From Gordonia sihwensis NBRC 108236 (lineage in GTDB: Bacteria; Actinomycetota; Actinomycetes; Mycobacteriales; Mycobacteriaceae), in assembly GCF_000333035.1 (NCBI RefSeq), contig NZ_BANU01000010.1, forward strand, positions 1 through 64,000: DNA of 64,000 bases. Reading direction: 5' to 3'. The notes under the pieces are model-generated. The model was given only the letters and a program-made list of their open reading frames with translations. It did no database searches and was not told where the DNA came from. Positions 1 to 64,000 of this stretch are shown piece by piece. How positions within the stretch are numbered: the first letter of the stretch is position 1; each line of letters begins with the position of its first letter. The position numbers were made by a program, and so were the translations under genes.

Positions 1-897
1 GGGCCGGGCGCCGGCAGCGCGCTGGGGCGCGGGCTTGGCCGGTGCGGCCTTCGACGCAGCAGCGGTTCGGGGGGCTGCGGGGGAAGTGGCTGCACGCTTG
101 GTGGCCGCGTCCTTCGCGTTCGCGGAGCCCTTCGGGGCCGCCGCCGCGGCGGGCACCCGCTTGGTCGCGGCAGTTCTGCTCCTGGTCTCGCGCGTCGCTG
201 CGTCCTTGGGCTGTGTGCCGGCCGCCGCGTCTCTCGTGGCCGTGCGTTTCGTCGCAGAGGTGCCTGCCGCACCGGTTCGCCGCGTTGCGGATGCCTTGGC
301 CTGAGCGCCGGCCGCCGCCGGAGTGGCGGCGCGCTTGGGGGAGCCGGTCTTGCCCGAGGACCCGGAGCGGGGTGCGGTCTTCTTCGCGGGGGCGGCCCGC
401 CGACCGGACTCGGCGGTGGTCGGACGCGACTTCCCGGTGAACTTGCCGAACACGGCCAGGCCCTGGGGGCGAGCCAGGAGCAATCGCGCCACCACAACGG
501 CCAGGGTCAGGACGAAGGCCAGTAGGATCCATGGAAAGCTCGTCGCGATCGGCAGGATCACCTTCAGGACGATGTCCCGCATGCCCTGCGCGCTGTCGGA
601 ACTCAGGGTGTAGAGGGTGACGATGCCGACCACGAACGCGACCAGCGGCGGTTGTGCCGCCGCGGTGAACAGTGCTCGTTGCCGCACGCACAGTGCGGCC
701 AGAACGCACCCGAGCAGGTAGCACACCTTGAACGCCCGGCCCAGTGACGATGACGTATCGGCGCTGATGACGGCGCCGAGAGTCGTGGCTCCGACGGCGA
801 TCAGAACGGCGCCCCACCAGGGCACACCCCGGATGGTGGGCAGGACGGACCGCTCGTCGGCGGGCACGGCAGAGCCGGCTAGCAAGCGCGAAAACAC
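1..897 (-). CDS. DUF6542 domain membrane protein, C-terminus cut by window edge
   Basis: Reading the minus strand from GTG at 897 gives 299 open codons that run off the left edge, so the 3' end is missing. Residues about 20-150 form a compact block of four hydrophobic segments beginning VPWWGAVLIAVGATTLGAV, which fits the DUF6542 membrane domain. The rest is a long low-complexity tail rich in Ala, Lys, Arg, Thr and Pro, probably disordered and cytosolic. An in-frame stop lies six codons upstream of the GTG, so the start cannot be far off, but no clear ribosome-binding site is visible. In mycobacteria a homologue (Rv1111c) sits beside ychF, and ychF is about 3.3 kb away here. The biochemical function is unknown. 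Confidence 0.8.
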   Translation of the reverse strand, partial: MFSRLLAGSAVPADERSVLPTIRGVPWWGAVLIAVGATTLGAVISADTSSSLGRAFKVCYLLGCVLAALCVRQRALFTAAAQPPLVAFVVGIVTLYTLSSDSAQGMRDIVLKVILPIATSFPWILLAFVLTLAVVVARLLLARPQGLAVFGKFTGKSRPTTAESGRRAAPAKKTAPRSGSSGKTGSPKRAATPAAAGAQAKASATRRTGAAGTSATKRTATRDAAAGTQPKDAATRETRSRTAATKRVPAAAAAPKGSANAKDAATKRAATSPAAPRTAAASKAAPAKPAPQRAAGARP

Positions 898-902
898 AAC
901 TA

Positions 903-914
903 AACGGTACCGTT
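903..914. promoter_or_regulatory. 12-bp perfect palindrome just upstream of the DUF6542 gene
   Basis: AACGGTACCGTT is a perfect inverted repeat with no spacer. It lies 5-17 bases upstream of the GTG start at 897, in the 61-bp gap between this gene and rmuC. Its symmetry and place suit a dimeric repressor such as a TetR-type protein, but no regulator gene is adjacent, so the operator role is inference. Confidence 0.35.
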
Positions 915-958
915 AACTCCGCCGATCGCCGTGATCCGAAGCCGTGAGTTTCCTGAAT

Positions 959-2038
959 CTATCGGCTCGGTGATATTGATCTCACCACCGAATCGACGGG
1001 GCTGATCCCGTCGCTGACCCGCACCGACGGGTTGGCGGTACCCGAGAGGGCTTCCAGATCTGCGAGCTTGCGGGCGGTGACTCCGAGGCGACTGTCGATG
1101 GCTCCGACCGTCGAGTTGTACGACTCCACGGCCCGGCGCAGGGACGCACCGGTCTTCTCCAGGTGGCCGAGCACTTGGTCTATCCGCTGGTACAGCTGGC
1201 GACCGAGAGCATGAATGGTCTCGGCGTCCTCGGCGAGCGCATACTGACGCCAGCCCAGGGCGACGGTTCGCAGCAGGGCGATCAGGGTGCTGGGCGTAGC
1301 GAGCACCACGTCACGGGAGAACGCGTAGTCGAGGAGACCCGGGTCGCCGCGCAGCGCGGATTCGAGAACCCCGTCGCCGGGCAGGAACAGAACGACGAAT
1401 TCCGGCGACACGGGTTGTGCGGACCAGTACGACTTCGCGGACAGTACGTTCACGTGAGCCCGCACGGCCTGCGCGTGCCGGGCGATGACCTCGCGGTTGT
1501 CGGGGACTGCGCCGGAGGTCGATTCCAGGTACGCGTGCAGCGGCACTTTGGCGTCCACCACGATCCGTCGTCCACCGGCGAGTTGAACCACCAGGTCGGG
1601 TCGCACGGCCCGGTCGGCGTCCGACTGCCCCTGTACCTGCGTCGCGAAATCGCAGTGCCGCGACATCCCGGACAGTTCGACGATTCTTTCGAGTTGGATC
1701 TCGCCCCAGCGGCCGCGAACGTGCGGTGCGTGGAGTGCACTGGCCAACTGGCTGGTCTGCTGGTGCAGTCGCTGCGAGGTCGCGTGCACTCCGCGCATCT
1801 GTTCGGCGAGGCCGGCGTAGGCGTGGGCACGTCCGGCCTCGCTCCGCCGCAGTTCCTCCGACAGCCGTCCGAGTGTCTCGCGCAGCGGACCCACCACGAG
1901 GTCGACCTCCGCGCCCAGCGACGGCCCGGGACGTTCGCCGCCGGAGTGATGTCCGCCCGTCGCCGTACCGCGGGCGAACCACCCGAGGAGTGCGCCGACG
2001 ATGAGACAGAGCGGGCCGATGATCGCTGCTGGTGTCAT
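959..2038 (-). CDS. rmuC: DNA recombination protein RmuC
   Basis: Encodes 359 residues. An N-terminal membrane anchor (about residues 4-22) is followed by a helical, probably coiled-coil stretch and then the RmuC nuclease-like domain. The signature is visible as RGRWGEIQLERIVE, VDAKVPL and PEFVVLFLPGD. RmuC proteins limit inversion or rearrangement at inverted repeats and belong to a PD-(D/E)XK-like fold group, but their exact activity is poorly defined. The start chosen is the ATG at 2038, whose product begins directly with the anchor; the open frame extends upstream but there overlaps ogt. It lies downstream of ogt on the same strand with a 121-bp gap. Confidence 0.9.
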   Translation of the reverse strand: MTPAAIIGPLCLIVGALLGWFARGTATGGHHSGGERPGPSLGAEVDLVVGPLRETLGRLSEELRRSEAGRAHAYAGLAEQMRGVHATSQRLHQQTSQLASALHAPHVRGRWGEIQLERIVELSGMSRHCDFATQVQGQSDADRAVRPDLVVQLAGGRRIVVDAKVPLHAYLESTSGAVPDNREVIARHAQAVRAHVNVLSAKSYWSAQPVSPEFVVLFLPGDGVLESALRGDPGLLDYAFSRDVVLATPSTLIALLRTVALGWRQYALAEDAETIHALGRQLYQRIDQVLGHLEKTGASLRRAVESYNSTVGAIDSRLGVTARKLADLEALSGTANPSVRVSDGISPVDSVVRSISPSR

Positions 2039-2159
2039 GCCGCCATCTTGGCGCGAGCCTCTGACATCGATCCCGGGCATCAATCCTGGCCTGGCAGCTC
2101 CCCGCCGGCTCGAGGCGCACGGGCTACTGGTCGTCCGAACCGCGGCGTCGGTGGCCGGC

Positions 2160-2690
2160 TCAGTCTTCGAGGTCGGGCGGCGGCTCCTCACGAGCGAGAA
2201 GGTTCCGCTTGAGATCGAGCCCGTAGCGAAACCCGCCGAGACCGCCGCTCGCCCTGGTGACGCGGTGGCAGGGAACGAACAGGGCGGCAGCGTTGCGCAC
2301 ACAGCATTGAGCGGCGCCGCGGACCGCTGCCGGACGCCCCGCGCGTTCGGCGAGCTGACCGTAGGTGACCGGGTATCCCGCCGGCACCAGCCGCAATGCC
2401 GACCACGCCGCGGCGATGAACGGGCCCGCGATCTGACGCACCGCGACACCGGACGGAGCGGCGAAGTCGCCGTCGTAGTAAGCGGTCACGGCGTCGGCGA
2501 CCGGGCCCGCCGGGCGCCGGCTGAGCTGACCACCGCGCAATGCGGGAGCGATGAGCCCGGCGAGATACTCGGCCGACTCGGTCCAGCCGGCGGCGTGCAC
2601 GGTGTCCGCGTCGTCGTACAGGACGGTGAACGGGCCGTCGGCGGTGGCGACGGTGGTCCAGCCGAGGGCTGGGGCGGTTGGCATGGTCAT
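2160..2690 (-). CDS. ogt: Methylated-DNA-protein-cysteine methyltransferase
   Basis: A 176-residue O6-alkylguanine DNA alkyltransferase. It takes the alkyl group from O6-methylguanine onto its own cysteine, a single-turnover suicide repair reaction. The active-site motif PCHRV is present with the acceptor at Cys141. The helix-turn-helix segment that inserts the arginine finger precedes it (VTYGQLAERAGRP, then the Arg/Asn-containing helix at 124-134). The C-terminal GGFRYGLDLKRNLL segment is also typical. Start is the ATG at 2690. It is divergent from the AI-2E family gene and precedes rmuC, so two DNA-maintenance genes lie side by side. Confidence 0.92.
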   Translation of the reverse strand: MTMPTAPALGWTTVATADGPFTVLYDDADTVHAAGWTESAEYLAGLIAPALRGGQLSRRPAGPVADAVTAYYDGDFAAPSGVAVRQIAGPFIAAAWSALRLVPAGYPVTYGQLAERAGRPAAVRGAAQCCVRNAAALFVPCHRVTRASGGLGGFRYGLDLKRNLLAREEPPPDLED

Positions 2691-2869
2691 CGGACCTCCC
2701 GGTGTCGGCCGGCGAGGTGATGGACTCGCCGGGATCAGACTGACGTCTACTGAATTGGACGCACCGCACCGTGGTTCGGTTCCATTCCCGTCTCCCGGCG
2801 CGTACGACAGTCGGACGACCCCTCGCGCGGCGAACCGCGGATGTCGGAGGCGTATGTGAAGATTGGCGC

Positions 2870-4156
2870 GTGAGCGACCGAAACGACGAATCTTCGCCGG
2901 AACCCGACACCGGGACGAGCGACCGCGCCGACGCAGCCGCCGCGGAGCCGACCCCGGAGCGATTGCTGAACCCGGTCACCGGCAAGCCCTATCCGACGCG
3001 CGGCAGGGTGTTCCTGACGGGCCTGCGGTCCTCGTCCATCGTGTCCTTGCAGATGCTGCTGGTGATGGTGTTCCTGTTCGCGCTGCTGTGGGTGATGTCC
3101 AAGCTCTGGGTGATCCTGCTGCCGGTGATCCTCGGTATCGTCGTCGCGACGGTGCTGTGGCCGCCTGTCCGATGGCTGCTCTCGAAGCGGGTGCCGCCCG
3201 CGGCGGCGACCCTCGTGGTGCTGCTGGCGGCGATCGCGGTCATCGGCGGCGTCATCGGCGGCATCGTGCCGTCAGTCATCGACCAGGCGCCGCAGCTGGC
3301 CGATCGCGCCGTCGACGGTGTGCATCGGGTTCAGGAGTGGATCCAGGGTCCGCCGCTCAACGTCGGCGACGATCAGATCAATGCTCTCGTCAACGAGATC
3401 ACCAGCAAGCTGCAGAAGAGCGCGACCACGATCGCCTCGGGTGTGTTCAGCGGAGTCGGCGTCGCGACCTCGGTGCTGGTGACGCTGTTCACGACCGTGG
3501 TCCTGGTGTTCTTCTTCCTCAAGGACGGGCCCAAATTCCTGCCGTGGCTCAACCGCACGATGGGGGCCGAGGGGGCCGTTCACATCAGCGAGATCCTGCG
3601 GCGGATGTGGGAGACGCTGGGCGGCTTCATCCGAACCCAGGCCATCGTCAGCTTCGTGGATGCGGCCCTGATCGGCATCGGTCTGGTGGTGCTCGACGTG
3701 CCGCTCGCGGGAGTGCTGATCGTCATCACGTTCATGGGCGGATTCATCCCGATCGTGGGTGCCTTCGTCGCCGGTGCGCTCGCGGTGCTGATCGCGCTCG
3801 TGTCGAACGGGCTCACCTCTGCCCTGATCGTGCTCGGAATCATCCTGGCGGTGCAGCAGTTGGAGGGCAATGTCCTCTCGCCGTGGCTGCAGGCCAAGTC
3901 GATGAACCTGCACGCGGTCATCGTGCTGCTGTCGGTGACGTTGGGCGGCAGTCTCTTCGGCATCACCGGAGCGTTCCTCGCGGTGCCCGCGGCGTCGTGT
4001 CTCGCCGTCGCCCTGAGGTACATCCTCGAACAGATCGGCAGAGCCGCGGGCGATGAGATAGCCGCTGAGGACGAGGCGGCCCGGGCGGCGCAGCAGGAGT
4101 CCCGCAAGCGCAGGCGCGGGCCGGGTAGGTCGGGCGCGCAGACGCAGATAGACTGA
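2870..4156 (+). CDS. AI-2E family transporter (PerM-type permease)
   Basis: A 428-residue integral membrane protein of the AI-2E transporter/PerM family. The first 55 residues are polar and acidic. A membrane pair follows (VSLQMLLVMVFLFALLWVM and the next segment), then an extracytoplasmic loop with QAPQLADRAVDGVHRVQEW, then the later membrane bundle with the family motif VVLVFFFLKDGPKF and a Gly-rich ITFMGGFIPIVGAFVAG segment. Family members move small molecules or ions; the substrate here cannot be told, and autoinducer-2 export should not be assumed. I chose GTG at 2870 because the 33 upstream codons in frame look non-coding. It ends 6 bp before ychF, so the two are probably co-transcribed. 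Confidence 0.88.
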   Translation: MSDRNDESSPEPDTGTSDRADAAAAEPTPERLLNPVTGKPYPTRGRVFLTGLRSSSIVSLQMLLVMVFLFALLWVMSKLWVILLPVILGIVVATVLWPPVRWLLSKRVPPAAATLVVLLAAIAVIGGVIGGIVPSVIDQAPQLADRAVDGVHRVQEWIQGPPLNVGDDQINALVNEITSKLQKSATTIASGVFSGVGVATSVLVTLFTTVVLVFFFLKDGPKFLPWLNRTMGAEGAVHISEILRRMWETLGGFIRTQAIVSFVDAALIGIGLVVLDVPLAGVLIVITFMGGFIPIVGAFVAGALAVLIALVSNGLTSALIVLGIILAVQQLEGNVLSPWLQAKSMNLHAVIVLLSVTLGGSLFGITGAFLAVPAASCLAVALRYILEQIGRAAGDEIAAEDEAARAAQQESRKRRRGPGRSGAQTQID

Positions 4157-4162
4157 CCTCCC

Positions 4163-5242
4163 GTGAGTCTTACCCTCGGAATCGTCGGCCTGCCCAATGT
4201 CGGAAAGTCGACGCTCTTCAACGCCCTGACCCGTAACGACGTGCTCGCCGCGAACTACCCGTTCGCCACCATCGAGCCGAACGTCGGCGTCGTGGAACTG
4301 CCCGACGCGCGGCTCGACCGGCTCGCCGAGATCTTCGGCAGCGAACGGATCCTCCCCGCCGTCGTGTCGTTCGTCGACATCGCGGGAATCGTCAAGGGCG
4401 CATCGGAGGGCGAGGGCATGGGTAACCAGTTCCTCGCGAACATCCGCGAGGCCGACGCCATCTGCCAGGTGGTTCGCGTGTTCTCCGACGACGACGTGGT
4501 GCACGTCGACGGCCGCGTCGATCCGCGCGCCGACATCGAGGTCATCGAGACCGAACTGATCCTGGCGGACATGCAGACTCTCGAGAAGGCGATTCCGCGT
4601 CTCGAGAAGGAGGCGAAGAAGAACAAGGACCAGGCGGAGTCGCTCGACGCGGCCAAGAAGGCGCAGGCGGTTCTCGACAGCGGCAAGACGTTGTTCTCGG
4701 TGAAGGACTCGTTCGACCTGTCGTCGGTGCGCGAACTGCATCTGCTGACCGCCAAGCCGTTCCTCTACGTCTTCAACGCCGACGAGGCCGTTCTCACCGA
4801 CGAGGCACGCAAGCAGGAACTCCGCGACGCCGTCGCACCGGCCGACTGCGTCTTTCTGGACGCCAAGGTCGAGAGCGAACTCCTCGAACTCGAGGAGGAG
4901 GACGCTCAGGAACTCCTCGACTCGATCGGGCAGGACGAGCCCGGTCTGCGTCAGCTCGCCCGCGCCGGTTTCCACACGCTCGGTCTGCAGACCTACCTCA
5001 CCGCCGGTCCCAAGGAGGCTCGCGCCTGGACCATCCGCCAGGGCGACACCGCGCCCAAGGCCGCGGGCGTCATCCACACCGACTTCGAGAAGGGCTTCAT
5101 CAAGGCCGAGATCGTGTCGTTCACCGACCTCGACGCCGCCGGCTCGATGAACGCGGCCAAGGCCGCGGGCAAGGTCCGCATGGAGGGCAAGGACTACGTG
5201 ATGGCCGACGGCGACGTAGTGGAGTTCCGGTTTAACGTCTAG
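4163..5242 (+). CDS. ychF: Redox-regulated ATPase/GTPase YchF (OLA1 family)
   Basis: A 359-residue Obg-related P-loop NTPase of typical length. The P-loop GLPNVGKST is at residues 9-17, the switch region has FVDIAGIVKGASEGEGMG, and the C-terminal TGS domain starts near LQTYLTAGPKEARAW and includes IHTDFEKGF. YchF proteins bind ATP better than GTP, associate with ribosomes and affect oxidative stress responses. The GTG start is 6 bp after the preceding stop. A hairpin at 5267-5292 probably ends this transcript. Confidence 0.96.
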   Translation: MSLTLGIVGLPNVGKSTLFNALTRNDVLAANYPFATIEPNVGVVELPDARLDRLAEIFGSERILPAVVSFVDIAGIVKGASEGEGMGNQFLANIREADAICQVVRVFSDDDVVHVDGRVDPRADIEVIETELILADMQTLEKAIPRLEKEAKKNKDQAESLDAAKKAQAVLDSGKTLFSVKDSFDLSSVRELHLLTAKPFLYVFNADEAVLTDEARKQELRDAVAPADCVFLDAKVESELLELEEEDAQELLDSIGQDEPGLRQLARAGFHTLGLQTYLTAGPKEARAWTIRQGDTAPKAAGVIHTDFEKGFIKAEIVSFTDLDAAGSMNAAKAAGKVRMEGKDYVMADGDVVEFRFNV

Positions 5243-5266
5243 CGATAATGACGGGCAGTCCGGTTC

Positions 5267-5292
5267 GCTGGTGACACCCTCGGGTCACCAGC
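5267..5292 (+). terminator. Hairpin after ychF, probable terminator
   Basis: GCTGGTGAC and GTCACCAGC form a perfect 9-bp stem around an 8-base loop, 24 bases after the ychF stop. There is no T-run, as is common for actinobacterial terminators. The rest of the gap to 5482 holds no gene that I can support. Confidence 0.6.
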
Positions 5293-5482
5293 GTCGATCT
5301 CGGCTGGGGCGACCCACCCACGCAGGCACTCGTTCCCGACACCGTCCTTCCAACTCAAGAGGACGCGGCATCAAGCCCGGGGCGCTGCACCTTCTGTGCG
5401 GCTTGCCCGGGCCCTCGACCACTATGAACATGGTTGAGGACGTCTACGCCGAGTGACGATCCGAGTGATGAACGGAGAGCAG

Positions 5483-6469
5483 ATGACCGAGACGATGCGT
5501 GCCCTTGTGTCCGGACGCGGACCCGAGTGGCTTCTCGCCGATGCGGCGCTTCCCGAGCCCGGTCCGGGCCAGGTGCTCATTCGCAACCGCGCCGCGGCGA
5601 CCAACAACGCCGATCTCCCGATGCTGGCCGAGGCCGACCCCACCAGAGGCGGACACGGTCGTGAGTTCATCGCCGGATTCGAGTACGCGGGGGAGATCGC
5701 AGCTCTCGGAGAGGACGCCGGCGACTGGCAGGTCGGGGACCCGGTGATGGGCACCTTTCCGTCCGCGTTCGCGGACTACCTGATCGCGGACCACCGCTTC
5801 GTGCTGCCCCGTCCCGAGGGGTTGGCCGCGGACATCGCCTGCGCGTTGCCGACAGCGCTCCTCACCGAGTTCGGTGCTCTCACTGTCGCCGGGTTCGTGC
5901 CGGGGCGAAGTGTTCTCATCACGGGCGCGACCACCGGCATCGGCCTGGTCGGCGTGCAGATGGCGAAGGTGCTCGGCGCTTCTCCGGTCGTCGCGACCAC
6001 ACGTACCTCCGGCAAGCGTGAACTTCTCGCCGGTCTCGGCGCGGATACGGTGATCGTCACCGGCGACGAAGACCTGACGCAGGCAACACTCGCCGCGACC
6101 GGCGGCAAGGGCGCCGACGTCGTCCTCGACCATGTCGCTGGCGAGACCTTCGCGCAATGCCTTCCCGCGACCGCCGAGGACGGTCACGTCGTCAACATCG
6201 GTCGCCTCGCAGGTCGCGCGTCCACGATCGACCTCGACGCGTTGTCCTACCGGCATCTGACCGTCCACGGCGTCTCGTTCGGGTTCTCCCGCGACTGGGA
6301 GACCGTGCCGATCCTCGAGAGTCTGAGCGCTGACGTGCTGCCCGCAGTCGCCCGCGGCGAGATCCAGCCCGTCATCGACTCCGTCGTGGACGTCGCCGAC
6401 TTCCAGCAGGTCGCAGAACGGCTTCGTTCAGGGAAGGCGGTCGGCAAGGCCGTCCTGGTCTTCGGCTAG
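5483..6469 (+). CDS. NAD(P)H:quinone reductase-like medium-chain dehydrogenase (zinc-free)
   Basis: A 328-residue medium-chain dehydrogenase/reductase. The GroES-like N-terminal half is followed by a Rossmann nucleotide-binding motif TGATTGIG at residues 147-154. No structural or catalytic zinc-binding Cys cluster is seen, which places it with quinone oxidoreductase (Qor-like) enzymes rather than alcohol dehydrogenases. It would transfer hydride from NAD(P)H to a quinone or an enone. The ATG at 5483 follows a good GGAGA site at about 5474; ten upstream codons are also open. The true substrate is unknown. Confidence 0.85.
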   Translation: MTETMRALVSGRGPEWLLADAALPEPGPGQVLIRNRAAATNNADLPMLAEADPTRGGHGREFIAGFEYAGEIAALGEDAGDWQVGDPVMGTFPSAFADYLIADHRFVLPRPEGLAADIACALPTALLTEFGALTVAGFVPGRSVLITGATTGIGLVGVQMAKVLGASPVVATTRTSGKRELLAGLGADTVIVTGDEDLTQATLAATGGKGADVVLDHVAGETFAQCLPATAEDGHVVNIGRLAGRASTIDLDALSYRHLTVHGVSFGFSRDWETVPILESLSADVLPAVARGEIQPVIDSVVDVADFQQVAERLRSGKAVGKAVLVFG

Positions 6470-6534
6470 ATGTGGTGCCGCCCGATGACCTCGTCACGTG
6501 AGCAGCACTCGACCCGCAACGGAAGTCGTCCGGC

Positions 6535-6813
6535 ATGACTGAGGTCGTCGTCAGCGGCAGGCTGATCTGCGGCGATGACGCGCAGACCGCGATCGTCGAG
6601 CGACTTCTGCCGCGACATGTCGAACTCACCCGGGCCGAACCCGGATGCGTCGCGTTCTCGGTGCTGCCGACGTCGGAGCCGGGCGTGTGGGCGGTCGACG
6701 AGACGTTCGTCGACGCGGCGGCGTTCCGAGCGCACCAGAGGCGGGTCGCGTCGAGCGAGTGGGGCCGGATGACCGCCGGAATCGAGCGCGTCTACACGAT
6801 CCAGGGCAGCTGA
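6535..6813 (+). CDS. Antibiotic biosynthesis monooxygenase (ABM) domain protein
   Basis: A 92-residue single-domain protein with the dimeric ferredoxin-like ABM fold signature: an N-terminal strand, LLPRHVELTRAEPGCVAFSV, then a DETFVDAAAFRAHQ segment. Members are cofactor-free monooxygenases on quinol-type substrates or heme-degrading relatives; the exact role is not predictable. It lies 65 bp after the quinone reductase on the same strand. A joint role in quinone chemistry is plausible but only inferred. Confidence 0.8.
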   Translation: MTEVVVSGRLICGDDAQTAIVERLLPRHVELTRAEPGCVAFSVLPTSEPGVWAVDETFVDAAAFRAHQRRVASSEWGRMTAGIERVYTIQGS

Positions 6814-6907
6814 GGCGGACCAGCCCCTCGACCGTCCTCGCGCCGTCCAGGGCCGTCGATCGGCGTGGCTGCTGGCATATCGGCCTTCTTCCTGGTAGTT
6901 AGTTGCG

Positions 6908-7747
6908 ATGACAGAACAAGAATCGTCATTCAGCCGGACCGCACTCTTCTCCGCCGCAGCGCGCGCAGCGCACGCGCTCGTCGACAGCCCACCGCACTTG
7001 CTCGTGGACGACGCCGCTCAAGAACTGTGTCGGCTGACGAGTCCGTCGCCTCTCGATTTCCAGTTGGCGCAACCCGAGGCGCCCATCCTCGCCGCCGCGC
7101 GCCTGACCGCGTGCGCGCGATCTCGCTACGCGGAGACGGTGCTCGCCGAGACGGGAAACGACCAAGTCGTCGTGGTCGGCGCCGGTCTGGACGCCACTGC
7201 GCTGCGGCTCCCGACCGGCAGACACCGGGTGTGGGTGGTGGACCGTCCGGGAGTGCTGCAGTGGCGGACGCGGCTGTTCGCACAGGCCGACCTCGCGGAC
7301 ACCGCGACAAGCGTCGCCGCTGATCTCGCCGACGGTCTGCGAGTAGGCGATCTCGACAATGCAGGAGTCGACCTCACCCGCCCTGTCACCGTGCTCTGGC
7401 TCGGTGTCAGCATGTACCTCGCACCCGATGAGTGCCGCAGGTTCCTCGGCGACGTCAGCGCGCTGGCCGACGGATCCGCGCTCGTCTTCGACTACCACCT
7501 GAGCCGGGAACTGCGTGACGACGCCGGCCGCGACTACGCACGTGCGGTCGCGGCGATGGCGGGCGCGAGCGGTGAGCCGTGGCAATGCGCGGCGTCCCCG
7601 GACTCGGTCGCGCAATGGCTCACCGAGCACGGGTGGCGGGTGGAGGCCGATATCGACGAAGCGGACGCGACCGACGACGGCTTCTTCGACCGGCAGCAGT
7701 ACTTGTCGCCGATGCGGCTGGTACGCCTCGTCCACGCGGTCCGGTGA
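6908..7747 (+). CDS. Class I SAM-dependent methyltransferase, leucine carboxyl methyltransferase-like
   Basis: A 279-residue protein of the LCMT/PpmP-like group that is expanded in Mycobacteriales. The SAM-binding segment VVVVGAGLDATALR is at residues 87-100, followed by the acidic strand VWVVDRPGVLQWR and a WLGVSMYLAP motif. Substrates of these actinobacterial paralogues are mostly unknown; polyketide or lipid carboxyl groups are commonly proposed. It is convergent with arr, with only 22 bp between the stops. Confidence 0.85.
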   Translation: MTEQESSFSRTALFSAAARAAHALVDSPPHLLVDDAAQELCRLTSPSPLDFQLAQPEAPILAAARLTACARSRYAETVLAETGNDQVVVVGAGLDATALRLPTGRHRVWVVDRPGVLQWRTRLFAQADLADTATSVAADLADGLRVGDLDNAGVDLTRPVTVLWLGVSMYLAPDECRRFLGDVSALADGSALVFDYHLSRELRDDAGRDYARAVAAMAGASGEPWQCAASPDSVAQWLTEHGWRVEADIDEADATDDGFFDRQQYLSPMRLVRLVHAVR

Positions 7748-7769
7748 CGGTCCCTCGCGCCGCGCGACC

Positions 7770-8180
7770 TCAGTTGATGATCTCGCCGCCGCCGTGTTCG
7801 AGAGTCGCGGCCAGCCGCTCGCGCCAGGTTCGGAGCTCGTCCGACGTGAGACGCTTCCAATCGGTGACCTCGCCGACCACGCGAAGCGGGTGGACGCTGC
7901 GATACGACCGGGTGGGATTGCCGGGGAATTTCTTGTCGGTTACATTCGGATCGTTCTCGAAGTCGCCGGTCGGTTGCACGAGGTAGACCCGTGGTTCGCC
8001 GTCGCCGGCCGCGAGTTCGGCGGCGAGGCCGGCGCCGTCTTGCAGCGCGGTGAAGTAGATGTGGTTCATCACCACTTCGGGACGGTAGTTGGACCGGAAC
8101 CCGGCGGTGAGGTGGTCTCCGATGTCGAGGTCGGCCTTCGTCCCGTGAAAGAACGGTCCCTCGTCCAGCACGTCGTTCAC
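7770..8180 (-). CDS. arr: NAD+-rifampin ADP-ribosyltransferase Arr
   Basis: A 136-residue protein closely matching the Arr family. It has FFHGTKADL near the N-terminus (His12, Gly13, Thr14), SNYRPEVVMNHIYFTAL, AAELAAGDG and the highly conserved block FENDPNVTDKKFPGNPTRSY. Arr inactivates rifamycins by ADP-ribosylating the C23 hydroxyl, and chromosomal copies occur in M. smegmatis and many environmental actinomycetes. No mobile element, integron site or compositional break surrounds it, so it looks like an intrinsic chromosomal gene. It reads as a single intact gene. Confidence 0.95.
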   Translation of the reverse strand: MNDVLDEGPFFHGTKADLDIGDHLTAGFRSNYRPEVVMNHIYFTALQDGAGLAAELAAGDGEPRVYLVQPTGDFENDPNVTDKKFPGNPTRSYRSVHPLRVVGEVTDWKRLTSDELRTWRERLAATLEHGGGEIIN

Positions 8181-8247
8181 CGAGTCAGGCTACCCGATCC
8201 GGTGCTGCCCGACTCGGTGGCTGACGGTCCGCGCTCAGCGTGCCGCG

Positions 8248-9027
8248 TCACCGTCGCTCCGCGACCTGTCGGTGCAGCAGGCTCGGCCACAGTGCCATCT
8301 CTGCCGGTGTGCGTGCCACGGTCAGAGTCGCGTGCGGCAGCAGGTCGACGAGCGCCTCCGCAGTCGACAGCGGATGTCCGGCGTCGTCGGTCCACGCCAG
8401 AATCGAGGTCGGGACGTCGATCGCCGCGACGTGAGCGGGCGAGGGGAGGTCGCTGAGGGCGGCGCCGCGCAGAACGGACGGCAGCAGGTCTGTGGCGACG
8501 GCCGGCACCGTCTCGCGGGTGCCCGCGAGCGCCGGGGGCCGGGGTGCAGTGCGTCCCGCGTCGATGAACGCGTCGATCCCCTCCGTCTCGACGGTGTCGG
8601 CGGCTGCCCGATACATCTCGGCCATCGCGGGCCGGCTGTCCCACGCGGTCGGTGGGATCACCAGCGTGAGCCCGGAGAAACGACCGGGATCGAGGACGGC
8701 GGCGTGCAACAGAGTGCCGGTGCCCATCGACGGCCCGACACCGTGCACCCGCTCGCCGGGGAACCAGGAGTCGAGCAGCCGCAGCAGGTCGTCGGCCAGC
8801 ACCGGCCATCGATGGTCGCGGGGCTCCGGCCGCCCGGTCGACCGACCGTGCGCCCGCGCGTCGTAGCGCAGGAGGCGAGTGCCGCTGAGGCCGCGGCCCA
8901 GGTCGAGCCCCAGCGTCCGGTCGCGTGAGCGACTCGATGTGAGGCCGTGCAGCTGGACCACCGGCCACCCGTGCTCATCACTGAACTCGACGTCGAGGTC
9001 GGCTCCCGGAACGGTGAACGTCGTCAT
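8248..9027 (-). CDS. Alpha/beta hydrolase
   Basis: A 259-residue alpha/beta hydrolase. The oxyanion HG motif (QLHGLTSSR) is at residues 26-34, the RYDARAHGRST block at 54-64, and the nucleophile elbow GVGPSMG places Ser100 as nucleophile. A WTDDAGH segment is a likely site for the acidic residue. The ATG at 9027 has a good AGAGGAGA site upstream. The substrate is unknown. It is divergent from the condensation-GNAT fusion gene, with 51 bp between the starts. Confidence 0.85.
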   Translation of the reverse strand: MTTFTVPGADLDVEFSDEHGWPVVQLHGLTSSRSRDRTLGLDLGRGLSGTRLLRYDARAHGRSTGRPEPRDHRWPVLADDLLRLLDSWFPGERVHGVGPSMGTGTLLHAAVLDPGRFSGLTLVIPPTAWDSRPAMAEMYRAAADTVETEGIDAFIDAGRTAPRPPALAGTRETVPAVATDLLPSVLRGAALSDLPSPAHVAAIDVPTSILAWTDDAGHPLSTAEALVDLLPHATLTVARTPAEMALWPSLLHRQVAERR

Positions 9028-9078
9028 GGCTCTCCTCTGGGATTGCGGCCGCCGCGATGAGGGGTAGCGTAGCCGCTC

Positions 9079-10827
9079 ATGCGGCTCACCAACGTCGGCC
9101 ACCTCCGTCTCCCGTTCGGGCGACTGTACGGCTACGACGTCGCCGTGTCCGCTCCGGGAGACGACCTGCCGCTCTCCTTCGACCAGCGCAGGCACGTCGG
9201 TGCCGGCGACCGTCCGGGATCGTGGATGGCGCTCTCGTTCGAACTCGCCGAGACGATTCCGCGCGACCGCCTCGCCGACGCCTGGCTGCGGGTCGTCGAC
9301 AGGCACGGGACGCTCCGGACGGTCGTCGTCGACGGGGGCGAGGGACCGCGCCTGCGTGAGGTCCGCATCGGCGCGGGAGCGTGGATCGAGCATCCGGTGG
9401 CTCCCGGCCAAGCCGTCAACGACGCGCTCCGGTCGGTGCTCGACGCGCACTGCAGGCCCTACTCGCAACCGTCCCACCGCCTGTGCGTGCTGGAGAAGGC
9501 CGCGGGTCCCACCGTGGTCGTGGCCGCCGACCACGCGCATGTCGACATGTGGTCGATGCTGGTGGTGGCGCGCGACCTGCTCGCCGCACTGGCCGGCTCG
9601 CTCGACGGCGAGGTGCCCGCGTTCGTCGAGCACACTCGGGCGATGGCGAACCGGCCCGCGGCTCCGTCGGACGTCCGGACGCGATGGGCGCAGATCCTCG
9701 CCGCCGGCGGCGACGTGATGCCGCGCTTCCCGTTGCCGCTCGGCACGGCGGAACCGAGCGCCGAACGCGTGGAGGTCCGCGACGTGTTCGACGTCGACGA
9801 CAGCGCCGCGTTCTCGGCGCAGGCTCGGGCCGACGGCGTGTCCACGCTCTCGGGCGCGGTGTCGGTGATGACGTCGGTGACGCGGGAACTGGCGGGAACG
9901 CCACTGCGCGCCGTGTTCCCCGTACACAGCCGCTACGACGCGGCCTGGCACGAGTCGGTCGGCTGGTTCATCACCAACTCCGTCATCGAATCGTGCGACC
10001 CCGCCCCGTCGGCCTGCGCCGAAGCCGTCCGCGAGGCGGTCCGCCTCGGATCCTGGCCGCTGCGAGAGATTCTGGAACCGTGGGGCGGTGACATGCCCGA
10101 GGCACCCGGAATGTTCGCGGTGTCGTGGCTCGACCTGCGCCGGCTGCCGGTTCGGATCGATTCGGCGCGGATCGACGCCCAGTACGTGGGCGCCGTGATC
10201 CGAACCGACGGTGTGATGCTGTGGTTCATCCTCGACGAGGCCGGCCTGCATCTGCGGTGCCGCTATCCGGACACCGCGGAGGCCAGGACCAACGTCGGCG
10301 GGTGGCTGGATCTGCTCGTCGCGCGCCTGCAGGAGAGGTCACGATCGTCCGCGGGCGACGTGCTGCGCGTGAGCGGTCGGACATTCCGCATTCAGCGGGC
10401 GCGACGGTCGGACGTCCCGGCGATCGTCGACCTGCTCTCCGACGACGAGATCGGGCGCGATCGCGAAGGCGCCGAACTGGAACGGTACGAAGCGGCGTTC
10501 GACGTCCTGGTCCGAGACCGTGCCCACTACCTCGCTGTGGTCCGGGACGAGCGGGATCGGACCGTCGCGACGATGCAACTGACGGTGATCGGCGGCCTCT
10601 CGCGCGGCGGCACCACGCGGCTGCAGATCGAGGGTCTCCGCGTCGCCGAAGCAGAGCGCTCCCGCGGACTCGGGACTGCGATGCTCGATTGGGCGCACGC
10701 CCACGGTCGCGCGCACGGGGCACACCTGGCCCAACTCGCCCCCGATGAGGCGCGCATCCGTGCGCGTGCCTTCTACGCCCGGGCCGGTTACCGGGCCGAG
10801 CACGTCGGTCTCAAACGAGAGCTCTGA
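9079..10827 (+). CDS. Condensation-like acyltransferase fused to a GNAT acetyltransferase
   Basis: A 582-residue protein with two enzyme domains. Residues about 30-420 resemble a condensation (CoA-dependent acyltransferase fold) domain. The HxxxD part of the catalytic HHxxxD motif is kept at His152-Asp156 (ADHAHVDMWS), while the first His is Asp151. Residues about 436-582 are a complete GNAT domain with the acetyl-CoA loop RSRGLGTAM near 527-536 and a typical FYARAGYRAEH end. No carrier protein or adenylation domain lies nearby. It may join acyl groups to an amine or alcohol and then acetylate, but the substrate is unknown. The frame is continuous and neither domain looks decayed. Confidence 0.78.
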   Translation: MRLTNVGHLRLPFGRLYGYDVAVSAPGDDLPLSFDQRRHVGAGDRPGSWMALSFELAETIPRDRLADAWLRVVDRHGTLRTVVVDGGEGPRLREVRIGAGAWIEHPVAPGQAVNDALRSVLDAHCRPYSQPSHRLCVLEKAAGPTVVVAADHAHVDMWSMLVVARDLLAALAGSLDGEVPAFVEHTRAMANRPAAPSDVRTRWAQILAAGGDVMPRFPLPLGTAEPSAERVEVRDVFDVDDSAAFSAQARADGVSTLSGAVSVMTSVTRELAGTPLRAVFPVHSRYDAAWHESVGWFITNSVIESCDPAPSACAEAVREAVRLGSWPLREILEPWGGDMPEAPGMFAVSWLDLRRLPVRIDSARIDAQYVGAVIRTDGVMLWFILDEAGLHLRCRYPDTAEARTNVGGWLDLLVARLQERSRSSAGDVLRVSGRTFRIQRARRSDVPAIVDLLSDDEIGRDREGAELERYEAAFDVLVRDRAHYLAVVRDERDRTVATMQLTVIGGLSRGGTTRLQIEGLRVAEAERSRGLGTAMLDWAHAHGRAHGAHLAQLAPDEARIRARAFYARAGYRAEHVGLKREL

Positions 10828-10841
10828 GCCGTCGGGGCCGG

Positions 10842-11279
10842 TCAGGTGAGGGCCTGCGCCAGGCCGACGAGGATGCCCTCGGGCCCGCGTATGTAACAGA
10901 GCCGGTAACTGTCCTCGAACCGGACGATCTCGGTGCTGATGATCTCGGCGCCGTGCGGACGCAGGCGCTCCAGCGTCTCGTCGAGATCGTCGACCGCGAA
11001 CATCACGCGCAGGTAGCCGAGTGCATTCACCGGAGCCCTCCGGTGATCGGCGACGACGTCCGGTTCGATGAACCGCGACAGTTCGAGCCGACTGTGCCCG
11101 TCGGGGGTCGCCATCATCGCGATCTCCACCCGCTGCTCGCCGAGACCGGTCACCCGGCCCGCCCAGGGACCCTCCACGACGGTCTGGCCGTCGAGCGACA
11201 GTCCGAGGGCGCTGAAGAACTCGATGGCCGCGCTGAGATCTTCGACGACGATGCCGACGTTATCCATCCTCACGGGCAC
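10842..11279 (-). CDS. VOC superfamily (glyoxalase/dioxygenase-like) protein
   Basis: A 145-residue protein with the paired beta-alpha-beta-beta-beta units of the vicinal oxygen chelate fold: DNVGIVVEDLSAAIEFFSALG in the first half, ALGYLRVMFAVDDLDETLERL and LCYIRGPEGILVGLAQ in the second. Such proteins bind a metal or act as resistance or isomerase proteins; nothing here fixes the substrate. Start is GTG at 11279; an ATG at 11267 is an alternative. It is convergent with the fusion gene. Confidence 0.82.
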   Translation of the reverse strand: MPVRMDNVGIVVEDLSAAIEFFSALGLSLDGQTVVEGPWAGRVTGLGEQRVEIAMMATPDGHSRLELSRFIEPDVVADHRRAPVNALGYLRVMFAVDDLDETLERLRPHGAEIISTEIVRFEDSYRLCYIRGPEGILVGLAQALT

Positions 11280-11359
11280 GCACTCACTGTACCGAGATCC
11301 GTCCGCGATGTTGAGCCAACGAGCACCCGCCGCCGGCGACCGGAGGACATACTGCTTCA

Positions 11360-12331
11360 GTGATGTCAGTGAAGCGCACTCGTCTCCTCGCCGTGTCGGT
11401 CGTCGTGCTCGCAGCGGTCGGGCAGTTGCTGGCAGGCCCGGGCCGCAGCGATGCGGCGCCGACCGGCTGGAAGTACACGATGGTCGGGTTCAGCAACGGC
11501 ACCGACCGAGCCATGGACGTGTACGGGTCCAGCGACGGCACACAGTTCACGCCGGTGCGGAAGGCGGCCTACCGTCCGCCGACCGGCCGGGTCCGCGACC
11601 CGAGCGTGTTCCGGAACACCGACGGCATGTACTACGTCACGTACACCACCGCAGACGGCGCGAACATCGGCTTCGCCCGCAGCCGTGATCGGGTGAACTG
11701 GACGCCGATCGGCAACTATCCGGTCCCGTTCTGCTGCGCACTGCTTCCCGGGACCGGCGACGGCACCGGGTCGATGAACATTCCGGGATCGTCGGGTTCG
11801 GCCGCGTTGAAGAGCGCTCCGTCACTGTCGCCCTTCACGACGAAGGCGTGGGCGCCCGAATGGTTCGTCGAAGGCGGGCGGGTCCACGTCGTCCTGTCGA
11901 TGTCCACCGGCGGCGGCTTCGTGCCCTACGTCATGACCGCTTTGGAGCCGTCTCTGCGTCTGTGGAGCATGCCGGTGCCGATCGCCGGCATCGGCGCCGA
12001 CCACATCGACACCACCATCGTGAAGGTCGGGGCCACCTACCACGCCTTCACCAAGAACGAGACGCACAAGTACGTGCAGCACGCGGTGTCGTCGAAGCTC
12101 GCCGGGCCGTACCGGTTCGTGGCACCCGGCGATTGGGGTTCATTCGTGGAGGGACCCGCGGTGACGCAGTTGCCGAACGGCGCCTGGCGCATCTATCTCG
12201 ACGCGTACAAGGCGGGGAAGTACGTCTACTCCGACAGCACCGACGGAATGCGCACGTGGTCGCCCGTCAGAGAGCTCCCCGGCTTGTCCGGCTCGGTCCG
12301 GCACTTCGGTGTGATGCGCGAGCGGGGCTGA
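11360..12331 (+). CDS. Secreted glycoside hydrolase family 43-like beta-propeller protein
   Basis: A 323-residue protein with an N-terminal signal peptide (KRTR, then a hydrophobic core to about residue 30, cleavage near SDAAP). The mature part has repeated propeller-type blades: RDPSVFRNTDGMYYVTYT, FARSRDRVNWTPIG and SDSTDGMRTWSPV. The RDPSVF motif and the Glu in FVEGPAV fit the GH43 catalytic base and acid. It probably acts outside the cell on arabinose- or galactose-containing polysaccharide, possibly cell-wall arabinogalactan, but that is inference. The GTG at 11360 or the ATG at 11363 may be the start. A decayed hydrolase follows at once in the same frame. Confidence 0.75.
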   Translation: MMSVKRTRLLAVSVVVLAAVGQLLAGPGRSDAAPTGWKYTMVGFSNGTDRAMDVYGSSDGTQFTPVRKAAYRPPTGRVRDPSVFRNTDGMYYVTYTTADGANIGFARSRDRVNWTPIGNYPVPFCCALLPGTGDGTGSMNIPGSSGSAALKSAPSLSPFTTKAWAPEWFVEGGRVHVVLSMSTGGGFVPYVMTALEPSLRLWSMPVPIAGIGADHIDTTIVKVGATYHAFTKNETHKYVQHAVSSKLAGPYRFVAPGDWGSFVEGPAVTQLPNGAWRIYLDAYKAGKYVYSDSTDGMRTWSPVRELPGLSGSVRHFGVMRERG

Positions 12332-12993
12332 CGTGCCGACAGCGACCCCGAGGCCCCCGACTACGACCTTCGCGATCTCGCGGGCGACGCAGCAGCGCTC
12401 GTGCGGGCGCTCGGAGCGGACAACGCGCACATGGGTGGGCTGGGTGTCGGTGGCATGGTCGCCCAGGTCGCGGCACTCGACTTCCCGGATGTGTTCACCG
12501 CGCTCACCCTCGTCGGCACCAGGGCGGTCGCGCCGGGTCCGGTCGACGACGATCTGCCCGATCACGACGCGAACGTGATGGCGGCGCTGTTCTCGCGACC
12601 GAGCCCGGACTGGGCCGATCGCACGGCCGTCGTAGCGCATGCAGCCGAGAGCGCGCCGCTCCTTCACAACGACCCGGATCAGGCAGGCCGTCTCGCCGGT
12701 CGGATCTGGGATCGAACGCCGTCGAAGGCTCCTGCCGTGCACATGGCGAACCAGCGCGGCACCGTCTTCGCCCGGCTCGACTGTGCACCGCGCTGGCGTG
12801 AGCACCTCGGCGAGATCCGGATGCCGACGCTCGTCGTCCACGGCCGGCTCGATCCGTTCTTCCCGGTGGGCAACGGTCGAGCCCTGGCCGCGGAGATACC
12901 CGGCGCACGGCTGCTCATCCTGGACGACACATGGGTACCGGACTGCCCGAGCAGGCGAGCGGCGAGGTCGCTGCCGCGATGCTCGATCTCTGA
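12332..12993 (+). pseudogene. Alpha/beta hydrolase remnant: 5' truncated, frameshifted, nucleophile lost
   Basis: Directly after the GH43-like stop, and in the same frame, codons read YDLRDLAGDAAALVRALGAD, which is the middle of an alpha/beta hydrolase. The N-terminal third with the HG motif is absent. The nucleophile elbow reads GLGVGG, with Gly where Ser is required. Near the end, a 2-base AC duplication at about 12927-12930 shifts the frame; removing it restores MGTGLPEQASGEVAAAML and a stop at 12991-12993, the normal family ending. The open frame as it stands instead runs on to 13057. Three independent lesions make this a pseudogene. Confidence 0.85.
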
Positions 12994-13011
12994 ACCCCGG
13001 CCGGCCGTCGG

Positions 13012-13641
13012 TCAACCGACGCGCCGGACCAGCCAGTCGACCAGCGGCCTCGTCTGACGCCAGTCCTTCCGAACCCGGTCGACCAGTGCGGGGGAGTGGA
13101 TCACCTCGTCGAAACCGTAGTCACGGCTCACGGTCAACGACCGGTACCGCAACAGGTCGATCCGCGGGTGGTCGGCGCTCCAGCCGCGCGGCGAGGTCTT
13201 GACACGGTCGCCGCCCACCTCCCACCCCTTGCGTTCCAGGGTGCCGACGATCTTCTCGAGCTCGGCTCCGTGGAGGTCGTCGTCGATGGCGCGGCGAATG
13301 GCGGCCAGAGTGTCGGCGTCGGCGTGATAGAAGCCGGCGGCCACGCGCACTCCCGGGGCCGAGATCTGGACGTAGTAGCCGGTCGCGGGTCCGACCGCCA
13401 CGAACGCGCCCTGATGGGTCTTGTACGGGGTCTTGTCCTTCGAGAACCGGACGTCCCGATACGGGCGGAACACCTTCGCCGGACCGAACTCGTCGGCGAG
13501 TTCGTCGGTCAGCGCGACCATCGGCGCGGCGACGCTGGACTGGTAGACGTCGCGGTGTGCTTCCCAGAACACTTTGCTGTTGTCGATCTCGAGATCGTCG
13601 TAGAAGTCGAGCGCAGCCTCGGGGAATCCGGTGAAGCTCAT
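13012..13641 (-). CDS. DUF2461 family protein
   Basis: A 209-residue protein of the DUF2461 (TIGR02453) family. Diagnostic segments are FYDDLEIDNSKVFWEAHRD, FRPYRDVRFSKDKTPYKTH and YYVQISAPGVRVAAGFYHAD. Structure and function of the family are poorly understood; members are about 200-230 residues and cytosolic. It begins 104 bp from the divergent amino acid permease. Confidence 0.9.
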   Translation of the reverse strand: MSFTGFPEAALDFYDDLEIDNSKVFWEAHRDVYQSSVAAPMVALTDELADEFGPAKVFRPYRDVRFSKDKTPYKTHQGAFVAVGPATGYYVQISAPGVRVAAGFYHADADTLAAIRRAIDDDLHGAELEKIVGTLERKGWEVGGDRVKTSPRGWSADHPRIDLLRYRSLTVSRDYGFDEVIHSPALVDRVRKDWRQTRPLVDWLVRRVG

Positions 13642-13677
13642 GGGTCGAGCCTACCGAGGACCCTGCGGCTGTCCGAT

Positions 13678-13693
13678 TGTGACGAGGGTCAAA
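13678..13693. promoter_or_regulatory. CRP/GlxR-like 16-bp site
   Basis: TGTGACGAGGGTCAAA matches 9 of the 10 defined bases of the CRP-family consensus TGTGA-N6-TCACA. It lies in the 104-bp divergent gap, 53 bases upstream of the amino acid permease start. A role in cAMP-dependent control of that transporter is inference; one such match can occur by chance. Confidence 0.35.
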
Positions 13694-13745
13694 GGACGTC
13701 GTAAATTGTCCCCCTGAACGGTGTGACGCTGGAAGGGGTGACCGA

Positions 13746-15167
13746 ATGACGGTGGCGAGCGAAGAACGCGCTCCCGACGAGGGATATCAGCGCGGACTGA
13801 CCGCGAGTACGGTCCAGATGATCGCCATCGGCGGTGCCATCGGCACGGGCCTGTTCTACGGCTCGGGCGGAGCGATCGAGAAGGCCGGGCCGGCGCTGCT
13901 GCTCGCCTACGCGCTCGCGGGCCTCGCGATCTTCATCGTGATGCGCGCACTCGGCGAACTGCTGATCTACCGGCCGGTGTCCGGCGGCATCAGCGAGTAC
14001 GCCGACGAATTCCTCGGGCGGTTCGCCGGCTTCAGCCAGGGCTGGACGTACTGGGCGGTGTGGACCACCACCTGCATGGCCGAGATCACCGTGGCGGGTA
14101 AGTACGTCAACTACTGGTGGCCGGCGATCCCCGGCTGGGTGACCGCGCTGACGGTTCTCGTCATCCTGTTCGGCGCGAACCTGATCTCGGTCGGCCTGTT
14201 CGGCCGTGCCGAGTTCTGGTTCTCGGCGATCAAGGTGACGGCGATCCTCGGCATGATCATCGTCGGCATCGGAGTCCTGTTGCCGATCGCCGGCTTCGGT
14301 CCGGCCGAGGGGCCCTCGGTGACCAACCTCTGGAACGACGGCGGGTTCTTCGCCACCGGTTTCACCAATGCTCTGCTGAGCCTGCAGATCGTCATGTTCG
14401 CCTACGTCGGTGTGGAACTGGTCGGCGTCACCGCGGGTGAGGCGGAGAACCCGAGGGTCACTCTGCGCAAGGCCATCAACTCGGTGCCCTTCCGCATCGG
14501 CATCTTCTACGTCGGTGCGATCCTGGTGATCCTGTCGGTCCGCGGATGGCGGAACTTCCACGCCGGAGAGAGCCCGTTCGTCGCGGTGTTCCAGTACATC
14601 GGCCTGCCCGGCGCGGCCGGTCTGGTCAACTTCATCCTGTTGACCGCGGCGCTCTCGTCCTGCAACTCCGGCATCTACTCCACCGGCCGGATGCTCCGTT
14701 CGCTGGCACAGCGCGGCGACGCGCCGCACGGTCTCGACCGCTTGTCGAGCCGGAAGGTGCCGGTGGCCGGAATCGTGCTCAGTGCCCTGGTGATGGTCCT
14801 CGGCGTGGTCGTGAACGCGATCGACCCCGATCACGCGTTCTCGTACATCACCTCGGTCTCGACCGTCGGGATCATCGTCGTGTGGTCCACCATCCTGATC
14901 TGCCAGATGCGGTTCCGGGCGAAGGTCAAGAGCGGAGAACTGCCCGAATCCGATTACCGGGTGCCCGGAGCGCCCTACACGACCTGGGCGGCACTGGCGT
15001 TCCTGGCGTTGGTCTTCGTTCTGCTGTTCTTCACCGAGGACGGACGGATCGCCCTGATCGTCGGCGCCGTCTGGTTCGCCTGCGTGGTGATCGGCTACGT
15101 GTTCTGGTCGCGGATGCCGCTGCGGGAAGAGCCCGTCGAGACCGAGAGCCGCGTCGAGCGACGATGA
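13746..15167 (+). CDS. Amino acid permease (APC superfamily)
   Basis: A 473-residue polytopic membrane protein with about 12 hydrophobic segments. The AAT-family signature GGAIGTGLFYGSGGAI lies in the first membrane helix, and the later motif SVPFRIGIFYVGAILVI and the soluble loop ESDYRVPGAPY are typical of CycA/AroP/ProY-type proton symporters. It would import an amino acid; specificity cannot be assigned. The ATG at 13746 is preceded by GAAGGGGTGACCGA. A CRP-like site lies 53 bases upstream. Confidence 0.9.
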   Translation: MTVASEERAPDEGYQRGLTASTVQMIAIGGAIGTGLFYGSGGAIEKAGPALLLAYALAGLAIFIVMRALGELLIYRPVSGGISEYADEFLGRFAGFSQGWTYWAVWTTTCMAEITVAGKYVNYWWPAIPGWVTALTVLVILFGANLISVGLFGRAEFWFSAIKVTAILGMIIVGIGVLLPIAGFGPAEGPSVTNLWNDGGFFATGFTNALLSLQIVMFAYVGVELVGVTAGEAENPRVTLRKAINSVPFRIGIFYVGAILVILSVRGWRNFHAGESPFVAVFQYIGLPGAAGLVNFILLTAALSSCNSGIYSTGRMLRSLAQRGDAPHGLDRLSSRKVPVAGIVLSALVMVLGVVVNAIDPDHAFSYITSVSTVGIIVVWSTILICQMRFRAKVKSGELPESDYRVPGAPYTTWAALAFLALVFVLLFFTEDGRIALIVGAVWFACVVIGYVFWSRMPLREEPVETESRVERR

Positions 15168-15177
15168 CGGCCGATTT

Positions 15178-15191
15178 CCGGATCGATCCGG
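15178..15191. promoter_or_regulatory. 14-bp perfect palindrome upstream of fdhA
   Basis: CCGGATCGATCCGG is a perfect palindrome in the 60-bp gap between the permease stop and the fdhA start. It could be an operator for the formate dehydrogenase operon or part of a hairpin ending the permease transcript (flanking GGCCG and CGGCC extend the symmetry loosely). The sequence alone cannot tell these apart. Confidence 0.35.
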
Positions 15192-15227
15192 CCGGCCCGA
15201 GCGCGCCGACGCGATAGGGTTGGGGAC

Positions 15228-18200
15228 GTGTCCAGGTTCAGTCCCCTCGAGTGGCCGGTGTTCCGGCAACTGCGGTCGGGTGACGTGCTGGGCCGAGGCC
15301 CCGCGGTGGAGTCGCCGCGCACCAAGGCGATGCAGTCACGCACCGCCACGGCGGACCGGATGGCGCAGAGCGTCTGCCCGTTCTGTGCGGTCGGGTGCGG
15401 TCAGCGGGTGTACGTCAAGGATGAGCGGGTCATCGCCATCGAGGGCGATCCGGATTCCCCGATCTCGCGCGGGCGACTCTGTCCGAAGGGGGCGTCGAGC
15501 GAGCAATTGGTGAACAACCCGCTCCGGCAGACCACGGTCCGCTACCGCGCCCCGTACGCCACGCAGTGGCAGGACCTGGATCGGGACACCGCGATCGACA
15601 TGATCGCCGACCGCTTCCTCGAAGCCCGTCGCAGGCACTGGCAGGACGTCGACGAGCACGGAAACCCCTTGCGCCGCACCATGGGTGTGGCCTCACTCGG
15701 CGGGGCGACGCTAGACAACGAAGAGAATTACCTGATCAAGAAGCTCTTCACCGCCGCGGGCGCGATTCAGATCGAGAATCAGGCGCGGATATGACACTCC
15801 GCCACGGTTCCCGGTCTGGGAGCCTCGTTCGGCCGCGGTGGTGCCACCCAGTTCTTGCAGGACATGGCCAATGCCGACTGCATCGTGCTCATGGGCGGCA
15901 ACATGGCGGAAGCGCATCCCGTCGGATTCCAATGGGTCACTGAGGCGAAGGCGCGCGGTGCCCGCGTGATCCACGTCGATCCGCGTTTCACCCGCACGTC
16001 GGCGGTGGTCGACAAGCACATCTCGATCCGGGCGGGATCGGACATCGTGCTGCTGGGTGCGCTGATCAACTACATGATCACCCGCGAGCGCTACTTCCAC
16101 GAGTACGTCGTCGCGTACACCAACGCGGCGACTCTGGTGAGCGAGGACTACCGGGACACCGACGACCTGGACGGTCTCTTCTCCGGCTTCGACGAGGAGT
16201 CCGGGACCTACGATCGCGCCACCTGGCAGTACACCGGCGGGCGGGACGAGACGCTGCAGGATCCGCGCACCGTGTTCCAGATCCTGAAGCGGCACTACTC
16301 CCGCTACACCCCGGAGATGGTGACGCAGATGTGCGGCATCGCCGAAGCGGAGTTCGAGTACCTCGCACGGTCGCTGGCCGACAACTCGGGCCCCGAACGC
16401 ACCGGATGCTTCGGCTACGCGACCGGGTGGACTCAGCACACGATGGGCGCCCAGGTGATCCGCACGGCTGCCATTCTGCAGTTGCTTCTCGGCAACGTCG
16501 GACGTCCCGGTGGCGGAATCATGGCGTTGCGCGGTCACGCGAGCATCCAGGGCTCCACGGACATTCCGACGCTGTTCGATCTGCTTCCCGGCTACCTGCC
16601 GATGCCGTCCGCGGGCAAGCACAACACGTTCGACGACTACCTCGCGACGGTGCGGCCGGCGTCCGGCAAGGGATTCTGGGCGTATGCCGAGGACTACGCG
16701 GTGAGTCTGCTCAAGGCGTGGTGGGGTGAGGCGGCGACCGCCGAGAACGACTGGTGCTTCGACTATCTGCCGCGGCTCACCGGACCGGCGGGCACATACC
16801 AGACCGTGGTGGAGATGCTGGAGGGCAATGTCGACGGTTACTTCATCGTCGGTCAGAACCCCGCCGTCGGATCGGCCAACAGCCGTCAACAGCGGATGGC
16901 GATGTCCAAGCTCAAGTGGCTGGTGGTGCGTGATCTGAACATGATCGAGAGCGCCACCTGGTGGAAGGAGGGGCCCGAGATCGACTCGGGCGAACTGAAG
17001 ACCGAGGACATCGCCACCGAGGTCTTCTTCCTGCCGGCCGCCACCCACGTCGAGAAGGCCGGCTCGTTCACTCAGACGCAGCGCATGGTGCAGTGGCGCC
17101 ACCAGGCGGTGGCCCCACCCGGCGACGCGCAGAGCGAACTCGACTTCTACTACGAACTCGGCAGGCGCATCCGGGAACGCGTGGCCGACTCGACCGACCC
17201 GCGCGACCGTCCCCTCCAGGATCTGACCTGGGACTACCGCCGCAACGAACACGGTGACGTGGACCCGGAGGCGGTGCTCGCCGAGATCAACGGCCGTCAT
17301 CTGACGGGGCCGAACGCCGGCGAACCGATCGACTCCTACACCGAGTTGCGTTCCGACGGCTCCACGATCTCCGGGTGCTGGATCTACGCGGGCGTCTACG
17401 CCGGCGGGGTCAACAGGGCCGCGCGGCGCACCCCCGGCGGCGGTGGCGGTGTGACGCAGTCCGACTGGGGCTGGGTGTGGCCGTCCGACCGCCGCATCCT
17501 CTACAACCGGGCGTCGGCCGACCCGCAGGGCCGGCCGTGGAGCGAACGCAAGAAGTACGTCTGGTGGGACGCCGACGCCGGACGGTGGACCGGATCGGAC
17601 GTTCCGGACTTCCCGATCGACCGCGCGCCTGGGACGGTGCCGCCGGAGGGGGCGATCGGTGCCGACGCCATCGGCGGCGACGACGCGTTCATCATGCAGG
17701 CGGACGGGAAGGGCTGGTTGTTCGCGCCGAACGGTCTGGTCGACGGTCCGATGCCGACGCACTACGAGTCGCAGGAGTCGCCGGTCCGCAACGCCCTGTA
17801 TCCGCAGCAGCAGTCGCCCGCCAGGGTGATGCTCCCCCGCGAGGACAATCTCGACGCGCCGAGTGCCGGCGACCCGGGCGCCGGCGTCTACCCGTACGTC
17901 TTCACGACGTACCGGCTCACCGAGCACCACACGGCGGGCGGCATGAGCCGATGGTCGCCGTACCTCTCCGAACTCCAGCCGGAGATGTTCTGCGAGGTCT
18001 CTCCGGAACTGGCCGCCGAATGCGGGCTGACCGCGCAGGGATGGGCGACGATCGTCTCGCCGCGCGGTGTGATCGAGGCCCGGGTGCTGGTCACCGACCG
18101 GATGCGGCCGCTGGAGATCAACGGCCGCGTGGTGCACCAGGTGGGTCTGCCGTATCACTGGGGTGTGGGCAACGACGCGGTGGTCAGCGGTGACGCCGCC

Positions 18201-18392
18201 AACGACCTCGTCGGTGTCACGATGGATCCGAACGTCTTCATTCAGGAGTCGAAGGTGGGTTCGTGTGCGGTCATCGCGGGGCGTCGTCCGCGCGGTGCCG
18301 CCGCCGATGCGCTGGTGCGCGACTACCAGCGACGGTCCGGGGCCACCGTCGAGACGGACAACAGCCGTCTCACACCGCGAGAGGAGCAGTGA
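15228..18392 (+). CDS. fdhA: Formate dehydrogenase catalytic subunit, selenoprotein (UGA read as Sec189)
   Basis: The gene is interrupted only by TGA at 15792-15794. Reading it as selenocysteine gives 1054 residues with Sec at 189 in the context QARI-Sec-HSATVPGLG, the metal-ligand position of molybdenum/tungsten formate dehydrogenases. Upstream are the [4Fe-4S] ligands C50, C53, C57 and C85 (SVCPFCAVGCG, GRLCPKG). Downstream are the bis-MGD-binding domains (VLMGGNMAEAHPVGFQW, GNVGRPGGGIMALRGH, YFIVGQNPAVGSANS) and a C-terminal MopB domain. It oxidises formate to CO2. I see no twin-Arg signal, so a cytosolic-facing enzyme is likely. It overlaps fdhB by one base. Calling it as two separate genes would be wrong. 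Confidence 0.96.
15792..15824 (+). promoter_or_regulatory. Bacterial SECIS element of fdhA
   Basis: After UGA (15792-15794) the mRNA folds as a 7-bp hairpin: GGUUCCC (15806-15812), loop GGUCU (15813-15817), GGGAGCC (15818-15824), with one G-U pair. The apical loop GGUCU equals that of the well-studied E. coli fdhF SECIS, which SelB binds, and it begins 18 bases after the UGA. The element lies inside the coding frame, as is required in bacteria. Confidence 0.9.
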
Positions 18393-19414
18393 TGGGCCAG
18401 CTGACCGGACCGACCGATCCGAGCGCTGATGCGCACTGGCATCCTCACGAGGACCGGCGCGGCTTCTTCACCGACACCTCGATCTGCATCGGCTGCAAAG
18501 CCTGCGAGGTGGCGTGCAAGGAGTGGAACGGCAACCCCAGAGACGGTGACCTCGAGTTCACCGGAATGTCGTACGACAACTCCGTGTCTCTCGGTGCCAG
18601 CACGTGGCGGCATGTCGCCTTCGTCGAGCAGGACGCGGACCGCATCGCCACGGCACGAGCCTCGGGCGCAGGGCTGGCGGACCTGGGTATGCCGCAGGTC
18701 CGCGGTGCCGACCCCCTCGACCCGCCGGCGCCGAGTTCGCCGTCACCGGACACGACGCCGCCGGACACGCCGGAATTCCGATGGCTGATGTCCTCAGACG
18801 TCTGCAAGCACTGCACGCACGCCGGTTGCCTCGACGTGTGCCCCACCGGCGCGATGATGCGGACGGAGTTCGGCACCGTGGTGGTGCAGGCCGACATCTG
18901 CAACGGCTGCGGCACCTGCGTGGCCGGCTGCCCCTTCGGGGTGGTGGAGCGCCGCAGCGACGGCACGGTGGCGCCGACCGTCCGCGAGGGCGACCGCAAG
19001 GGTGAGCAGCCCGAGATCCCGAATCGGGGCGTCGCCCAGAAGTGCACGCTGTGCTACGACCGCCTGCGAGACGACCAGACGCCCGCCTGCGCACAGACGT
19101 GCCCCACCACGTCGATCTCCTTCGGCCGGCGCACGGACATGGTGGAGCGAGCGCACGAGCGAGTGGCGCAACTGCACGCCGAGGGGATGATCGAGGCGCG
19201 GCTGTACGGCGCCAACGAGGACGACGGCGTCGGCGGCACCGGGTCGGTGTTCCTGCTGCTCGACGAGCCGGAGGTGTACGGACTGCCGCCCGACCCCCGC
19301 GTGTGCACCGCCGATCTACCCCGGATGTACCGGCGTGCCGGTGCGGCGGTGGCCGGGATGGTGGGCGCCGCCGTGCTGTCGTTCCTCGGCTCGCGAAGGG
19401 ACCGGCGACCGTGA
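18392..19414 (+). CDS. fdhB: Formate dehydrogenase iron-sulfur subunit
   Basis: A 340-residue ferredoxin-like electron-transfer subunit. Four cysteine clusters are visible: CIGCKACEVACKEWN, CKHCTHAGCLDVCPTGA, CNGCGTCVAGCPFGV and CTLCYDRLRDDQTPACAQTCP, enough for four [4Fe-4S] clusters. A Pro/Ser-rich insertion lies near residues 110-128. The C-terminus has a short hydrophobic stretch (AAVAGMVGAAVLSFLG) that could anchor it to the membrane. It starts at the ATG overlapping the fdhA stop (TGATG) and would pass electrons from FdhA to the NrfD-like subunit. Confidence 0.94.
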   Translation: MGQLTGPTDPSADAHWHPHEDRRGFFTDTSICIGCKACEVACKEWNGNPRDGDLEFTGMSYDNSVSLGASTWRHVAFVEQDADRIATARASGAGLADLGMPQVRGADPLDPPAPSSPSPDTTPPDTPEFRWLMSSDVCKHCTHAGCLDVCPTGAMMRTEFGTVVVQADICNGCGTCVAGCPFGVVERRSDGTVAPTVREGDRKGEQPEIPNRGVAQKCTLCYDRLRDDQTPACAQTCPTTSISFGRRTDMVERAHERVAQLHAEGMIEARLYGANEDDGVGGTGSVFLLLDEPEVYGLPPDPRVCTADLPRMYRRAGAAVAGMVGAAVLSFLGSRRDRRP

Positions 19415-20508
19415 CGAGTTCCGAATACGGCCAGTTCCGTCCGCCGCGTCCGCAGCGTCCGCAGCGGGGGAGGCGTCGCGGGGGCGGCGGTCGCCGCGGC
19501 GACGAGTTGATGGTGCCGCAGGCGCAGGTGGAGCATCTCGATGAGAACGGCTACTACGGGCACCCCGTCGTCAAGGCGCCGCCCTGGGAGACGCCCGTCG
19601 GTGCGTATCTGGTGCTCGGCGGGATCGCCGGCGGCTCCGGACTGCTCGCCGCGGGTGCTCAGCTCACCGGACGGAAGGTGTTGCGCCGCAATGCGCGACT
19701 GGCGGGGCTCGGCGCCGCGGGGGCCGGAGCTCTGGCGCTCGTCGCCGATCTAGGTCGGCCGGAGCGGTTCCTGCACATGATGAGGACCTTCAAGGTCACC
19801 TCGCCGATGAGCGTCGGCTCATGGATTCTGATGGGGTACAGCGGGATGATCGGGGTGGCCGCCGCGTCGGAGGTCGACGCTCTGACGGGTGATCGGCTGC
19901 CGCTCGGCCGGCTCCGACCGCTGCTCCGGGCACTCGAGGGCCCGGCGGGACTGGGGGCGGCCGCGATGGGTGCCCCGCTGGCCGCGTACACCGCGGTCCT
20001 GCTCGGCGACACCGCGATGCCGACGTGGAATGCGATGCACCGGGATCTTCCCTTCGTGTTCGTCAGTTCCGCGAGCTTGGCCGCGGGCGGTCTCGCACTG
20101 ATCACCACGCCCGCAGCGGAAGCGGGACCGGCCCGCAATCTGGCTGTTCTCGGTGTGATCGGCGACGTCGCGGCGACGCGGCTGATGGAGCAGCGGATGG
20201 ACCCGGTGGCCGCCGAACCCCTCCACCACGGCGGGCCGGGGAAGCTGATGCGCTGGGCCGAGCGGCTCGCGGTGGCCGGCGGCGTGGGCGCGCTGATCGC
20301 GGGCGGTCGGCAGGGCCGGGGCCGGCGGGCGCTGGCAGCGGCGGCCGGTGGAGCGCTGGTCGCGGCGTCCACGTGCACGCGGTTCGGCGTCTTTCATGCG
20401 GGCCTGGAGTCGGCGCGCGATCCGCGCTACACGATCGAACCGCAGAAGCGCAGGCTCGCGGCCCGCCGTGCGGCGGGGGTGACGGGAGACTCGATCACCG
20501 GACTGTGA
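19411..20508 (+). CDS. NrfD-like membrane subunit of formate dehydrogenase
   Basis: A 365-residue protein that starts at a GTG overlapping the fdhB stop (GTGA). After a basic Arg/Gly/Pro-rich N-terminal tail of about 40 residues come some eight hydrophobic segments with the NrfD/PsrC features: GAYLVLGGIAGGSGLLAAG, DLGRPERFLHMMRTFKVTSPMSVGSW and YTAVLLGDTAMPTWN. NrfD proteins pass electrons between a FeS partner and the quinone pool. The presence of NrfD rather than a cytochrome b subunit suggests quinone-linked formate oxidation without heme. Its end overlaps the convergent selD by 14 bases. Confidence 0.88.
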   Translation: MTSSEYGQFRPPRPQRPQRGRRRGGGGRRGDELMVPQAQVEHLDENGYYGHPVVKAPPWETPVGAYLVLGGIAGGSGLLAAGAQLTGRKVLRRNARLAGLGAAGAGALALVADLGRPERFLHMMRTFKVTSPMSVGSWILMGYSGMIGVAAASEVDALTGDRLPLGRLRPLLRALEGPAGLGAAAMGAPLAAYTAVLLGDTAMPTWNAMHRDLPFVFVSSASLAAGGLALITTPAAEAGPARNLAVLGVIGDVAATRLMEQRMDPVAAEPLHHGGPGKLMRWAERLAVAGGVGALIAGGRQGRGRRALAAAAGGALVAASTCTRFGVFHAGLESARDPRYTIEPQKRRLAARRAAGVTGDSITGL

Positions 20509-21484
20509 TGCCCGGCACTCCGCCGGCCACGGTGTGCCCGATCACCGGATGGCCGGGCACTTCACCGACCACCAGCAGACCGCCGGAGGTCTGGGCGTCG
20601 GCCAACAGCAGCAGATCGTCTTCGCTCACCCCGGCGCCCGCGCCGAGGTGCGGGCGCACCCAGTCCAGGTTGCGTCGCGTCCCGCCGGAGACGTAGCCGT
20701 CGCGGAGGGCTTCGAGAGCGCCGTCGAGTACCGGCACCGCCGAGGCCTCCACCACGGCGCTCACGCCGGACGCGCGGCACATCTTGTAGAGGTGGCCCAG
20801 CAGACCGAAGCCCGTGACGTCGGTGGCGGCCTGGACGCCGTTCGCCACGGCGGCGTCGGCCGCATCGCGGTTGAGTGCGGTCATCGACGCGATCGCGTTG
20901 GGAAACACCTCGCCGGTCCGCTTGTGCCGATTGTTCAGCAAGCCGACGCCGAGGGGTTTGGTCAGCGTGAGGGGGAGCCCCGGCTCGGCGGCGTCGTTGC
21001 GCAGGAGACGGTCGGGGTCGGCGACGCCGGTGACCGCCATGCCGTACTTGGGCTCGGGGTCGTCGATGGTGTGACCGCCGATCACCGGGCATCCGGCCTG
21101 GGCGCCGACGTCGAGCCCGCCGCGCAGCACCTCCGTCAGCAGTTCCATCGGCAGCACCTCGCGAGGCCAGCCGACCAGGTTGATGGCCACCACCGGCCGC
21201 CCGCCCATCGCGTAGACGTCCGACAGGGCGTTGGCCGCGGCGATCGCGCCCCAGTCGTAGGCGGAGTCGACGACGGGAGTGAAGAAGTCGGCGGTGGACA
21301 GCACCGCCAGACCGTCGGCGACGCGGACCGCGGCGGCGTCGTCGCCGTCGTCGAGACCCACCAGCACATCGGGGGATCGCTGTCCGACGAGGCCCCGCAC
21401 CGCGTCCTCCAACTCGCCCGCCGGGATCTTGCAGGCGCACCCTCCGCCGTGGGCGTAGTCGGTCAGTCGCTTAACCTGAGTCAC
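20495..21484 (-). CDS. selD: Selenide, water dikinase (selenophosphate synthase)
   Basis: A 329-residue AIR-synthase-like enzyme that makes monoselenophosphate from selenide and ATP, the selenium donor for SelA. The N-terminal Gly-rich loop HGGGCACKIP carries a plain cysteine (TGC) at the catalytic position, so it is not itself a selenoprotein. Further family blocks are DFFTPVVDSAYDWGAIAAANALSD, DVGAQAGCPVIGGHTIDDPEPKYG and TSGGLLV. The GTG start at 21484 lies 32 bases from the divergent tRNA-Sec gene. Confidence 0.95.
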   Translation of the reverse strand: MTQVKRLTDYAHGGGCACKIPAGELEDAVRGLVGQRSPDVLVGLDDGDDAAAVRVADGLAVLSTADFFTPVVDSAYDWGAIAAANALSDVYAMGGRPVVAINLVGWPREVLPMELLTEVLRGGLDVGAQAGCPVIGGHTIDDPEPKYGMAVTGVADPDRLLRNDAAEPGLPLTLTKPLGVGLLNNRHKRTGEVFPNAIASMTALNRDAADAAVANGVQAATDVTGFGLLGHLYKMCRASGVSAVVEASAVPVLDGALEALRDGYVSGGTRRNLDWVRPHLGAGAGVSEDDLLLLADAQTSGGLLVVGEVPGHPVIGHTVAGGVPGITVR

Positions 21485-21503
21485 ACGGCCGAGCGTAGAC
21501 GGC

Positions 21504-21509
21504 TATGTT
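21504..21509 (+). promoter_or_regulatory. Probable -10 box of selC
   Basis: TATGTT lies seven bases upstream of the tRNA-Sec 5' end. Only 32 bases separate the selD start codon from selC, so the selC promoter must overlap the 5' end of selD. I see no good -35. Confidence 0.4.
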
Positions 21510-21516
21510 GGTCTGC

Positions 21517-21612
21517 GGAGGCGTCTGGGTTCCTGGTGGGCCCCCCGGTCTTCAAAACCGGTGAGGTCGAGTATCTCGGTCTGGCGGGTTCGATTCCCGT
21601 CCGTCTCCGCCA
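21517..21612 (+). tRNA. selC: tRNA-Sec (anticodon UCA)
   Basis: A 96-base tRNA with encoded CCA. The anticodon arm is CCGGT-CTTCAAA-ACCGG with UCA at 21552-21554, able to read UGA. It has an extended acceptor (GGAGGCGT paired with CCGTCTCC), a long variable arm around GAGGTCGAGTATCTCGG, and a T-arm GGCGGGTTCGATTCCCGTC. These are the marks of selenocysteine tRNA. It lies between selD and selA, 30 bases before the selA start. Confidence 0.96.
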
Positions 21613-21642
21613 AACTCTCTCGTCGAGTGACCAGGAGACTGA

Positions 21643-22959
21643 GTGAATCAGGTTGCGCCGCAGCACGACCCGCGCAGATTGATTCCGCGCACGGATGCTC
21701 TGCTGGCGTTGCCGGAGGTAGCGGCGGCTCGTCGGCGCCTGTCGGCGGACACAGTCGTCGAGCGTGTCCGCGCGATACAGGAGAGGGCACGCCGAGGTGA
21801 GTTGCCGCCGCAGGAGGTGGCTGCCGCGGTGATCGCCGACCTCACCCGAGCGCGGGCTTCGGCGCAGACGCCGGTACTCAACGCCACCGGCGTCGTGGTC
21901 CACACCAATCTCGGGCGCGCCCCGCTCAGCCGGGCCGCGGTGTCGGCGATGGTCGATGCCGCCGGCTACGTCGATGTGGAACTGGACCTGGAATCGGGGG
22001 TCCGCGGCAAGCGGGGCGCTCGGACCCGCTCCGCGTTGCTCGCCGCGTGCCCGGCGGCCGGTGACGCACTGGCGGTGAACAACGGCGCGGCGGCACTGGT
22101 GCTCGCGACCACGGCGCTGGCCGCCGGCCGTGAAGTCGTCGTCTCCCGCGGTGAACTGATCGAGATCGGAGCCGGGTTCCGGCTGCCCGACCTGATCGCG
22201 TCGACCGGGGCCCGGCTCCGCGAAGTCGGCACCACCAATCGCACGCATCTCTCCGACTACGCCGACGCGATCGGTCCGGATACCGGGTGTCTGCTCAAGG
22301 TTCACCCCAGCAACTTCACGGTGTCCGGATTCACCTCGGCCGCGCCGGTGAGCGAGCTGGCGCAGGTGGCGCGGGACCGGGGCGTGCCGCTCGTCGTGGA
22401 CGTCGGCTCCGGACTGCTGGCGCCGGATCGGACATTGCCCGACGAACCGGATGCGGCGACGATGCTGAACGACGGTGCGGATCTGGTGACCGCGAGCGGC
22501 GACAAACTGCTCGGCGGGCCGCAGGCCGGACTGGTCCTGGGGCGGGCAGATCTGGTGCAGCGGCTGTCGCGGCACCCGCTGGCGCGTGCGGTGCGGATCG
22601 ACAAGCTGGCGTTGGCCGCGCTCGAAGCGACGGTCGCCGGACCCACCGCGCCGGTGGTCGAATACCTGCACGCCGACCCGGAGCGTCTGCGGGCGCGAGC
22701 GCAGGCGCTGGCGGCGGCCGTGGACGGGACCGTCGTCGAGCACGACGGCCGCGTGGGCGGCGGCGGTGCTCCGGGAGTTCCGCTGCCCGGCTATGCGGTC
22801 CGGCTGCCGGAGTCGATAGCCGCGCGGCTGCGGACCGGGACGCCGTCGGTGCTGCCGCGCGTGCACGACGGGTTCACACTGATCGACCTGCGCTGCGTTC
22901 CGGAGGCGGACGACTCGCGGCTCGCCGAGGCCGTCCGCGCCGCCATGCGGGCGGACTGA
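21643..22959 (+). CDS. selA: L-seryl-tRNA(Sec) selenium transferase
   Basis: A 438-residue PLP enzyme that converts Ser-tRNA(Sec) to Sec-tRNA(Sec) using selenophosphate. Visible family blocks are NATGVVVHTNLGRAPLS, LAVNNGAAALVLATTALAAG, SRGELIEIGAGFRLPDL, LLKVHPSNFTVSGFT and the PLP-lysine motif SGDKLLGGPQAG. The N-terminal domain (LPEVAAARRRLS) recognises the tRNA. The GTG start follows an AGGAGA site. It ends 5 bases before the selB start. Confidence 0.96.
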   Translation: MNQVAPQHDPRRLIPRTDALLALPEVAAARRRLSADTVVERVRAIQERARRGELPPQEVAAAVIADLTRARASAQTPVLNATGVVVHTNLGRAPLSRAAVSAMVDAAGYVDVELDLESGVRGKRGARTRSALLAACPAAGDALAVNNGAAALVLATTALAAGREVVVSRGELIEIGAGFRLPDLIASTGARLREVGTTNRTHLSDYADAIGPDTGCLLKVHPSNFTVSGFTSAAPVSELAQVARDRGVPLVVDVGSGLLAPDRTLPDEPDAATMLNDGADLVTASGDKLLGGPQAGLVLGRADLVQRLSRHPLARAVRIDKLALAALEATVAGPTAPVVEYLHADPERLRARAQALAAAVDGTVVEHDGRVGGGGAPGVPLPGYAVRLPESIAARLRTGTPSVLPRVHDGFTLIDLRCVPEADDSRLAEAVRAAMRAD

Positions 22960-22964
22960 CCGCA

Positions 22965-24782
22965 GTGTTCGTCGTCGCAACCGCGGGACACGTCGACCAC
23001 GGCAAGTCGACTCTCGTGAAAGCGCTGACCGGGATGGAGCCGGACCGCTGGGAACTGGAGCGGCGGCGCGGTCTCACGATCGACCTGGGTTTCGTCTGGA
23101 CTGTGCTGCCCTCGGGTCGGGAGGTGGGCTTCGTCGACGTGCCGGGCCACGAGCGGTTCCTGACGAACATGCTCGCCGGGCTGGGACCGGCCCCCGCCGT
23201 GTGCTTCGTGGTCGCCGCAGACGAGGGGTGGCGCGAACAGTCCTCAGATCACCGTGATGCGCTCGCCGCGCTCGGCGTCGACCGCGGACTGATCGTGGTG
23301 ACCCGGACCGATCGGGCGTCGGCGGACCGGATCGCCGAGGTCACCGCGCAGGCGCGGCACGAATTGGCGAACACCGGACTCGCCGACGCCGAGGCGGTCG
23401 CCGTCTCGGCCCGTGACGGCACCGGGCTCGACGATCTGCGCGGCGCGCTGGACCGGATGCTCTCGGCACTGCCGCAGCCGCGGTCCGGACGAGTACGGCT
23501 GTGGGTCGATCGTGCATTCACCGTCACCGGCTCGGGCACCGTGGTCACCGGGACACTCGAGGCCGGGGCACTCGCTTCGGGCGAGCGTCTAGACCTGTTC
23601 GGCAGAGACGGTCGTCGTGAAGTGACCGTCCGCGGACTCCAGTCGCACGGCAGGCCGCTCGACGCCGCGCGGCCGGTGAGCCGTACCGCGGTGAACCTGC
23701 GCGGCGTCGCCCACGATGCGATTCACCGCGGCGACGCACTGCTCACTCCGGGCGCCTGGCCGGTGACGACTCTCGTCGACGTCTGCCGTGTGGGGCCGGG
23801 GATGGGCCCGCGGGAACTTCCGGAGTGGCTCACAGCGCACATCGGCACGGTGGCGGTGCCGGTGCGCGTGCGCCCGCTCAACGGCGACCACCTGCGCCTC
23901 ACCCTGGCGAGGGGACTCCCGCTCCAGCGGGACGACCGCCTGGCGCTGCGCGATCCCGGCGCGGGACGGATCCTCGGCGGCGTGCGGGTACTGGACGTCG
24001 ATCCGCCCGAACTCGTCCGGCGCGGCGACGCGCGACGGCGGGCGGGAGCGCTCGCCGGTCTGGCACAGGACGCCGCCGCCCTCGCCGAGGTGCAGCGGCG
24101 GGGCGCGGTCCGGCGTACCCGACTCGACGACCTCGGCCTGGAGACCGGGGTGGTGCCCGACGGGGTCGAGGCGGTGGGCGAGTGGTGGGTGACGACGCGG
24201 CTGATGCATCACTGGCAGATGCGACTGCGTAGCGCGGTCACGGAACTGCATGACCGCGACCCGCTGGCGGCGGGACTGTCGTACGGCGCGGCGCGGGATC
24301 TGCTCTCGTTACCCGACCCGGCGCTGCTCGGCGCTGTGGTCGACGGGGCCGGCGTGGCGGCCCGCGGCGGTCTGCTGTCGCTTCCGGAGCGCAGGTCCGA
24401 TCTCGGCCCCGCCGAAGCGGGCGTCTGCGCACTCGAGAAGCGTCTCGCGGCCGATCCGTTCGCGGCTCCGGAGGCCGACGACCTGGCGGCTCTGGGGCTG
24501 GGCGTGCGCGAACTCGCCGCCGCCGACCGCGCCGGGAGGCTTCTCCGGCTCGGCGACGGGCTGGTATTGCTGCCCACCGCGCCGGCGCGGGCGATGCGCG
24601 AACTGGTCCGGCTGCCGCAGCCTTTCACCACCTCGCAGGCGCGGCAGGCACTGCGCACCTCGCGCCGTGTCGCGATCCCGCTGCTCGAGAACCTCGATGC
24701 GCGCGGCTGGACGCGGCGGATCGACGCCGGGCACCGCGAAGTCGTGCGCCCGTCCGGCCGACAGGCGGCGGAGACGGGGTGA
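22965..24782 (+). CDS. selB: Selenocysteine-specific elongation factor SelB
   Basis: A 605-residue EF-Tu-like GTPase that carries Sec-tRNA(Sec) to the ribosome and binds the SECIS hairpin. The G1 loop AGHVDHGKST is at residues 7-16, the G2-G3 region has RRGLTIDLGFVW and DVPGHERFLTNML, and VTRTDRA serves as the NKxD equivalent. The C-terminal winged-helix repeats end with SRRVAIPLLENLDARGWTRR. Start is the GTG at 22965; the open frame extends upstream inside selA in a different reading frame and is not coding. Confidence 0.95.
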   Translation: MFVVATAGHVDHGKSTLVKALTGMEPDRWELERRRGLTIDLGFVWTVLPSGREVGFVDVPGHERFLTNMLAGLGPAPAVCFVVAADEGWREQSSDHRDALAALGVDRGLIVVTRTDRASADRIAEVTAQARHELANTGLADAEAVAVSARDGTGLDDLRGALDRMLSALPQPRSGRVRLWVDRAFTVTGSGTVVTGTLEAGALASGERLDLFGRDGRREVTVRGLQSHGRPLDAARPVSRTAVNLRGVAHDAIHRGDALLTPGAWPVTTLVDVCRVGPGMGPRELPEWLTAHIGTVAVPVRVRPLNGDHLRLTLARGLPLQRDDRLALRDPGAGRILGGVRVLDVDPPELVRRGDARRRAGALAGLAQDAAALAEVQRRGAVRRTRLDDLGLETGVVPDGVEAVGEWWVTTRLMHHWQMRLRSAVTELHDRDPLAAGLSYGAARDLLSLPDPALLGAVVDGAGVAARGGLLSLPERRSDLGPAEAGVCALEKRLAADPFAAPEADDLAALGLGVRELAAADRAGRLLRLGDGLVLLPTAPARAMRELVRLPQPFTTSQARQALRTSRRVAIPLLENLDARGWTRRIDAGHREVVRPSGRQAAETG

Positions 24783-24794
24783 CAGCAGAAAGAT

Positions 24795-24833
24795 GACTGG
24801 CGCACCCGGGGAGAGGTTTCGGGTGCGCCAGTC
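24795..24833 (+). terminator. Strong hairpin terminator after selB
   Basis: GACTGGCGCACCC and GGGTGCGCCAGTC make a perfect 13-bp stem (14 with one more G-C pair) starting 13 bases after the selB stop. The converging ABC permease gene ends at 24876, so the hairpin may serve both strands. No T-run follows. Confidence 0.8.
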
Positions 24834-24875
24834 GGCATTGCGTTCAGCTCTTCCAGGTCAGGTGACCGCTTGAGA

Positions 24876-25676
24876 TCACTTGACCTCCGAACGCAAGATT
24901 CGGTAGATGCCCAGGGTGATGGGGATGCCGATCCAGATGGCGTGAGCCACCAGGAAGTGTGCCCATTCGGCTCCCGTCGGCCAGGAGTCGGACATCAGCG
25001 GGCCGGACGATGTGCTCGTGCTGATCCAGTCGCCCACATGGTGGTCGCGCAGCGCCGGAACCAGTTCCAGAACCAGGCCGATGGCGTTGGGCAGGACGAA
25101 GTAGGCGACGATCGCGGCCGGTGTGTTCAGGAACAGCGCGGCGAAACCGAAGCCGAGGAGGAGACCAGTGATCTGGAGGATCACCGCGCCGGTCAGCCCG
25201 GCGGCCGGGAACGACCACGAACCGTTCGGGTCGCCATATGCGGCGCCGACGATCACATTGCCGATGGCGCCGACGATCAGGGCGAAGGCGACTGCGGCCA
25301 GTGCGGCGACGAGCGAGGCTACCAGCTTGGCGACCACGATCCGTTCACGTCGCGGTTCCATGGTGAAGGTGATCAGGGCGCCGCGCTGGCTCCACTCGGA
25401 GGTCACCAGCAGAATCGCCATCACCGGCAGCAGGAAGCCGGTCGGCGTGTTCATGATGCCGAAGAAGTCGGCGAAGCCGGCGCCGTCACCGTTGTCGGTG
25501 GAGTTGCCGGTGGTGATCAGCATGACCACCATGATCACGACCGAGATGAGACCCATCGACGCGATCAGCCAGAAGCCGGCGCGGGTGTCGACGAGCTTGC
25601 GCAGTTCGACGCGGATCAGGCGGCTGAGCGGGATCGGCTTGGCCGTCTGATCGACGGCCGCATACGTGGTGGTCAT
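24876..25676 (-). CDS. ABC-2 type transporter permease
   Basis: A 266-residue membrane protein with a short cytosolic N-terminus (RLIRVELRKLVDTRAGFWL, typical of ABC-2 permeases), about six membrane segments, the SEWSQRGALITFTMEPRRERIVVAKL cytosolic loop and a C-terminal IYRILRSEVK. It overlaps the ATPase gene by four bases (ATGA). The pair forms an exporter whose substrate is unknown; a neighbouring two-component system suggests response to membrane or drug stress. Confidence 0.88.
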   Translation of the reverse strand: MTTTYAAVDQTAKPIPLSRLIRVELRKLVDTRAGFWLIASMGLISVVIMVVMLITTGNSTDNGDGAGFADFFGIMNTPTGFLLPVMAILLVTSEWSQRGALITFTMEPRRERIVVAKLVASLVAALAAVAFALIVGAIGNVIVGAAYGDPNGSWSFPAAGLTGAVILQITGLLLGFGFAALFLNTPAAIVAYFVLPNAIGLVLELVPALRDHHVGDWISTSTSSGPLMSDSWPTGAEWAHFLVAHAIWIGIPITLGIYRILRSEVK

Positions 25677-26587
25677 CGGAAGACTCCCTGGTTGACGGGC
25701 TGCTCACGCTGGGTCTGCTGCGTGAGCTGCAAGAACATCGCCTCCAAGCCGGTGTTGTCGCCCGGCCGCAGCTCCACGAGGTGGATCTGGGCGTCGAGCG
25801 CCACCCGGCCGACGACGGTCGGTTCGGCTTCCACGTGGAAGCCGCCGTCGGCAGCGGGGTGCGCGACCACCTGGGCCGCGGCCAACGCGCGTCCGAGCCC
25901 GGCGTCGTCGACGGCCTTGACTCGGGTGCCGGTGCCCGCGAGCAACTGCTCCTTGGTGCCCTGCGCCACGATGCGGCCCTGCCCGATGACGATGAGATCG
26001 TCGGCGATGATCTCGATCTCGTGGAGCAGGTGGCTCGACAGCAGGACGGTGCCACCGCGGTCGGCGTAGTTGCGCAGCAGGGTGCGCATCCAGTGGATTC
26101 CCGCGGGATCGAGGCCGTTGACCGGCTCGTCGAGGATGAGTATCCGCGGATCGCCCAGCAGGGCGTTGGCGATGCCGAGCCGCTGGCGCATGCCGAGCGA
26201 GTAGTTGCGGACCCGGCGCCCCGCCTCCTGCGGCGTGAGGCTCACCAGGTTCAGGACCTCGTCGATGCGGCTGCGGTCGAGGCCCATGGTCATCGCGGAC
26301 AGTCGCAGGATCTCGGCACCGGTCCGGCCTGCGTGCTGGGCGGATGCGTCGAGCAGGACTCCGACCTGAGTCGCCGGATTGTGGATGTCGCGGTACTCGA
26401 CGCCGGCGATGGTCGCAGATCCGGCCGTGGCCGGAGTGAGTCCGGCGATGATCCGCATGGTGGTCGACTTGCCCGCGCCGTTGGGCCCGAGGAAGCCGGT
26501 GACACGGCCGGGCTTGCAGGCGAACGAGACGTCGTCGACGGCGACGTAGTCGCCATATCTCTTCGTGAGGTGCTCGACGGTGATCAT
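25673..26587 (-). CDS. ABC transporter ATP-binding protein
   Basis: A 304-residue ATPase with Walker A GPNGAGKST near residue 35, Q-loop region around VGVLLDASAQHAGRTGAE, signature YSLGMRQRLGIANALLGDP, Walker B ILILDEPVNGLDPAG and H-loop SSHLLHEIE. The LGMRQ signature and the C-terminal extension are typical of drug- or lantibiotic-type ABC exporters partnered with ABC-2 permeases. It is divergent from the sensor kinase gene with 76 bp between starts. Confidence 0.92.
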   Translation of the reverse strand: MITVEHLTKRYGDYVAVDDVSFACKPGRVTGFLGPNGAGKSTTMRIIAGLTPATAGSATIAGVEYRDIHNPATQVGVLLDASAQHAGRTGAEILRLSAMTMGLDRSRIDEVLNLVSLTPQEAGRRVRNYSLGMRQRLGIANALLGDPRILILDEPVNGLDPAGIHWMRTLLRNYADRGGTVLLSSHLLHEIEIIADDLIVIGQGRIVAQGTKEQLLAGTGTRVKAVDDAGLGRALAAAQVVAHPAADGGFHVEAEPTVVGRVALDAQIHLVELRPGDNTGLEAMFLQLTQQTQREQPVNQGVFR

Positions 26588-26663
26588 GACTGACGATTCT
26601 GCTCTGAACCGGCGCCGGGCACATCAGTCCGCCGACTGATTCCGGGTCAGCCGAAAGTAGGGT

Positions 26664-27881
26664 ATGACCCTGACCCGGCGCACGAGGGAGCACCGCGGGC
26701 GGCGGGATACGGTGACACACGTGCACCCCGACGACTATCAGCCACAGCTCACGTGGCGCAGCCATGCGTGGCGGCTCGCGGTGGTGCTCGCCGTCTCCGG
26801 ACTGGTCTGGGGCACGCGGGCCGGCTACCAGTGGCAGTACGCGAGGTGGTGGTTCGCGGCTGATCTGCTCCTCGGCGTGCTGTCGTTGATCGCGGTGCAC
26901 TGGCGTCGGAGGTATCCGGTCGCGGTGGCGATGGCGACCAACGTGGCTTCGACGGTGTCCGCGTCGGCGGCCGGACCGTCGATGCTGGCGCTGGTCTCGC
27001 TGTCGACCCGGCGACGGTGGCGGGAGATCGTTCCGGTCGCGGCGGTCGCGATGGTGTGTTCGCTGTTCTCGCAGCTGTGGCATCCACCCGACGAACCCGA
27101 GCCGACCGTCATCGACTACTTCGTCGTCGCGGTGATCCTACTGCTCACGATCGCGTGGGGCCTGTACCTCGGATCGCGGCGTGAACTTCTCGCCTCGTGG
27201 CGGTCTCGGGCCAAACTGGCCGAGGCGGAACAGGAGGCCAGGGTCCGGCATGCGAGGGCCACTGAGCGCGGCCGGATCGCGCGCGAGATGCACGACGTGC
27301 TCGCTCACCGGATCTCCACCGTGCACATGTACGCCGGAGCGCTGGCATTTCGCGACGACCTGCCGGCCGATCAGGTCCGCGATGCGGCGCGGACCATCGA
27401 GCAGATGTCGGCGACGGCGCTGACCGAGTTGCGCGAGGTGCTCGGTGTGCTCCGCGACGATCCCGGTGACGCGTCGCCCGAGCAGCCTCAGCCCGGAGCG
27501 GCCGACATCCCCGACCTCATCGACGAGAACCGCGGGCACGGAATGAATCTCGCCTTCGACTGCGACGCCGACCTGGCGGCGATCCCCGACGGGGTGGGGC
27601 GCACGCTCTACCGCTGTGTGCAGGAGGGTGTCACCAATGCGCGCAAGCACGCTCCGGCGACAGCGGTCGCGATCGGCCTCGACGGTGCACCCGACCGCGG
27701 TGTCGACCTGGTGGTGAGCAACCCGCTGCCCATCGGCGACCACAAGTCGAGAGTGCCGGAGTCCGGCTTCGGACTCGTCGGTCTCGCCGAGCGGGTGGAG
27801 CTTCGCGGCGGGCGGCAGTCGGCGCATCTGACGGCCGACGGCCGGTTCGTCCTGCGGGTGTGGCTACCGTGGCAGACTTGA
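26664..27881 (+). CDS. Two-component sensor histidine kinase (NarL-partner type, HisKA_3)
   Basis: A 405-residue kinase. Residues about 35-170 contain several membrane segments and no large extracytoplasmic domain, suggesting sensing within or at the membrane. The dimerisation domain has the phosphoacceptor His210 in GRIAREMHDVLAHRISTV, and the ATPase domain has CVQEGVTNARKHAPA and SGFGLVGLAERVEL. The ATG at 26664 is used; a GTG at 26712 is an alternative start. It overlaps the response regulator and is divergent from the ABC exporter, which is a likely target. Confidence 0.9.
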   Translation: MTLTRRTREHRGRRDTVTHVHPDDYQPQLTWRSHAWRLAVVLAVSGLVWGTRAGYQWQYARWWFAADLLLGVLSLIAVHWRRRYPVAVAMATNVASTVSASAAGPSMLALVSLSTRRRWREIVPVAAVAMVCSLFSQLWHPPDEPEPTVIDYFVVAVILLLTIAWGLYLGSRRELLASWRSRAKLAEAEQEARVRHARATERGRIAREMHDVLAHRISTVHMYAGALAFRDDLPADQVRDAARTIEQMSATALTELREVLGVLRDDPGDASPEQPQPGAADIPDLIDENRGHGMNLAFDCDADLAAIPDGVGRTLYRCVQEGVTNARKHAPATAVAIGLDGAPDRGVDLVVSNPLPIGDHKSRVPESGFGLVGLAERVELRGGRQSAHLTADGRFVLRVWLPWQT

Positions 27882-28531
27882 CGTCTCGATTGATGATCGT
27901 CGACGACGATCCGCTGGTCCGGTCCGGACTCCGGCTGCTGGTCGGCGGCGACCCCGGTCTGGAGGTGATCGCCGAGGCAGGAGACGGCCGAGAGGCACTG
28001 GCCCGGTACGCGGCCGATCCGGTCGATCTGCTGTTGATGGATCTGCGAATGCCGGTGATGGACGGTATCGACGCGACCGCCGCGTTCAAGGCGGCACCGA
28101 ATCCGCCCGCCGTCATCGTGCTCACCACTTTCGACGCCGACGAGTACGTGGTCCGAGCGCTGGCTGTCGGCGCCGACGGGTTCCTGTTGAAGGACACTCC
28201 GCCGGCGGAGATCATCACGGCGATCGGACGGGTGCTGGCTGGGGAGCCGGCGCTGAGCCCGTCGGTCACTGCGGCGCTCATCAAGCAGGTCGTCGACGGC
28301 CGGGACGGAAACCGGGAGTCCACGGCCCGGGAGGCGGTGGACGCGCTGACCGGTCGTGAGCGAGAGGTGGCCGTCTGTCTGGCTCGGGGCGCGTCGAACG
28401 CCGAGATCGCCTCGGAGCTGTACATGTCGGTGGCGACGGTCAAGGCCCACATCTCCCGGATCTTCACCAAACTCGACGCCGCCAACCGGGTGCAGGTCGC
28501 GATCCGGATCCACGACGCCGGACTCACCTGA
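27860..28531 (+). CDS. NarL/LuxR-family response regulator
   Basis: A 223-residue regulator with receiver domain (MIVDDDP, phosphoacceptor Asp61 in LLLMDLRMPVMDG, VLTTFDADEY, LLKDTPP) and a C-terminal LuxR-type helix-turn-helix (LTGREREVAVCLARGASNAEIA, then VKAHISRIFTKLDA). The start is given as the GTG at 27860, overlapping the kinase gene by 22 bases; a GTG at 27869 is also possible. It is the cognate partner of the preceding kinase. Confidence 0.92.
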   Translation: MATVADLTSRLMIVDDDPLVRSGLRLLVGGDPGLEVIAEAGDGREALARYAADPVDLLLMDLRMPVMDGIDATAAFKAAPNPPAVIVLTTFDADEYVVRALAVGADGFLLKDTPPAEIITAIGRVLAGEPALSPSVTAALIKQVVDGRDGNRESTAREAVDALTGREREVAVCLARGASNAEIASELYMSVATVKAHISRIFTKLDAANRVQVAIRIHDAGLT

Positions 28532-28555
28532 GCCGGCGGAGTAGGGTCGGGGACC

Positions 28556-29014
28556 ATGAACATCGGGGACACCGCATCGGATTTCGAGCTGCCCGACCAG
28601 AACGGTCGACGGCGACGTCTCTCCGAACTGCTGGCCGGCGGGCCGGTCGCGCTGTTCTTCTATCCGGCGGCGTTCACCCCGGGCTGCACCAAGGAGGCGT
28701 GCCATTTCCGGGACCTCGCAGCGGAGTTCGCTGCCGCGGGAGTGCAGCGGATCGGGATCAGCCGGGATGACGTCGCGAAGCAGAAGAGCTGGACCGACGA
28801 GCACACCCTCGACTACCCGTTGCTGGCGGACGTCGACGGCGCCGTCGCCTCCGCATATGGTGTCCGGCGTGGATCGTTGCTGGTGAAGGTCGGCATGCCG
28901 ACCAAGCGGGTCACGTTCGCAATCGGCTCCGACGGAGTCATCGCCGATGTGATCGCGTCGGAGATCAACATGAACGTGCACGCCGACCGCGTGCTCGAGG
29001 CCCTGGCGCGGTAG
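28556..29014 (+). CDS. Thioredoxin-dependent peroxiredoxin (BCP/AhpE-like)
   Basis: A 152-residue peroxiredoxin that reduces hydroperoxides. The peroxidatic cysteine is Cys44 in FYPAAFTPGCTKEACHFRD, and Cys49 five residues on is the resolving cysteine in the BCP (PrxQ) arrangement. The N-terminal IGDTASDFELPDQNG block is also typical. It lies 24 bp after the response regulator, but a functional link is not implied. It is convergent with the DoxX-like gene. Confidence 0.92.
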   Translation: MNIGDTASDFELPDQNGRRRRLSELLAGGPVALFFYPAAFTPGCTKEACHFRDLAAEFAAAGVQRIGISRDDVAKQKSWTDEHTLDYPLLADVDGAVASAYGVRRGSLLVKVGMPTKRVTFAIGSDGVIADVIASEINMNVHADRVLEALAR

Positions 29015-29027
29015 CCGATCAGGGCGG

Positions 29028-29426
29028 TTACCGGCGCTCGGCTCGGGGACCCGGGCGTTCGGCCGGGCGGGGACCTGTGGCGGCGAGCGCCGCGTAGAAG
29101 AGAAGCAACGACGACGCGGCGGCGAAGTTCAGCCGGAGGTCGCGGGCCCGGACGTGTGCTCCGACCGCGAGGCAGAAGTACACCGTCAGCATGACCGCCG
29201 TGAAGCGGGCCAGCATCGGGAACCTCGGGGCCGCGGCGAGTCCCGCCGCCGACGCGGCCTTGACCACCGGAAACACCCACCGTTGGTCCGCGGGATAGCC
29301 CACGTCGTCCAGACATCGCGCGACGTAGGGGATCGGGCCGAGGCAGATGATCGCATCGGCGGACTGGCCCGCGGCGGCGAGCCGATACACGAGGGGATCC
29401 CGGAGCAGATCGGTCGGCACGTTCAT
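29028..29426 (-). CDS. DoxX-like membrane protein
   Basis: A 132-residue protein with about four hydrophobic segments. RWVFPVVKAASAAGLAAA, FTAVMLTVYFCLAVGAHVRARD and FAAASSLLLFYAALAA fit DoxX-like proteins. The C-terminal tail is Pro/Arg-rich. DoxX relatives are linked to redox or thiosulfate metabolism, but the role of the short actinobacterial members is not settled. Confidence 0.7.
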   Translation of the reverse strand: MNVPTDLLRDPLVYRLAAAGQSADAIICLGPIPYVARCLDDVGYPADQRWVFPVVKAASAAGLAAAPRFPMLARFTAVMLTVYFCLAVGAHVRARDLRLNFAAASSLLLFYAALAATGPRPAERPGPRAERR

Positions 29427-29470
29427 GTCAACCGATCGTACGGTCGGCGGGGATGGACGACAATGGTGAG

Positions 29471-30244
29471 ATGACTGATTCCGCTGTGTCCTCGTCCGTC
29501 TCCGACGGCGTCGGCGTCCTCACCCTCGACGACCCCGACCGCCGAAACCCCTTGTCACTGGCCACCATGCGGGCTGCCACCGAAGTCTTGCGCACTTTCG
29601 GCGAGAACCCGGAGGTGCGGGTGATCGTGATCAAGGCGCACGGTCCGGCGTTCTCCGCCGGCCACGACCTGTCGGAGATGGTCGAGCGCACGGTCGACGA
29701 CGAGCGGGAGATCTTCGCGGCCTGCACCGACCTGATGACGGCGGTCCACGACGTTCGCCAGCCGGTGATCGCCCAGGTCCAGGGAATGGCGCTCGCAGCG
29801 GGCTGCCAGTTGGTCGCCACCTGCGATCTCGCGGTGGCCGCCGACAGTGCACGGTTCTCCACGCCTGGCGTCCGCATCGGGCTCTTCTGTTCCACTCCGA
29901 TGGTCGCGCTCAGCCGTGCCGTCGGGCGCAAGCGCGCCATGCATATGTTGCTGACCGGCGACATGGCCGATGCCGCGACCGCCGTCGAATGGGGCCTGGT
30001 CAACACCGCCGTGCCCGCCGCCGATCTGGAGAGCACCGTCGCGGAGCTGGCCGGGCGGATCGGCCGGTTCAGCGGCGACACCCTCGCCATCGGTAAGCGG
30101 GCCTTCTACGACCAGATCGATCGCACCGAGCCGGAGGCGTACGCCGCGATGACCGAGGTGATGGCGACCAACGCCGTCACCTGTGATGCCCAGGAGGGTA
30201 TCTCTGCGTTCCTGGGCAAGAGGGATCCGGTGTGGCGATCGTAG
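29471..30244 (+). CDS. Crotonase-superfamily protein, both hydratase glutamates absent
   Basis: A 257-residue crotonase-fold protein, usually annotated enoyl-CoA hydratase. The oxyanion segments FSAGHDLSEM and AGCQLVATCDLAVA are clear. However the two catalytic Glu positions read Gln (AAGCQLV in place of GGCELA) and Gly (FSTPGVRIGL in place of xxPEVxLG). This resembles the ECHDC3-like branch, so classical water addition to enoyl-CoA is doubtful. The ATG at 29471 follows GGTGAG; six upstream codons are also open. Confidence 0.85.
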   Translation: MTDSAVSSSVSDGVGVLTLDDPDRRNPLSLATMRAATEVLRTFGENPEVRVIVIKAHGPAFSAGHDLSEMVERTVDDEREIFAACTDLMTAVHDVRQPVIAQVQGMALAAGCQLVATCDLAVAADSARFSTPGVRIGLFCSTPMVALSRAVGRKRAMHMLLTGDMADAATAVEWGLVNTAVPAADLESTVAELAGRIGRFSGDTLAIGKRAFYDQIDRTEPEAYAAMTEVMATNAVTCDAQEGISAFLGKRDPVWRS

Positions 30245-30257
30245 ACGGCGCCACCGT

Positions 30258-30818
30258 TCAGCCGGACGACGCTCCTCGCGCGGACCCCGCGTACCACACC
30301 GGCCCGGTGAGCAGCCAGATCGCGGTGATGACGCCGAGAGTCTTGAACAGACTGAACAATTCGTCGCGCTGGCCGGCGTCGGCGACCGTGAAACCGAGGA
30401 CGAGCACCACCGCTCCGGCGATCGCGGCGGCGGCGAGCCAGCGGCCGAACTCGGCCCACTCGTGCCGGAGCCGTACCGGTCCCCGCTTGGGCACCGGGAC
30501 GGGTGCCGGGCCGTCGGCGTACCGGTGCGCGAACCTGACATCGGCCCACCGGATCAGCCGCGGTCCGAAGACGACGGTCACGCCCAAGTAGATCGGCGCC
30601 AGCCGGTGGGCCAACCCGACGTCGCCGCCGGAGTGGAGGTCGAGTGCCACGGCCGCGAGGAGCGCGACGTCGAGCCCCGGGACGGCCGCCAGTACCAGTG
30701 TCGAGAGGCGCTGCGCGCGGACCAGGTAGCGCAACGCCAGTCCGCCGGCGACGAGTACCCAGAAGCCGACTTCACAGCCGGCGATGGTCAGCAGTACCGG
30801 GTCGGTCAGATCGTTCAT
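30258..30818 (-). CDS. Conserved integral membrane protein, function unknown
   Basis: A 186-residue protein with five or six hydrophobic stretches: TIAGCEVGFWVLVAGGLALRY, LVLAAVPGLDVALLAAVALD, LAPIYLGVTVVFGP, and a pair near the C-terminus. A charged cytosolic loop (PKRGPVRLRHEWAEFGRW) lies between the third and fourth. I do not recognise a named family with certainty. The ATG at 30818 is the likely start. It is divergent from the second sensor kinase, 108 bp away. Confidence 0.7.
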   Translation of the reverse strand: MNDLTDPVLLTIAGCEVGFWVLVAGGLALRYLVRAQRLSTLVLAAVPGLDVALLAAVALDLHSGGDVGLAHRLAPIYLGVTVVFGPRLIRWADVRFAHRYADGPAPVPVPKRGPVRLRHEWAEFGRWLAAAAIAGAVVLVLGFTVADAGQRDELFSLFKTLGVITAIWLLTGPVWYAGSARGASSG

Positions 30819-30926
30819 GCGTTCAGCATCGGGCGGATCGCCCGAAGGCACATCCCTCATTCGGCTCGTCGGCGTCATCCCTTCGGCGGACCCGAAGCCC
30901 CGCGACGTGTGCTGTAGTGATGTCTG

Positions 30927-32048
30927 ATGATGTCGATTCCCAGATTCTCGTCGACGACGGTGTCGGCTCTCGGCACACTGGTCGTCGGTCTGCTGCTGTG
31001 GGTCAGTGGGGCGTTCACGCTGATCCAGGGCTGGGGCGGGCATTCGGCTCCGGTCAAGATCGCGATCCTGGTGGCGGCGTTCGTCGTTCAGCTCGCGGCG
31101 CCTCGCCGACCGTCGGCGGCGCTCGCGATCATGGTGGTTCTCATCGCGCTCGACCTTCCGTCAGGTGCGTCCCTTCCGCTCTGGATCTCCTTCACCGACG
31201 TCATCTTCGCGGTCATGACGGTCGGATCCGCGCGGTTGCGCAGGTTCGTCGGTGTCGCCTGCTTCGCGGTGACGGTCGCGGGTGCGGTGGCTGTGGCGCT
31301 CGCGGCGGATCCGCGGGCCGGTGTGCTGGTGGGCCTGCTCGGAGTGGCCTTCCTCGTCTCGCCGCTGGGCTACGCGCAGTCGGTGCACGCCACCATCCGG
31401 GCGGCGCGGGCCGAACAGTCGGCCGCCGCAGCCGAGCACGCCGCGGCGCTGGCGGAGGAACGTCGCCGGGTGTCGCGGGAACTGCACGACACGGTGGCGG
31501 GCCACGTGTCGGCGATCGCGATCCTGGCCGAGGCCGCACGTGAGGCACCGGACCCGAAGCCGGTGATCGCCTCGATGCGCTCCAACAGCCTGGCGGCGCT
31601 GTCGGAGCTGCGGGAGATGATCGACGTGCTCGCCGCCGACGGCGATGACACTCCGACTGTCCGCTGGTCGTCACTCGCTCCGTTCGTGACGGCGGCGGAG
31701 GCGGTCGGCTCGGCCGTCGAGGTGCACGGCGACACCGAAGGTCTTCCGCTCGCGATCGAGACGGTGTTGACCCGGATCGCGGGTGAGGCGCTGGCGAACG
31801 CGACGCGCCACGAGCCGGGACAGCCCGTCGCGGTGCAACTGGTCTCAGCCGGAGAGATCGTCGAGATGACGGTCAGCAACGGTCTCACGGACGGACGTGC
31901 GATGGCGCGCGGCGAAGGCGACGGATCGGGAGGAAATGGATTGCGCAACATGATGATTCGCGCCGAGAGCATCGGCGGGTCCGCGACCGCCGGTGTGGAG
32001 GGCCGACGATGGGTGGTTCGCGTGCGGGTGCCGGTGGTGCGGGCGTGA
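30927..32048 (+). CDS. Two-component sensor histidine kinase (HisKA_3)
   Basis: A 373-residue kinase with several N-terminal membrane segments (about residues 10-150), a helical linker, phosphoacceptor His187 in RRVSRELHDTVAGHVS, and a C-terminal ATPase domain (AGEALANATRHEPG, GGNGLRNMMIRAESIGG). Organisation matches the first kinase in this window but the sequences are clearly distinct. It overlaps its response regulator by four bases (GTGA). Confidence 0.9.
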   Translation: MMSIPRFSSTTVSALGTLVVGLLLWVSGAFTLIQGWGGHSAPVKIAILVAAFVVQLAAPRRPSAALAIMVVLIALDLPSGASLPLWISFTDVIFAVMTVGSARLRRFVGVACFAVTVAGAVAVALAADPRAGVLVGLLGVAFLVSPLGYAQSVHATIRAARAEQSAAAAEHAAALAEERRRVSRELHDTVAGHVSAIAILAEAAREAPDPKPVIASMRSNSLAALSELREMIDVLAADGDDTPTVRWSSLAPFVTAAEAVGSAVEVHGDTEGLPLAIETVLTRIAGEALANATRHEPGQPVAVQLVSAGEIVEMTVSNGLTDGRAMARGEGDGSGGNGLRNMMIRAESIGGSATAGVEGRRWVVRVRVPVVRA

Positions 32049-32686
32049 GCCGGACGCGAGTGGTCCTGGCCGACGATCACGCCGCGGTCCGAGAAGGCCT
32101 GCGGCTGGTGTTGGAGTCGTCGGGAGAGATCAGCGTGGTGGGCGAGGCGTCGAACGGTGCCGATGCCGTCGACGCGGCCGAGAGGCTGCGGCCGGACGTG
32201 GTGGTGATGGACGTCCGCATGCCGGGGACGGACGGAATCGCCGCCACCGCCGAAGTCATGGCGCGTACCGACGCGGCCGTCCTCGTCCTGACGACCTTCG
32301 ACATCGACGAATACGTGCTCGGCTCACTGGCGGCCGGAGCGAGCGGGTTTCTGCTGAAGTCGGCGTCCGGCGCGGAACTCGTCGACGGTGTCCGACGTGT
32401 CGCGCAGGGCGACGCGGTGCTCGATCCCGCGGTGACCCGGGTGGTGGTGGACGCGATGCGATCACGTCCCGCCGAGCCCGCTCCGGATCTGAGTGACCTC
32501 ACCGAGCGGGAGATCGAAGTCCTCGGCGGTCTCGGCGCCGGACTGTCGAATGCGCAGATCGCCCGCCGCCTGATGATCGGGGAGGCGACGGTGAAGACCC
32601 ACGTCTCGCGGGTGCTGATGAAGCTGGGCGTGCAGTCGCGGGTGCAGGCCGCTGTGCTGGCGGCACGATCGGGCATCGAGTTGTGA
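32045..32686 (+). CDS. NarL/LuxR-family response regulator
   Basis: A 213-residue regulator. Receiver features are VVLADDHAAVREGL, Asp56 in VVVMDVRMPGTDG, VLTTFDIDEYVLG and LLKSASGAE. The LuxR-type DNA-binding domain has LTEREIEVLGGLGAGLSNAQIA and VKTHVSRVLMKLG. I chose the GTG at 32045 overlapping the kinase stop rather than an upstream in-frame start, since the product then begins directly with the receiver strand. Confidence 0.92.
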   Translation: MSRTRVVLADDHAAVREGLRLVLESSGEISVVGEASNGADAVDAAERLRPDVVVMDVRMPGTDGIAATAEVMARTDAAVLVLTTFDIDEYVLGSLAAGASGFLLKSASGAELVDGVRRVAQGDAVLDPAVTRVVVDAMRSRPAEPAPDLSDLTEREIEVLGGLGAGLSNAQIARRLMIGEATVKTHVSRVLMKLGVQSRVQAAVLAARSGIEL

Positions 32687-32713
32687 GGCGGCGGCTTTGT
32701 CAGAGGGCGGCGG

Positions 32714-32725
32714 TATGATTCGAAC
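32714..32725 (+). promoter_or_regulatory. -10 box and TCGAAC half-site before the HNH gene
   Basis: TATGAT (32714-32719) is a good -10 and runs straight into TCGAAC (32720-32725). TCGAAC is one half of the mycobacterial LexA box TCGAAC-N4-GTTCGA, which is known to precede some 13E12 genes. Here the second half (GAAGCA) matches poorly, so LexA control is uncertain. Confidence 0.4.
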
Positions 32726-32773
32726 ATAGAAGCACAGCAGGAGTGTTCTCGGGCACTGTGCAGGTGGAGGGGG

Positions 32774-34258
32774 GTGGGTTCGATGGTCGCGTCAGAAGTG
32801 CTGCCGGACGATCCGGCCGACCTCGCCCGCCTGTTGGAAGCTGCGGCGACCAAGTTCGCGTCCCTGCCACTGTCCGCGGTCCCAGAAGACACCCTGCTGG
32901 AAACCGTCGAGACATTGGAACGTACTCATCGTCGTCTCGACGGTGTGGACGCCGCGGTGTTGGTGGAGGTCTCCGACCGGGCCGTGTATCGCAAGGCGGG
33001 GTATTTGTCGGTGCATCAGTATTTGGCGCAGGGGTTGCGGCTCGGTGACGGTGCCGCCCGCCGCCGACGTGTCAGTGCCGCCGGGATCGGACGGTTCACC
33101 GACCTGCAAGGCCAGACCCGCGAACCGGTACTGCCGGCGACTGCTGTCGCGGTGGGCGAGGGTGCGATCGGTGCCGACCACGTCCGCGAGATCGACGCCG
33201 TCATGGACAAGATCCCCACCGCCATCGACGCCGGCACCCGAGCACGCGCCGAGGCGCAGCTGGCGTGGGTCGCCCGCGAGTTGAGTCCGGCCGGTGTCCG
33301 CACCGCCGGCATCCGACTGCTGGCGCACCTGGATCCGGACGGGACCGTCACCGACGAACGCGACCGCAAACGCCTGCGCGGCTTCACGATCCTGCCACAG
33401 GATCTGCGGCTGATGAGCAAAGTCCGCGGGTATTTGACCCCGGCGTTGCGGGCGGAAATGGAGGCGGCACTGCCGTCGTGGGCGGCACCGGGGATGAACA
33501 ACCCCGACGACCCGGACTCCCCGTCGGGGACCGTGGAGTCGGCCGACCCGGCCGCTCTGGCGGCCGCGGTGGAGCGTGATACTCGCACGCCGGGGCAGCG
33601 CACCCACGATGGTCTGCAGGCGCTGCTGCGCGCCTCCCGCACTGGTGTTGGGGGTGGTCGGCGGTCGGGTGATCTGGTCGTCACCGTCACCGACCGGGAG
33701 TTGGCCGAGCGGGCGGGGGTGGCGTTGACCGCGACCGGGACCCGGGTGCCGGTGGCGGAGTTGATCGAGGTCGCCGCCGCCGCGACCCCGCATCTGGCCG
33801 TCTTCTCCGGTCATACCGGACAAGCCCTCTACCTCGGTCGGGGACGGCGGCTGGCGTCGCGGGCGCAGCGGTTGATGCTCTTCGCCCGCGACCGCGGCTG
33901 CACCGCCCCCGGCTGCGACGCCCCGTTCTCCCGGACGCAGGCCCATCATTTCCCGGACTGGGCCGACGGCGGGCCCACCGACATCGACCACCTCGGGGCG
34001 GCGTGCGGGCGTCACAATCGCTCCGTCGGCCCCCGCCGCGGGCAATGGCAGACGATGATCCTGATCGACGGTCCCCACGCCGGCCGCGTCGCCTGGCGAC
34101 CCAGCGGCAACACCAGCCGCGGCGGGACAAGACCGCCCGGGTGGCGGATCAACCAGATCCACCACGCCGAACTGTTACCGGGCCACGAACCGCAGCCGCC
34201 GCCCGAACCCAGCGAATCTCGCATCGAGAACTACCTCGACACACTCCTGGCCGCCTGA
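32774..34258 (+). CDS. DUF222/13E12-family HNH endonuclease
   Basis: A 494-residue protein. The N-terminal DUF222 part (HRRLDGVDAAVLVEVSDRA, GYLSVHQYLAQGLRLGDGAA) is followed by a long helical region and a C-terminal HNH nuclease motif: CTAPGCDAPFSRTQAHHF, then DHLGAACGRHNRSV. This family exists in many near-identical copies in Gordonia, Mycobacterium and relatives. It is suspected to be a selfish or recombination-related element, but its target is not known. GTG at 32774 or ATG at 32783 may be the start. Codon choice is noticeably more GC-uniform than neighbours, which fits a dispersed family. Confidence 0.92.
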   Translation: MGSMVASEVLPDDPADLARLLEAAATKFASLPLSAVPEDTLLETVETLERTHRRLDGVDAAVLVEVSDRAVYRKAGYLSVHQYLAQGLRLGDGAARRRRVSAAGIGRFTDLQGQTREPVLPATAVAVGEGAIGADHVREIDAVMDKIPTAIDAGTRARAEAQLAWVARELSPAGVRTAGIRLLAHLDPDGTVTDERDRKRLRGFTILPQDLRLMSKVRGYLTPALRAEMEAALPSWAAPGMNNPDDPDSPSGTVESADPAALAAAVERDTRTPGQRTHDGLQALLRASRTGVGGGRRSGDLVVTVTDRELAERAGVALTATGTRVPVAELIEVAAAATPHLAVFSGHTGQALYLGRGRRLASRAQRLMLFARDRGCTAPGCDAPFSRTQAHHFPDWADGGPTDIDHLGAACGRHNRSVGPRRGQWQTMILIDGPHAGRVAWRPSGNTSRGGTRPPGWRINQIHHAELLPGHEPQPPPEPSESRIENYLDTLLAA

Positions 34259-34298
34259 CCGGACACACCCGGCCGGGAGCACGGAAGTGCGGTGGCCG

Positions 34299-34613
34299 TC
34301 AGCTGACGAGCTTCAGCCCGATGACGCCTCCGACGATGGCGATGATGCACACGATCTTCGCGATGCTCGCGGTTTCGGTGCCGGTGATCATGCCGAAGAC
34401 GACGGCTCCGGTGGCGCCGATCCCGACCCATATCGCATACGACGTTCCGGTCGGCAGTTCGCGCATCGCGTAGGCGAGGCCGCCCATGCTGATGACGAGT
34501 GCGACGAAGAAGACGATGGTGGGGATGAGGCGGAGAAGACCTTCCGACCGTCCCAGGGCGGTGGCCCACACCGCTTCGAAGACGCCGGAGAGGATCAGAA
34601 CGAGCCAGTGCAT
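34299..34613 (-). CDS. gdx: Guanidinium exporter, SMR family
   Basis: A 104-residue four-helix small multidrug resistance protein. The essential proton/substrate-binding Glu13 is in the first helix (MHWLVLILSGVFEAVWATAL). The segment LPTGTSYAIWVGIGATGAV is typical of the Gdx/SugE branch, which exports guanidinium in exchange for protons. Start is the ATG at 34613 with a strong GAGGAG site. A guanidine-III riboswitch in its leader makes the substrate assignment strong. Only one SMR gene is present, consistent with a dual-topology homodimer. Confidence 0.94.
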   Translation of the reverse strand: MHWLVLILSGVFEAVWATALGRSEGLLRLIPTIVFFVALVISMGGLAYAMRELPTGTSYAIWVGIGATGAVVFGMITGTETASIAKIVCIIAIVGGVIGLKLVS

Positions 34614-34624
34614 GAGTGCTCCTC

Positions 34625-34669
34625 GTCCACCGTCTTGTCGCAGACCGGGTACGGCGGGCTCGTCCGGGC
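34625..34669 (-). promoter_or_regulatory. Guanidine-III riboswitch (ykkC-III)
   Basis: On the minus strand the leader reads CCGGACGAG, then GCCGTACCCGGT, then GACAAGACGG. These are the conserved blocks of the ykkC-III (guanidine-III) aptamer in correct order and spacing. The aptamer ends about ten bases before the GAGGAG ribosome-binding site of gdx. Ligand binding probably frees that site and switches on translation of the exporter. Confidence 0.93.
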
Positions 34670-34787
34670 GCCCCGCCACGGGGCGTCGCCACGAAGGCTA
34701 CCCACCCGGTCGCACGACGGCCAGACGCCGATGACGGATGGAGACCACGACCACACCGAACGGCGTCCCGTCCGAAAACGCGAGTGT

Positions 34788-35303
34788 CTAGAAATCTCCG
34801 TTGTCACGCCGAAGCGACCGGATCGACTCCACCAACTGACGCGCCTGGGCGCTGGTCATTCCGACATGGGAGAAGACGCCGTTGTTCAGCACTGCCGTCG
34901 CCTTTTCGACCAACTCCCGGCCGTCATCGGTGATCGACACGAGTGTGGTGCGGCCGTCGCTCGGGTGCGGTATCCGCTTCACCAGCCCGGCGTCGGCGAG
35001 GCGTGCGATCGCGTGGGTGGCCGAGGAGACGTGCACCTGAAGCCGGTCGCTCGCCTTGGAGATCGGCAGTTCGCCGTGCCGGGTGAAGGCCAGCAGCCGC
35101 AACAGCTCGAAACGGGAGAAGGTGAGGCCGAACGGTTTGAGCTCCTGCTCGACGCGCGCGAGCATGATCTGGTGCGCGCGCATCACCGACGTGACGGCCT
35201 CCATGCCGTCGGCGATGTCGCCGCCCCAGCCTGCGTCTTCCCAGTTGCGGCGGGCCAGGGCGATCGGGTCGCGCTCGTTCGACTCATGATCCACCCCGGC
35301 CAC
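34788..35303 (-). CDS. MarR-family transcriptional regulator
   Basis: A 171-residue winged-helix protein. The DNA-binding core is LTFSRFELLRLLAF, ISKASDRLQVHVSSATHAIARLADAGLVKRI and the wing HPSDGRTTLVSITDDG. It is the last gene of the valine operon, 37 bp after mmsB. A perfect palindrome of MarR type lies in the operon promoter at 38994-39011, so this protein is the obvious candidate repressor, perhaps sensing a CoA ester. The autoregulation idea is inference. Confidence 0.92.
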   Translation of the reverse strand: MAGVDHESNERDPIALARRNWEDAGWGGDIADGMEAVTSVMRAHQIMLARVEQELKPFGLTFSRFELLRLLAFTRHGELPISKASDRLQVHVSSATHAIARLADAGLVKRIPHPSDGRTTLVSITDDGRELVEKATAVLNNGVFSHVGMTSAQARQLVESIRSLRRDNGDF

Positions 35304-35340
35304 ACCACTCCCATCGTCTACGGCTGCGCCGAGCTCGAGA

Positions 35341-36210
35341 TCAGCGCAGGGTTTCGATTATCGCACTGAAGTCGAGATCGCTGTGCTCGGCGGCGAAGGC
35401 GTCGTACAGTTCGGCCGCGTGTGAGCCGAGCGGTGCGGTGGCGCCGGTGGTCGACACGGCGTCCATCGCCAGGTGCAGATCCTTGTTCATCAGCGCAGTG
35501 GCGAACCCCGGCCGGAAGTCGTTGGCTGACGGTGCCGTCTCGACCGGCCCGGGCACCGGGCAGTTGGCCGAGAGTGCCCAGCAGTTGCCGGTGGCACCGG
35601 TCACCACGTCGTAGAGCGCCTGATCCGAGAGCCCGAGCTTCTCCGCCAGAGTGAACGCCTCACCGACCACGATCTGCTGCACGGCCAGGATCATGTTGTT
35701 GCACAGCTTGGCGGCCTGGCCGTTGCCCGGTCCGCCGCACGGCACCACCTTGCCCGCCATCGGCGCCAGGATCGGCTGTGCCGCGGCCAGTGCCGCGTCG
35801 TCGCCACCGACCATGAAGGCCAGGGTTCCGGCCGCCGCTCCCTTGACCCCGCCGGAGACGGGGGCGTCGAGCTGCATCATGCCCGCGGCGACGGCGAGAT
35901 CGTGTACGGCACGCGCGTCCTCGACCGAGATGGTGGAACTGTCGATGAACAGCTGACCCGGCGTCGCGTGCGGCAGCACGGTGTCATACACCGCCCGCAC
36001 CGCTGCGCCGCTGGGAAGCATGGTGATGACGACGTCGGTTCCGGCGACGGCCTCCTCCGCCGACTTCGCTGCGCGGACACCGTCGGCGACGGCCGCTTCC
36101 AGCAGTTCGGGGACGAGGTCGAAGCCGACCACCTCGTGTCCGCCCTTGACCAGGTTGGCGGCCATCGGTCCGCCCATGTGACCGAGTCCGAGGAAAGCGA
36201 TCGTGCTCAT
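35341..36210 (-). CDS. mmsB: 3-hydroxyisobutyrate dehydrogenase
   Basis: A 289-residue NAD-dependent enzyme that oxidises 3-hydroxyisobutyrate to methylmalonate semialdehyde in valine breakdown. The Rossmann motif FLGLGHMGGPMAANL is at the N-terminus, the substrate motif DAPVSGGVKGAAAGTL in the middle, and the catalytic Lys in GNGQAAKLCNNM. Its ATG overlaps the stop of the acyl-CoA dehydrogenase gene (ATGA). The product feeds MmsA, encoded by the first gene of this operon. Confidence 0.95.
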   Translation of the reverse strand: MSTIAFLGLGHMGGPMAANLVKGGHEVVGFDLVPELLEAAVADGVRAAKSAEEAVAGTDVVITMLPSGAAVRAVYDTVLPHATPGQLFIDSSTISVEDARAVHDLAVAAGMMQLDAPVSGGVKGAAAGTLAFMVGGDDAALAAAQPILAPMAGKVVPCGGPGNGQAAKLCNNMILAVQQIVVGEAFTLAEKLGLSDQALYDVVTGATGNCWALSANCPVPGPVETAPSANDFRPGFATALMNKDLHLAMDAVSTTGATAPLGSHAAELYDAFAAEHSDLDFSAIIETLR

Positions 36211-37382
36211 CGGTTGCCCTTTCCGGCGGTGACCCGCTGCGCCTCGGCGCGACCGATCACCATCCGCATGATTTCGTTGGTTCCTTCAAGAATGCGATTC
36301 ACCCGCAGGTCGCGGACGATCTTCTCGATACCCGTCTCGTGCAGGTATCCGTAGCCGCCGTGCAACTGCAGCGCCTGATCGGCGACGGTGAAGCAGCTCT
36401 CGGTGACGAATCGTTTCGCCATCGCGCACAACTCGACCTTGTCGGGATCGTCGGCGTCGAGTGCCTCGGCCGCCCGCCACAGGAGCAGTCGGGAGGCCTC
36501 CAGGGAGGTCGCCATCTCGGCGAGCGTCGCCGAGATGGTGGGTTCGGCGATCAGCGGCTTGCCGAAGGCCTCACGCTCGGTGGCGTAGACGAGCGCCTTG
36601 TCGTACGCGGCTTGCGCACCGCCCATCGAGCACGCGGCGATGTTCAGCCGCCCGCCGTTCAGGCCGTTCATCGCGATCGAGAATCCCGTGCCCTCGCCGT
36701 CCGGGCCGCCGAGCATCGCATCGGCGGAGACCCGGACGTCGTCGAAGATCACCTGGGCCGTGGGCTGGTTGTGCCAGCCCATCTTGGCCTCGGGCGGACC
36801 GAAGGACAGCCCCGGCGTGCCCTTCTCGACGACGAACGTGGAGATTCCGCGGGGGCCGGCGTCACCGGTGCGCGCCATCACCACGTAGACGTCCGAGACA
36901 CCGCCGCCGGAGATGAACTGCTTGCTGCCGCGAAGCACGTATTCGTCGCCCTCGCGGCGGGCCGACGTCGACAGCGCCGCGGCATCCGACCCCGCGCCGG
37001 GCTCGGTGAGGCAGTAGCTCGCGATGTGCTCCATCGACGCCATCTTCGGAACCCAGCGCTTGCGCTGCTCCGTGGTGCCGTAGGTGTCGACCATCCACGT
37101 GCACATGTTGTGGATCGACAGGAACGCCGCGGTCACCGGATCGGCCTTCGCCAGTTCCTCGAAGATCCGCACACCGTCGATCCTCCGCAGACCGGAGCCG
37201 CCGACGTCCTCCTTGGTGTAGATCGCGGCCATCCCGAGCGAACCCGCCTCGCGCATCTCATCGACCGGGAAGTGCTCGGTGGCATCCCATTCGAGAGAGT
37301 GCGGGGCGAGCCGCTTGCGGGCGAAGTCGCGGGCCGCTTCGACGACGATCCGATCGTCGTCGGGCAATTTCGGATAGGGCAT
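36207..37382 (-). CDS. Acyl-CoA dehydrogenase, probably isobutyryl-CoA dehydrogenase
   Basis: A 391-residue FAD enzyme of the acyl-CoA dehydrogenase family. Visible are the FAD-binding segment YCLTEPGAGSDAAAL, KQFISGGGVSDVYVVMARTG, the LQLHGGYGYL block and the C-terminal RILEGTNEIMR, which carries the catalytic Glu. Placement between mmsA and mmsB points to the isobutyryl-CoA step of valine catabolism, making methacrylyl-CoA. No separate enoyl-CoA hydratase is in this operon; the crotonase domain of the fusion protein at 39063-41486 may serve. Confidence 0.9.
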   Translation of the reverse strand: MPYPKLPDDDRIVVEAARDFARKRLAPHSLEWDATEHFPVDEMREAGSLGMAAIYTKEDVGGSGLRRIDGVRIFEELAKADPVTAAFLSIHNMCTWMVDTYGTTEQRKRWVPKMASMEHIASYCLTEPGAGSDAAALSTSARREGDEYVLRGSKQFISGGGVSDVYVVMARTGDAGPRGISTFVVEKGTPGLSFGPPEAKMGWHNQPTAQVIFDDVRVSADAMLGGPDGEGTGFSIAMNGLNGGRLNIAACSMGGAQAAYDKALVYATEREAFGKPLIAEPTISATLAEMATSLEASRLLLWRAAEALDADDPDKVELCAMAKRFVTESCFTVADQALQLHGGYGYLHETGIEKIVRDLRVNRILEGTNEIMRMVIGRAEAQRVTAGKGNR

Positions 37383-37424
37383 GTCGTTACCTGATACGCC
37401 TGTTCTCTCGTTCCGCGACGGGCC

Positions 37425-38948
37425 TCAGTGCATGGTCGGGATGGAGAACTCGGCGCCCTCCTTGATGCCCGACGGCCAACGTGAGGTGACGGTCTTGGTC
37501 TTGGTGTAGAACATGATCGACGCGGGGCCGTGCTGGTTGAGATCGCCGAAGCCGGAGCGCTTCCAGCCGCCGAAGGTGTGGTACGCGACCGGCACCGGGA
37601 TCGGCACGTTGATGCCGACCATGCCGACCTCGACGCGCGAGGTGAAGTCGCGCGCGGTGTCGCCGTCGCGGGTGAAGATGGCCACGCCGTTGCCGTACTC
37701 GTGCTCGGTGGGCAGCGCCAGCGCCTCCTCGTAATCGTGCGCGCGGACGATGGTGAGCACCGGGCCGAAGATCTCGTCGGTGTAGATCGACATGTCCTTG
37801 GTGACGTGGTCGAAGAGGGTGGGGCCGAGGTAGTAACCGCCTCCGAGATCGGTGCCGTTGAACGAGGCCTCGGTGGCGCCCTTGCCGCGACCGTCGACGA
37901 CGAGTTCGGCACCCGCGGCGACGCCCTGTTCGATGTAGTCCACCACGCGATCACGTGCGGCGGCGGTGATCAGCGGACCGTAGTCGGCCTTGGGGTCGTG
38001 GCTGTGACCGACGCGCAGCGCTTCGACCCGCTCGACGAGCTTGGCGCGCAGAGCGTCCGCGGTCGCGTCTCCGATCGGGACGGCCACCGAGATCGCCATG
38101 CAGCGCTCGCCGGCCGAGCCGTAGCCGGCGCCGATGAGGGCGTCGACGACCTGGTCGAGGTCGGCGTCCGGGGCGATGATCATGTGGTTCTTGGCGCCGC
38201 CGAAGCACTGGCTGCGCTTGCCGTTGGCGGCGGCCGTCTCGTAGATGTACTGCGCGATGTCCGACGACCCGACGAAGCCGACGGCCTTGACGTCGGGGTT
38301 CACGAGCAGTGCGTCCACGGCGGTCTTGTCGCCGTGCACCACCTGGAACACACCGTCGGGCAGGCCGGCTTCGGTGAACAGCTCGGCGAGGCGGACCGGA
38401 ACGGACGGGTCGCGCTCCGAGGGCTTCAGGATGAAGGCGTTGCCGCAGGCCAGGGCGGGGCCGGCCTTCCAGAGCGGGATCATGGCGGGGAAGTTGAACG
38501 GGGTGATGCCGGCGACCACGCCGAGCGGCTGCCGCATCGAGTAGACGTCGATGCCGGTGCCCGCGCCCTCGGTGTACTCGCCCTTGAGGAGGTGGGGGAT
38601 GCCGACCGAGAACTCGATCACCTCGAGTCCGCGCTGCACGTCGCCGCGGGCGTCGGCGACGGTCTTGCCGTGCTCGCTCGAGAGCAGCTCGGCGAGCTCG
38701 TCCATGTTCTGGTTCACCAGCTCGATGAACTTCATCATCACGCGGGCGCGGCGCTGCGGGTTCATGGCGGCCCACGTCTTCTGGGCCTCTTTGGCGGTGG
38801 CGACGGCGGCGTCGACTTCGGCGGCGGTGGCCAGCGGCACCGTGGCCTGAACCTGACCCGTGCTGGGGTCGTAGACGTCGGCGGTCGCGCCAGTCGCGGC
38901 GACGTGTGCGCCGTTCAGGTAGTGATCGATGGTCCGCAGTGCAGTCAT
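37425..38948 (-). CDS. mmsA: CoA-acylating methylmalonate-semialdehyde dehydrogenase
   Basis: A 507-residue aldehyde dehydrogenase converting methylmalonate semialdehyde to propionyl-CoA, NADH and CO2. Family marks: GVVAGITPFNFPAMIPLWK, the NAD-binding FVGSSDIAQYIYE, the AKNHMIIAPDADLDQ block and catalytic Cys in GSAGERCMAISVAV. The ATG at 38948 is preceded by GGAAGGAC; the longer frame upstream is not supported. It is the first gene of the mmsA - acyl-CoA dehydrogenase - mmsB - marR operon. Confidence 0.94.
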   Translation of the reverse strand: MTALRTIDHYLNGAHVAATGATADVYDPSTGQVQATVPLATAAEVDAAVATAKEAQKTWAAMNPQRRARVMMKFIELVNQNMDELAELLSSEHGKTVADARGDVQRGLEVIEFSVGIPHLLKGEYTEGAGTGIDVYSMRQPLGVVAGITPFNFPAMIPLWKAGPALACGNAFILKPSERDPSVPVRLAELFTEAGLPDGVFQVVHGDKTAVDALLVNPDVKAVGFVGSSDIAQYIYETAAANGKRSQCFGGAKNHMIIAPDADLDQVVDALIGAGYGSAGERCMAISVAVPIGDATADALRAKLVERVEALRVGHSHDPKADYGPLITAAARDRVVDYIEQGVAAGAELVVDGRGKGATEASFNGTDLGGGYYLGPTLFDHVTKDMSIYTDEIFGPVLTIVRAHDYEEALALPTEHEYGNGVAIFTRDGDTARDFTSRVEVGMVGINVPIPVPVAYHTFGGWKRSGFGDLNQHGPASIMFYTKTKTVTSRWPSGIKEGAEFSIPTMH

Positions 38949-38989
38949 GCGCCGTCCTTCCAGAGGCATCCGTTCGTGACGTGAACCAC

Positions 38990-39017
38990 GATATACTTGG
39001 ACATCCAAGTAATTCAA
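38990..39017 (-). promoter_or_regulatory. mmsA promoter with an 18-bp MarR-type operator between -35 and -10
   Basis: On the minus strand TTGAAT (39012-39017) and TATATC (38990-38995) stand 16 bases apart as -35 and -10. Between them, TACTTGGATGTCCAAGTA (38994-39011) is a perfect palindrome with arms TACTTGGA/TCCAAGTA and a 2-base centre. A repressor bound there would block RNA polymerase. The mmsA start is 41 bases downstream of the -10. Confidence 0.75.
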
Positions 39018-39062
39018 GAGGGAGCCGGACATCTGCAGGTCGGCGACGGTTTCAGTGGGGAG

Positions 39063-41486
39063 TCAGCATCCTCTCCACTGCGGTTCGCGCTTCTGCGCGA
39101 AGGCCGTGACACCCTCGCGGAGATCCTCCGAGACGAGGACGGTGTCGAGGACCGCGAGGCTCTCGTCCACGGCCCGGACCGTGTCCGGCTGCGATTCGGA
39201 TCCGGCCATCGCCGCCAGTGAGGCGCGAACGGCGACCGGTGACGCGGCCAGGATCTCCTCGGCCACGGCGCGGGCGGCGGACATCACTTCACCGTGCGGT
39301 GCCACCCTCGACACCAGGCCGTACGCCAGCGCCTCCGCGGCGTCGATGCGGCGTCCGGTGAGGATCATGTCGCGGGCGAGGGCGGGCGGGACGACGCGGG
39401 AGAGGCGGACCAGCCCGCCGGCCGCGGCGACCAGACCGACCTTCACTTCGGGCAGACCGAAGGAGGCCTCCTCGTCCGCGACGATCACATGGCAGGCCAG
39501 GGCGATCTCGAGCCCGCCGCCGAGGGCGAAACCGTTCACCGCGGCGATCACCGGCTTGATCCGGTCGCGCCGCGCGGTGAGCCCGGCGAAGCCGTTGGCG
39601 GGCATCGCGAGGCCTCCTTGGGCGCCGGCGCTCAGATCGTTGCCCGCCGAGAACGCGGCCGAGCCGGCGCCGGTCAGGATCGCAACCCACAGATCGGGAT
39701 CGGCGAAGTACGCGTCGAAGACGGAGTCCAGTTCCGCGTTCGCCGCCGGATTCAGCGCGTTGCGGACCTCGGGCCGGTTGATCGTCACCTCGAGCACCCG
39801 TCCCTCGCGCCGGACGAGCAGATGCTCGTACCGCTCGGCGAATCCGACCGCCGCGCGCGGATGGCGCGCATCGAGGACGTCGCGTGTGCGTGCCGCGTGG
39901 TTCTGGTTCGTCGACGCGCGGACGAAGATCGGCGTTCCGATGGGGTCGTCGTCGGCGCGCAGCAGATCGAGCAGGCCGGGGTCGTCCACGGCCGCGACGA
40001 ACCGGGCGCCGTCGCCGAGCCGGCCGACCACGGTGGCTCCGGGGGCCTCGCCGTCGGGATCGATGACGACGAACGACTCGATCGTCGCCGGGCCGTTCGG
40101 ATAGTGCGCCACCCGCACCGACGGTGCGGCGTCCAATTCGCGTTGCAGGTCGGCGGAGGTGCTCGGACGCCAGGGAGCGGGGACGGACGAGTACACGCCC
40201 ACCGAGTACTTGCTCAAGACGCCGCCGTTGGCTGCGACCAGGCCGAACGAGCCGGGCTCGCGCCGCGCCCGCGACACGATCTCCGCGATGCCGTGCATCG
40301 AATAGTTGTTGCCGGGCCCGCCGAAGTAGGGGAGCCCGCCGGTGACGGTCAGTCCACGGGGGTCGTCGGGCGAGAGTCCGAGCTCGTCGATGACGTGCGA
40401 GACCGCGACCGGGAAGCAGCTGTACAGATCGAAGTGCGCGACGTCGTCGACATCGGTGCCCGCCAGGCGCAGTGCCTCCCGGACAGCGGCGACCGACGCG
40501 GGTCCGCGGGAGAGGTCCGGCCGGGTCAGGAGCGGCTTCTCCCGCAGGTCGGCGTGGCCGTGGACGAAGACCCAGCGGTCGGCGGGGATCCCCGCCGACC
40601 GGGCGGCCGCGACGGACATCAGTACCGCGGATGCGGCCTGGTTGACGTGGTCGCGAGCCACCATTCGGCGCGGGTAGGGGACCGAGACGCGGCGGTTGCG
40701 GTCGGTGACGGTCGCCAACTCCTCGGCGGTGAACTCCTCTCGGGCGGCGGCGAAGGGGTTCCGCGCCGCCACACGCGTCATCGGTGCGAACAGCTCGCCC
40801 ATCGACCGCGCGTACTCGGCGGCGCCGAGTCCGAGACGGTGGCGCCGCGCGTTCTCGACGATCGAGTACTGGGAGATGGGGATGACGACCCCGTGCTTCA
40901 CCTCGTCGATCGAGGTGAGGCCGCCGATCGAGTAGCCACGGTCCTCCAGTTGCCCGCCGACGGTCTCGCTGAAGTCCGGTGCGGTGCCCGAGCGCTGGGC
41001 GTGGCGGACCGTCGACATCACCTCGGCCCCGAACAACACCACCGCGTCGGCACGCCCGGCGGCGATCTCGGCGCCGAACTCGTTCACCAGATGCTGCGGG
41101 CTCTGCCCGCCGGTCACCTCTTCGACGGCCCTGCGCGGATCCATGCCGGTGCGGCGTGCCACCGCGCGCGGCATGTTGTCCGGCCGGCCGAAGGGCGACG
41201 ACGACGCCGGGCTCGACCGCTCGAACGATCGGACCGCCACCACGGTGTCGACGAGGCGTGCCACGTCGTCGGCCCCGGTGTCGGCGAGCGCCGCGCTCAC
41301 CGCGCGGGCCGCGAGGTCGGCCTCGGAGAGGCCCGCGTAGTCGGCGTCGTCGATGCGTTCGGCTGCCTGGCCGACCCCTACGATGACCGGTGTGGTGGGT
41401 GGAATGTCATCGAGGCGGTACACGCACTCCGGCCGGGACGCGGATGCGCCGGGAGTGGGCTGTGCGGGTGTGGGGGCACTGGACAC
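39063..41486 (-). CDS. Thiolase-like protein (TLP1 type) fused to an enoyl-CoA hydratase domain
   Basis: An 807-residue fusion. Residues about 30-540 form a thiolase fold (TPVIVGVGQAAERI, FDLYSCFPVAVSHVIDELG, TVTGGLPYFGGPGNNYSMHG) with an extra C-terminal beta domain (ATVVGRLGDGARFVAA). The usual nucleophilic Cys is missing: the region reads VTGGQSPQHLVNEF, as in mycobacterial thiolase-like protein 1. Residues about 545-807 are a crotonase with both catalytic Glu kept (FALGGGLEIALACH, FGLPEVKVGLV). The hydratase half should be active; the thiolase half may bind rather than cleave acyl-CoA. Start is the GTG at 41486. It ends just upstream of the mmsA promoter. Confidence 0.85.
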   Translation of the reverse strand: MSSAPTPAQPTPGASASRPECVYRLDDIPPTTPVIVGVGQAAERIDDADYAGLSEADLAARAVSAALADTGADDVARLVDTVVAVRSFERSSPASSSPFGRPDNMPRAVARRTGMDPRRAVEEVTGGQSPQHLVNEFGAEIAAGRADAVVLFGAEVMSTVRHAQRSGTAPDFSETVGGQLEDRGYSIGGLTSIDEVKHGVVIPISQYSIVENARRHRLGLGAAEYARSMGELFAPMTRVAARNPFAAAREEFTAEELATVTDRNRRVSVPYPRRMVARDHVNQAASAVLMSVAAARSAGIPADRWVFVHGHADLREKPLLTRPDLSRGPASVAAVREALRLAGTDVDDVAHFDLYSCFPVAVSHVIDELGLSPDDPRGLTVTGGLPYFGGPGNNYSMHGIAEIVSRARREPGSFGLVAANGGVLSKYSVGVYSSVPAPWRPSTSADLQRELDAAPSVRVAHYPNGPATIESFVVIDPDGEAPGATVVGRLGDGARFVAAVDDPGLLDLLRADDDPIGTPIFVRASTNQNHAARTRDVLDARHPRAAVGFAERYEHLLVRREGRVLEVTINRPEVRNALNPAANAELDSVFDAYFADPDLWVAILTGAGSAAFSAGNDLSAGAQGGLAMPANGFAGLTARRDRIKPVIAAVNGFALGGGLEIALACHVIVADEEASFGLPEVKVGLVAAAGGLVRLSRVVPPALARDMILTGRRIDAAEALAYGLVSRVAPHGEVMSAARAVAEEILAASPVAVRASLAAMAGSESQPDTVRAVDESLAVLDTVLVSEDLREGVTAFAQKREPQWRGC

Positions 41487-41576
41487 GGGTGGAGCCTTTC
41501 CGGCGCCGCGGCCGCGACGCCTGACACTGCACCGCATTATGCCCACGTTGCCATCGAGCGATGGCGAGGAGGTCTC

Positions 41577-42914
41577 GTGAGCGCGTTGACGCCGCCCGAC
41601 GCGGCGATGTACTGGCGATCGTTGACCACGGCGAACGATCAGTTCCTGTTGTATGCGTTCGACGCGCCGGACGACCCGTCGGCCGATCCGTTCGCCGAAC
41701 TCGCGCCCCGCGCGTCCGAGATCGCAGACCTGCGTCTCGGCGTCGCCCGCGTGCCGTGGGATCTCGGGTATCCGCGCTGGCGCGCGTCGCGTCCCCGTCC
41801 CGAGCAGTTCTGCCGACACCCGGCCACCACGTGGACCGAATGCCTGGCCGCCCTGGGGCACCTCATGGCGAGCGGCGACCGCACCGCCGGGCCGCTGTGG
41901 CGGTTGCATCTGTTCGAATCGCTCACGGATGTGCCCGACGCCGACGGCCCGGCCAACATCGTGGTGCTCCAGATCTCGCATGCGCTCGGTGGCGGGCGGC
42001 GGGTCTCGGCGATCGCACGACGGTTGCTGACGCAGGGTCGGCCCGACCGGGTGCGCAGCGGCGCGCCGCTTCCCTCCGCCGTGGCCTCCGCAGTGGCCGC
42101 CGCCGCGGGCGCCGCGGCCATCGTGCCGCGACTGGCGACCGGAACCGTCGCCGGTGCGGCCGCGTGGATGCTCCGATCCCGTTGCGGCACAGCGGAAACA
42201 CCGGGCGCCGACGTGATCGAGCCGACCGTGCTCAATCGTCCGGATCCCGGCGCGGTGGAGCTGCGGACGGTGACGCTGCCGCGATCGTCGGTCCGGCGGC
42301 TGGGATCCTCGGTCACCGTCGGGGCACTGGTGGGGCTGGCCGAGGTGCTCGGGCGCTTCGGCGGGACGAGTCCTGACGGCCGGGTGGTCGCAGAGGTCGC
42401 CGTCTCCCGTGAACCGGCGACCCGAGAACCGGCGGCTCGGCGCCGGAACGACTTCTTCTCCGTCGGCGTCGATCTGCGCCCCGACCTCGATCGGCGTGCT
42501 CGATCCGGGGCGATCGCGAGCCAGCTCGACGCGGCGCGGCGGCGAGACCGTTCTGCGGTGGCCCGCGTCGACCGCTGGGCGGCCGACCGCGCTCCGTCGG
42601 TACTGGGATCGCTGGCCGTCCGGCTCTCGTCCGCGGCGCCGGTCCCGGAGCGGGTGGCGGGTGCGACCGTGGTCTCGTCGGTGAACCGCGGCGACGGCGA
42701 CCTCCGGCTGGCGGGCGGTCGAGTGCTGTTCACCGCGGGGTTCCCGGCCTTGTCCGCGGTCCACGGACTCACCCACGGCGTGCACGGAATCGGTGCGACG
42801 GTGACCGTGTCGATCGCCGCTCGCGGAACCGCCGCGCGGACCGTCGACGAGTACGCCGCAGCGGTGCGCGCGGCCTTCGGAGGAAGCCCGGCGACGCCAC
42901 CTTCGCACGCGTAG
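41577..42914 (+). CDS. WS/DGAT-like acyltransferase family protein with altered active site
   Basis: A 445-residue protein. N-terminal MYWRSLTTANDQFLLYAF and a C-terminal block (ATVVSSVNRGDGDLRLAGG, FTAGFPALSAVHGLTHGVHG) resemble wax ester synthase/diacylglycerol acyltransferases. The catalytic HHxxxDG motif reads SHALGGG: the second His stays but the first is Ser and the Asp is Gly. Activity is therefore uncertain. The GTG at 41577 has a strong GAGGAGG site. It is divergent from the thiolase-crotonase fusion and is followed after 9 bp by gabD1. Confidence 0.68.
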   Translation: MSALTPPDAAMYWRSLTTANDQFLLYAFDAPDDPSADPFAELAPRASEIADLRLGVARVPWDLGYPRWRASRPRPEQFCRHPATTWTECLAALGHLMASGDRTAGPLWRLHLFESLTDVPDADGPANIVVLQISHALGGGRRVSAIARRLLTQGRPDRVRSGAPLPSAVASAVAAAAGAAAIVPRLATGTVAGAAAWMLRSRCGTAETPGADVIEPTVLNRPDPGAVELRTVTLPRSSVRRLGSSVTVGALVGLAEVLGRFGGTSPDGRVVAEVAVSREPATREPAARRRNDFFSVGVDLRPDLDRRARSGAIASQLDAARRRDRSAVARVDRWAADRAPSVLGSLAVRLSSAAPVPERVAGATVVSSVNRGDGDLRLAGGRVLFTAGFPALSAVHGLTHGVHGIGATVTVSIAARGTAARTVDEYAAAVRAAFGGSPATPPSHA

Positions 42915-42923
42915 CATTCGCAT

Positions 42924-44297
42924 ATGACTGCTTATGTGACCCAGAACCCCGCCACCGGCGTCGTGGAGCGCGAGTTTCCGACGATCACCGACGACCAGAT
43001 CGATCCGATCCTGGAACGCGCCGAGAAGGCATATCGCCAGTGGCGGCAGACCCCGATCGAGCAGCGCGTACAGATGCTTCGCGACACCGCCGCGGCGTAC
43101 CGCGACCGGGCGTCCGAACTGGCCGCGGTCATCACGAAGGAGATGGGGAAGCCGACCAAGCAGGGTCTGGGTGAACTCGCACTGACGGCGATGATCTACG
43201 ACTGGTACGCGGACAACGGCCCGGCTCTGCTGGAGACCGAGCAACTCGATCCGCAGGGAGCCGCGGAGTCGATCGTCACCCGCACGCCGATCGGCCCGAT
43301 CCTCGGCATCATGCCGTGGAACTTCCCCTACTACCAGGTGGCCCGGTTCGTGGCTCCGAATCTGTTGCTGGGCAACACGATCATCCTCAAGCACGCCCCG
43401 ATCTGCGCTGCGTCGTCGGAGCTGATGGAACAGATCGCGCACGCCGCCGGGGTTCCCGCCGACGCCTATATCAACGTCTTCGCGACCAACGAGCAGATCG
43501 CGACGATGATCGCCGATCGCCGGTTGCAGGGCGTCTCACTCACCGGATCGAGCCGCGCCGGGGCGGCGGTCGCGGAAGTCGCGGCGCGCAATCTCAAGAA
43601 GTCGGTGCTCGAACTCGGCGGATCGGACCCGTTCATCGTGCTCGACACCCCGGATGTCGCGGCGCTGGCCGCCGGCGCCGCAGCCATGCGGACGATGAAC
43701 GCGGGCCAGGCGTGCAATTCGCCCAAGCGGTTCATCGTCGATGAGTCGATCTACGACGACTTCGTCACGAACCTGACGGCGGCGATCTCCGGGCTCGCGG
43801 TGGGCGATCCGGCCGAGGACGGGACCAAGGTGGGGCCGCTGTCGTCGGTCACCGCGCGTGACAACGTGGTCAAGCAGGTCTCGCAGGCGGTGGAGCAGGG
43901 CGCGACGCTGCACACCGGCGGAGAGGCCCTTGACGGGCCGGGCGCGTTCATGGCTCCCGCGGTCCTCACCGATGTGACGCCGGAGATGGACGCGTACCGC
44001 GAGGAGATCTTCGGCCCGGTGGCGGTGGTCTACAAGTTCTCGTCGGTCGACGAGGCCGTCGATCTGGCCAACGACGTCGAGTACGGACTCTCCGGTTCGG
44101 TGTGGAGCTCGGACGTCGAGGCCGCGCAGGCCGTGGCCGACCGGCTCGATGTCGGCATGGCGATGGTGAACGAGCACGGGACCTCGCTGCCCGGCCTGCC
44201 CTTCGGCGGCGTCAAGCAGTCGGGGTACGGCCGTGAACTCGGACAGTGGGGTCTCGGCGAGTTCGCCAACGTGCGGTTGCGCCGGACCGCGAAGTAG
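42924..44297 (+). CDS. gabD1: NADP-dependent succinate-semialdehyde dehydrogenase
   Basis: A 457-residue aldehyde dehydrogenase matching the mycobacterial GabD1 branch in length and motifs. It has IMPWNFPYYQVARF, the nucleotide-binding SLTGSSRAGAAVAEVAA, catalytic Glu in VLELGGSDPFIVL and catalytic Cys in MNAGQACNSPKRFIV. It oxidises succinate semialdehyde to succinate, joining GABA and 2-oxoglutarate metabolism to the TCA cycle. It lies 9 bp after the acyltransferase-like gene and ends one base from the convergent repeat protein. Confidence 0.93.
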   Translation: MTAYVTQNPATGVVEREFPTITDDQIDPILERAEKAYRQWRQTPIEQRVQMLRDTAAAYRDRASELAAVITKEMGKPTKQGLGELALTAMIYDWYADNGPALLETEQLDPQGAAESIVTRTPIGPILGIMPWNFPYYQVARFVAPNLLLGNTIILKHAPICAASSELMEQIAHAAGVPADAYINVFATNEQIATMIADRRLQGVSLTGSSRAGAAVAEVAARNLKKSVLELGGSDPFIVLDTPDVAALAAGAAAMRTMNAGQACNSPKRFIVDESIYDDFVTNLTAAISGLAVGDPAEDGTKVGPLSSVTARDNVVKQVSQAVEQGATLHTGGEALDGPGAFMAPAVLTDVTPEMDAYREEIFGPVAVVYKFSSVDEAVDLANDVEYGLSGSVWSSDVEAAQAVADRLDVGMAMVNEHGTSLPGLPFGGVKQSGYGRELGQWGLGEFANVRLRRTAK

Positions 44298-44298
44298 C

Positions 44299-45225
44299 TC
44301 AGGAGCGACCGGGGTACCGGCTGACGGCGTCGTCGGTCGGGTCCCCGGGAAGCTGCGGCCGCGTCGGTGTCTGCGGGGTCGCCGCGGTTCCGGCGCGGGT
44401 GAGGCGCTTGGGGAGCCGGTCGGCCAGCCCGCCGATCGGTGCCACGGACGCATTGAGCAGTTCCACGACCTCGTTGAGGTGGTCGACGGTCTCCTGCATC
44501 GCAGCGAGATTCGGCGGCAGCGAGGCGAGCGTCTCGGACAGCTCGGTGAACTTGTCGAGCGGTCCGCCCGGAGCGATCAGCTTCTCGAGAGCACCGTCGG
44601 CGCCGAGCAGTTGATCGAGCAGGCCCTCGTCGCCAGCGGCGCGGTCGAGCACGCCGCCGGGCTGGGACAGCTTCTCCAGCACACCGTCCGGAGCGGTCAG
44701 CTTGTCGACGATGCCGCCCTCGGATGTCAGCCGCTCGAGGATGCCCTCGTTCTCGGTGAACTGGTCGACCACGCCGCCTTCCCGGGTGAGCCGGTCGAGC
44801 GGTCCGTCCTTCGCGGCCAGCCGCATCAGGATCCCCTTCTCGTCCGTCATCTGGTCGAGCAGGCCACCGCGCTCGGTCAGCTTCTCGAGCAGACCGTCCG
44901 GAGCGGTGAGACGGTCGATCACGCCGCCCGGCTGGATCAAGCGGTCGAGGGGGCCGCCGTTGGCCAGAATCCGGCCGAAGGGGCGGTCGGGGCTCAGCAG
45001 ATCGGCCACCTGGCTGAGGATCGCGAGCGGAGCCCGGACAGTGGCGATCTCGCTGTTCTCGTCGATTCCGAGCATCGAGTTCACCTCGGACTCGATGCTC
45101 TCGGCGGTGAGCCGCGCGACGTTGACGACCGACTCGACCGCGGAGAGTGCGATACCGGCCGTGGCGAAGCCGAGACGCAGTGGCAGCTTGACGGCCATCC
45201 GGACTTCGTTCGCGCTGCTATTCAT
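44299..45225 (-). CDS. Decapeptide-repeat protein, function unknown
   Basis: A 308-residue protein in three parts. Residues 10-70 form a mildly hydrophobic, amphipathic helical region (LPLRLGFATAGIALSAVESV). Residues 90-229 are fourteen uninterrupted 10-residue repeats with consensus (G/D/E)-G-aliphatic-aliphatic-(D/E)-(R/K/Q)-(L/F)-T-x-x, for example GGVIDRLTAP and DGLLEKLTER. A helical segment (AAMQETVDHLNEVVELLNAS) and a Pro/Thr-rich tail follow. There is no signal peptide. The exact periodicity suggests a solenoid or a lipid-surface helix. I do not recognise a named family. It is convergent with gabD1, and the HhH-GPD gene lies 21 bp upstream on the same strand. Confidence 0.85.
   Translation of the reverse strand: MNSSANEVRMAVKLPLRLGFATAGIALSAVESVVNVARLTAESIESEVNSMLGIDENSEIATVRAPLAILSQVADLLSPDRPFGRILANGGPLDRLIQPGGVIDRLTAPDGLLEKLTERGGLLDQMTDEKGILMRLAAKDGPLDRLTREGGVVDQFTENEGILERLTSEGGIVDKLTAPDGVLEKLSQPGGVLDRAAGDEGLLDQLLGADGALEKLIAPGGPLDKFTELSETLASLPPNLAAMQETVDHLNEVVELLNASVAPIGGLADRLPKRLTRAGTAATPQTPTRPQLPGDPTDDAVSRYPGRS
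44539..44958 (-). repeat. Fourteen tandem 30-bp units encoding decapeptide repeats
   Basis: The array codes for residues 90-229 of the repeat protein. Period is exactly 30 bp with no insertion or deletion in 14 units. The units differ in sequence, so the array is old and under protein-level constraint rather than a recent DNA expansion. A degenerate further unit (DRPFGRILAN) may precede it. Confidence 0.85.
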
Positions 45226-45246
45226 GGTCGACGATTGTAGCGGTCG

Positions 45247-45819
45247 TCATTTCCTGGCAGCCGCCTTCGCGGCCTTCTTGAAGTCCCGAACCCGCTGGAG
45301 CGACTCCGGATCGGTGACATCGGCCACGGAACGGTATCCCTTGCGGCCGTAATCACCGGTCACCTTGGTCCACCCGCGCGGTTTCACGTCCAGTTGCTTG
45401 GCGAGCAGGGCCACGAAGATCTTGGCTTTCTGCTCGCCGAAACCGGGCAGCGCGCGGACACGCCCGAACAGTTCTTCGCCGGTACGGGCAGTGGTCCAGA
45501 GGGCGGCGGTGTCGCCGTCGTACTCGTCCACCACCGTTCGGGCGAGCTCCTGGATCCGGCCGGCCATCGACCGCCCGTAGCGGTGGATCGCGGGCGGAGT
45601 GGCGCACAACTCGGCGAAGGCCTCCGGGTCGGCGTGGGCGATCGCCACCGGATCGAGGGTGCCGAACCGCTCCAGGATCTTCGCCGGTCCGGCGAACGCC
45701 CGTTCCATCGGAAACTGCTGGTCGAGCAGCATGCCCGTCACGAGTGCGAAGGCGTCCGTGGAGAGGAGTGCGTCCGCGACCGGGTCCTGGGCGATCTGGA
45801 GGTCAGCCATGCCGCTCAT
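45247..45819 (-). CDS. HhH-GPD family base-excision repair-like protein
   Basis: A 190-residue protein of an actinobacterial HhH-GPD subgroup (TIGR03252 type). DPVADALLSTDAFALVTGMLLDQQFPMERAF is typical, and the helix-hairpin-helix reads VRALPGFGEQKAKIFVALLAK. The C-terminus is Lys/Ala-rich. No [4Fe-4S] cysteine loop is present. It probably binds or cuts damaged bases, but the lesion is unknown. The start may be ATG at 45819 or 45810. Confidence 0.88.
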   Translation of the reverse strand: MSGMADLQIAQDPVADALLSTDAFALVTGMLLDQQFPMERAFAGPAKILERFGTLDPVAIAHADPEAFAELCATPPAIHRYGRSMAGRIQELARTVVDEYDGDTAALWTTARTGEELFGRVRALPGFGEQKAKIFVALLAKQLDVKPRGWTKVTGDYGRKGYRSVADVTDPESLQRVRDFKKAAKAAARK

Positions 45820-45934
45820 GCTAGTCGCCCGCGGTCATCGGCACGCCGGTCGTCGGCGAACTCCGAGACCCTCTCCGGCGGCGCCCCGGTCGAAGTCCCG
45901 GCGCTCGCGGCTCCCGGCTGGCACACTCCCAAGC

Positions 45935-46468
45935 ATGCGTACTGCAGACTGCTCAGCCAGGAGATCGGTTCGGGGAGTACGGCGCCGGGGGAGGGCGGTC
46001 GCGGCGGCGGGCGCGAGCGCGGCGGTGCTGGCCGCCGGGTGCGTCGCCGTCCCGCAGGCGCACGCGTCGCCCTACGGCGCCGAGTACGTGCGGTCCATCC
46101 GGTGCGACAGCGCCAATCCGTGGCCCGGTGCGCGGCTGCGGATCGTGGTCGATGTGTACACGGGCGGCCCGTTCCCGACGGACGGACTGCCGGGGCCGGC
46201 CATCACGCTCTCGTCGAACAATCCAGGCGGGGTGGGTCCGGTGCTCGAGCTGACGATGCTCACGACTGTGACCTGGCGCAACCTGTCGACCGGACGGACC
46301 GGCACCGTGCGGGTGCCCACCCGCGCGCACACCGCCGACTGGGACGTCGTGCTCCACCCGGGTCGCGGCGCCGTGCGGTTCACCGTGCATCAGAAGATCG
46401 GGGCGATGGCCTTCAACCCGATGGTGAATCCGCAGTACTCGTCGTGCACCGGAACGGCAGTCGCATGA
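45935..46468 (+). CDS. Small secreted protein of unknown function
   Basis: A 177-residue exported protein. The N-terminus is Arg-rich (RRRGR), then a hydrophobic core AAAGASAAVLAAGC and a cleavage site near QAHASP. The mature part is beta-rich, with VDVYTGGPFPTDGLPGPAITLSSNN, TMLTTVTWRNLSTGRTGTVRVPT and a pair of cysteines (CDSAN and SSCTG) that could form a disulfide. The pattern suits an immunoglobulin-like domain. I do not recognise a family. Its stop overlaps the start of the sugar transporter (ATGA), so they are co-transcribed. Confidence 0.75.
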   Translation: MRTADCSARRSVRGVRRRGRAVAAAGASAAVLAAGCVAVPQAHASPYGAEYVRSIRCDSANPWPGARLRIVVDVYTGGPFPTDGLPGPAITLSSNNPGGVGPVLELTMLTTVTWRNLSTGRTGTVRVPTRAHTADWDVVLHPGRGAVRFTVHQKIGAMAFNPMVNPQYSSCTGTAVA

Positions 46469-47886
46469 CCGCGTCGGAGACCGGGCGCACAGACGTCCCG
46501 CTGATGCGAGTCCTCGGAGTCTCGACCGCCGCAGCGGTCGGCGGCTTCCTGTTCGGTTTCGACAGCTCGGTCGTCAACGGTGCGGTGGACGCGATCCAGG
46601 GCGAGTTCGGGCTGTCGGACCTGGTCACCGGCGTCGCGGTCGCCATCGCCCTGGTCGGTTGCGCGCTCGGGGCGTGGTTCGCGGGCGGACTCGCCGACCG
46701 GTGGGGCCGCAAGAAGGTGATGCTGCTCGGTTCCGCCTTGTTCATCGCCTCGTCGATCGGCGCCGGTCTCACTCAGACGGTGTGGGATCTGATGCTCTGG
46801 CGGCTCATCGGGGGTCTGGGCATCGGCATCGCGTCGGTGATCGCTCCCGCGTACATCGCCGAGATCGCGCCCGCCCGGTTCCGCGGCGCGCTCGGTTCGA
46901 TGCAGCAGCTCGCGATCACGCTGGGCATCTTCGCGGCGCTGCTGTCGGACGCGGTGCTCGCCGACAGTGCCGGCGCCGCCGCCAACACCCTCTGGCTGGA
47001 CATCGAGGCGTGGCGGTGGATGTTCCTGGTCGGTGTGGTGCCGGCCGTCGTCTACGGCGTGCTGTCGCTGACGATCCCGGAGTCGCCGCGCTATCTGGTG
47101 GTCCGCGGACGTGACGGCGAGGCCTCGCGGATTCTCGCTCACGTGACCGGGGAACCCGATCCGGACGGCCGGGTCGCGGAGATCCGCCGCACTGTGAAGC
47201 TCGAGTCCGCGGCGTCGATGCGCGACCTCGCCGGGCCGGCGTTCGGTCTCCACCCGCTGGTGTGGGTCGGTATCTGGCTCGCCGTGTTCCAGCAGTTCGT
47301 GGGCATCAACGCCATCTTCTACTACTCGACCACCCTGTGGCAGTCGGTCGGCTTCTCCGAGTCGGCGTCGTTCGTCACCTCGGTGATCACGGCGGTCATC
47401 AACGTGGTGATGACCTTTGTGGCGATCGGCTTCGTGGACCGGGTGGGACGCCGACTGCTGCTGCTCTTCGGCTCCGTGGGCATGTTCGTGGGGCTGGTGC
47501 TGGCATCGGTGGCCTTCACGCAGGTCTACGACGCCGTCGACGATTCGGGCGATACGGTCTCGCGGCTCCCGACGAGTTGGGGCGTGCTGGCACTGATCGG
47601 CGCGAATCTGTTCGTCATCGCCTTCGCCGCCAGCTGGGGACCGGTGATGTGGGTGATGCTCGGTGAGATGTTCCCCAACCGCTACCGAGCTGTGGCTCTC
47701 GGTCTGTGCACCGCGGTGAACTGGCTTTCCAACTTCACCATCTCGCTGCTGTTCCCGGCCGCGATGGGCTGGGTGGGCCCGGCCTTCGTCTACGGCTTCT
47801 TCGCGCTGTGCGCCGGGATCTCGTTCTTCTACGTGCGCGCGAAGGTGCCGGAGACGAAGGGCATGGAATTGGAGGAGATGGGCTGA
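46465..47886 (+). CDS. Sugar porter family MFS transporter
   Basis: A 473-residue, 12-helix sugar:proton symporter. Family motifs: GGFLFGFDSSVVNGA in helix 1, GGLADRWGRKKVML after helix 2, RLIGGLGIGIASVIAPAYIAEIAP, PESPRYLVVRGR, QQFVGINAIFYYS and the C-terminal VPETKGMELEE. It resembles glucose/xylose-type porters; the sugar is not certain. It overlaps the small secreted protein gene by four bases and is convergent with the lipase-like gene. Confidence 0.93.
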   Translation: MTASETGRTDVPLMRVLGVSTAAAVGGFLFGFDSSVVNGAVDAIQGEFGLSDLVTGVAVAIALVGCALGAWFAGGLADRWGRKKVMLLGSALFIASSIGAGLTQTVWDLMLWRLIGGLGIGIASVIAPAYIAEIAPARFRGALGSMQQLAITLGIFAALLSDAVLADSAGAAANTLWLDIEAWRWMFLVGVVPAVVYGVLSLTIPESPRYLVVRGRDGEASRILAHVTGEPDPDGRVAEIRRTVKLESAASMRDLAGPAFGLHPLVWVGIWLAVFQQFVGINAIFYYSTTLWQSVGFSESASFVTSVITAVINVVMTFVAIGFVDRVGRRLLLLFGSVGMFVGLVLASVAFTQVYDAVDDSGDTVSRLPTSWGVLALIGANLFVIAFAASWGPVMWVMLGEMFPNRYRAVALGLCTAVNWLSNFTISLLFPAAMGWVGPAFVYGFFALCAGISFFYVRAKVPETKGMELEEMG

Positions 47887-47887
47887 C

Positions 47888-49045
47888 TCAGAACAGTCCG
47901 CCGAGGAAATTGTCGACGGCGGCCTGCTCCTGACGCTTGCCCGCCGACTCGTCGCCGGTGAGATACGTGCTCATCTTGACCTTGTTGCTTGAGAGCTGCG
48001 CCTGGGTGACGTACCGCAGCGATGCGGGCACCACGACGCTCTCGTCCACCAGGCGCTGGCTCATGAGGATCGGGCGGTTGAAGCCGCGTGCCGGGATCGC
48101 GAGCGACTTGCGCAGCGATGATGCGAGTGCGGCGTTCGACGCGAGCGGCTTCGAGACCAGGTCGGCCAGCTGCGTGCCGCCGATCTCTTTGATCAGCGCC
48201 GAAGTGCACAGCTTCTGAGCCTTCTGGACCAGGGCTTCGCCGCGCGGGGTGAGGATCGTGCCCAGGTCCTCGGTGCTCTGAGACGCCAGGGTGTAGAGGA
48301 CGTCGGCCACCACGGCCGTCGGTACCGCCGAGGACGACGGACTCAGGCCGGCGACCACGTCGTCGTAGCCGGCCGGAATGCTGGTCGCGGCGGCGCCGCG
48401 GAAGTCGAGCTCACCGGTCTGCCACGCGGTCGCGTTGCGGGCCAGCGACGTGGCGGCTGCGGCGCCCTGCGTGGAGCCGACCACCGCCCACTTCGGCGAC
48501 AGCGAGGACGAGCCCACGTCGGCTCCGGCACGGACCGCGTCGACGATGTTGTGCGCGGTCGCGTCGACGTCGGAGTACTGCGGTGAACCCGGCGCGCCGA
48601 CGGCCGCGTAGTCGGGGGCGATGACGGCGTAGCCGCGACCGAGCAGATGGCTGAGCGTCGAGCGGTCGTCGGCATCGCGCTTGGCCGACGGGGCACATGA
48701 ATCGTTCCAGCCGTCGGAGCCGTGGGCCCAGACGACGACCGGCCAGCCGGCCGCCGGCGCCTTGCCCCGGGGCTCGAGCAGCACAGCCGTGGACAGATGC
48801 AGACGCTCGTCGGCGCCGACGGACCAGTAGCTGTACTGCTGGCCGGCGGCGGCACCCGGCACCAGCGCCCGGTCGTCGATGGTCCGGTTGGCGAACACCG
48901 ATCCCGCGGTCTGGCCGCCGGTGGGGGCTGGGGCGTCCTCCGGATCGGCGACGGCGAGTGCGCCGGTGACGCCGCCGACCGTCAGCGCGGCTGCCGCGGC
49001 GGTCACGACGAGGGTGCGGGCGAGCCGCTTCCGGGCGGTGATCAT
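47888..49045 (-). CDS. Secreted alpha/beta-hydrolase, secretory lipase-like
   Basis: A 385-residue exported protein: signal peptide ARKRLARTLVVTAAAAALTVGGVTGALA, then an alpha/beta-hydrolase with WPVVVWAHGSDGWNDSCAPS as oxyanion region and YAVIAPDYAAVG. The nucleophile elbow reads VVGSTQGAAAA: the GxSxG Ser position is occupied by Thr with Ser one residue before, so catalysis is uncertain. It resembles the fungal/actinobacterial secretory lipase family. The ATG at 49045 has an AAAGGAC site; the longer upstream frame is not needed. Confidence 0.75.
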   Translation of the reverse strand: MITARKRLARTLVVTAAAAALTVGGVTGALAVADPEDAPAPTGGQTAGSVFANRTIDDRALVPGAAAGQQYSYWSVGADERLHLSTAVLLEPRGKAPAAGWPVVVWAHGSDGWNDSCAPSAKRDADDRSTLSHLLGRGYAVIAPDYAAVGAPGSPQYSDVDATAHNIVDAVRAGADVGSSSLSPKWAVVGSTQGAAAATSLARNATAWQTGELDFRGAAATSIPAGYDDVVAGLSPSSSAVPTAVVADVLYTLASQSTEDLGTILTPRGEALVQKAQKLCTSALIKEIGGTQLADLVSKPLASNAALASSLRKSLAIPARGFNRPILMSQRLVDESVVVPASLRYVTQAQLSSNKVKMSTYLTGDESAGKRQEQAAVDNFLGGLF

Positions 49046-49126
49046 TATTCGGTCCTTTACGACGGGCCGCCGGGCTGCGGCGGAGTGAGAGAGTGCCGGT
49101 GCGGCCGGCACAGTAGGGATCGGCGT

Positions 49127-49154
49127 CAGTCCTGAACTAGTCAGTTCTGGACTG
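49127..49154 (-). terminator. Hairpin at the 3' end of the 49141-50202 gene
   Basis: CAGTCC-T-GAACT, loop AGTC, AGTTC-T-GGACTG forms an 11-bp stem with one T-T mismatch. It overlaps the stop codon of the minus-strand gene. It probably acts as its terminator, separating it from the lipase-like gene. Confidence 0.5.
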
Positions 49155-50202
49155 TGCCGAGCGCGGGCAGGAAGAAGCAGGTGCGGCCGGCGGTGGTCGT
49201 GGTGCCGAAGACCGCCGAGAGGATGTGGCCCTTACCGGTGTCGACGCGGGCGAGACGGACGCCGTGGAAGTTCTCGGTGTCGGTGAGCAACTGCTTGAGC
49301 GGTCCGGCGGAAGCGGCCTCCGACAGCGGCTTCAGATCGGCCAGGCCGCCCTTCATGGTGGTGGTGTTGAACCACGCGACGCGGAACTGGTCCGAGTCGG
49401 GCTTGCCGGGCGGCACCAGTGCGAAGGCCGTCTGATCCTCACCGATCGCCGTCAGCAGTTCCTTGCTGTCGGCGGGCAACAGCGAGGTGAGCGCAGTGAG
49501 CACCCCGGTGCGGTCGGCGGCGACGGTGGGCCACGGGCCGGGTGCCGCCAGAACCGGGGCGGTGGTGAGTCCGAGCGGGTTGTCGGGGGTGGGCTCGGCG
49601 CACAGCGGAGCCACGGCGGGGGACAGCAGGGACGTTCCGGTGACCTTCTGCAGCACGGTCAGCACGTCGGCGGCGGGAGCCGGTGCGGGCGCCGCGGGGA
49701 CGGTGGCTGCGACCGGGGCGGGCGTCTGCGGGTCGCTCTGTCCGAGCCTGCCCAGACCGAGCTTCTCGAGGCCGGCGCCGTCGAGACCGATGCCGTTGAG
49801 AACACTCGCGCTGTCCAGGTACTTCGACAGATCCAGCCGGCCGTCGGAGGAGAGGATGGCGGTGATCGCCTCGACGGCCTTCTCGTCGCCGCCGGTGGCC
49901 TTGAGCTTGCGCAAGAGATCGGCGAGCGCGGCGTCGCCCGGAATCGTCGGCAGGGTGCGCACCTGATCGGCCTGCGGTGCGGCCGTCTGCGGTGCGGTGG
50001 AGTCGGGTGCCGACGGTGCCGTGGAGTCGGGGACTGTGCTCTGCGGGGCGCTCGTCTCGGGGACGGCGGTGCCCGGAGTGCTCGCCTCGGGCGACGGTGC
50101 CGCCGGATCGGCCCCGGCGGCGGCCGGCACAGCGAGTGCTGCGGCGGCGACTGCGAGCCCGGCGATGCCGAACCGCATCGATCGGTACGTGCGTGGACTC
50201 AC
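49141..50202 (-). CDS. Secreted protein of unknown function, paralogue of the 50489-51355 product
   Basis: A 353-residue exported protein. A signal peptide (RSMRFGIAGLAVAAAALAVPAAAGA) is followed by a low-complexity Pro/Ser/Thr/Ala linker, a helical region and a C-terminal domain with two cysteines (APLCAEP and RTCFFLPALG). That domain, with FRVAWFNTTTMKGGLADLKPL and KGHILSAVFGTTTT, aligns with the C-terminal domain of the next gene upstream. The GTG at 50202 follows a strong GGAGGT site. Function is unknown; the linker suggests a cell-wall or extracellular location. Confidence 0.78.
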   Translation of the reverse strand: MSPRTYRSMRFGIAGLAVAAAALAVPAAAGADPAAPSPEASTPGTAVPETSAPQSTVPDSTAPSAPDSTAPQTAAPQADQVRTLPTIPGDAALADLLRKLKATGGDEKAVEAITAILSSDGRLDLSKYLDSASVLNGIGLDGAGLEKLGLGRLGQSDPQTPAPVAATVPAAPAPAPAADVLTVLQKVTGTSLLSPAVAPLCAEPTPDNPLGLTTAPVLAAPGPWPTVAADRTGVLTALTSLLPADSKELLTAIGEDQTAFALVPPGKPDSDQFRVAWFNTTTMKGGLADLKPLSEAASAGPLKQLLTDTENFHGVRLARVDTGKGHILSAVFGTTTTAGRTCFFLPALGTVQN

Positions 50203-50430
50203 TGGCTTACCTCCACAACTGCGCAACGGCCACGGCGGCCGTGACCGCTGTGGCTGATGTGACTAAAGTTTCTTAAGTTAATAATGAGAATCAACCGCTG
50301 GATTTCTCAAGGAGCGAGTCCGAGTCGTTACCTGGATGCGACCCTTTGGAGATGTCGGAGCTGTTGCGCCACAAAGCTTTTCGTTGCCATAGCGATGTCC
50401 GTCACAAGGTGCGGCGGCGCCCCCGAAACC
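50203..50430. other. AT-richer leader region between the two secreted-protein genes
   Basis: No gene is supported here. Bases 50260-50300 (AAAGTTTCTTAAGTTAATAA) are far more AT-rich than the rest of the window and probably hold the promoter of the 49141-50202 gene. I could not place convincing -35 and -10 boxes. AATAATGAGAATCA near 50280 loosely recalls a Fur box but does not hold as a palindrome. Confidence 0.4.
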
Positions 50431-50470
50431 GATCAGAGCCCCGGACCTCCGATGGTCCAGGGCTCTGATC
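50431..50470 (-). terminator. Long perfect hairpin terminator of the 50489-51355 gene
   Basis: GATCAGAGCCC and GGGCTCTGATC pair as an 11-bp outer stem; inside, GGACC and GGTCC add five more pairs around a 6-base loop. It lies 18 bases past the stop codon on the minus strand. There is no T-run. Confidence 0.78.
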
Positions 50471-50488
50471 GAACTCGGGTCGAGGGGC

Positions 50489-51355
50489 TCAGATGATCGC
50501 GGTGCCGATCGTCGGAGCGATCATGCATGAGACGTTCTTGCCCTTGATCTTCGTCGTCACGGTTCCGTAGATCGTCGACACGATCCGGCCGCGGCCGGTG
50601 TTGGCGATGCCGGTGAACGTGCCGGGGCCATTGGTGGCGTTGATCTTCGGATTGGGCAGCAGCGCCTGCTGTCCGGTGCGGCCGTTGTCGATGTTGAGCC
50701 AGGTGACGAAGAGCTTCTGTGCCGACTTCACCGCGGGCCCGGTGCCGAGGCTGGTGTAGACGTAGCCGGCCTGGCCGCGCTTCGGGCCGGGTGCCGGTGC
50801 GGCCTGCGGTCCGGCCGTCACCAGGGCCATGCCGACCGAATTGCCGCCGCCGGGCATGCAGCCGAAGCCCAGGGTCGGATACAGGAACTGCTGGATCCGC
50901 GGCTTGCCGGGGCCGGTGGGGATGTCGGGCGCGTCGCTCTTCTTCTTCTCGGCCGCGGGGGTCGCCTCGAGCGACAGGGTCTTCGCGGCCTCCTTGGCCC
51001 CGGGCTCGCCCAGGAAATCAATCAGCGAGCGCCAGACGTCCTGCGCCTCGGCGGGTACGGCCGGGTTGTCGGCCAGCTTGCGGACCTGGGCCAGGAGCTC
51101 GGTGTTGACCTTGCCGTCGGAGTCGCGGGTGGCGGCGGAGCCGATCAGGGCCGGAGTCAGTGCCCCGAGGGATTCGAGGACCTTGGGCTCCACGGTGGGC
51201 GCGTGAGCGGCGTCCGGGATCGGAAGCTCCTGCTGCGCGGCCGGAGCGTCCTTCGCGGGCTCGGCCGATGCGGTCGACGGGACGAGCAGAGCGGGGGCGA
51301 TGACTGCTGCCGCAGCGACGGCTGCGGCGGTGCGGCGGGAGCGCGCGAGTCGCAC
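50489..51355 (-). CDS. Secreted protein of unknown function, paralogue of the 49141-50202 product
   Basis: A 288-residue exported protein with signal peptide RLARSRRTAAAVAAAAVIAP and cleavage near STASAEP. A helical N-terminal half is followed by a beta-rich C-terminal domain with two cysteines (LGFGCMPGGG and NVSCMIAPTIG). KLFVTWLNIDNGRTGQQALLP and GRIVSTIYGTVTT match the C-terminal domain of the neighbouring gene. It lacks that protein's Pro/Thr-rich linker. The GTG at 51355 has a GAGGA site. Role unknown; a shared extracellular or cell-envelope job is likely. Confidence 0.78.
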   Translation of the reverse strand: MRLARSRRTAAAVAAAAVIAPALLVPSTASAEPAKDAPAAQQELPIPDAAHAPTVEPKVLESLGALTPALIGSAATRDSDGKVNTELLAQVRKLADNPAVPAEAQDVWRSLIDFLGEPGAKEAAKTLSLEATPAAEKKKSDAPDIPTGPGKPRIQQFLYPTLGFGCMPGGGNSVGMALVTAGPQAAPAPGPKRGQAGYVYTSLGTGPAVKSAQKLFVTWLNIDNGRTGQQALLPNPKINATNGPGTFTGIANTGRGRIVSTIYGTVTTKIKGKNVSCMIAPTIGTAII

Positions 51356-51434
51356 GGCTGAATCCTCTTCGGTCGACGAACAGTTGTCTAGTGAGGCGAG
51401 TGTAGCCACAATCCCATGAAACTACTGAGACGTG

Positions 51435-51450
51435 TGTGAAAATTGTTACA
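51435..51450. promoter_or_regulatory. CRP/GlxR-like site in the divergent secreted-protein/thiB gap
   Basis: TGTGAAAATTGTTACA fits TGTGA-N6-TCACA at 9 of 10 positions and sits inside a wider imperfect palindrome (TGTGT...ACACA, 51433-51452). It is 80 bases upstream of the minus-strand secreted-protein start and 145 bases upstream of thiB. It may control either or both. Confidence 0.45.
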
Positions 51451-51594
51451 CAAGAGGTTGGAGGGGTTTTGGCTGCGGATGCCCTCCGAATGCGGATACG
51501 CACCGTCAACTGGTTAGATTCGCCTCAGGTGACCAACAACTGGCCCGCAGGCGAAATCTGTGGGCTTCTCTATCGAGGGGACGTGGGTTAGCAG

Positions 51595-52647
51595 ATGGCC
51601 TTCTTCGGCAACGCGCGCTTCGGCAGCGCGCGGCGCAACCGCGCCGTCGTGGCGGCGGCACTGGCAGCCGTGCTGGTGGCGACGTCGGCGTGTACCTCCG
51701 GATCGGGTGGTGCCGACGAGGTGACGTTGTTGACGCACGACTCGTTCGAACTGCCGCAGAACCTGATCGACCGGTTCGAGAAGCAGACCGGTACCGAACT
51801 CAAGATCGTGCGTTCGGGCGATGCCGGGCAGCTCTCCTCAGTGGTGTCGCTGACCCCGGGATCGCCCAAGGGCGACGCCGTGTTCGGTATCGACAACACC
51901 TTCGCGGCCCGGCCGATCGAAGCCAAGGCGCTCGACCCCTACACCTCGCCCGCCGCGGTCGACGGCTCGGCGAAGTACGACATTCAGGGCGCGCCCGGGC
52001 AACTCACCGCCGTCGACCGGGGAGACGTGTGCCTGAACGTCGACGATGCCTGGTTCGACAAGCACGGCATCGAGGCGCCCACGTCTCTCGAGCAGCTCAC
52101 GCAGCCCCGGTACCGGGACATGGCGGCTCTCCTCGACCCGTCGACGTCGTCGCCAGGGATGGGCTTCCTGCTCACCACGATCGGGCGGTTCAAGGGCGGA
52201 GTGGACGACTACTGGCGCGGCTTGGTCGACAACGGCGCCCAGATCGTCTCCGGGTGGGAAGTGGCCTACAACCAGTTGTTCAGCGCCGGCGCCGGGCACG
52301 GCGACAAGCCGATCGTGGTGTCGTACGCGTCGAGTCCGGCCGCCACGCCGGGTACCAGCGCACTGCTGAACGCGTGCTTCGCGCAGGTGGAGTACATCGG
52401 CGTCCTGCGCGGTGCGGCGAACACCGCGGGTGCGCGCAAGCTCGTGGACTTCATGCTGACCCCGGAGGTGCAGGCCGCGCTGCCCACGGCCATGTACGTC
52501 TATCCGGTGCAGAAAGACATCCCGCTGCCCGCCGACTGGCGGCAGCGTGCGCCGATGCCCGCGTGGACCGTCACGATGTCGCCGGAGTACATCGACGCAC
52601 ACCGTGAACAGTGGCTGAACGAGTGGCGCGCCACGGTCAAGCGCTGA
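51595..52647 (+). CDS. thiB: Thiamine ABC transporter substrate-binding lipoprotein
   Basis: A 350-residue exported binding protein. The N-terminal hydrophobic stretch ends in a lipobox (VATSACTSG), so it is likely tethered through Cys. The mature part follows the ThiB/TbpA family: LLTHDSFELP, VSLTPGSPKGDAVFGIDNTF, RGDVCLNVDDAWF, LLDPSTSSPGMGFLLTTIG, GDKPIVVSYASSPAATPGT and VEYIGVLRGA. It would bind thiamine or its phosphates. It is the first gene of the thiB-thiP-thiQ operon. Confidence 0.9.
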   Translation: MAFFGNARFGSARRNRAVVAAALAAVLVATSACTSGSGGADEVTLLTHDSFELPQNLIDRFEKQTGTELKIVRSGDAGQLSSVVSLTPGSPKGDAVFGIDNTFAARPIEAKALDPYTSPAAVDGSAKYDIQGAPGQLTAVDRGDVCLNVDDAWFDKHGIEAPTSLEQLTQPRYRDMAALLDPSTSSPGMGFLLTTIGRFKGGVDDYWRGLVDNGAQIVSGWEVAYNQLFSAGAGHGDKPIVVSYASSPAATPGTSALLNACFAQVEYIGVLRGAANTAGARKLVDFMLTPEVQAALPTAMYVYPVQKDIPLPADWRQRAPMPAWTVTMSPEYIDAHREQWLNEWRATVKR

Positions 52648-52649
52648 CC

Positions 52650-54296
52650 GTGTCCGCGCCGGCGCGCCGGACCCCGGCGCCGATTCGCCGCACGTCGACG
52701 GCCGCTCGGGTCGCGACGGTCGTGCCCGCGGCGTTCATCGTGGTCATGTTCGTATGGCCGCTGGTCACCCTGGCCCGGCGGGCGGTGGCCGATGACGACG
52801 GTGCGGGCTTCTGGCAGTTGATCGACCGTACGGCTGGCTGGCATCTGCTGGCGGTCACCCTCGCCCAGGCGGCGGCGTCGGCGGTCCTGACAGTGCTGAT
52901 CGCGGCGCCGATCGTGTGGCTCGTGGCCACCGTGGACCTGCCGGGCACGGCGATCCTCCGGGTGATCGTGACGGTCCCGTTCGTCCTGCCGACGGTGGTG
53001 GTGGGGGTGGCCTTCCGGGCGCTGCTGACCGGGCCGCTCGGCTTCCTCGGCGTCACCGACGGGTGGGCGGCGATCCTGCCCGCCCACATCTTCCTCAACG
53101 TGGCGGTCGTCGTCCGTGTCGTCAGCGCCGCCTGGCAGCAGATCGACCCGAGGACCGTCGAGGCCGCGCGAACCCTGGGCGCGACCGCGCCGCGGGCCTT
53201 CTGGGACGTGGTGGTTCCGCGGATCGCGCCCGCGCTGGCCTCGGCCGCGGCGCTGGTCTTCCTGTTCTGCTCCACCAGCTTCGGCGTCGTGGTGGTCCTC
53301 GGCGGCGGCACCGCCCGGACACTGGAGACGGAGATCTACCAGCAGGCGATCGGGTACTTCCGCATCCCGGAGGCGGTGGCGCTCTCCCTCCTGCAGATCG
53401 TGGTGGTCGCCTGCGCGCTGCTGCTGACCCGAGCGGTCGGCGGATCGTCCACCGTCGGCGCCGGTACGGCTCCGGCCGCAGGCCACCGGCGACGGCCCCG
53501 CGGGATCCGCCTGCCGGCGGCCCTCCTCGCACTCGCGTGGACCGCCCTGTGGCTTCTGCTGCCCCTGGCGGCGCTGGTGCTCTCGTCGCTGCGCCCCGCG
53601 GGTGCCTGGACCCTCGACGGCTACCGCGGCCTAACCGATGGGTCCTACGGCGACTCGGCGTTGTCGGCGATGCGCTACTCCGTCACGAGCGCCGGGGGAG
53701 CGACCCTGTTGGCGGTGGTGGGCGGGCTGCTGATCGCGGTCCCGGTGACCCGCGGAGGGGGCCTGCCCGCCCGCTTCACGGCGCTGCTGGCCGTACTGCC
53801 GCTCGGTGTGAGCGCGGTGACCCTCGGATTCGGCTATCTGCTGGTGATCGGCACCCTGCCCGTTCAGGTGGTGCAGTCGCCGCTGGTGATCCCCGCCGTG
53901 CAGGCGCTGCTGGCGGTGCCGGTGGTGGCGGGGATCATGATTCCCGCGCTCTCCCAGGTGCCTGAACGGCTCCGCGACGCCGCGCGCACGCTCGGAGCAC
54001 GGCCGTGGCGGGTGCTCCTGTCGGTGGATCTGCGTCTCACGGCGCGGTCGCTGTGCGCCGCGGCCGGTTTCGCCTTCGTGATGGCGATCGGCGAGTTCGG
54101 TGCCACCACCTTCCTCGCCCGCGCCGACACCACCACCCTGCCGGTGCTCATCGGATCGCTCATGAGCCGCCCCGGAACCGCGAACCTCGCCACGGCGATG
54201 GCCGCATCGGTGCTGCTGGTGGCGGTCAGTGCCGCGGTGATCGCGGCGATAGAGGCCATCGTCGGGACGCGCTCACGCACGGACGGAGAGGGATAG
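52650..54296 (+). CDS. thiP: Thiamine ABC transporter permease (duplicated-domain)
   Basis: A 548-residue membrane protein with about 12 helices in two homologous halves, as in ThiP/FbpB-type permeases. Each half has an EAA loop: VEAARTLGATAPRAFWDVVVPRI in the first and LRDAARTLGARPWRVLLSVDLRL in the second. Start is the GTG at 52650, two bases after the thiB stop. Its stop abuts the thiQ start. Confidence 0.92.
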   Translation: MSAPARRTPAPIRRTSTAARVATVVPAAFIVVMFVWPLVTLARRAVADDDGAGFWQLIDRTAGWHLLAVTLAQAAASAVLTVLIAAPIVWLVATVDLPGTAILRVIVTVPFVLPTVVVGVAFRALLTGPLGFLGVTDGWAAILPAHIFLNVAVVVRVVSAAWQQIDPRTVEAARTLGATAPRAFWDVVVPRIAPALASAAALVFLFCSTSFGVVVVLGGGTARTLETEIYQQAIGYFRIPEAVALSLLQIVVVACALLLTRAVGGSSTVGAGTAPAAGHRRRPRGIRLPAALLALAWTALWLLLPLAALVLSSLRPAGAWTLDGYRGLTDGSYGDSALSAMRYSVTSAGGATLLAVVGGLLIAVPVTRGGGLPARFTALLAVLPLGVSAVTLGFGYLLVIGTLPVQVVQSPLVIPAVQALLAVPVVAGIMIPALSQVPERLRDAARTLGARPWRVLLSVDLRLTARSLCAAAGFAFVMAIGEFGATTFLARADTTTLPVLIGSLMSRPGTANLATAMAASVLLVAVSAAVIAAIEAIVGTRSRTDGEG

Positions 54297-55325
54297 ATGC
54301 TGACCGTGGAGGGAGCGACCGTCCGGTACGGGCGATTCGAGGCGCTGGCCGGTGTGCAGTGGTCCGTGGGCACCGGAGAGTCCACGGTGACCGCTCTCCT
54401 CGGTCCCTCGGGCTGCGGCAAGTCGACGTTGCTGCGCGCGGTGGCCGGCCTCGAACCGCTGGCAGCCGGATCGATCTGCTGGGACGGTGTCGATCTGGCG
54501 ACGACGGCACCGCATCGCCGCGACTTCGGCGTCGTCTTTCAGGACGGTCAACTGTTCCCCGGCCGTACGGTGGCGCAGAACATCGCCTACGGTCTCGCTC
54601 GGCGCCATGTCCGCGGCCGCGCCGCGGCCGATCGGGTCGCGGAGATGCTGAGGCTGGTGCAACTCGACGGATTCGGCGATCGGCCGGTGTCGGCGCTCTC
54701 CGGCGGTCAGGCGCAGCGGGTGGCGCTGGCGCGGGCGCTGGCCCCGCGACCGCGGCTGCTGCTGCTCGACGAGCCGCTGGCCGCGCTCGACTCGCAACTC
54801 CGCGAATCCCTCGCCGAAGCGATCGGCGACATCGTGCGCCGCGCGGGCACACCGACGGTCCTCGTGACACACGACCACCGCGAGGCGGCGCTGGTGGCCG
54901 ACACCGTGTCGGTGATGCGCGACGGCGACATCGTCCAGACCGACACGGCGTCGCGGCTGTGGCGCCGGCCGGTGGACGAAGAGACCGCGCGGTTCCTCGG
55001 CGCCCGGGCCAGCGTCCCGGGCACCGTCCGGGACGGTGTTCTGACGACCGCGCTCGGCGACGCGAGGCTGACCGGCAGCGCGGACTTCGGCGAACTGCGA
55101 GACGGCCCCTGCACGGTGGCTCTGCGTCCGGAGGCCGTCAGCGTCCGACCGGATCCGGAGGGCGATGCGGTGGTGGAGCATGCGGCCGCGCTGGTCGCCG
55201 GATGGCGCGTCCGCATCCGGATGGGCGACGAGGTCTTCGAGTGCGTCGGCGATCGGCCGGTGCGCCCGGGAGCGCGGGTACGGCCGACCCTGGAGCCCGG
55301 CGCGGTGGCGGTGATCGGACGATGA
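54297..55325 (+). CDS. thiQ: Thiamine ABC transporter ATP-binding protein
   Basis: A 342-residue ATPase. Walker A is GPSGCGKST, then VVFQDGQLFPGRTVAQNIAYG, the signature LSGGQAQRVALARALA, Walker B LLLLDEPLAALD and the H-loop VTHDHREA. A C-terminal TOBE-like domain follows (VALRPEAVSVRP and beyond). It starts at the base after the thiP stop and overlaps the NUDIX gene by four bases. Confidence 0.92.
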   Translation: MLTVEGATVRYGRFEALAGVQWSVGTGESTVTALLGPSGCGKSTLLRAVAGLEPLAAGSICWDGVDLATTAPHRRDFGVVFQDGQLFPGRTVAQNIAYGLARRHVRGRAAADRVAEMLRLVQLDGFGDRPVSALSGGQAQRVALARALAPRPRLLLLDEPLAALDSQLRESLAEAIGDIVRRAGTPTVLVTHDHREAALVADTVSVMRDGDIVQTDTASRLWRRPVDEETARFLGARASVPGTVRDGVLTTALGDARLTGSADFGELRDGPCTVALRPEAVSVRPDPEGDAVVEHAAALVAGWRVRIRMGDEVFECVGDRPVRPGARVRPTLEPGAVAVIGR

Positions 55326-55735
55326 CCGGCGATGTCCTGGTGGTCGCGGGCGCGGTCCTCCACCGATCGCGGGTGCTCCTGGCGCAGCGTGACTATCCGG
55401 CCGAGGTGGCCGGTCTCTGGGAGCTGCCGGGCGGCAAGGTGGAATCGGGCGAGACGCCCACGCAGGCGCTCATTCGTGAACTGTGTGAGGAACTCGACGT
55501 TCGGGTTTCTGTCGGGGCGCCGCTGGCCGACGTCGTGACACCGCGCGAGGGGCTGAAGTTGGTCGCGCACCGTGCCCGGATCGTCTCCGGGACACCGCGC
55601 GCGGTGGAGCATCGCGCCATCGCGTGGGTCGACGCGCAGCGGCTGGCGGAGCTGGACCGCAATAGTCAGATCGTGCCCAATGACATCGGCTGGATCCGGG
55701 AACTCACCGCAGAACTGCAGGTCAGGCCGCTCTAG
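55322..55735 (+). CDS. NUDIX hydrolase (MutT-like)
   Basis: A 137-residue NUDIX protein with the complete signature GKVESGETPTQALIRELCEELD (GX5EX7REUXEEXGU with Asp near the end). It resembles MutT-type 8-oxo-dGTP pyrophosphohydrolases (LLAQRDYPAEVAGLWELPGG). Its ATG overlaps the thiQ stop, so it belongs to the thiamine operon; a role in removing damaged or toxic thiamine diphosphate forms is possible but only inferred. Its end overlaps the tiny opposite-strand gene by 14 bases. Confidence 0.92.
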   Translation: MTGDVLVVAGAVLHRSRVLLAQRDYPAEVAGLWELPGGKVESGETPTQALIRELCEELDVRVSVGAPLADVVTPREGLKLVAHRARIVSGTPRAVEHRAIAWVDAQRLAELDRNSQIVPNDIGWIRELTAELQVRPL

Positions 55736-55898
55736 CCTTCTTGAGTGCCTTGTTGGCCTGCTTCTTCGACAGGTGATCGCAGTCGATCTTCTTCATCCGA
55801 TGGATGACGACCGGGCAACGGAGGCAGCGCGTCGATTTCTTGCAGCACTTCTTCTTCGGCTTGAGCTGCGCCACCTTCGCCGGCGAGGTCTTTCCCAT
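55722..55898 (-). CDS. Conserved 58-residue Lys/Cys-rich protein
   Basis: A small gene on the minus strand. The product begins MGKTSPAKVAQLKPKKKCCK and has a CC pair at 18-19 and a CxxC pair (C25, C28) followed by PVVIHRMKK, and one more Cys at 40. It is strongly basic and codes sensibly throughout. Similar tiny Cys-rich proteins occur near typA in other actinobacteria as far as I recall. A zinc-binding or nucleic-acid-binding role is plausible. Its end overlaps the NUDIX gene convergently. Confidence 0.75.
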   Translation of the reverse strand: MGKTSPAKVAQLKPKKKCCKKSTRCLRCPVVIHRMKKIDCDHLSKKQANKALKKARAA

Positions 55899-56081
55899 AG
55901 CAAGACTTTAGCGCAGCCTAACCATATTCACGCAAGCTCTCGTCGCGACCTCGGCTGAGGTTGCCGTACCCTTAACGGGTTGATCTGGCGCGGCCGAACA
56001 GGAGTCGCTCCGCAGATCGAGTGACCGGCTCCGCCATCGGCCGCCGGATACCGCACCTGAACAGATACGAAAGAGACCTTA

Positions 56082-57989
56082 GTGAGCGCAGTCACCAACT
56101 TCCGCAACGTCGCGATCGTGGCGCACGTCGACCACGGCAAGACCACACTGGTCGACGCGATGCTGCGTCAGTCCGGAGTGTTCGGCGAACGTGCCGAACT
56201 GGTGGACCGCGTCATGGACTCCGGCGACCTGGAGCGCGAGAAGGGCATCACCATTCTCGCCAAGAACACCGCCGTGCACCGTCGTCAGCCCGACGGCAGC
56301 GAGTACGTCATCAACGTCATCGACACCCCCGGTCACGCCGACTTCGGCGGCGAGGTGGAACGCGCGCTCTCGATGGTCGACGGCGTGGTGCTGCTGGTGG
56401 ACGCCTCCGAGGGGCCGCTGCCGCAGACGCGTTTCGTCCTGCGCAAGGCGCTCGCGGCGTCGCTGCCGGTGATCCTGGTGGTCAACAAGACCGACCGACC
56501 CGACGCCCGGATCGGTGAGATCGTCAGCGAATCGCAGGACCTGCTCCTCGACCTCGCCTCCGACCTCGACGACGAGGCCGCTGAGGCCGCGGAGCTGGCG
56601 CTGGACCTGCCGGTGCTGTTCGCATCGGGCCGCGCGGGTGTGGCGAGCACCGACATGCCGGAGAACGGCACCGTTCCGGCGGGAGACAACCTCGACCCGC
56701 TGTTCGACGTCCTGATCAACAACGTCCCGGCGCCGAAGGGCGACCAGGACGCTCCGCTGCAGGCGCATGTCACCAACCTCGACGCATCGCCGTTCCTCGG
56801 TCGTCTCGGCCTGGTCCGCATCCACAACGGCACCCTCCGCAAGGGTCAGCAGGTGGCCTGGATGCGTGAGGTCGACGGCGAGCAGGTCGTCGAGCGCGCC
56901 AAGATCACCGAGCTGCTGGTGACTCTCGGCGTCGACCGCGCACCGGCCGAGGAAGCCGTGGCCGGCGACATCGTCGCCGTCGCGGGCATGTCGGAGATCA
57001 TGATCGGCGACACTCTCGCCGACCCCGAGAACCCGGTCGCACTGCCGCGCATCACCGTCGACGAGCCCGCCATCTCGGCGATCGTCGGCACCAACACCTC
57101 GCCGCTCGCCGGCCGCGTCAAGGGGCACAAGCTGACCGCCCGCATGGTCAAGGACCGCCTCGACTCGGAGCTGATCGGCAACGTCTCGCTGCGCGTGCAG
57201 GACATCGGCCGCCCCGACGCCTGGGAGGTCCAGGGCCGTGGTGAGCTGGCGCTCGCGATCCTCGTCGAGCAGATGCGCCGTGAGGGCTTCGAGCTGACCG
57301 TCGGCAAGCCGCAGGTGGTCACCCGCAAGGTCGACGGCAAGACATACGAGCCCTTCGAGCACCTCACGATCGACGTCCCCGAGGAGTACCTCGGCGCGGT
57401 TACGCAGCTGCTCGCCGCACGCAAGGGCCGGATGGACCAGATGAACAACCACGGCAGCGGCTGGGTCCGCATGGAGTTCGTGGTCCCGTCTCGCGGTCTG
57501 ATCGGGTTCCGCACCGACTTCCTGACCGAGACCCGCGGCACCGGCATCGCCAATGCCGTCTTCCACGAGTACGCGCCGTGGGCCGGCGAGATCCGCGCCC
57601 GCCACACGGGTTCGCTGGTCTCCGACCGTGCGGGCACCGTGACCCCGTTCGCGATGATTCAGCTCGCCGACCGCGGCACCTTCTTCGTCGATCCCGGCGA
57701 CGACACCTACGAGGGCCACGTCGTGGGAATCAACCCGCGACTGGAGGATCTCGACATCAACGTCACCCGTGAGAAGAAGCTCACCAACATGCGGCAGTCG
57801 TCGGCCGATGTCATGGAGACCCTGGCCAAGCCGATGCAGCTCGACCTCGAAGGCGCCATGGAGTTCTGTGCGGCCGACGAGTGCGTCGAGGTGACGCCCG
57901 AGGTGTGCCGGGTGCGTAAGGTCAACCTCGATGCGTCGACCCGCGCGCGTGAGCGTTCGCGTGCCAAGGCGCGCGACGCGAACGCCTGA
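56082..57989 (+). CDS. typA: Translational GTPase TypA/BipA
   Basis: A 635-residue GTPase of full length. G1 [16 protein letters not shown]2 region [14 protein letters not shown]3 [15 protein letters not shown]4 [11 protein letters not shown]. The C-terminal domains have the BipA blocks [24 protein letters not shown] and [19 protein letters not shown]. It binds ribosomes and helps 50S assembly and stress adaptation. The GTG at 56082 follows GAAAGAGA. The 183-bp gap upstream holds the promoter; I could not define its boxes. Confidence 0.96.
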
Positions 57990-58030
57990 GGGGCCTGACG
58001 CCGGACCGTCGACTGGAGGAGCGAGAGGGA

Positions 58031-59932
58031 GTGCGGATGAGGACCGTGCGGACGCGCATCACCGCGATCGCAGTGACGGGGCTGATCGGCCTCTCAGCGA
58101 CCGCGTGCATGGCGGATCCGCCGCCGCCGGTGCGGGAGACGCTGCCGACGCACACTCCGAACGAGTACCCCGACGAACGCACCGTCACGGTCGCGACCGA
58201 CAGCATCGGTTCGGGTTTCAATCCGCATCTCGGAGCCGACCAGGGAACGGTCACCACGGCGATCGCCGCGATGACCCTCCCGAGTCCGTTCGTTCCGGTG
58301 AACACCCAGGACGGCGTCCAGTGGCGGATGAACGACGCACTGCTGACCTCCGCCGAGGTCACCTCGTACGACCCGTTCACCGTCGAGTACAAGATCGTCA
58401 ACGACGCCCAGTGGTCCGACGGGCTGCCGGTGACGGGCGACGACTTCCACTATCTGTGGGAGCAGATGTCCCGGCAGCCCAACGTGATCGGCCCGGCGGG
58501 CTACCGCGCTATCTCGGATGTGCAGACCTCCGGCGGCGGCAAAGTCGTCACCGTGACCTTCAACAACGCCTACCCCGCGTGGCGCGAGCTCTTCGACAAC
58601 CTGCTGCCGAGCCACACGCTGCGGTCGGACCCGACCGGCTTCCAGGTCGGCATGGACAAGGGAAAGCCGGTCACGGCGGGCCCGTTCCAGATCTATTCGA
58701 TCGACCGGGCCCGCGACGAGGTCCGGCTGATCCGCAACGACCGCTACTGGCGCAAGCCGCCGGAGGTGGACCAGGTGGTCCTCCGCAAGGCGGGCACGCC
58801 GCAGCAGATGGCGCAGACCATCCGCAACGGCGACTCCACTCTCGCGGCGCTGCCGAGCGGAGCGGCGTCGGCGGCCGAGCTGGGCGCCATCCCCGGGGTG
58901 GTCAGCAGCCGGCTGCCGACCACGAGGGCGCTCGCGGTGAATGCGAATTCGCGGTCGGAGACCATGCGCTCGCAGCAGGTGCGCAAGGCGGTCCTCGGGA
59001 TGCTCGACGGACGGCTGATCACCGCCGCGGCGGCGGGGGAGACGGTGGTGACACCGTTCGCGAACACCGTGTACGCGCCGTCCGATCCCGGGTACACCCC
59101 GGCGGAGAGGCCACGGCCGACGCAGGATGAGGTCCTCGCCCTGCTCGCATCGGCCGGCTACCGACCGGGCGTGCCCACGCCGCGTCCGGCACCCGCCGAT
59201 CCGTCGGCGTCGAGCACCGCGTCGCCGACCACCCCGGCTGCTCCCGCACCCGCCGACGTCCCGGGACTGCCCTACGGTGTCTCGCCGATTCAATCGAACG
59301 GAACCGACCTCGTGGTGCGGATCGGCGCCACCAACACCGACCAGCGCACGATGTCGGCGGCGGAGACGATGGCCGATCAGCTTCGGTCCCGGGGAGTGCG
59401 GGCCAGCGTGATCGGGATGTCGAACACCGAGCTGTACGGGCAGGCGCTCACGTCCGGCCGCGTCGATCTCGTCGTCGGATGGACCGGTGTCGGCGGCAGT
59501 CCGGCCACCGAGCTCGCCTCGCAGGTGGCCTGCCAGGCTCCGCCCAAGGGCACCGAGGCCGGTGCGCACACGGTGGAGCCCGAGCACGATCAAGCGGCCG
59601 ACGAGACGGTGCTGCCGACGGTGCCCTCCGGTGCGCCGAGCAGTACTGCGAAGCCGGAGGCCAACGTCTCCGCCGACGAGAGCTACACCGGGAACATCTC
59701 CGGGCTGTGCGATCCGACGTTGATCGCGCTGGCCGACGCCGCGATGAGCTCCGAGGACCCGGCACCTCAGCTTCAGGAGGCCGAGGGGCTGCTCGCCGAT
59801 CAGGCGGTGTACCTGCCGATCTTCCAGGACACGATGTTCTCCGCCGTCACCGACCGCATCTCGGGCGTCTCGCTGGACGGCCCGATGCAACTCGGTGTCT
59901 TCGGCGGAGCCGACGGATGGGTGATTCAGTGA
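58031..59932 (+). CDS. lpqW: LpqW-type lipoprotein (extracellular solute-binding protein family 5)
   Basis: A 633-residue exported protein. The N-terminal signal has a lipobox-like end LSATACMAD with the lipidated Cys at about 26. The mature part is a peptide-binding-protein fold (SBP_bac_5): VTVATDSIGSGFNPHLGA, DGLPVTGDDFHYLWEQM, FQIYSIDRARDEVRLIRN. A Pro/Ala/Ser/Thr linker near residue 390 is notable. In mycobacteria LpqW follows typA and steers phosphatidylinositol mannoside and lipoarabinomannan synthesis rather than transport. The same neighbours here support that reading. It overlaps mshB by four bases. Confidence 0.88.
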   Translation: MRMRTVRTRITAIAVTGLIGLSATACMADPPPPVRETLPTHTPNEYPDERTVTVATDSIGSGFNPHLGADQGTVTTAIAAMTLPSPFVPVNTQDGVQWRMNDALLTSAEVTSYDPFTVEYKIVNDAQWSDGLPVTGDDFHYLWEQMSRQPNVIGPAGYRAISDVQTSGGGKVVTVTFNNAYPAWRELFDNLLPSHTLRSDPTGFQVGMDKGKPVTAGPFQIYSIDRARDEVRLIRNDRYWRKPPEVDQVVLRKAGTPQQMAQTIRNGDSTLAALPSGAASAAELGAIPGVVSSRLPTTRALAVNANSRSETMRSQQVRKAVLGMLDGRLITAAAAGETVVTPFANTVYAPSDPGYTPAERPRPTQDEVLALLASAGYRPGVPTPRPAPADPSASSTASPTTPAAPAPADVPGLPYGVSPIQSNGTDLVVRIGATNTDQRTMSAAETMADQLRSRGVRASVIGMSNTELYGQALTSGRVDLVVGWTGVGGSPATELASQVACQAPPKGTEAGAHTVEPEHDQAADETVLPTVPSGAPSSTAKPEANVSADESYTGNISGLCDPTLIALADAAMSSEDPAPQLQEAEGLLADQAVYLPIFQDTMFSAVTDRISGVSLDGPMQLGVFGGADGWVIQ

Positions 59933-60798
59933 CCGAACGGGCTCGTCTGCTGCTGCTGCACGCACATCCGGACGACGAGACCATCATGACCGGGGGAGTG
60001 ATCGCGACGTATCTGGCGCGCGGCGTCGACGTCCGGGTGCTCACCTTCACCCTCGGCGAGGAGGGCGAGGTGATCGGTTCGCAGTGGGCCCAACTGGTCG
60101 CTGACGGCGGCGCCGATCAGCTCGGCGGCTACCGGATCGGCGAGTTGCGAGCAGCACTGGCCGAACTCACCCCGCCCGGCGTCGTGGCGCCCGCACCGCG
60201 GTTCCTCGGCGGCGCGGGGCGCTGGCGCGACTCCGGCATGGCCGGGACGCCCTCCGCGGAGCATCCGCGGGCGCTGTTCCAGGCCTCCCTCGACGAACTC
60301 GCCGGCCAGCTGGCCGACGAACTAGTCGCGTTCGCACCGCAGGTGATCGTCACGTACGACGCCGCGGGGACGTACGGGCACCCCGACCACAAGCGGGTGC
60401 ACGAGGTGGCCGCGGCCGCGATCCCCGTCGCGGAGTCGAGGCTGGGACGGCCGTTCAAGGTCTACGAGTCAGTGACGCAGCGGTCGGAGCTGGAACGCGG
60501 TCTGGCCGCCGTCAGCGAGGTCCCGGCCGGCTGGCGGATGCCCGAGCCCGGCGAATTGCCGAGCTACCCGGACGATCAGGTGACCGCCGCCGTCGACGTC
60601 CGCGAGGTGCTCCCGCGCAAGGTGCGTGCCCTCGCGGCTCATGCGACGCAGGTGAGTGTGGCGCGCTCGCGCACCGAGTACGCGCTCAGCAACAACATCG
60701 TGTCGCCGGTGCTGCCGACGGAGCACTTCATCCGCGTCGACGCGGGCCGAGTGGCTGGACGGATCGAGACCGACCTCTTCGAGGGAGTGGCGCTGTGA
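59929..60798 (+). CDS. mshB: GlcNAc-Ins deacetylase of mycothiol synthesis
   Basis: A 289-residue zinc deacetylase that converts GlcNAc-Ins to GlcN-Ins, the second step of mycothiol formation. Zinc ligands His13 and Asp16 are in LLHAHPDDET, and the third His is in YGHPDHKRVHE. Other blocks match MshB: TFTLGEEGEVIG, AGRWRDSGMAGTP and RTEYALSNNIVSPV. The GTG start overlaps the lpqW stop (GTGA), and its stop overlaps the next gene. Confidence 0.95.
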   Translation: MTERARLLLLHAHPDDETIMTGGVIATYLARGVDVRVLTFTLGEEGEVIGSQWAQLVADGGADQLGGYRIGELRAALAELTPPGVVAPAPRFLGGAGRWRDSGMAGTPSAEHPRALFQASLDELAGQLADELVAFAPQVIVTYDAAGTYGHPDHKRVHEVAAAAIPVAESRLGRPFKVYESVTQRSELERGLAAVSEVPAGWRMPEPGELPSYPDDQVTAAVDVREVLPRKVRALAAHATQVSVARSRTEYALSNNIVSPVLPTEHFIRVDAGRVAGRIETDLFEGVAL

Positions 60799-61154
60799 CC
60801 ATCGGAGATCGCCTGGAACTGGCCGTGCTCACGGTCAGCGGCTTCCTGCTCGGCATCCTCACCGCGGCCTTTCTGCTGATCCGGATCGGCGCCTGGCCCT
60901 TCCCGGTCACCGCGCTGATCGCCGGCGTCGCGAATGTGCTGATCCTTCGCCTCGCCGAGTCGTACACCAAGTCGGCGTGGCAGTACGCACCGCTGATCGC
61001 GTGGACCTTCGTCACCGCGATGGCGATGCTCCCGGTGTTCGGCAACGGCTCGTTGATCGGCGACTGGCGCCTGCTGCTGCTCCTGGCGTGCGGGCTGGCG
61101 GTGCCTGCCTTCTACGCCTCGACGTCGCGGGTCCGGAATCTATCCCAGTGCTGA
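60795..61154 (+). CDS. Small conserved membrane protein (Rv1171-like)
   Basis: A 119-residue protein with four membrane segments: LTVSGFLLGILTAAFLLIRI, FPVTALIAGVANVLILRLAE, YAPLIAWTFVTAMAMLPVFG and RLLLLLACGLAVPAFYAS. It is tied to mshB by a 4-base overlap. Its position between mshB and fbiC is conserved in mycobacteria. Function unknown. Confidence 0.85.
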   Translation: MTIGDRLELAVLTVSGFLLGILTAAFLLIRIGAWPFPVTALIAGVANVLILRLAESYTKSAWQYAPLIAWTFVTAMAMLPVFGNGSLIGDWRLLLLLACGLAVPAFYASTSRVRNLSQC

Positions 61155-61250
61155 TCCGGCCCAGTCCTGATCCGCTCCGGAGCCGAGCCGGTGCCCCGTT
61201 GGACGGCGGCCGCCGGGGTCGTCGAATGCGACGTGGTTAACATCGGAGAA

Positions 61251-63821
61251 GTGACCACATCTTCCAGCGGATCCACGGGCGCCGGACAGACGCCCCCGGC
61301 GTCGGCCATGCGTCGTGCCCTGCGCCGCGCACGTGACGGCTCGGTGCTCAACGTCGATGAGGCCGCGGTCCTGCTGGCGGCCAGGGGCGCCGACCTCGAC
61401 GCACTCTGCGAGGCGGCCGGCCGCGTGCGGGACGCGGGTCTGGACGCCGACGGCCGCAGCGGCCTGATCAGCTACTCGCGCAAGGTCTTCATCCCGGTGA
61501 CGCACCTGTGCCGCGATCGCTGCCATTACTGCACCTTCGTCACCGTGCCGGGAAAGCTGGCCCGCGAGGGCCGCGGCGCCTACATGGAGATCGACGAGAT
61601 CGTCGAGGTGGCGCGCCGCGGCGCCGAGCTCGGCTGCAAAGAGGCGCTGTTCACCCTCGGCGACCGGCCGGAGGATCGATGGCCGGAGGCCGCCGCCTGG
61701 CTGGACGAACGCGGTTACGACTCCACTCTCGACTACGTCCGCGCGGCGGCGATCCGGGTGCTCGAGGAGACCGGGCTGCTGCCTCATCTGAATCCCGGCG
61801 TGATGAGCTGGGAGGAGATCAACCGGCTCAAGCCGGTGGCGCCGTCGATGGGCATGATGCTCGAGACCACTGCGCGCCGACTGTTCACCGACAAGGGCGA
61901 ATGCCACTACGGCAGCCCGGACAAGGATCCCGAGGTCCGGCTGCGGGTCCTGACCGACGCGGGCCGCCTCTCGGTCCCGTTCACCACCGGCATCCTGGTC
62001 GGGATCGGTGAGAACCTCACCGAGCGCGCCGAGTCGATCTTCGCGATCCGGAAATCGCACAAGGCATTCGGACACATCCAGGAAGTGATCGTCCAGAACT
62101 TCCGCGCCAAGGCCGATACGGCGATGCGCGGGGTACCGGACGCGGAGATGTCGGAGTTCCTGGCCGCCGTGGCCGTCGCCCGTCTCGTTCTCGGGCCGGG
62201 AATGCGGATTCAGGCGCCGCCCAACCTGGTGTCGGCCGACGAGTGCCGGGCACTCGTGGCCGCCGGTGTGGACGATTGGGGCGGCGTCTCGCCGCTCACC
62301 CCCGATCACGTGAATCCGGAGCGACCGTGGCCGAACTTGGACACCCTCGCCGAGATCACGGCGTCCACCGGATACCGGTTGGTGGAGCGGATCGCCGCGC
62401 AACCGAAGTACGTCAAGGCCTCGAACCCCTGGATCGATCCCCGGATCGGACGGCATGTCGCCGCCCTCGCGGATCCGGTCACCGGTCTCGCGGCCGATGT
62501 GAAACCGGTCGGGCTGCCGTGGCAGGAGCCGGACGACGACTGGGACTCGTCGGGTCGCATCGACCTCAACTCGGCGATCGACGTCGACGGCCGCAACACC
62601 GACACCCGCAGCGACATCGACAACGCGTTCGGCGACTGGGACACCATTCGCGAGCAGGTGCTGGCGCTGGGCGGAGGGACCGGGGCGCCCGAGCACTTGG
62701 CGTCCGACGTGGCGGCGGCGCTGCGCCGGGCCGAGAACGATCCTGCCGGACTGTCGGACGACGACTACCTCGCGCTCGCCGAAGCCGACGGTCCGGGACT
62801 CGACGCGCTGGCCGCCCTGGCCGACGCCATCCGCGCGGACGTGGTCGGAGACGACGTCACCTACGTCGTGAACCGGAACATCAACTTCACCAACATCTGC
62901 TACACCGGCTGCCGGTTCTGCGCCTTCGCCCAGCGTAAGGGCGACGCGGACGCCTTCACCCTCTCGACCGCAGAGGTGGCCGACCGCGCCTGGGAGGCGC
63001 ACGTGGAGGGGGCCACCGAGATCTGCATGCAGGGTGGCATCGATCCGGAGCTGCCGGTCAGCGGGTATGCCGACCTGGTGCGCGCGATCAAGGACCGCGT
63101 GCCCGGGATGCACGTACACGCGTTCAGTCCCATGGAGATCGTCAACGGCGCCTCGCGCGGCGGCGAGTCGATCCGCGACTGGCTCTCGGCGCTCAAAGAG
63201 GCCGGTCTCGGCTCGATCCCCGGCACCGCGGCCGAGATCCTCGACGACGAGGTCCGCTGGGTGCTGACCAAGGGCAAGCTCCCGACCGCATCCTGGATCG
63301 AAGTGATCACCACCGCGCACGAACTCGGCATCCCGTCGAGTTCGACGATGATGTACGGCCACGTCGACTCTCCGCGCCACTGGGTCGGCCACCTCAACAC
63401 CTTGCGCGGTATCCAGGACCGCACCGGCGGATTCACCGAGTTCGTCCCGCTGCCGTTCGTGCACCAGTCGTCGCCGCTGTATCTCGCGGGCGCGTCGCGT
63501 CCGGGGCCGACGCGGCGGGAGAACCGTGCGGTCCATGCCCTCGCGCGGCTGATGCTGCACGGCCGGATCGACCACGTGCAGACCAGTTGGGTCAAACTCG
63601 GTATCGAGGGGACCCGCGTGATGCTCCGCGGCGGTGCCGACGATCTCGGCGGCACGTTGATGGAGGAGACCATCTCGCGTATGGCGGGCAGCCAGCACGG
63701 TTCGGCGAAGACGGTCGCCGAACTCCACGAGATCGTCACCGCGATCGGTCGCCGCCCGCGGCAGCGGACGACGGAGTACGGACAGGTGTCCGCGCCGCTG
63801 CTGGGAGTCGGACTGGCCTGA
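61251..63821 (+). CDS. fbiC: 7,8-didemethyl-8-hydroxy-5-deazariboflavin (FO) synthase
   Basis: An 856-residue fusion of two radical SAM enzymes that build the FO chromophore of coenzyme F420 from a pyrimidine ribityl precursor and tyrosine. The CofG-like half has its FeS motif CRDRCHYC near residue 85; the CofH-like half has [16 protein letters not shown] near residue 550. The GTG at 61251 gives the same length as the M. tuberculosis enzyme; twenty upstream codons are open but less likely. F420 in turn supports many reductases in these organisms. Confidence 0.95.
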
Positions 63822-63836
63822 GCCGTCCCCGGATCG

Positions 63837-63995
63837 TCAGCGACGCCCGAACAGTCGTGCCAGCAGTCCCGGCTCGTCCGGGTGGCCCGGACAGCGCTGA
63901 GATGCGGGCACACCGCGCATGACGCGGTCGACATGGCGGCCGCAGCCCTTCCACGTCGTCTTTCCGCAGGTCTTGCAGGTCGCGCGCTGGCACAT
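63837..63995 (-). CDS. Conserved 52-residue Cys-rich protein
   Basis: A tiny gene convergent with fbiC. The product begins MCQRATCKTCGKTTWKGCGR and has further HVDRVMRGVPASQRC and a C-terminal EPGLLARLFGRR. Five cysteines with His suggest a zinc-binding site. Very similar short proteins (CGKxTWxGCGxH) are widespread and unnamed in actinobacteria. Only five bases remain to the window edge upstream of the start, so its promoter is not visible. Confidence 0.85.
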   Translation of the reverse strand: MCQRATCKTCGKTTWKGCGRHVDRVMRGVPASQRCPGHPDEPGLLARLFGRR

Positions 63996-64000
63996 GGTGA

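Follow-up and report, generated by a model that had tools for sequence, protein, structure and literature searches.

A tandem decapeptide-repeat protein of Gordonia sihwensis and its uncharacterized actinobacterial family, a candidate alpha-repeat scaffold

Results

Decapeptide-repeat gene of G. sihwensis

The DNA of Gordonia sihwensis NBRC 108236 analyzed here (64,000 nucleotides of contig NZ_BANU01000010.1, referred to as the window) carries an ORF at 44299..45225 on the minus strand, which starts with ATG and encodes a decapeptide-repeat protein of 308 amino acids. This ORF had been proposed in a first-pass annotation made from the sequence alone, and it was borne out by the reading frame, purifying selection, and family searches. 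The N-terminal helix (residues 1–60; 45046..45225, minus strand), which contains a conserved P-x-R, was assigned from the alignment, hydropathy, and a structure model that places a helix at residues 4–51 with low confidence (pLDDT 46–56). The annotation had described it as amphipathic; a helix was indeed modeled, but its amphipathy was only moderate, the best 18-residue moment being 0.38 (0.32–0.43 in seven proteins). No clear transmembrane segment was found in the N-terminal part, where the best 19-residue hydropathy was 1.52.

A degenerate "unit 0", DRPFGRILAN (residues 80–89; 44959..44988, minus strand), was recognized in the alignment and as a six-residue helix in both structure models, and it reads mostly [DE]RPxGR across the family. 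It is followed by fourteen 10-residue units (residues 90–229; 44539..44958, minus strand), assigned from repeat statistics and both models, and by a long C-terminal helix (residues 230–277; 44395..44538, minus strand), assigned from the alignment and the model, with the family motif V-x-P-[LI]-x-x-[LI]-x-x-[RK]-[LI]-P at its end. The Pro-rich tail that had been noted at the C-terminal end is present (residues 278–308; 44302..44394, minus strand); it evolves fast and is probably disordered, as judged from its pN/pS and a pLDDT of about 40 (39–41).

The decapeptide array is far beyond chance. As had been claimed, its fourteen units follow one another without a gap, and Gly occupies position 2 in 14 of 14. 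The repeats had also been called exact, which holds for their length but not for their letters: self-identity was 0.35, 0.35, and 0.42 at lags of 10, 20, and 30 residues, respectively, as against 0.01–0.11 at the remaining lags between 1 and 29. Under the same unit rule, the longest run of units was 14 in the real protein and at most 3 among 5000 shuffles, and a run of 14 occurred in one of the 343 stop-to-stop frames of 100 or more codons in the window, the other 342 having runs of 0–2. Tandem Repeats Finder detected no DNA repeat at the array, which suggests that the repeats are of old origin.

The pattern of pN/pS across its four regions suggests a genuine gene. Against the near relatives at loci L001 and L003, pN/pS was 0.05–0.06 in the repeats, 0.00–0.02 in the C-terminal helix, 0.20–0.24 in the N-terminal part, and 0.49–0.74 in the tail, and the repeats and the C-terminal helix are thus under strong purifying selection at this distance. 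Against the more distant L030, L008, and L034, the corresponding values were 0.16–0.39, 0.08–0.53, 0.45–0.72, and 0.80–1.08. The tail had the highest value in every pair, and the repeats were the most or second most constrained region in all five. Many unit-specific residues are invariant over 37 aligned rows from three genera.

Genes adjacent to the decapeptide-repeat gene

The gene for an HhH-GPD-type base-excision repair protein (45247..45819, minus strand; Pfam HhH-GPD, and TIGR03252 for the ortholog at L001) lies 21 nt upstream on the same strand. A WS/DGAT-like gene (41571..42914, start approximate, plus strand), which is convergent and not part of the protein, was followed across loci by tblastn. 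No promoter or terminator pattern was found near the decapeptide-repeat gene, the promoter pattern used being a poor fit for actinobacteria. Because gene calling based on GC3 overlooked the family gene in places (e.g., at L102, L104, and L106), adjacency was counted by tblastn. Among the 36 loci of Gordonia, Williamsia, and Jongsikchunia, HhH-GPD was near the family gene in all 36 (at L027, the match covered half its length in one tblastn search), an MFS gene in 23, and a convergent downstream aldehyde dehydrogenase gene in 4.

The WS/DGAT-like neighbor, to which the first-pass annotation had drawn attention, was retained in 34 of these 36 loci (26/27 Gordonia, 8/8 Williamsia, and 0/1 Jongsikchunia), being absent at L025, which lies on a short contig, and at L035 of Jongsikchunia. 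No WS/DGAT-like match was found at the 29 distinct loci where other genera carry the family gene; 33 loci were searched, among which L113 is filler, L148 is the phoP locus, L116 and L117 repeat L118 and L119, and L128 is partly masked. Among the loci searched, the association is limited to one lineage. The WS/DGAT motif is HHxxxDG. The WS/DGAT-like protein of the window, for which Pfam gave nothing at E up to 1, reads HALGGG (HALGDG in the L008 copy), a sequence that may point to a divergent or inactive acyltransferase. Five of six relatives passed the curated cut-off, with WS_DGAT_C for L001, L015, and L034 and WS_DGAT_cat for L034, L036, and L027; L008 passed for neither.

Other lineages have other neighbors. 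In genus g23, the homologue of genome G255 (profile E 9e-88) is back to back with a gene matching Mycobacterium tuberculosis PhoP (3r0j, E 4.2e-142), on which ground we take g23 to be probably Mycobacterium. PhoP was found within about 1.5 kb of the family gene in 16 of the 19 g23 loci L078–L096, with HIT near the family gene in place of PhoP at L078 and L080 and neither at L082. It was also present within the 10–11 kb locus in three of the four loci L109–L112, and there was no PhoP match in 14 loci from families f2 and f41 (L097–L099 and L118–L128). The family gene was divergent from phoP where examined. In the genome to which the window belongs, the gene for a PhoP orthologue with 76% identity is grouped with a histidine kinase gene and a HIT gene on another contig, without the family gene. 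In two 3.3-Mb g23 genomes (L151, L152, and L153), phoP and the decapeptide gene have decayed side by side, and the remnants have in-frame stops or lie in pieces in three frames. Scanning neighbors with Pfam and NCBIfam identified HhH-GPD, the two-component pair, HIT, SMR, HemW, META, glutamyltranspeptidase, a methyltransferase, and others. No neighbor constant across genera was found among the genera looked at: HhH-GPD accompanies the gene in Gordonia, Williamsia, and Jongsikchunia, phoPR-HIT in the inferred mycobacteria, and other genes elsewhere.

Distribution of the family

A scan of named genomes yielded the 36 loci described above (27 Gordonia, 8 Williamsia, and 1 Jongsikchunia; best identities, 88–89%), and 36 of the 37 Gordonia genomes searched had a match, the exception being G027. 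Profile searches gave matches in 48 of the 298 genomes searched for the order, in 45 of 394 for the class, and in 10 of 296 for the phylum. Within the class set, the matches of G451 and G469 were confined to the C-terminal helix, at E 5e-4 to 7e-4, and the two phylum matches outside the class, G707 (E 6e-4) and G795 (E 1e-5), were short and weak. In g23, 292 of 297 genomes matched, including all 275 with a completeness of at least 90% and a contamination of at most 5%; two of these 275 matches, singled out for inspection by their weak scores, are broken remnants. In the same taxonomic family, no match was found in the six g24 and four g27 genomes listed in the order search. The decapeptide family is thus much wider than the window suggests.

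Tsukamurella tyrosinosolvens has two paralogs. The second (L115) is short, with 4 units; DUF3618 and PE-PPE-domain genes lie nearby, and HhH-GPD is about 1.6 kb away. Further stretches of G000 and G004 (E down to 6.5e-11) have repeats with in-frame stops and were left out of the gene count. Elsewhere in the G. sihwensis genome (L146, contig C64), RNGPLTRLA is repeated with in-frame stops, perhaps as a 30-bp DNA repeat outside the called genes.

Mobile elements were considered as an origin and rejected. There was no match in 50,697 phage records, and none of the 51 viral-contig stretches that fit the pattern encodes a relative. PHROG gave two weak matches (E 0.003 and 0.059). Plasmid matches comprised two Tsukamurella replicons and four weak records of Sulfitobacter, Thioclava, and Pseudosulfitobacter (E 0.005–0.01), which we take as chance repeat matches.

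Anatomy of the family and composition of the units

Alignment of 29 diverse members revealed a common plan, namely a helix at the N-terminal end, decapeptides in variable number, and a helix at the C-terminal end, along with a [DE]RPxGR-like unit 0, V-x-P-L-x-x-L-x-x-R-L-P in the C-terminal helix, and four invariant columns. By this sequence comparison, the membership of the window protein, which has the three-part plan, the Gly-2 decapeptides, and the C-terminal motif, is well supported.

Array length differs between members by whole units, and the longest gapless runs across the family range from 2 to 23 units. Among matches no weaker than E 1e-8, a run of 14 was found in 38 of the 43 distinct Gordonia proteins (19 in four and 22 in one) and in 8 of 8 Williamsia proteins, and a run of 23 in Jongsikchunia. 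Runs were 13–14 in four proteins of genera g25, g28, and g29, 4–18 in four of g26 and Tsukamurella, 5–19 in 19 of g23, and 2–15 in 11 of f41. The arrays of L005, L006, and L007 have exactly five units (50 residues) more than the 14-unit form, and the block MTDExGxLMR...TENxGILxR occurs in them twice in similar form.

Hydrophobic residues occupy unit positions 3, 4, 7, and 8, and charged residues occupy positions 5 and 6. In 588 distinct units from 90 proteins, which are related by descent and hence not independent, Pro occurred 131 times at position 3, 149 times at position 10, and nowhere else; the unit filter fixed position 2, limited positions 3–7, and left positions 1, 8, 9, and 10 free. 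Position 4 was Leu, Val, or Ile in 93% and position 5 was Asp or Glu in 88% of units, both being favored by the filter.

Searches of family, structure, and literature resources

The first-pass annotation had been unable to place the repeat in a known class, and our searches agree with it. For the window protein, neither Pfam nor NCBIfam gave a family at E up to 10, no convincing relative was found in the PDB by sequence or fold, and a strong match to a characterized repeat family, looked for in Pfam, NCBIfam, the PDB, and Foldseek, was absent. The 29 diverse members gave only weak, scattered matches, with a best E of 0.00097 for Pfam and 0.0032 for NCBIfam. In Pfam, these were BAT in six members (best E 0.0015), Zn_ribbon_Com in four (0.00097), DUF7310 in four, and RHA1_ro05818_N in three; in NCBIfam, they included AAC_3_II in six (0.0049) and an MCE family in one (0.054). 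Of the alpha-solenoid Pfam models (TPR, HEAT, ANK, PPR, and LRV), only LRV_2 matched, in one of the 29 members (E 0.026) and not in the window protein. For the window protein and the 29 members, no phasin or lipid-inclusion coat family was present among the Pfam and NCBIfam matches, and no beta-solenoid family among the Pfam matches. The C-terminal helix took 22 of the 26 PDB matches of the family profile (best E 0.00012, to a designed protein); judging by the entry names, these are presumably mostly coiled coils.

Literature searches on decapeptide or 10-residue alpha repeats returned nothing on a decapeptide-repeat family among the matches listed. Searches by locus tag likewise returned nothing on the family among the matches listed, which says little for the tags other than Rv0756c, as these may be wrong. 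The family is uncharacterized and actinobacterial.

Structure models

AlphaFold2 was run on the whole protein with 24 sequences (run 1) and on residues 60–275 with 37 sequences (run 2). As their alignments overlap, the two runs do not count as independent; features were read from the best of five models in each. In run 1, helices at residues 4–51 and 61–76 are followed by one six-residue helix in each of units 0–13, at ten-residue spacing, then by a helix at 222–234 that starts in unit 14 and by another at 236–269. Run 2 reproduced this register, with one helix of seven residues and with unit 14 merged into the C-terminal helix. Units 1–13 were thus modeled as a helix over positions 3–8 and a 4-residue loop, and no strand was present in the best model of either run.

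Disorder in all models, which had been considered at the outset, was not seen, and confidence was moderate (mean pLDDT 60.9 and pTM 0.22 in run 1; 61.7 and 0.21 in run 2). Within the repeat block, pLDDT was 64–78 in run 1 and 57–73 in run 2, five-model averages being 53–61 and 52–62, respectively; in run 1, residues 71–90 and 251–260 had 70–75. Foldseek returned no chain for VIA-align from the first model and one PDB match, at E 9.2, from the second.

Helix capping favors Pro at N1, Asp or Glu at N3, and Gly after the helix end. The proline pattern fits capped short helices, with Pro at N1, Asp/Glu at N3, and Gly after the helix. One short helix per unit is well supported by the models, and the proline statistics also fit this prediction.

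Discussion

The reading that we tentatively favor, although we put it just short of an even chance, is that the protein, with its family assignment and local helices as above, is an elongated alpha-repeat scaffold of capped short helices, perhaps membrane-peripheral and oligomeric. Each unit is predicted to be one short amphipathic helix, in which position 3 is N1, where Pro is allowed, Asp/Glu is at N3, positions 3, 4, 7, and 8 form a hydrophobic face, and positions 5 and 6 form a charged one. The invariant Gly would close the helix and turn the chain, and the unit helices may stack side by side into an elongated cytoplasmic rod, the pTM of the models being only 0.21–0.22. From their sequence patterns, the C-terminal helix may oligomerize the protein, and the weakly amphipathic N-terminal helix may place it at the membrane's inner face. 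The regular acid-base face could serve as a docking or spacing scaffold.

One alternative, which we consider unlikely, is a coat on lipid inclusions or the membrane, on which the short helices would lie unstacked and flat with the hydrophobic face down, in the manner of a many-footed phasin. The two faces of each unit suit it, as does the WS/DGAT-like neighbor in 34 of 36 Gordonia, Williamsia, and Jongsikchunia loci. However, none of the 29 loci of other genera has this neighbor, and the WS/DGAT-like gene is convergent and not co-transcribed with the family gene, HhH-GPD and, in 23 loci, MFS being kept there too. In addition, the main text of a lipid-inclusion proteome (PMC10699116) carries no locus tag beginning with MSMEG_58, which weighs little.

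The 11-residue amphipathic repeats of perilipins and apolipoproteins form long continuous helices. The decapeptides resemble them in their short period and in having a charged face opposite a hydrophobic one, but their helix is interrupted every 10 residues by an invariant Gly; if the helix were continuous, each 10-residue unit would shift the hydrophobic stripe round by about 80 degrees.

Equally unlikely, in our judgment, is a flexible spacer, that is, a largely disordered chain whose helices form transiently and which does no more than connect the N-terminal helix to the C-terminal one. The mean pLDDT and pTM, the variation in unit number between species, and the lack of a PDB fold match are in its favor, and the prolines are also compatible with transient helices in a flexible chain. 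On the other hand, the repeats rank first or second in constraint in the five pairs, and unit-specific residues are invariant across three genera. Moreover, in run 1 the repeats had higher pLDDT than residues 1–60 and the tail, residues 71–90 and 251–260 being similar to the repeats.

An accessory of PhoPR that acts on the sensor or on envelope stress, with the position in Gordonia being a later move, seems improbable. The frequent proximity of phoP in L078–L096 and L109–L112 and the joint breakage of both genes in two genomes of the inferred Mycobacterium point toward it. Against it, the family gene is divergent from phoP and not co-transcribed with it where examined, the G. sihwensis genome has phoP, the histidine kinase gene, and HIT together without it, and the 14 loci of f2 and f41 have no PhoP match. 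Furthermore, in M. tuberculosis, according to the data tabulated in PMC4038636, one PhoP ChIP peak is common to Rv0756c and phoP, and Rv0756c changes only −1.24-fold between H37Rv and the phoP deletion. The beta-solenoid with one turn per two units, which the first-pass annotation had suggested and which the short, regular repeat with its Gly and its aliphatic residues would suit, is hardly credible, as the best models of the two runs show no strand, the proline pattern of the 588 units fits helices, hydrophobic positions 3, 4, 7, and 8 do not alternate, and no such family appeared among the Pfam matches.

Returning to the scaffold of capped, stacked helices, the decapeptide array shares tandem helical units and a regular hydrophobic face with alpha-solenoids of the TPR, HEAT, ANK, and PPR class. 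We know of no alpha-solenoid with a single unit as short as ten residues. The difference lies in the unit, which here has ten residues and one six-residue helix, whereas a PPR unit has 31–36 residues (as stated in PMC11514114). It is quite possible, though somewhat less likely than not, that the family represents an undescribed helical tandem-repeat class, with a capped six-residue helix per ten residues, stacked into a rod that acts as a cytoplasmic scaffold, a unit shorter than that of any alpha-solenoid of which we are aware, and a place among the core proteins of Mycobacterium and its relatives. If the local reading is true, an undescribed alpha-repeat with a ten-residue unit would be a compact test case for the folding and design of repeat proteins.

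The decapeptide protein is near-universal yet unstudied in the genus inferred to be Mycobacterium. In M. tuberculosis, Rv0756c sits beside phoP, as given for this locus in PMC4038636 and PMC8912993, and the g23 homologue occupies the same phoP-adjacent position, from which we infer that Rv0756c is orthologous to the family gene. The Gordonia gene differs in that it adjoins HhH-GPD, away from phoPR, and in its units, which are mostly 14 with Thr at position 8, as compared with mostly 5 or 12 with Leu or Thr in the inferred mycobacteria. On the orthology suggested by position, our finding would assign Rv0756c to a family and provide it with a domain plan and predictions to test. The sources among the matches listed give Rv0756c in tables or as an insertion site and describe neither a repeat nor a function there. 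An IS6110 copy is recorded at Rv0756c:phoP in M. bovis B (PMC8912993), and Rv0756c appears in a gene list from drug-resistant isolates (PMC3552959). A further IS6110 copy, listed inside Rv0756c in one clinical isolate (PMC9637126), hints that the gene is dispensable in that isolate.
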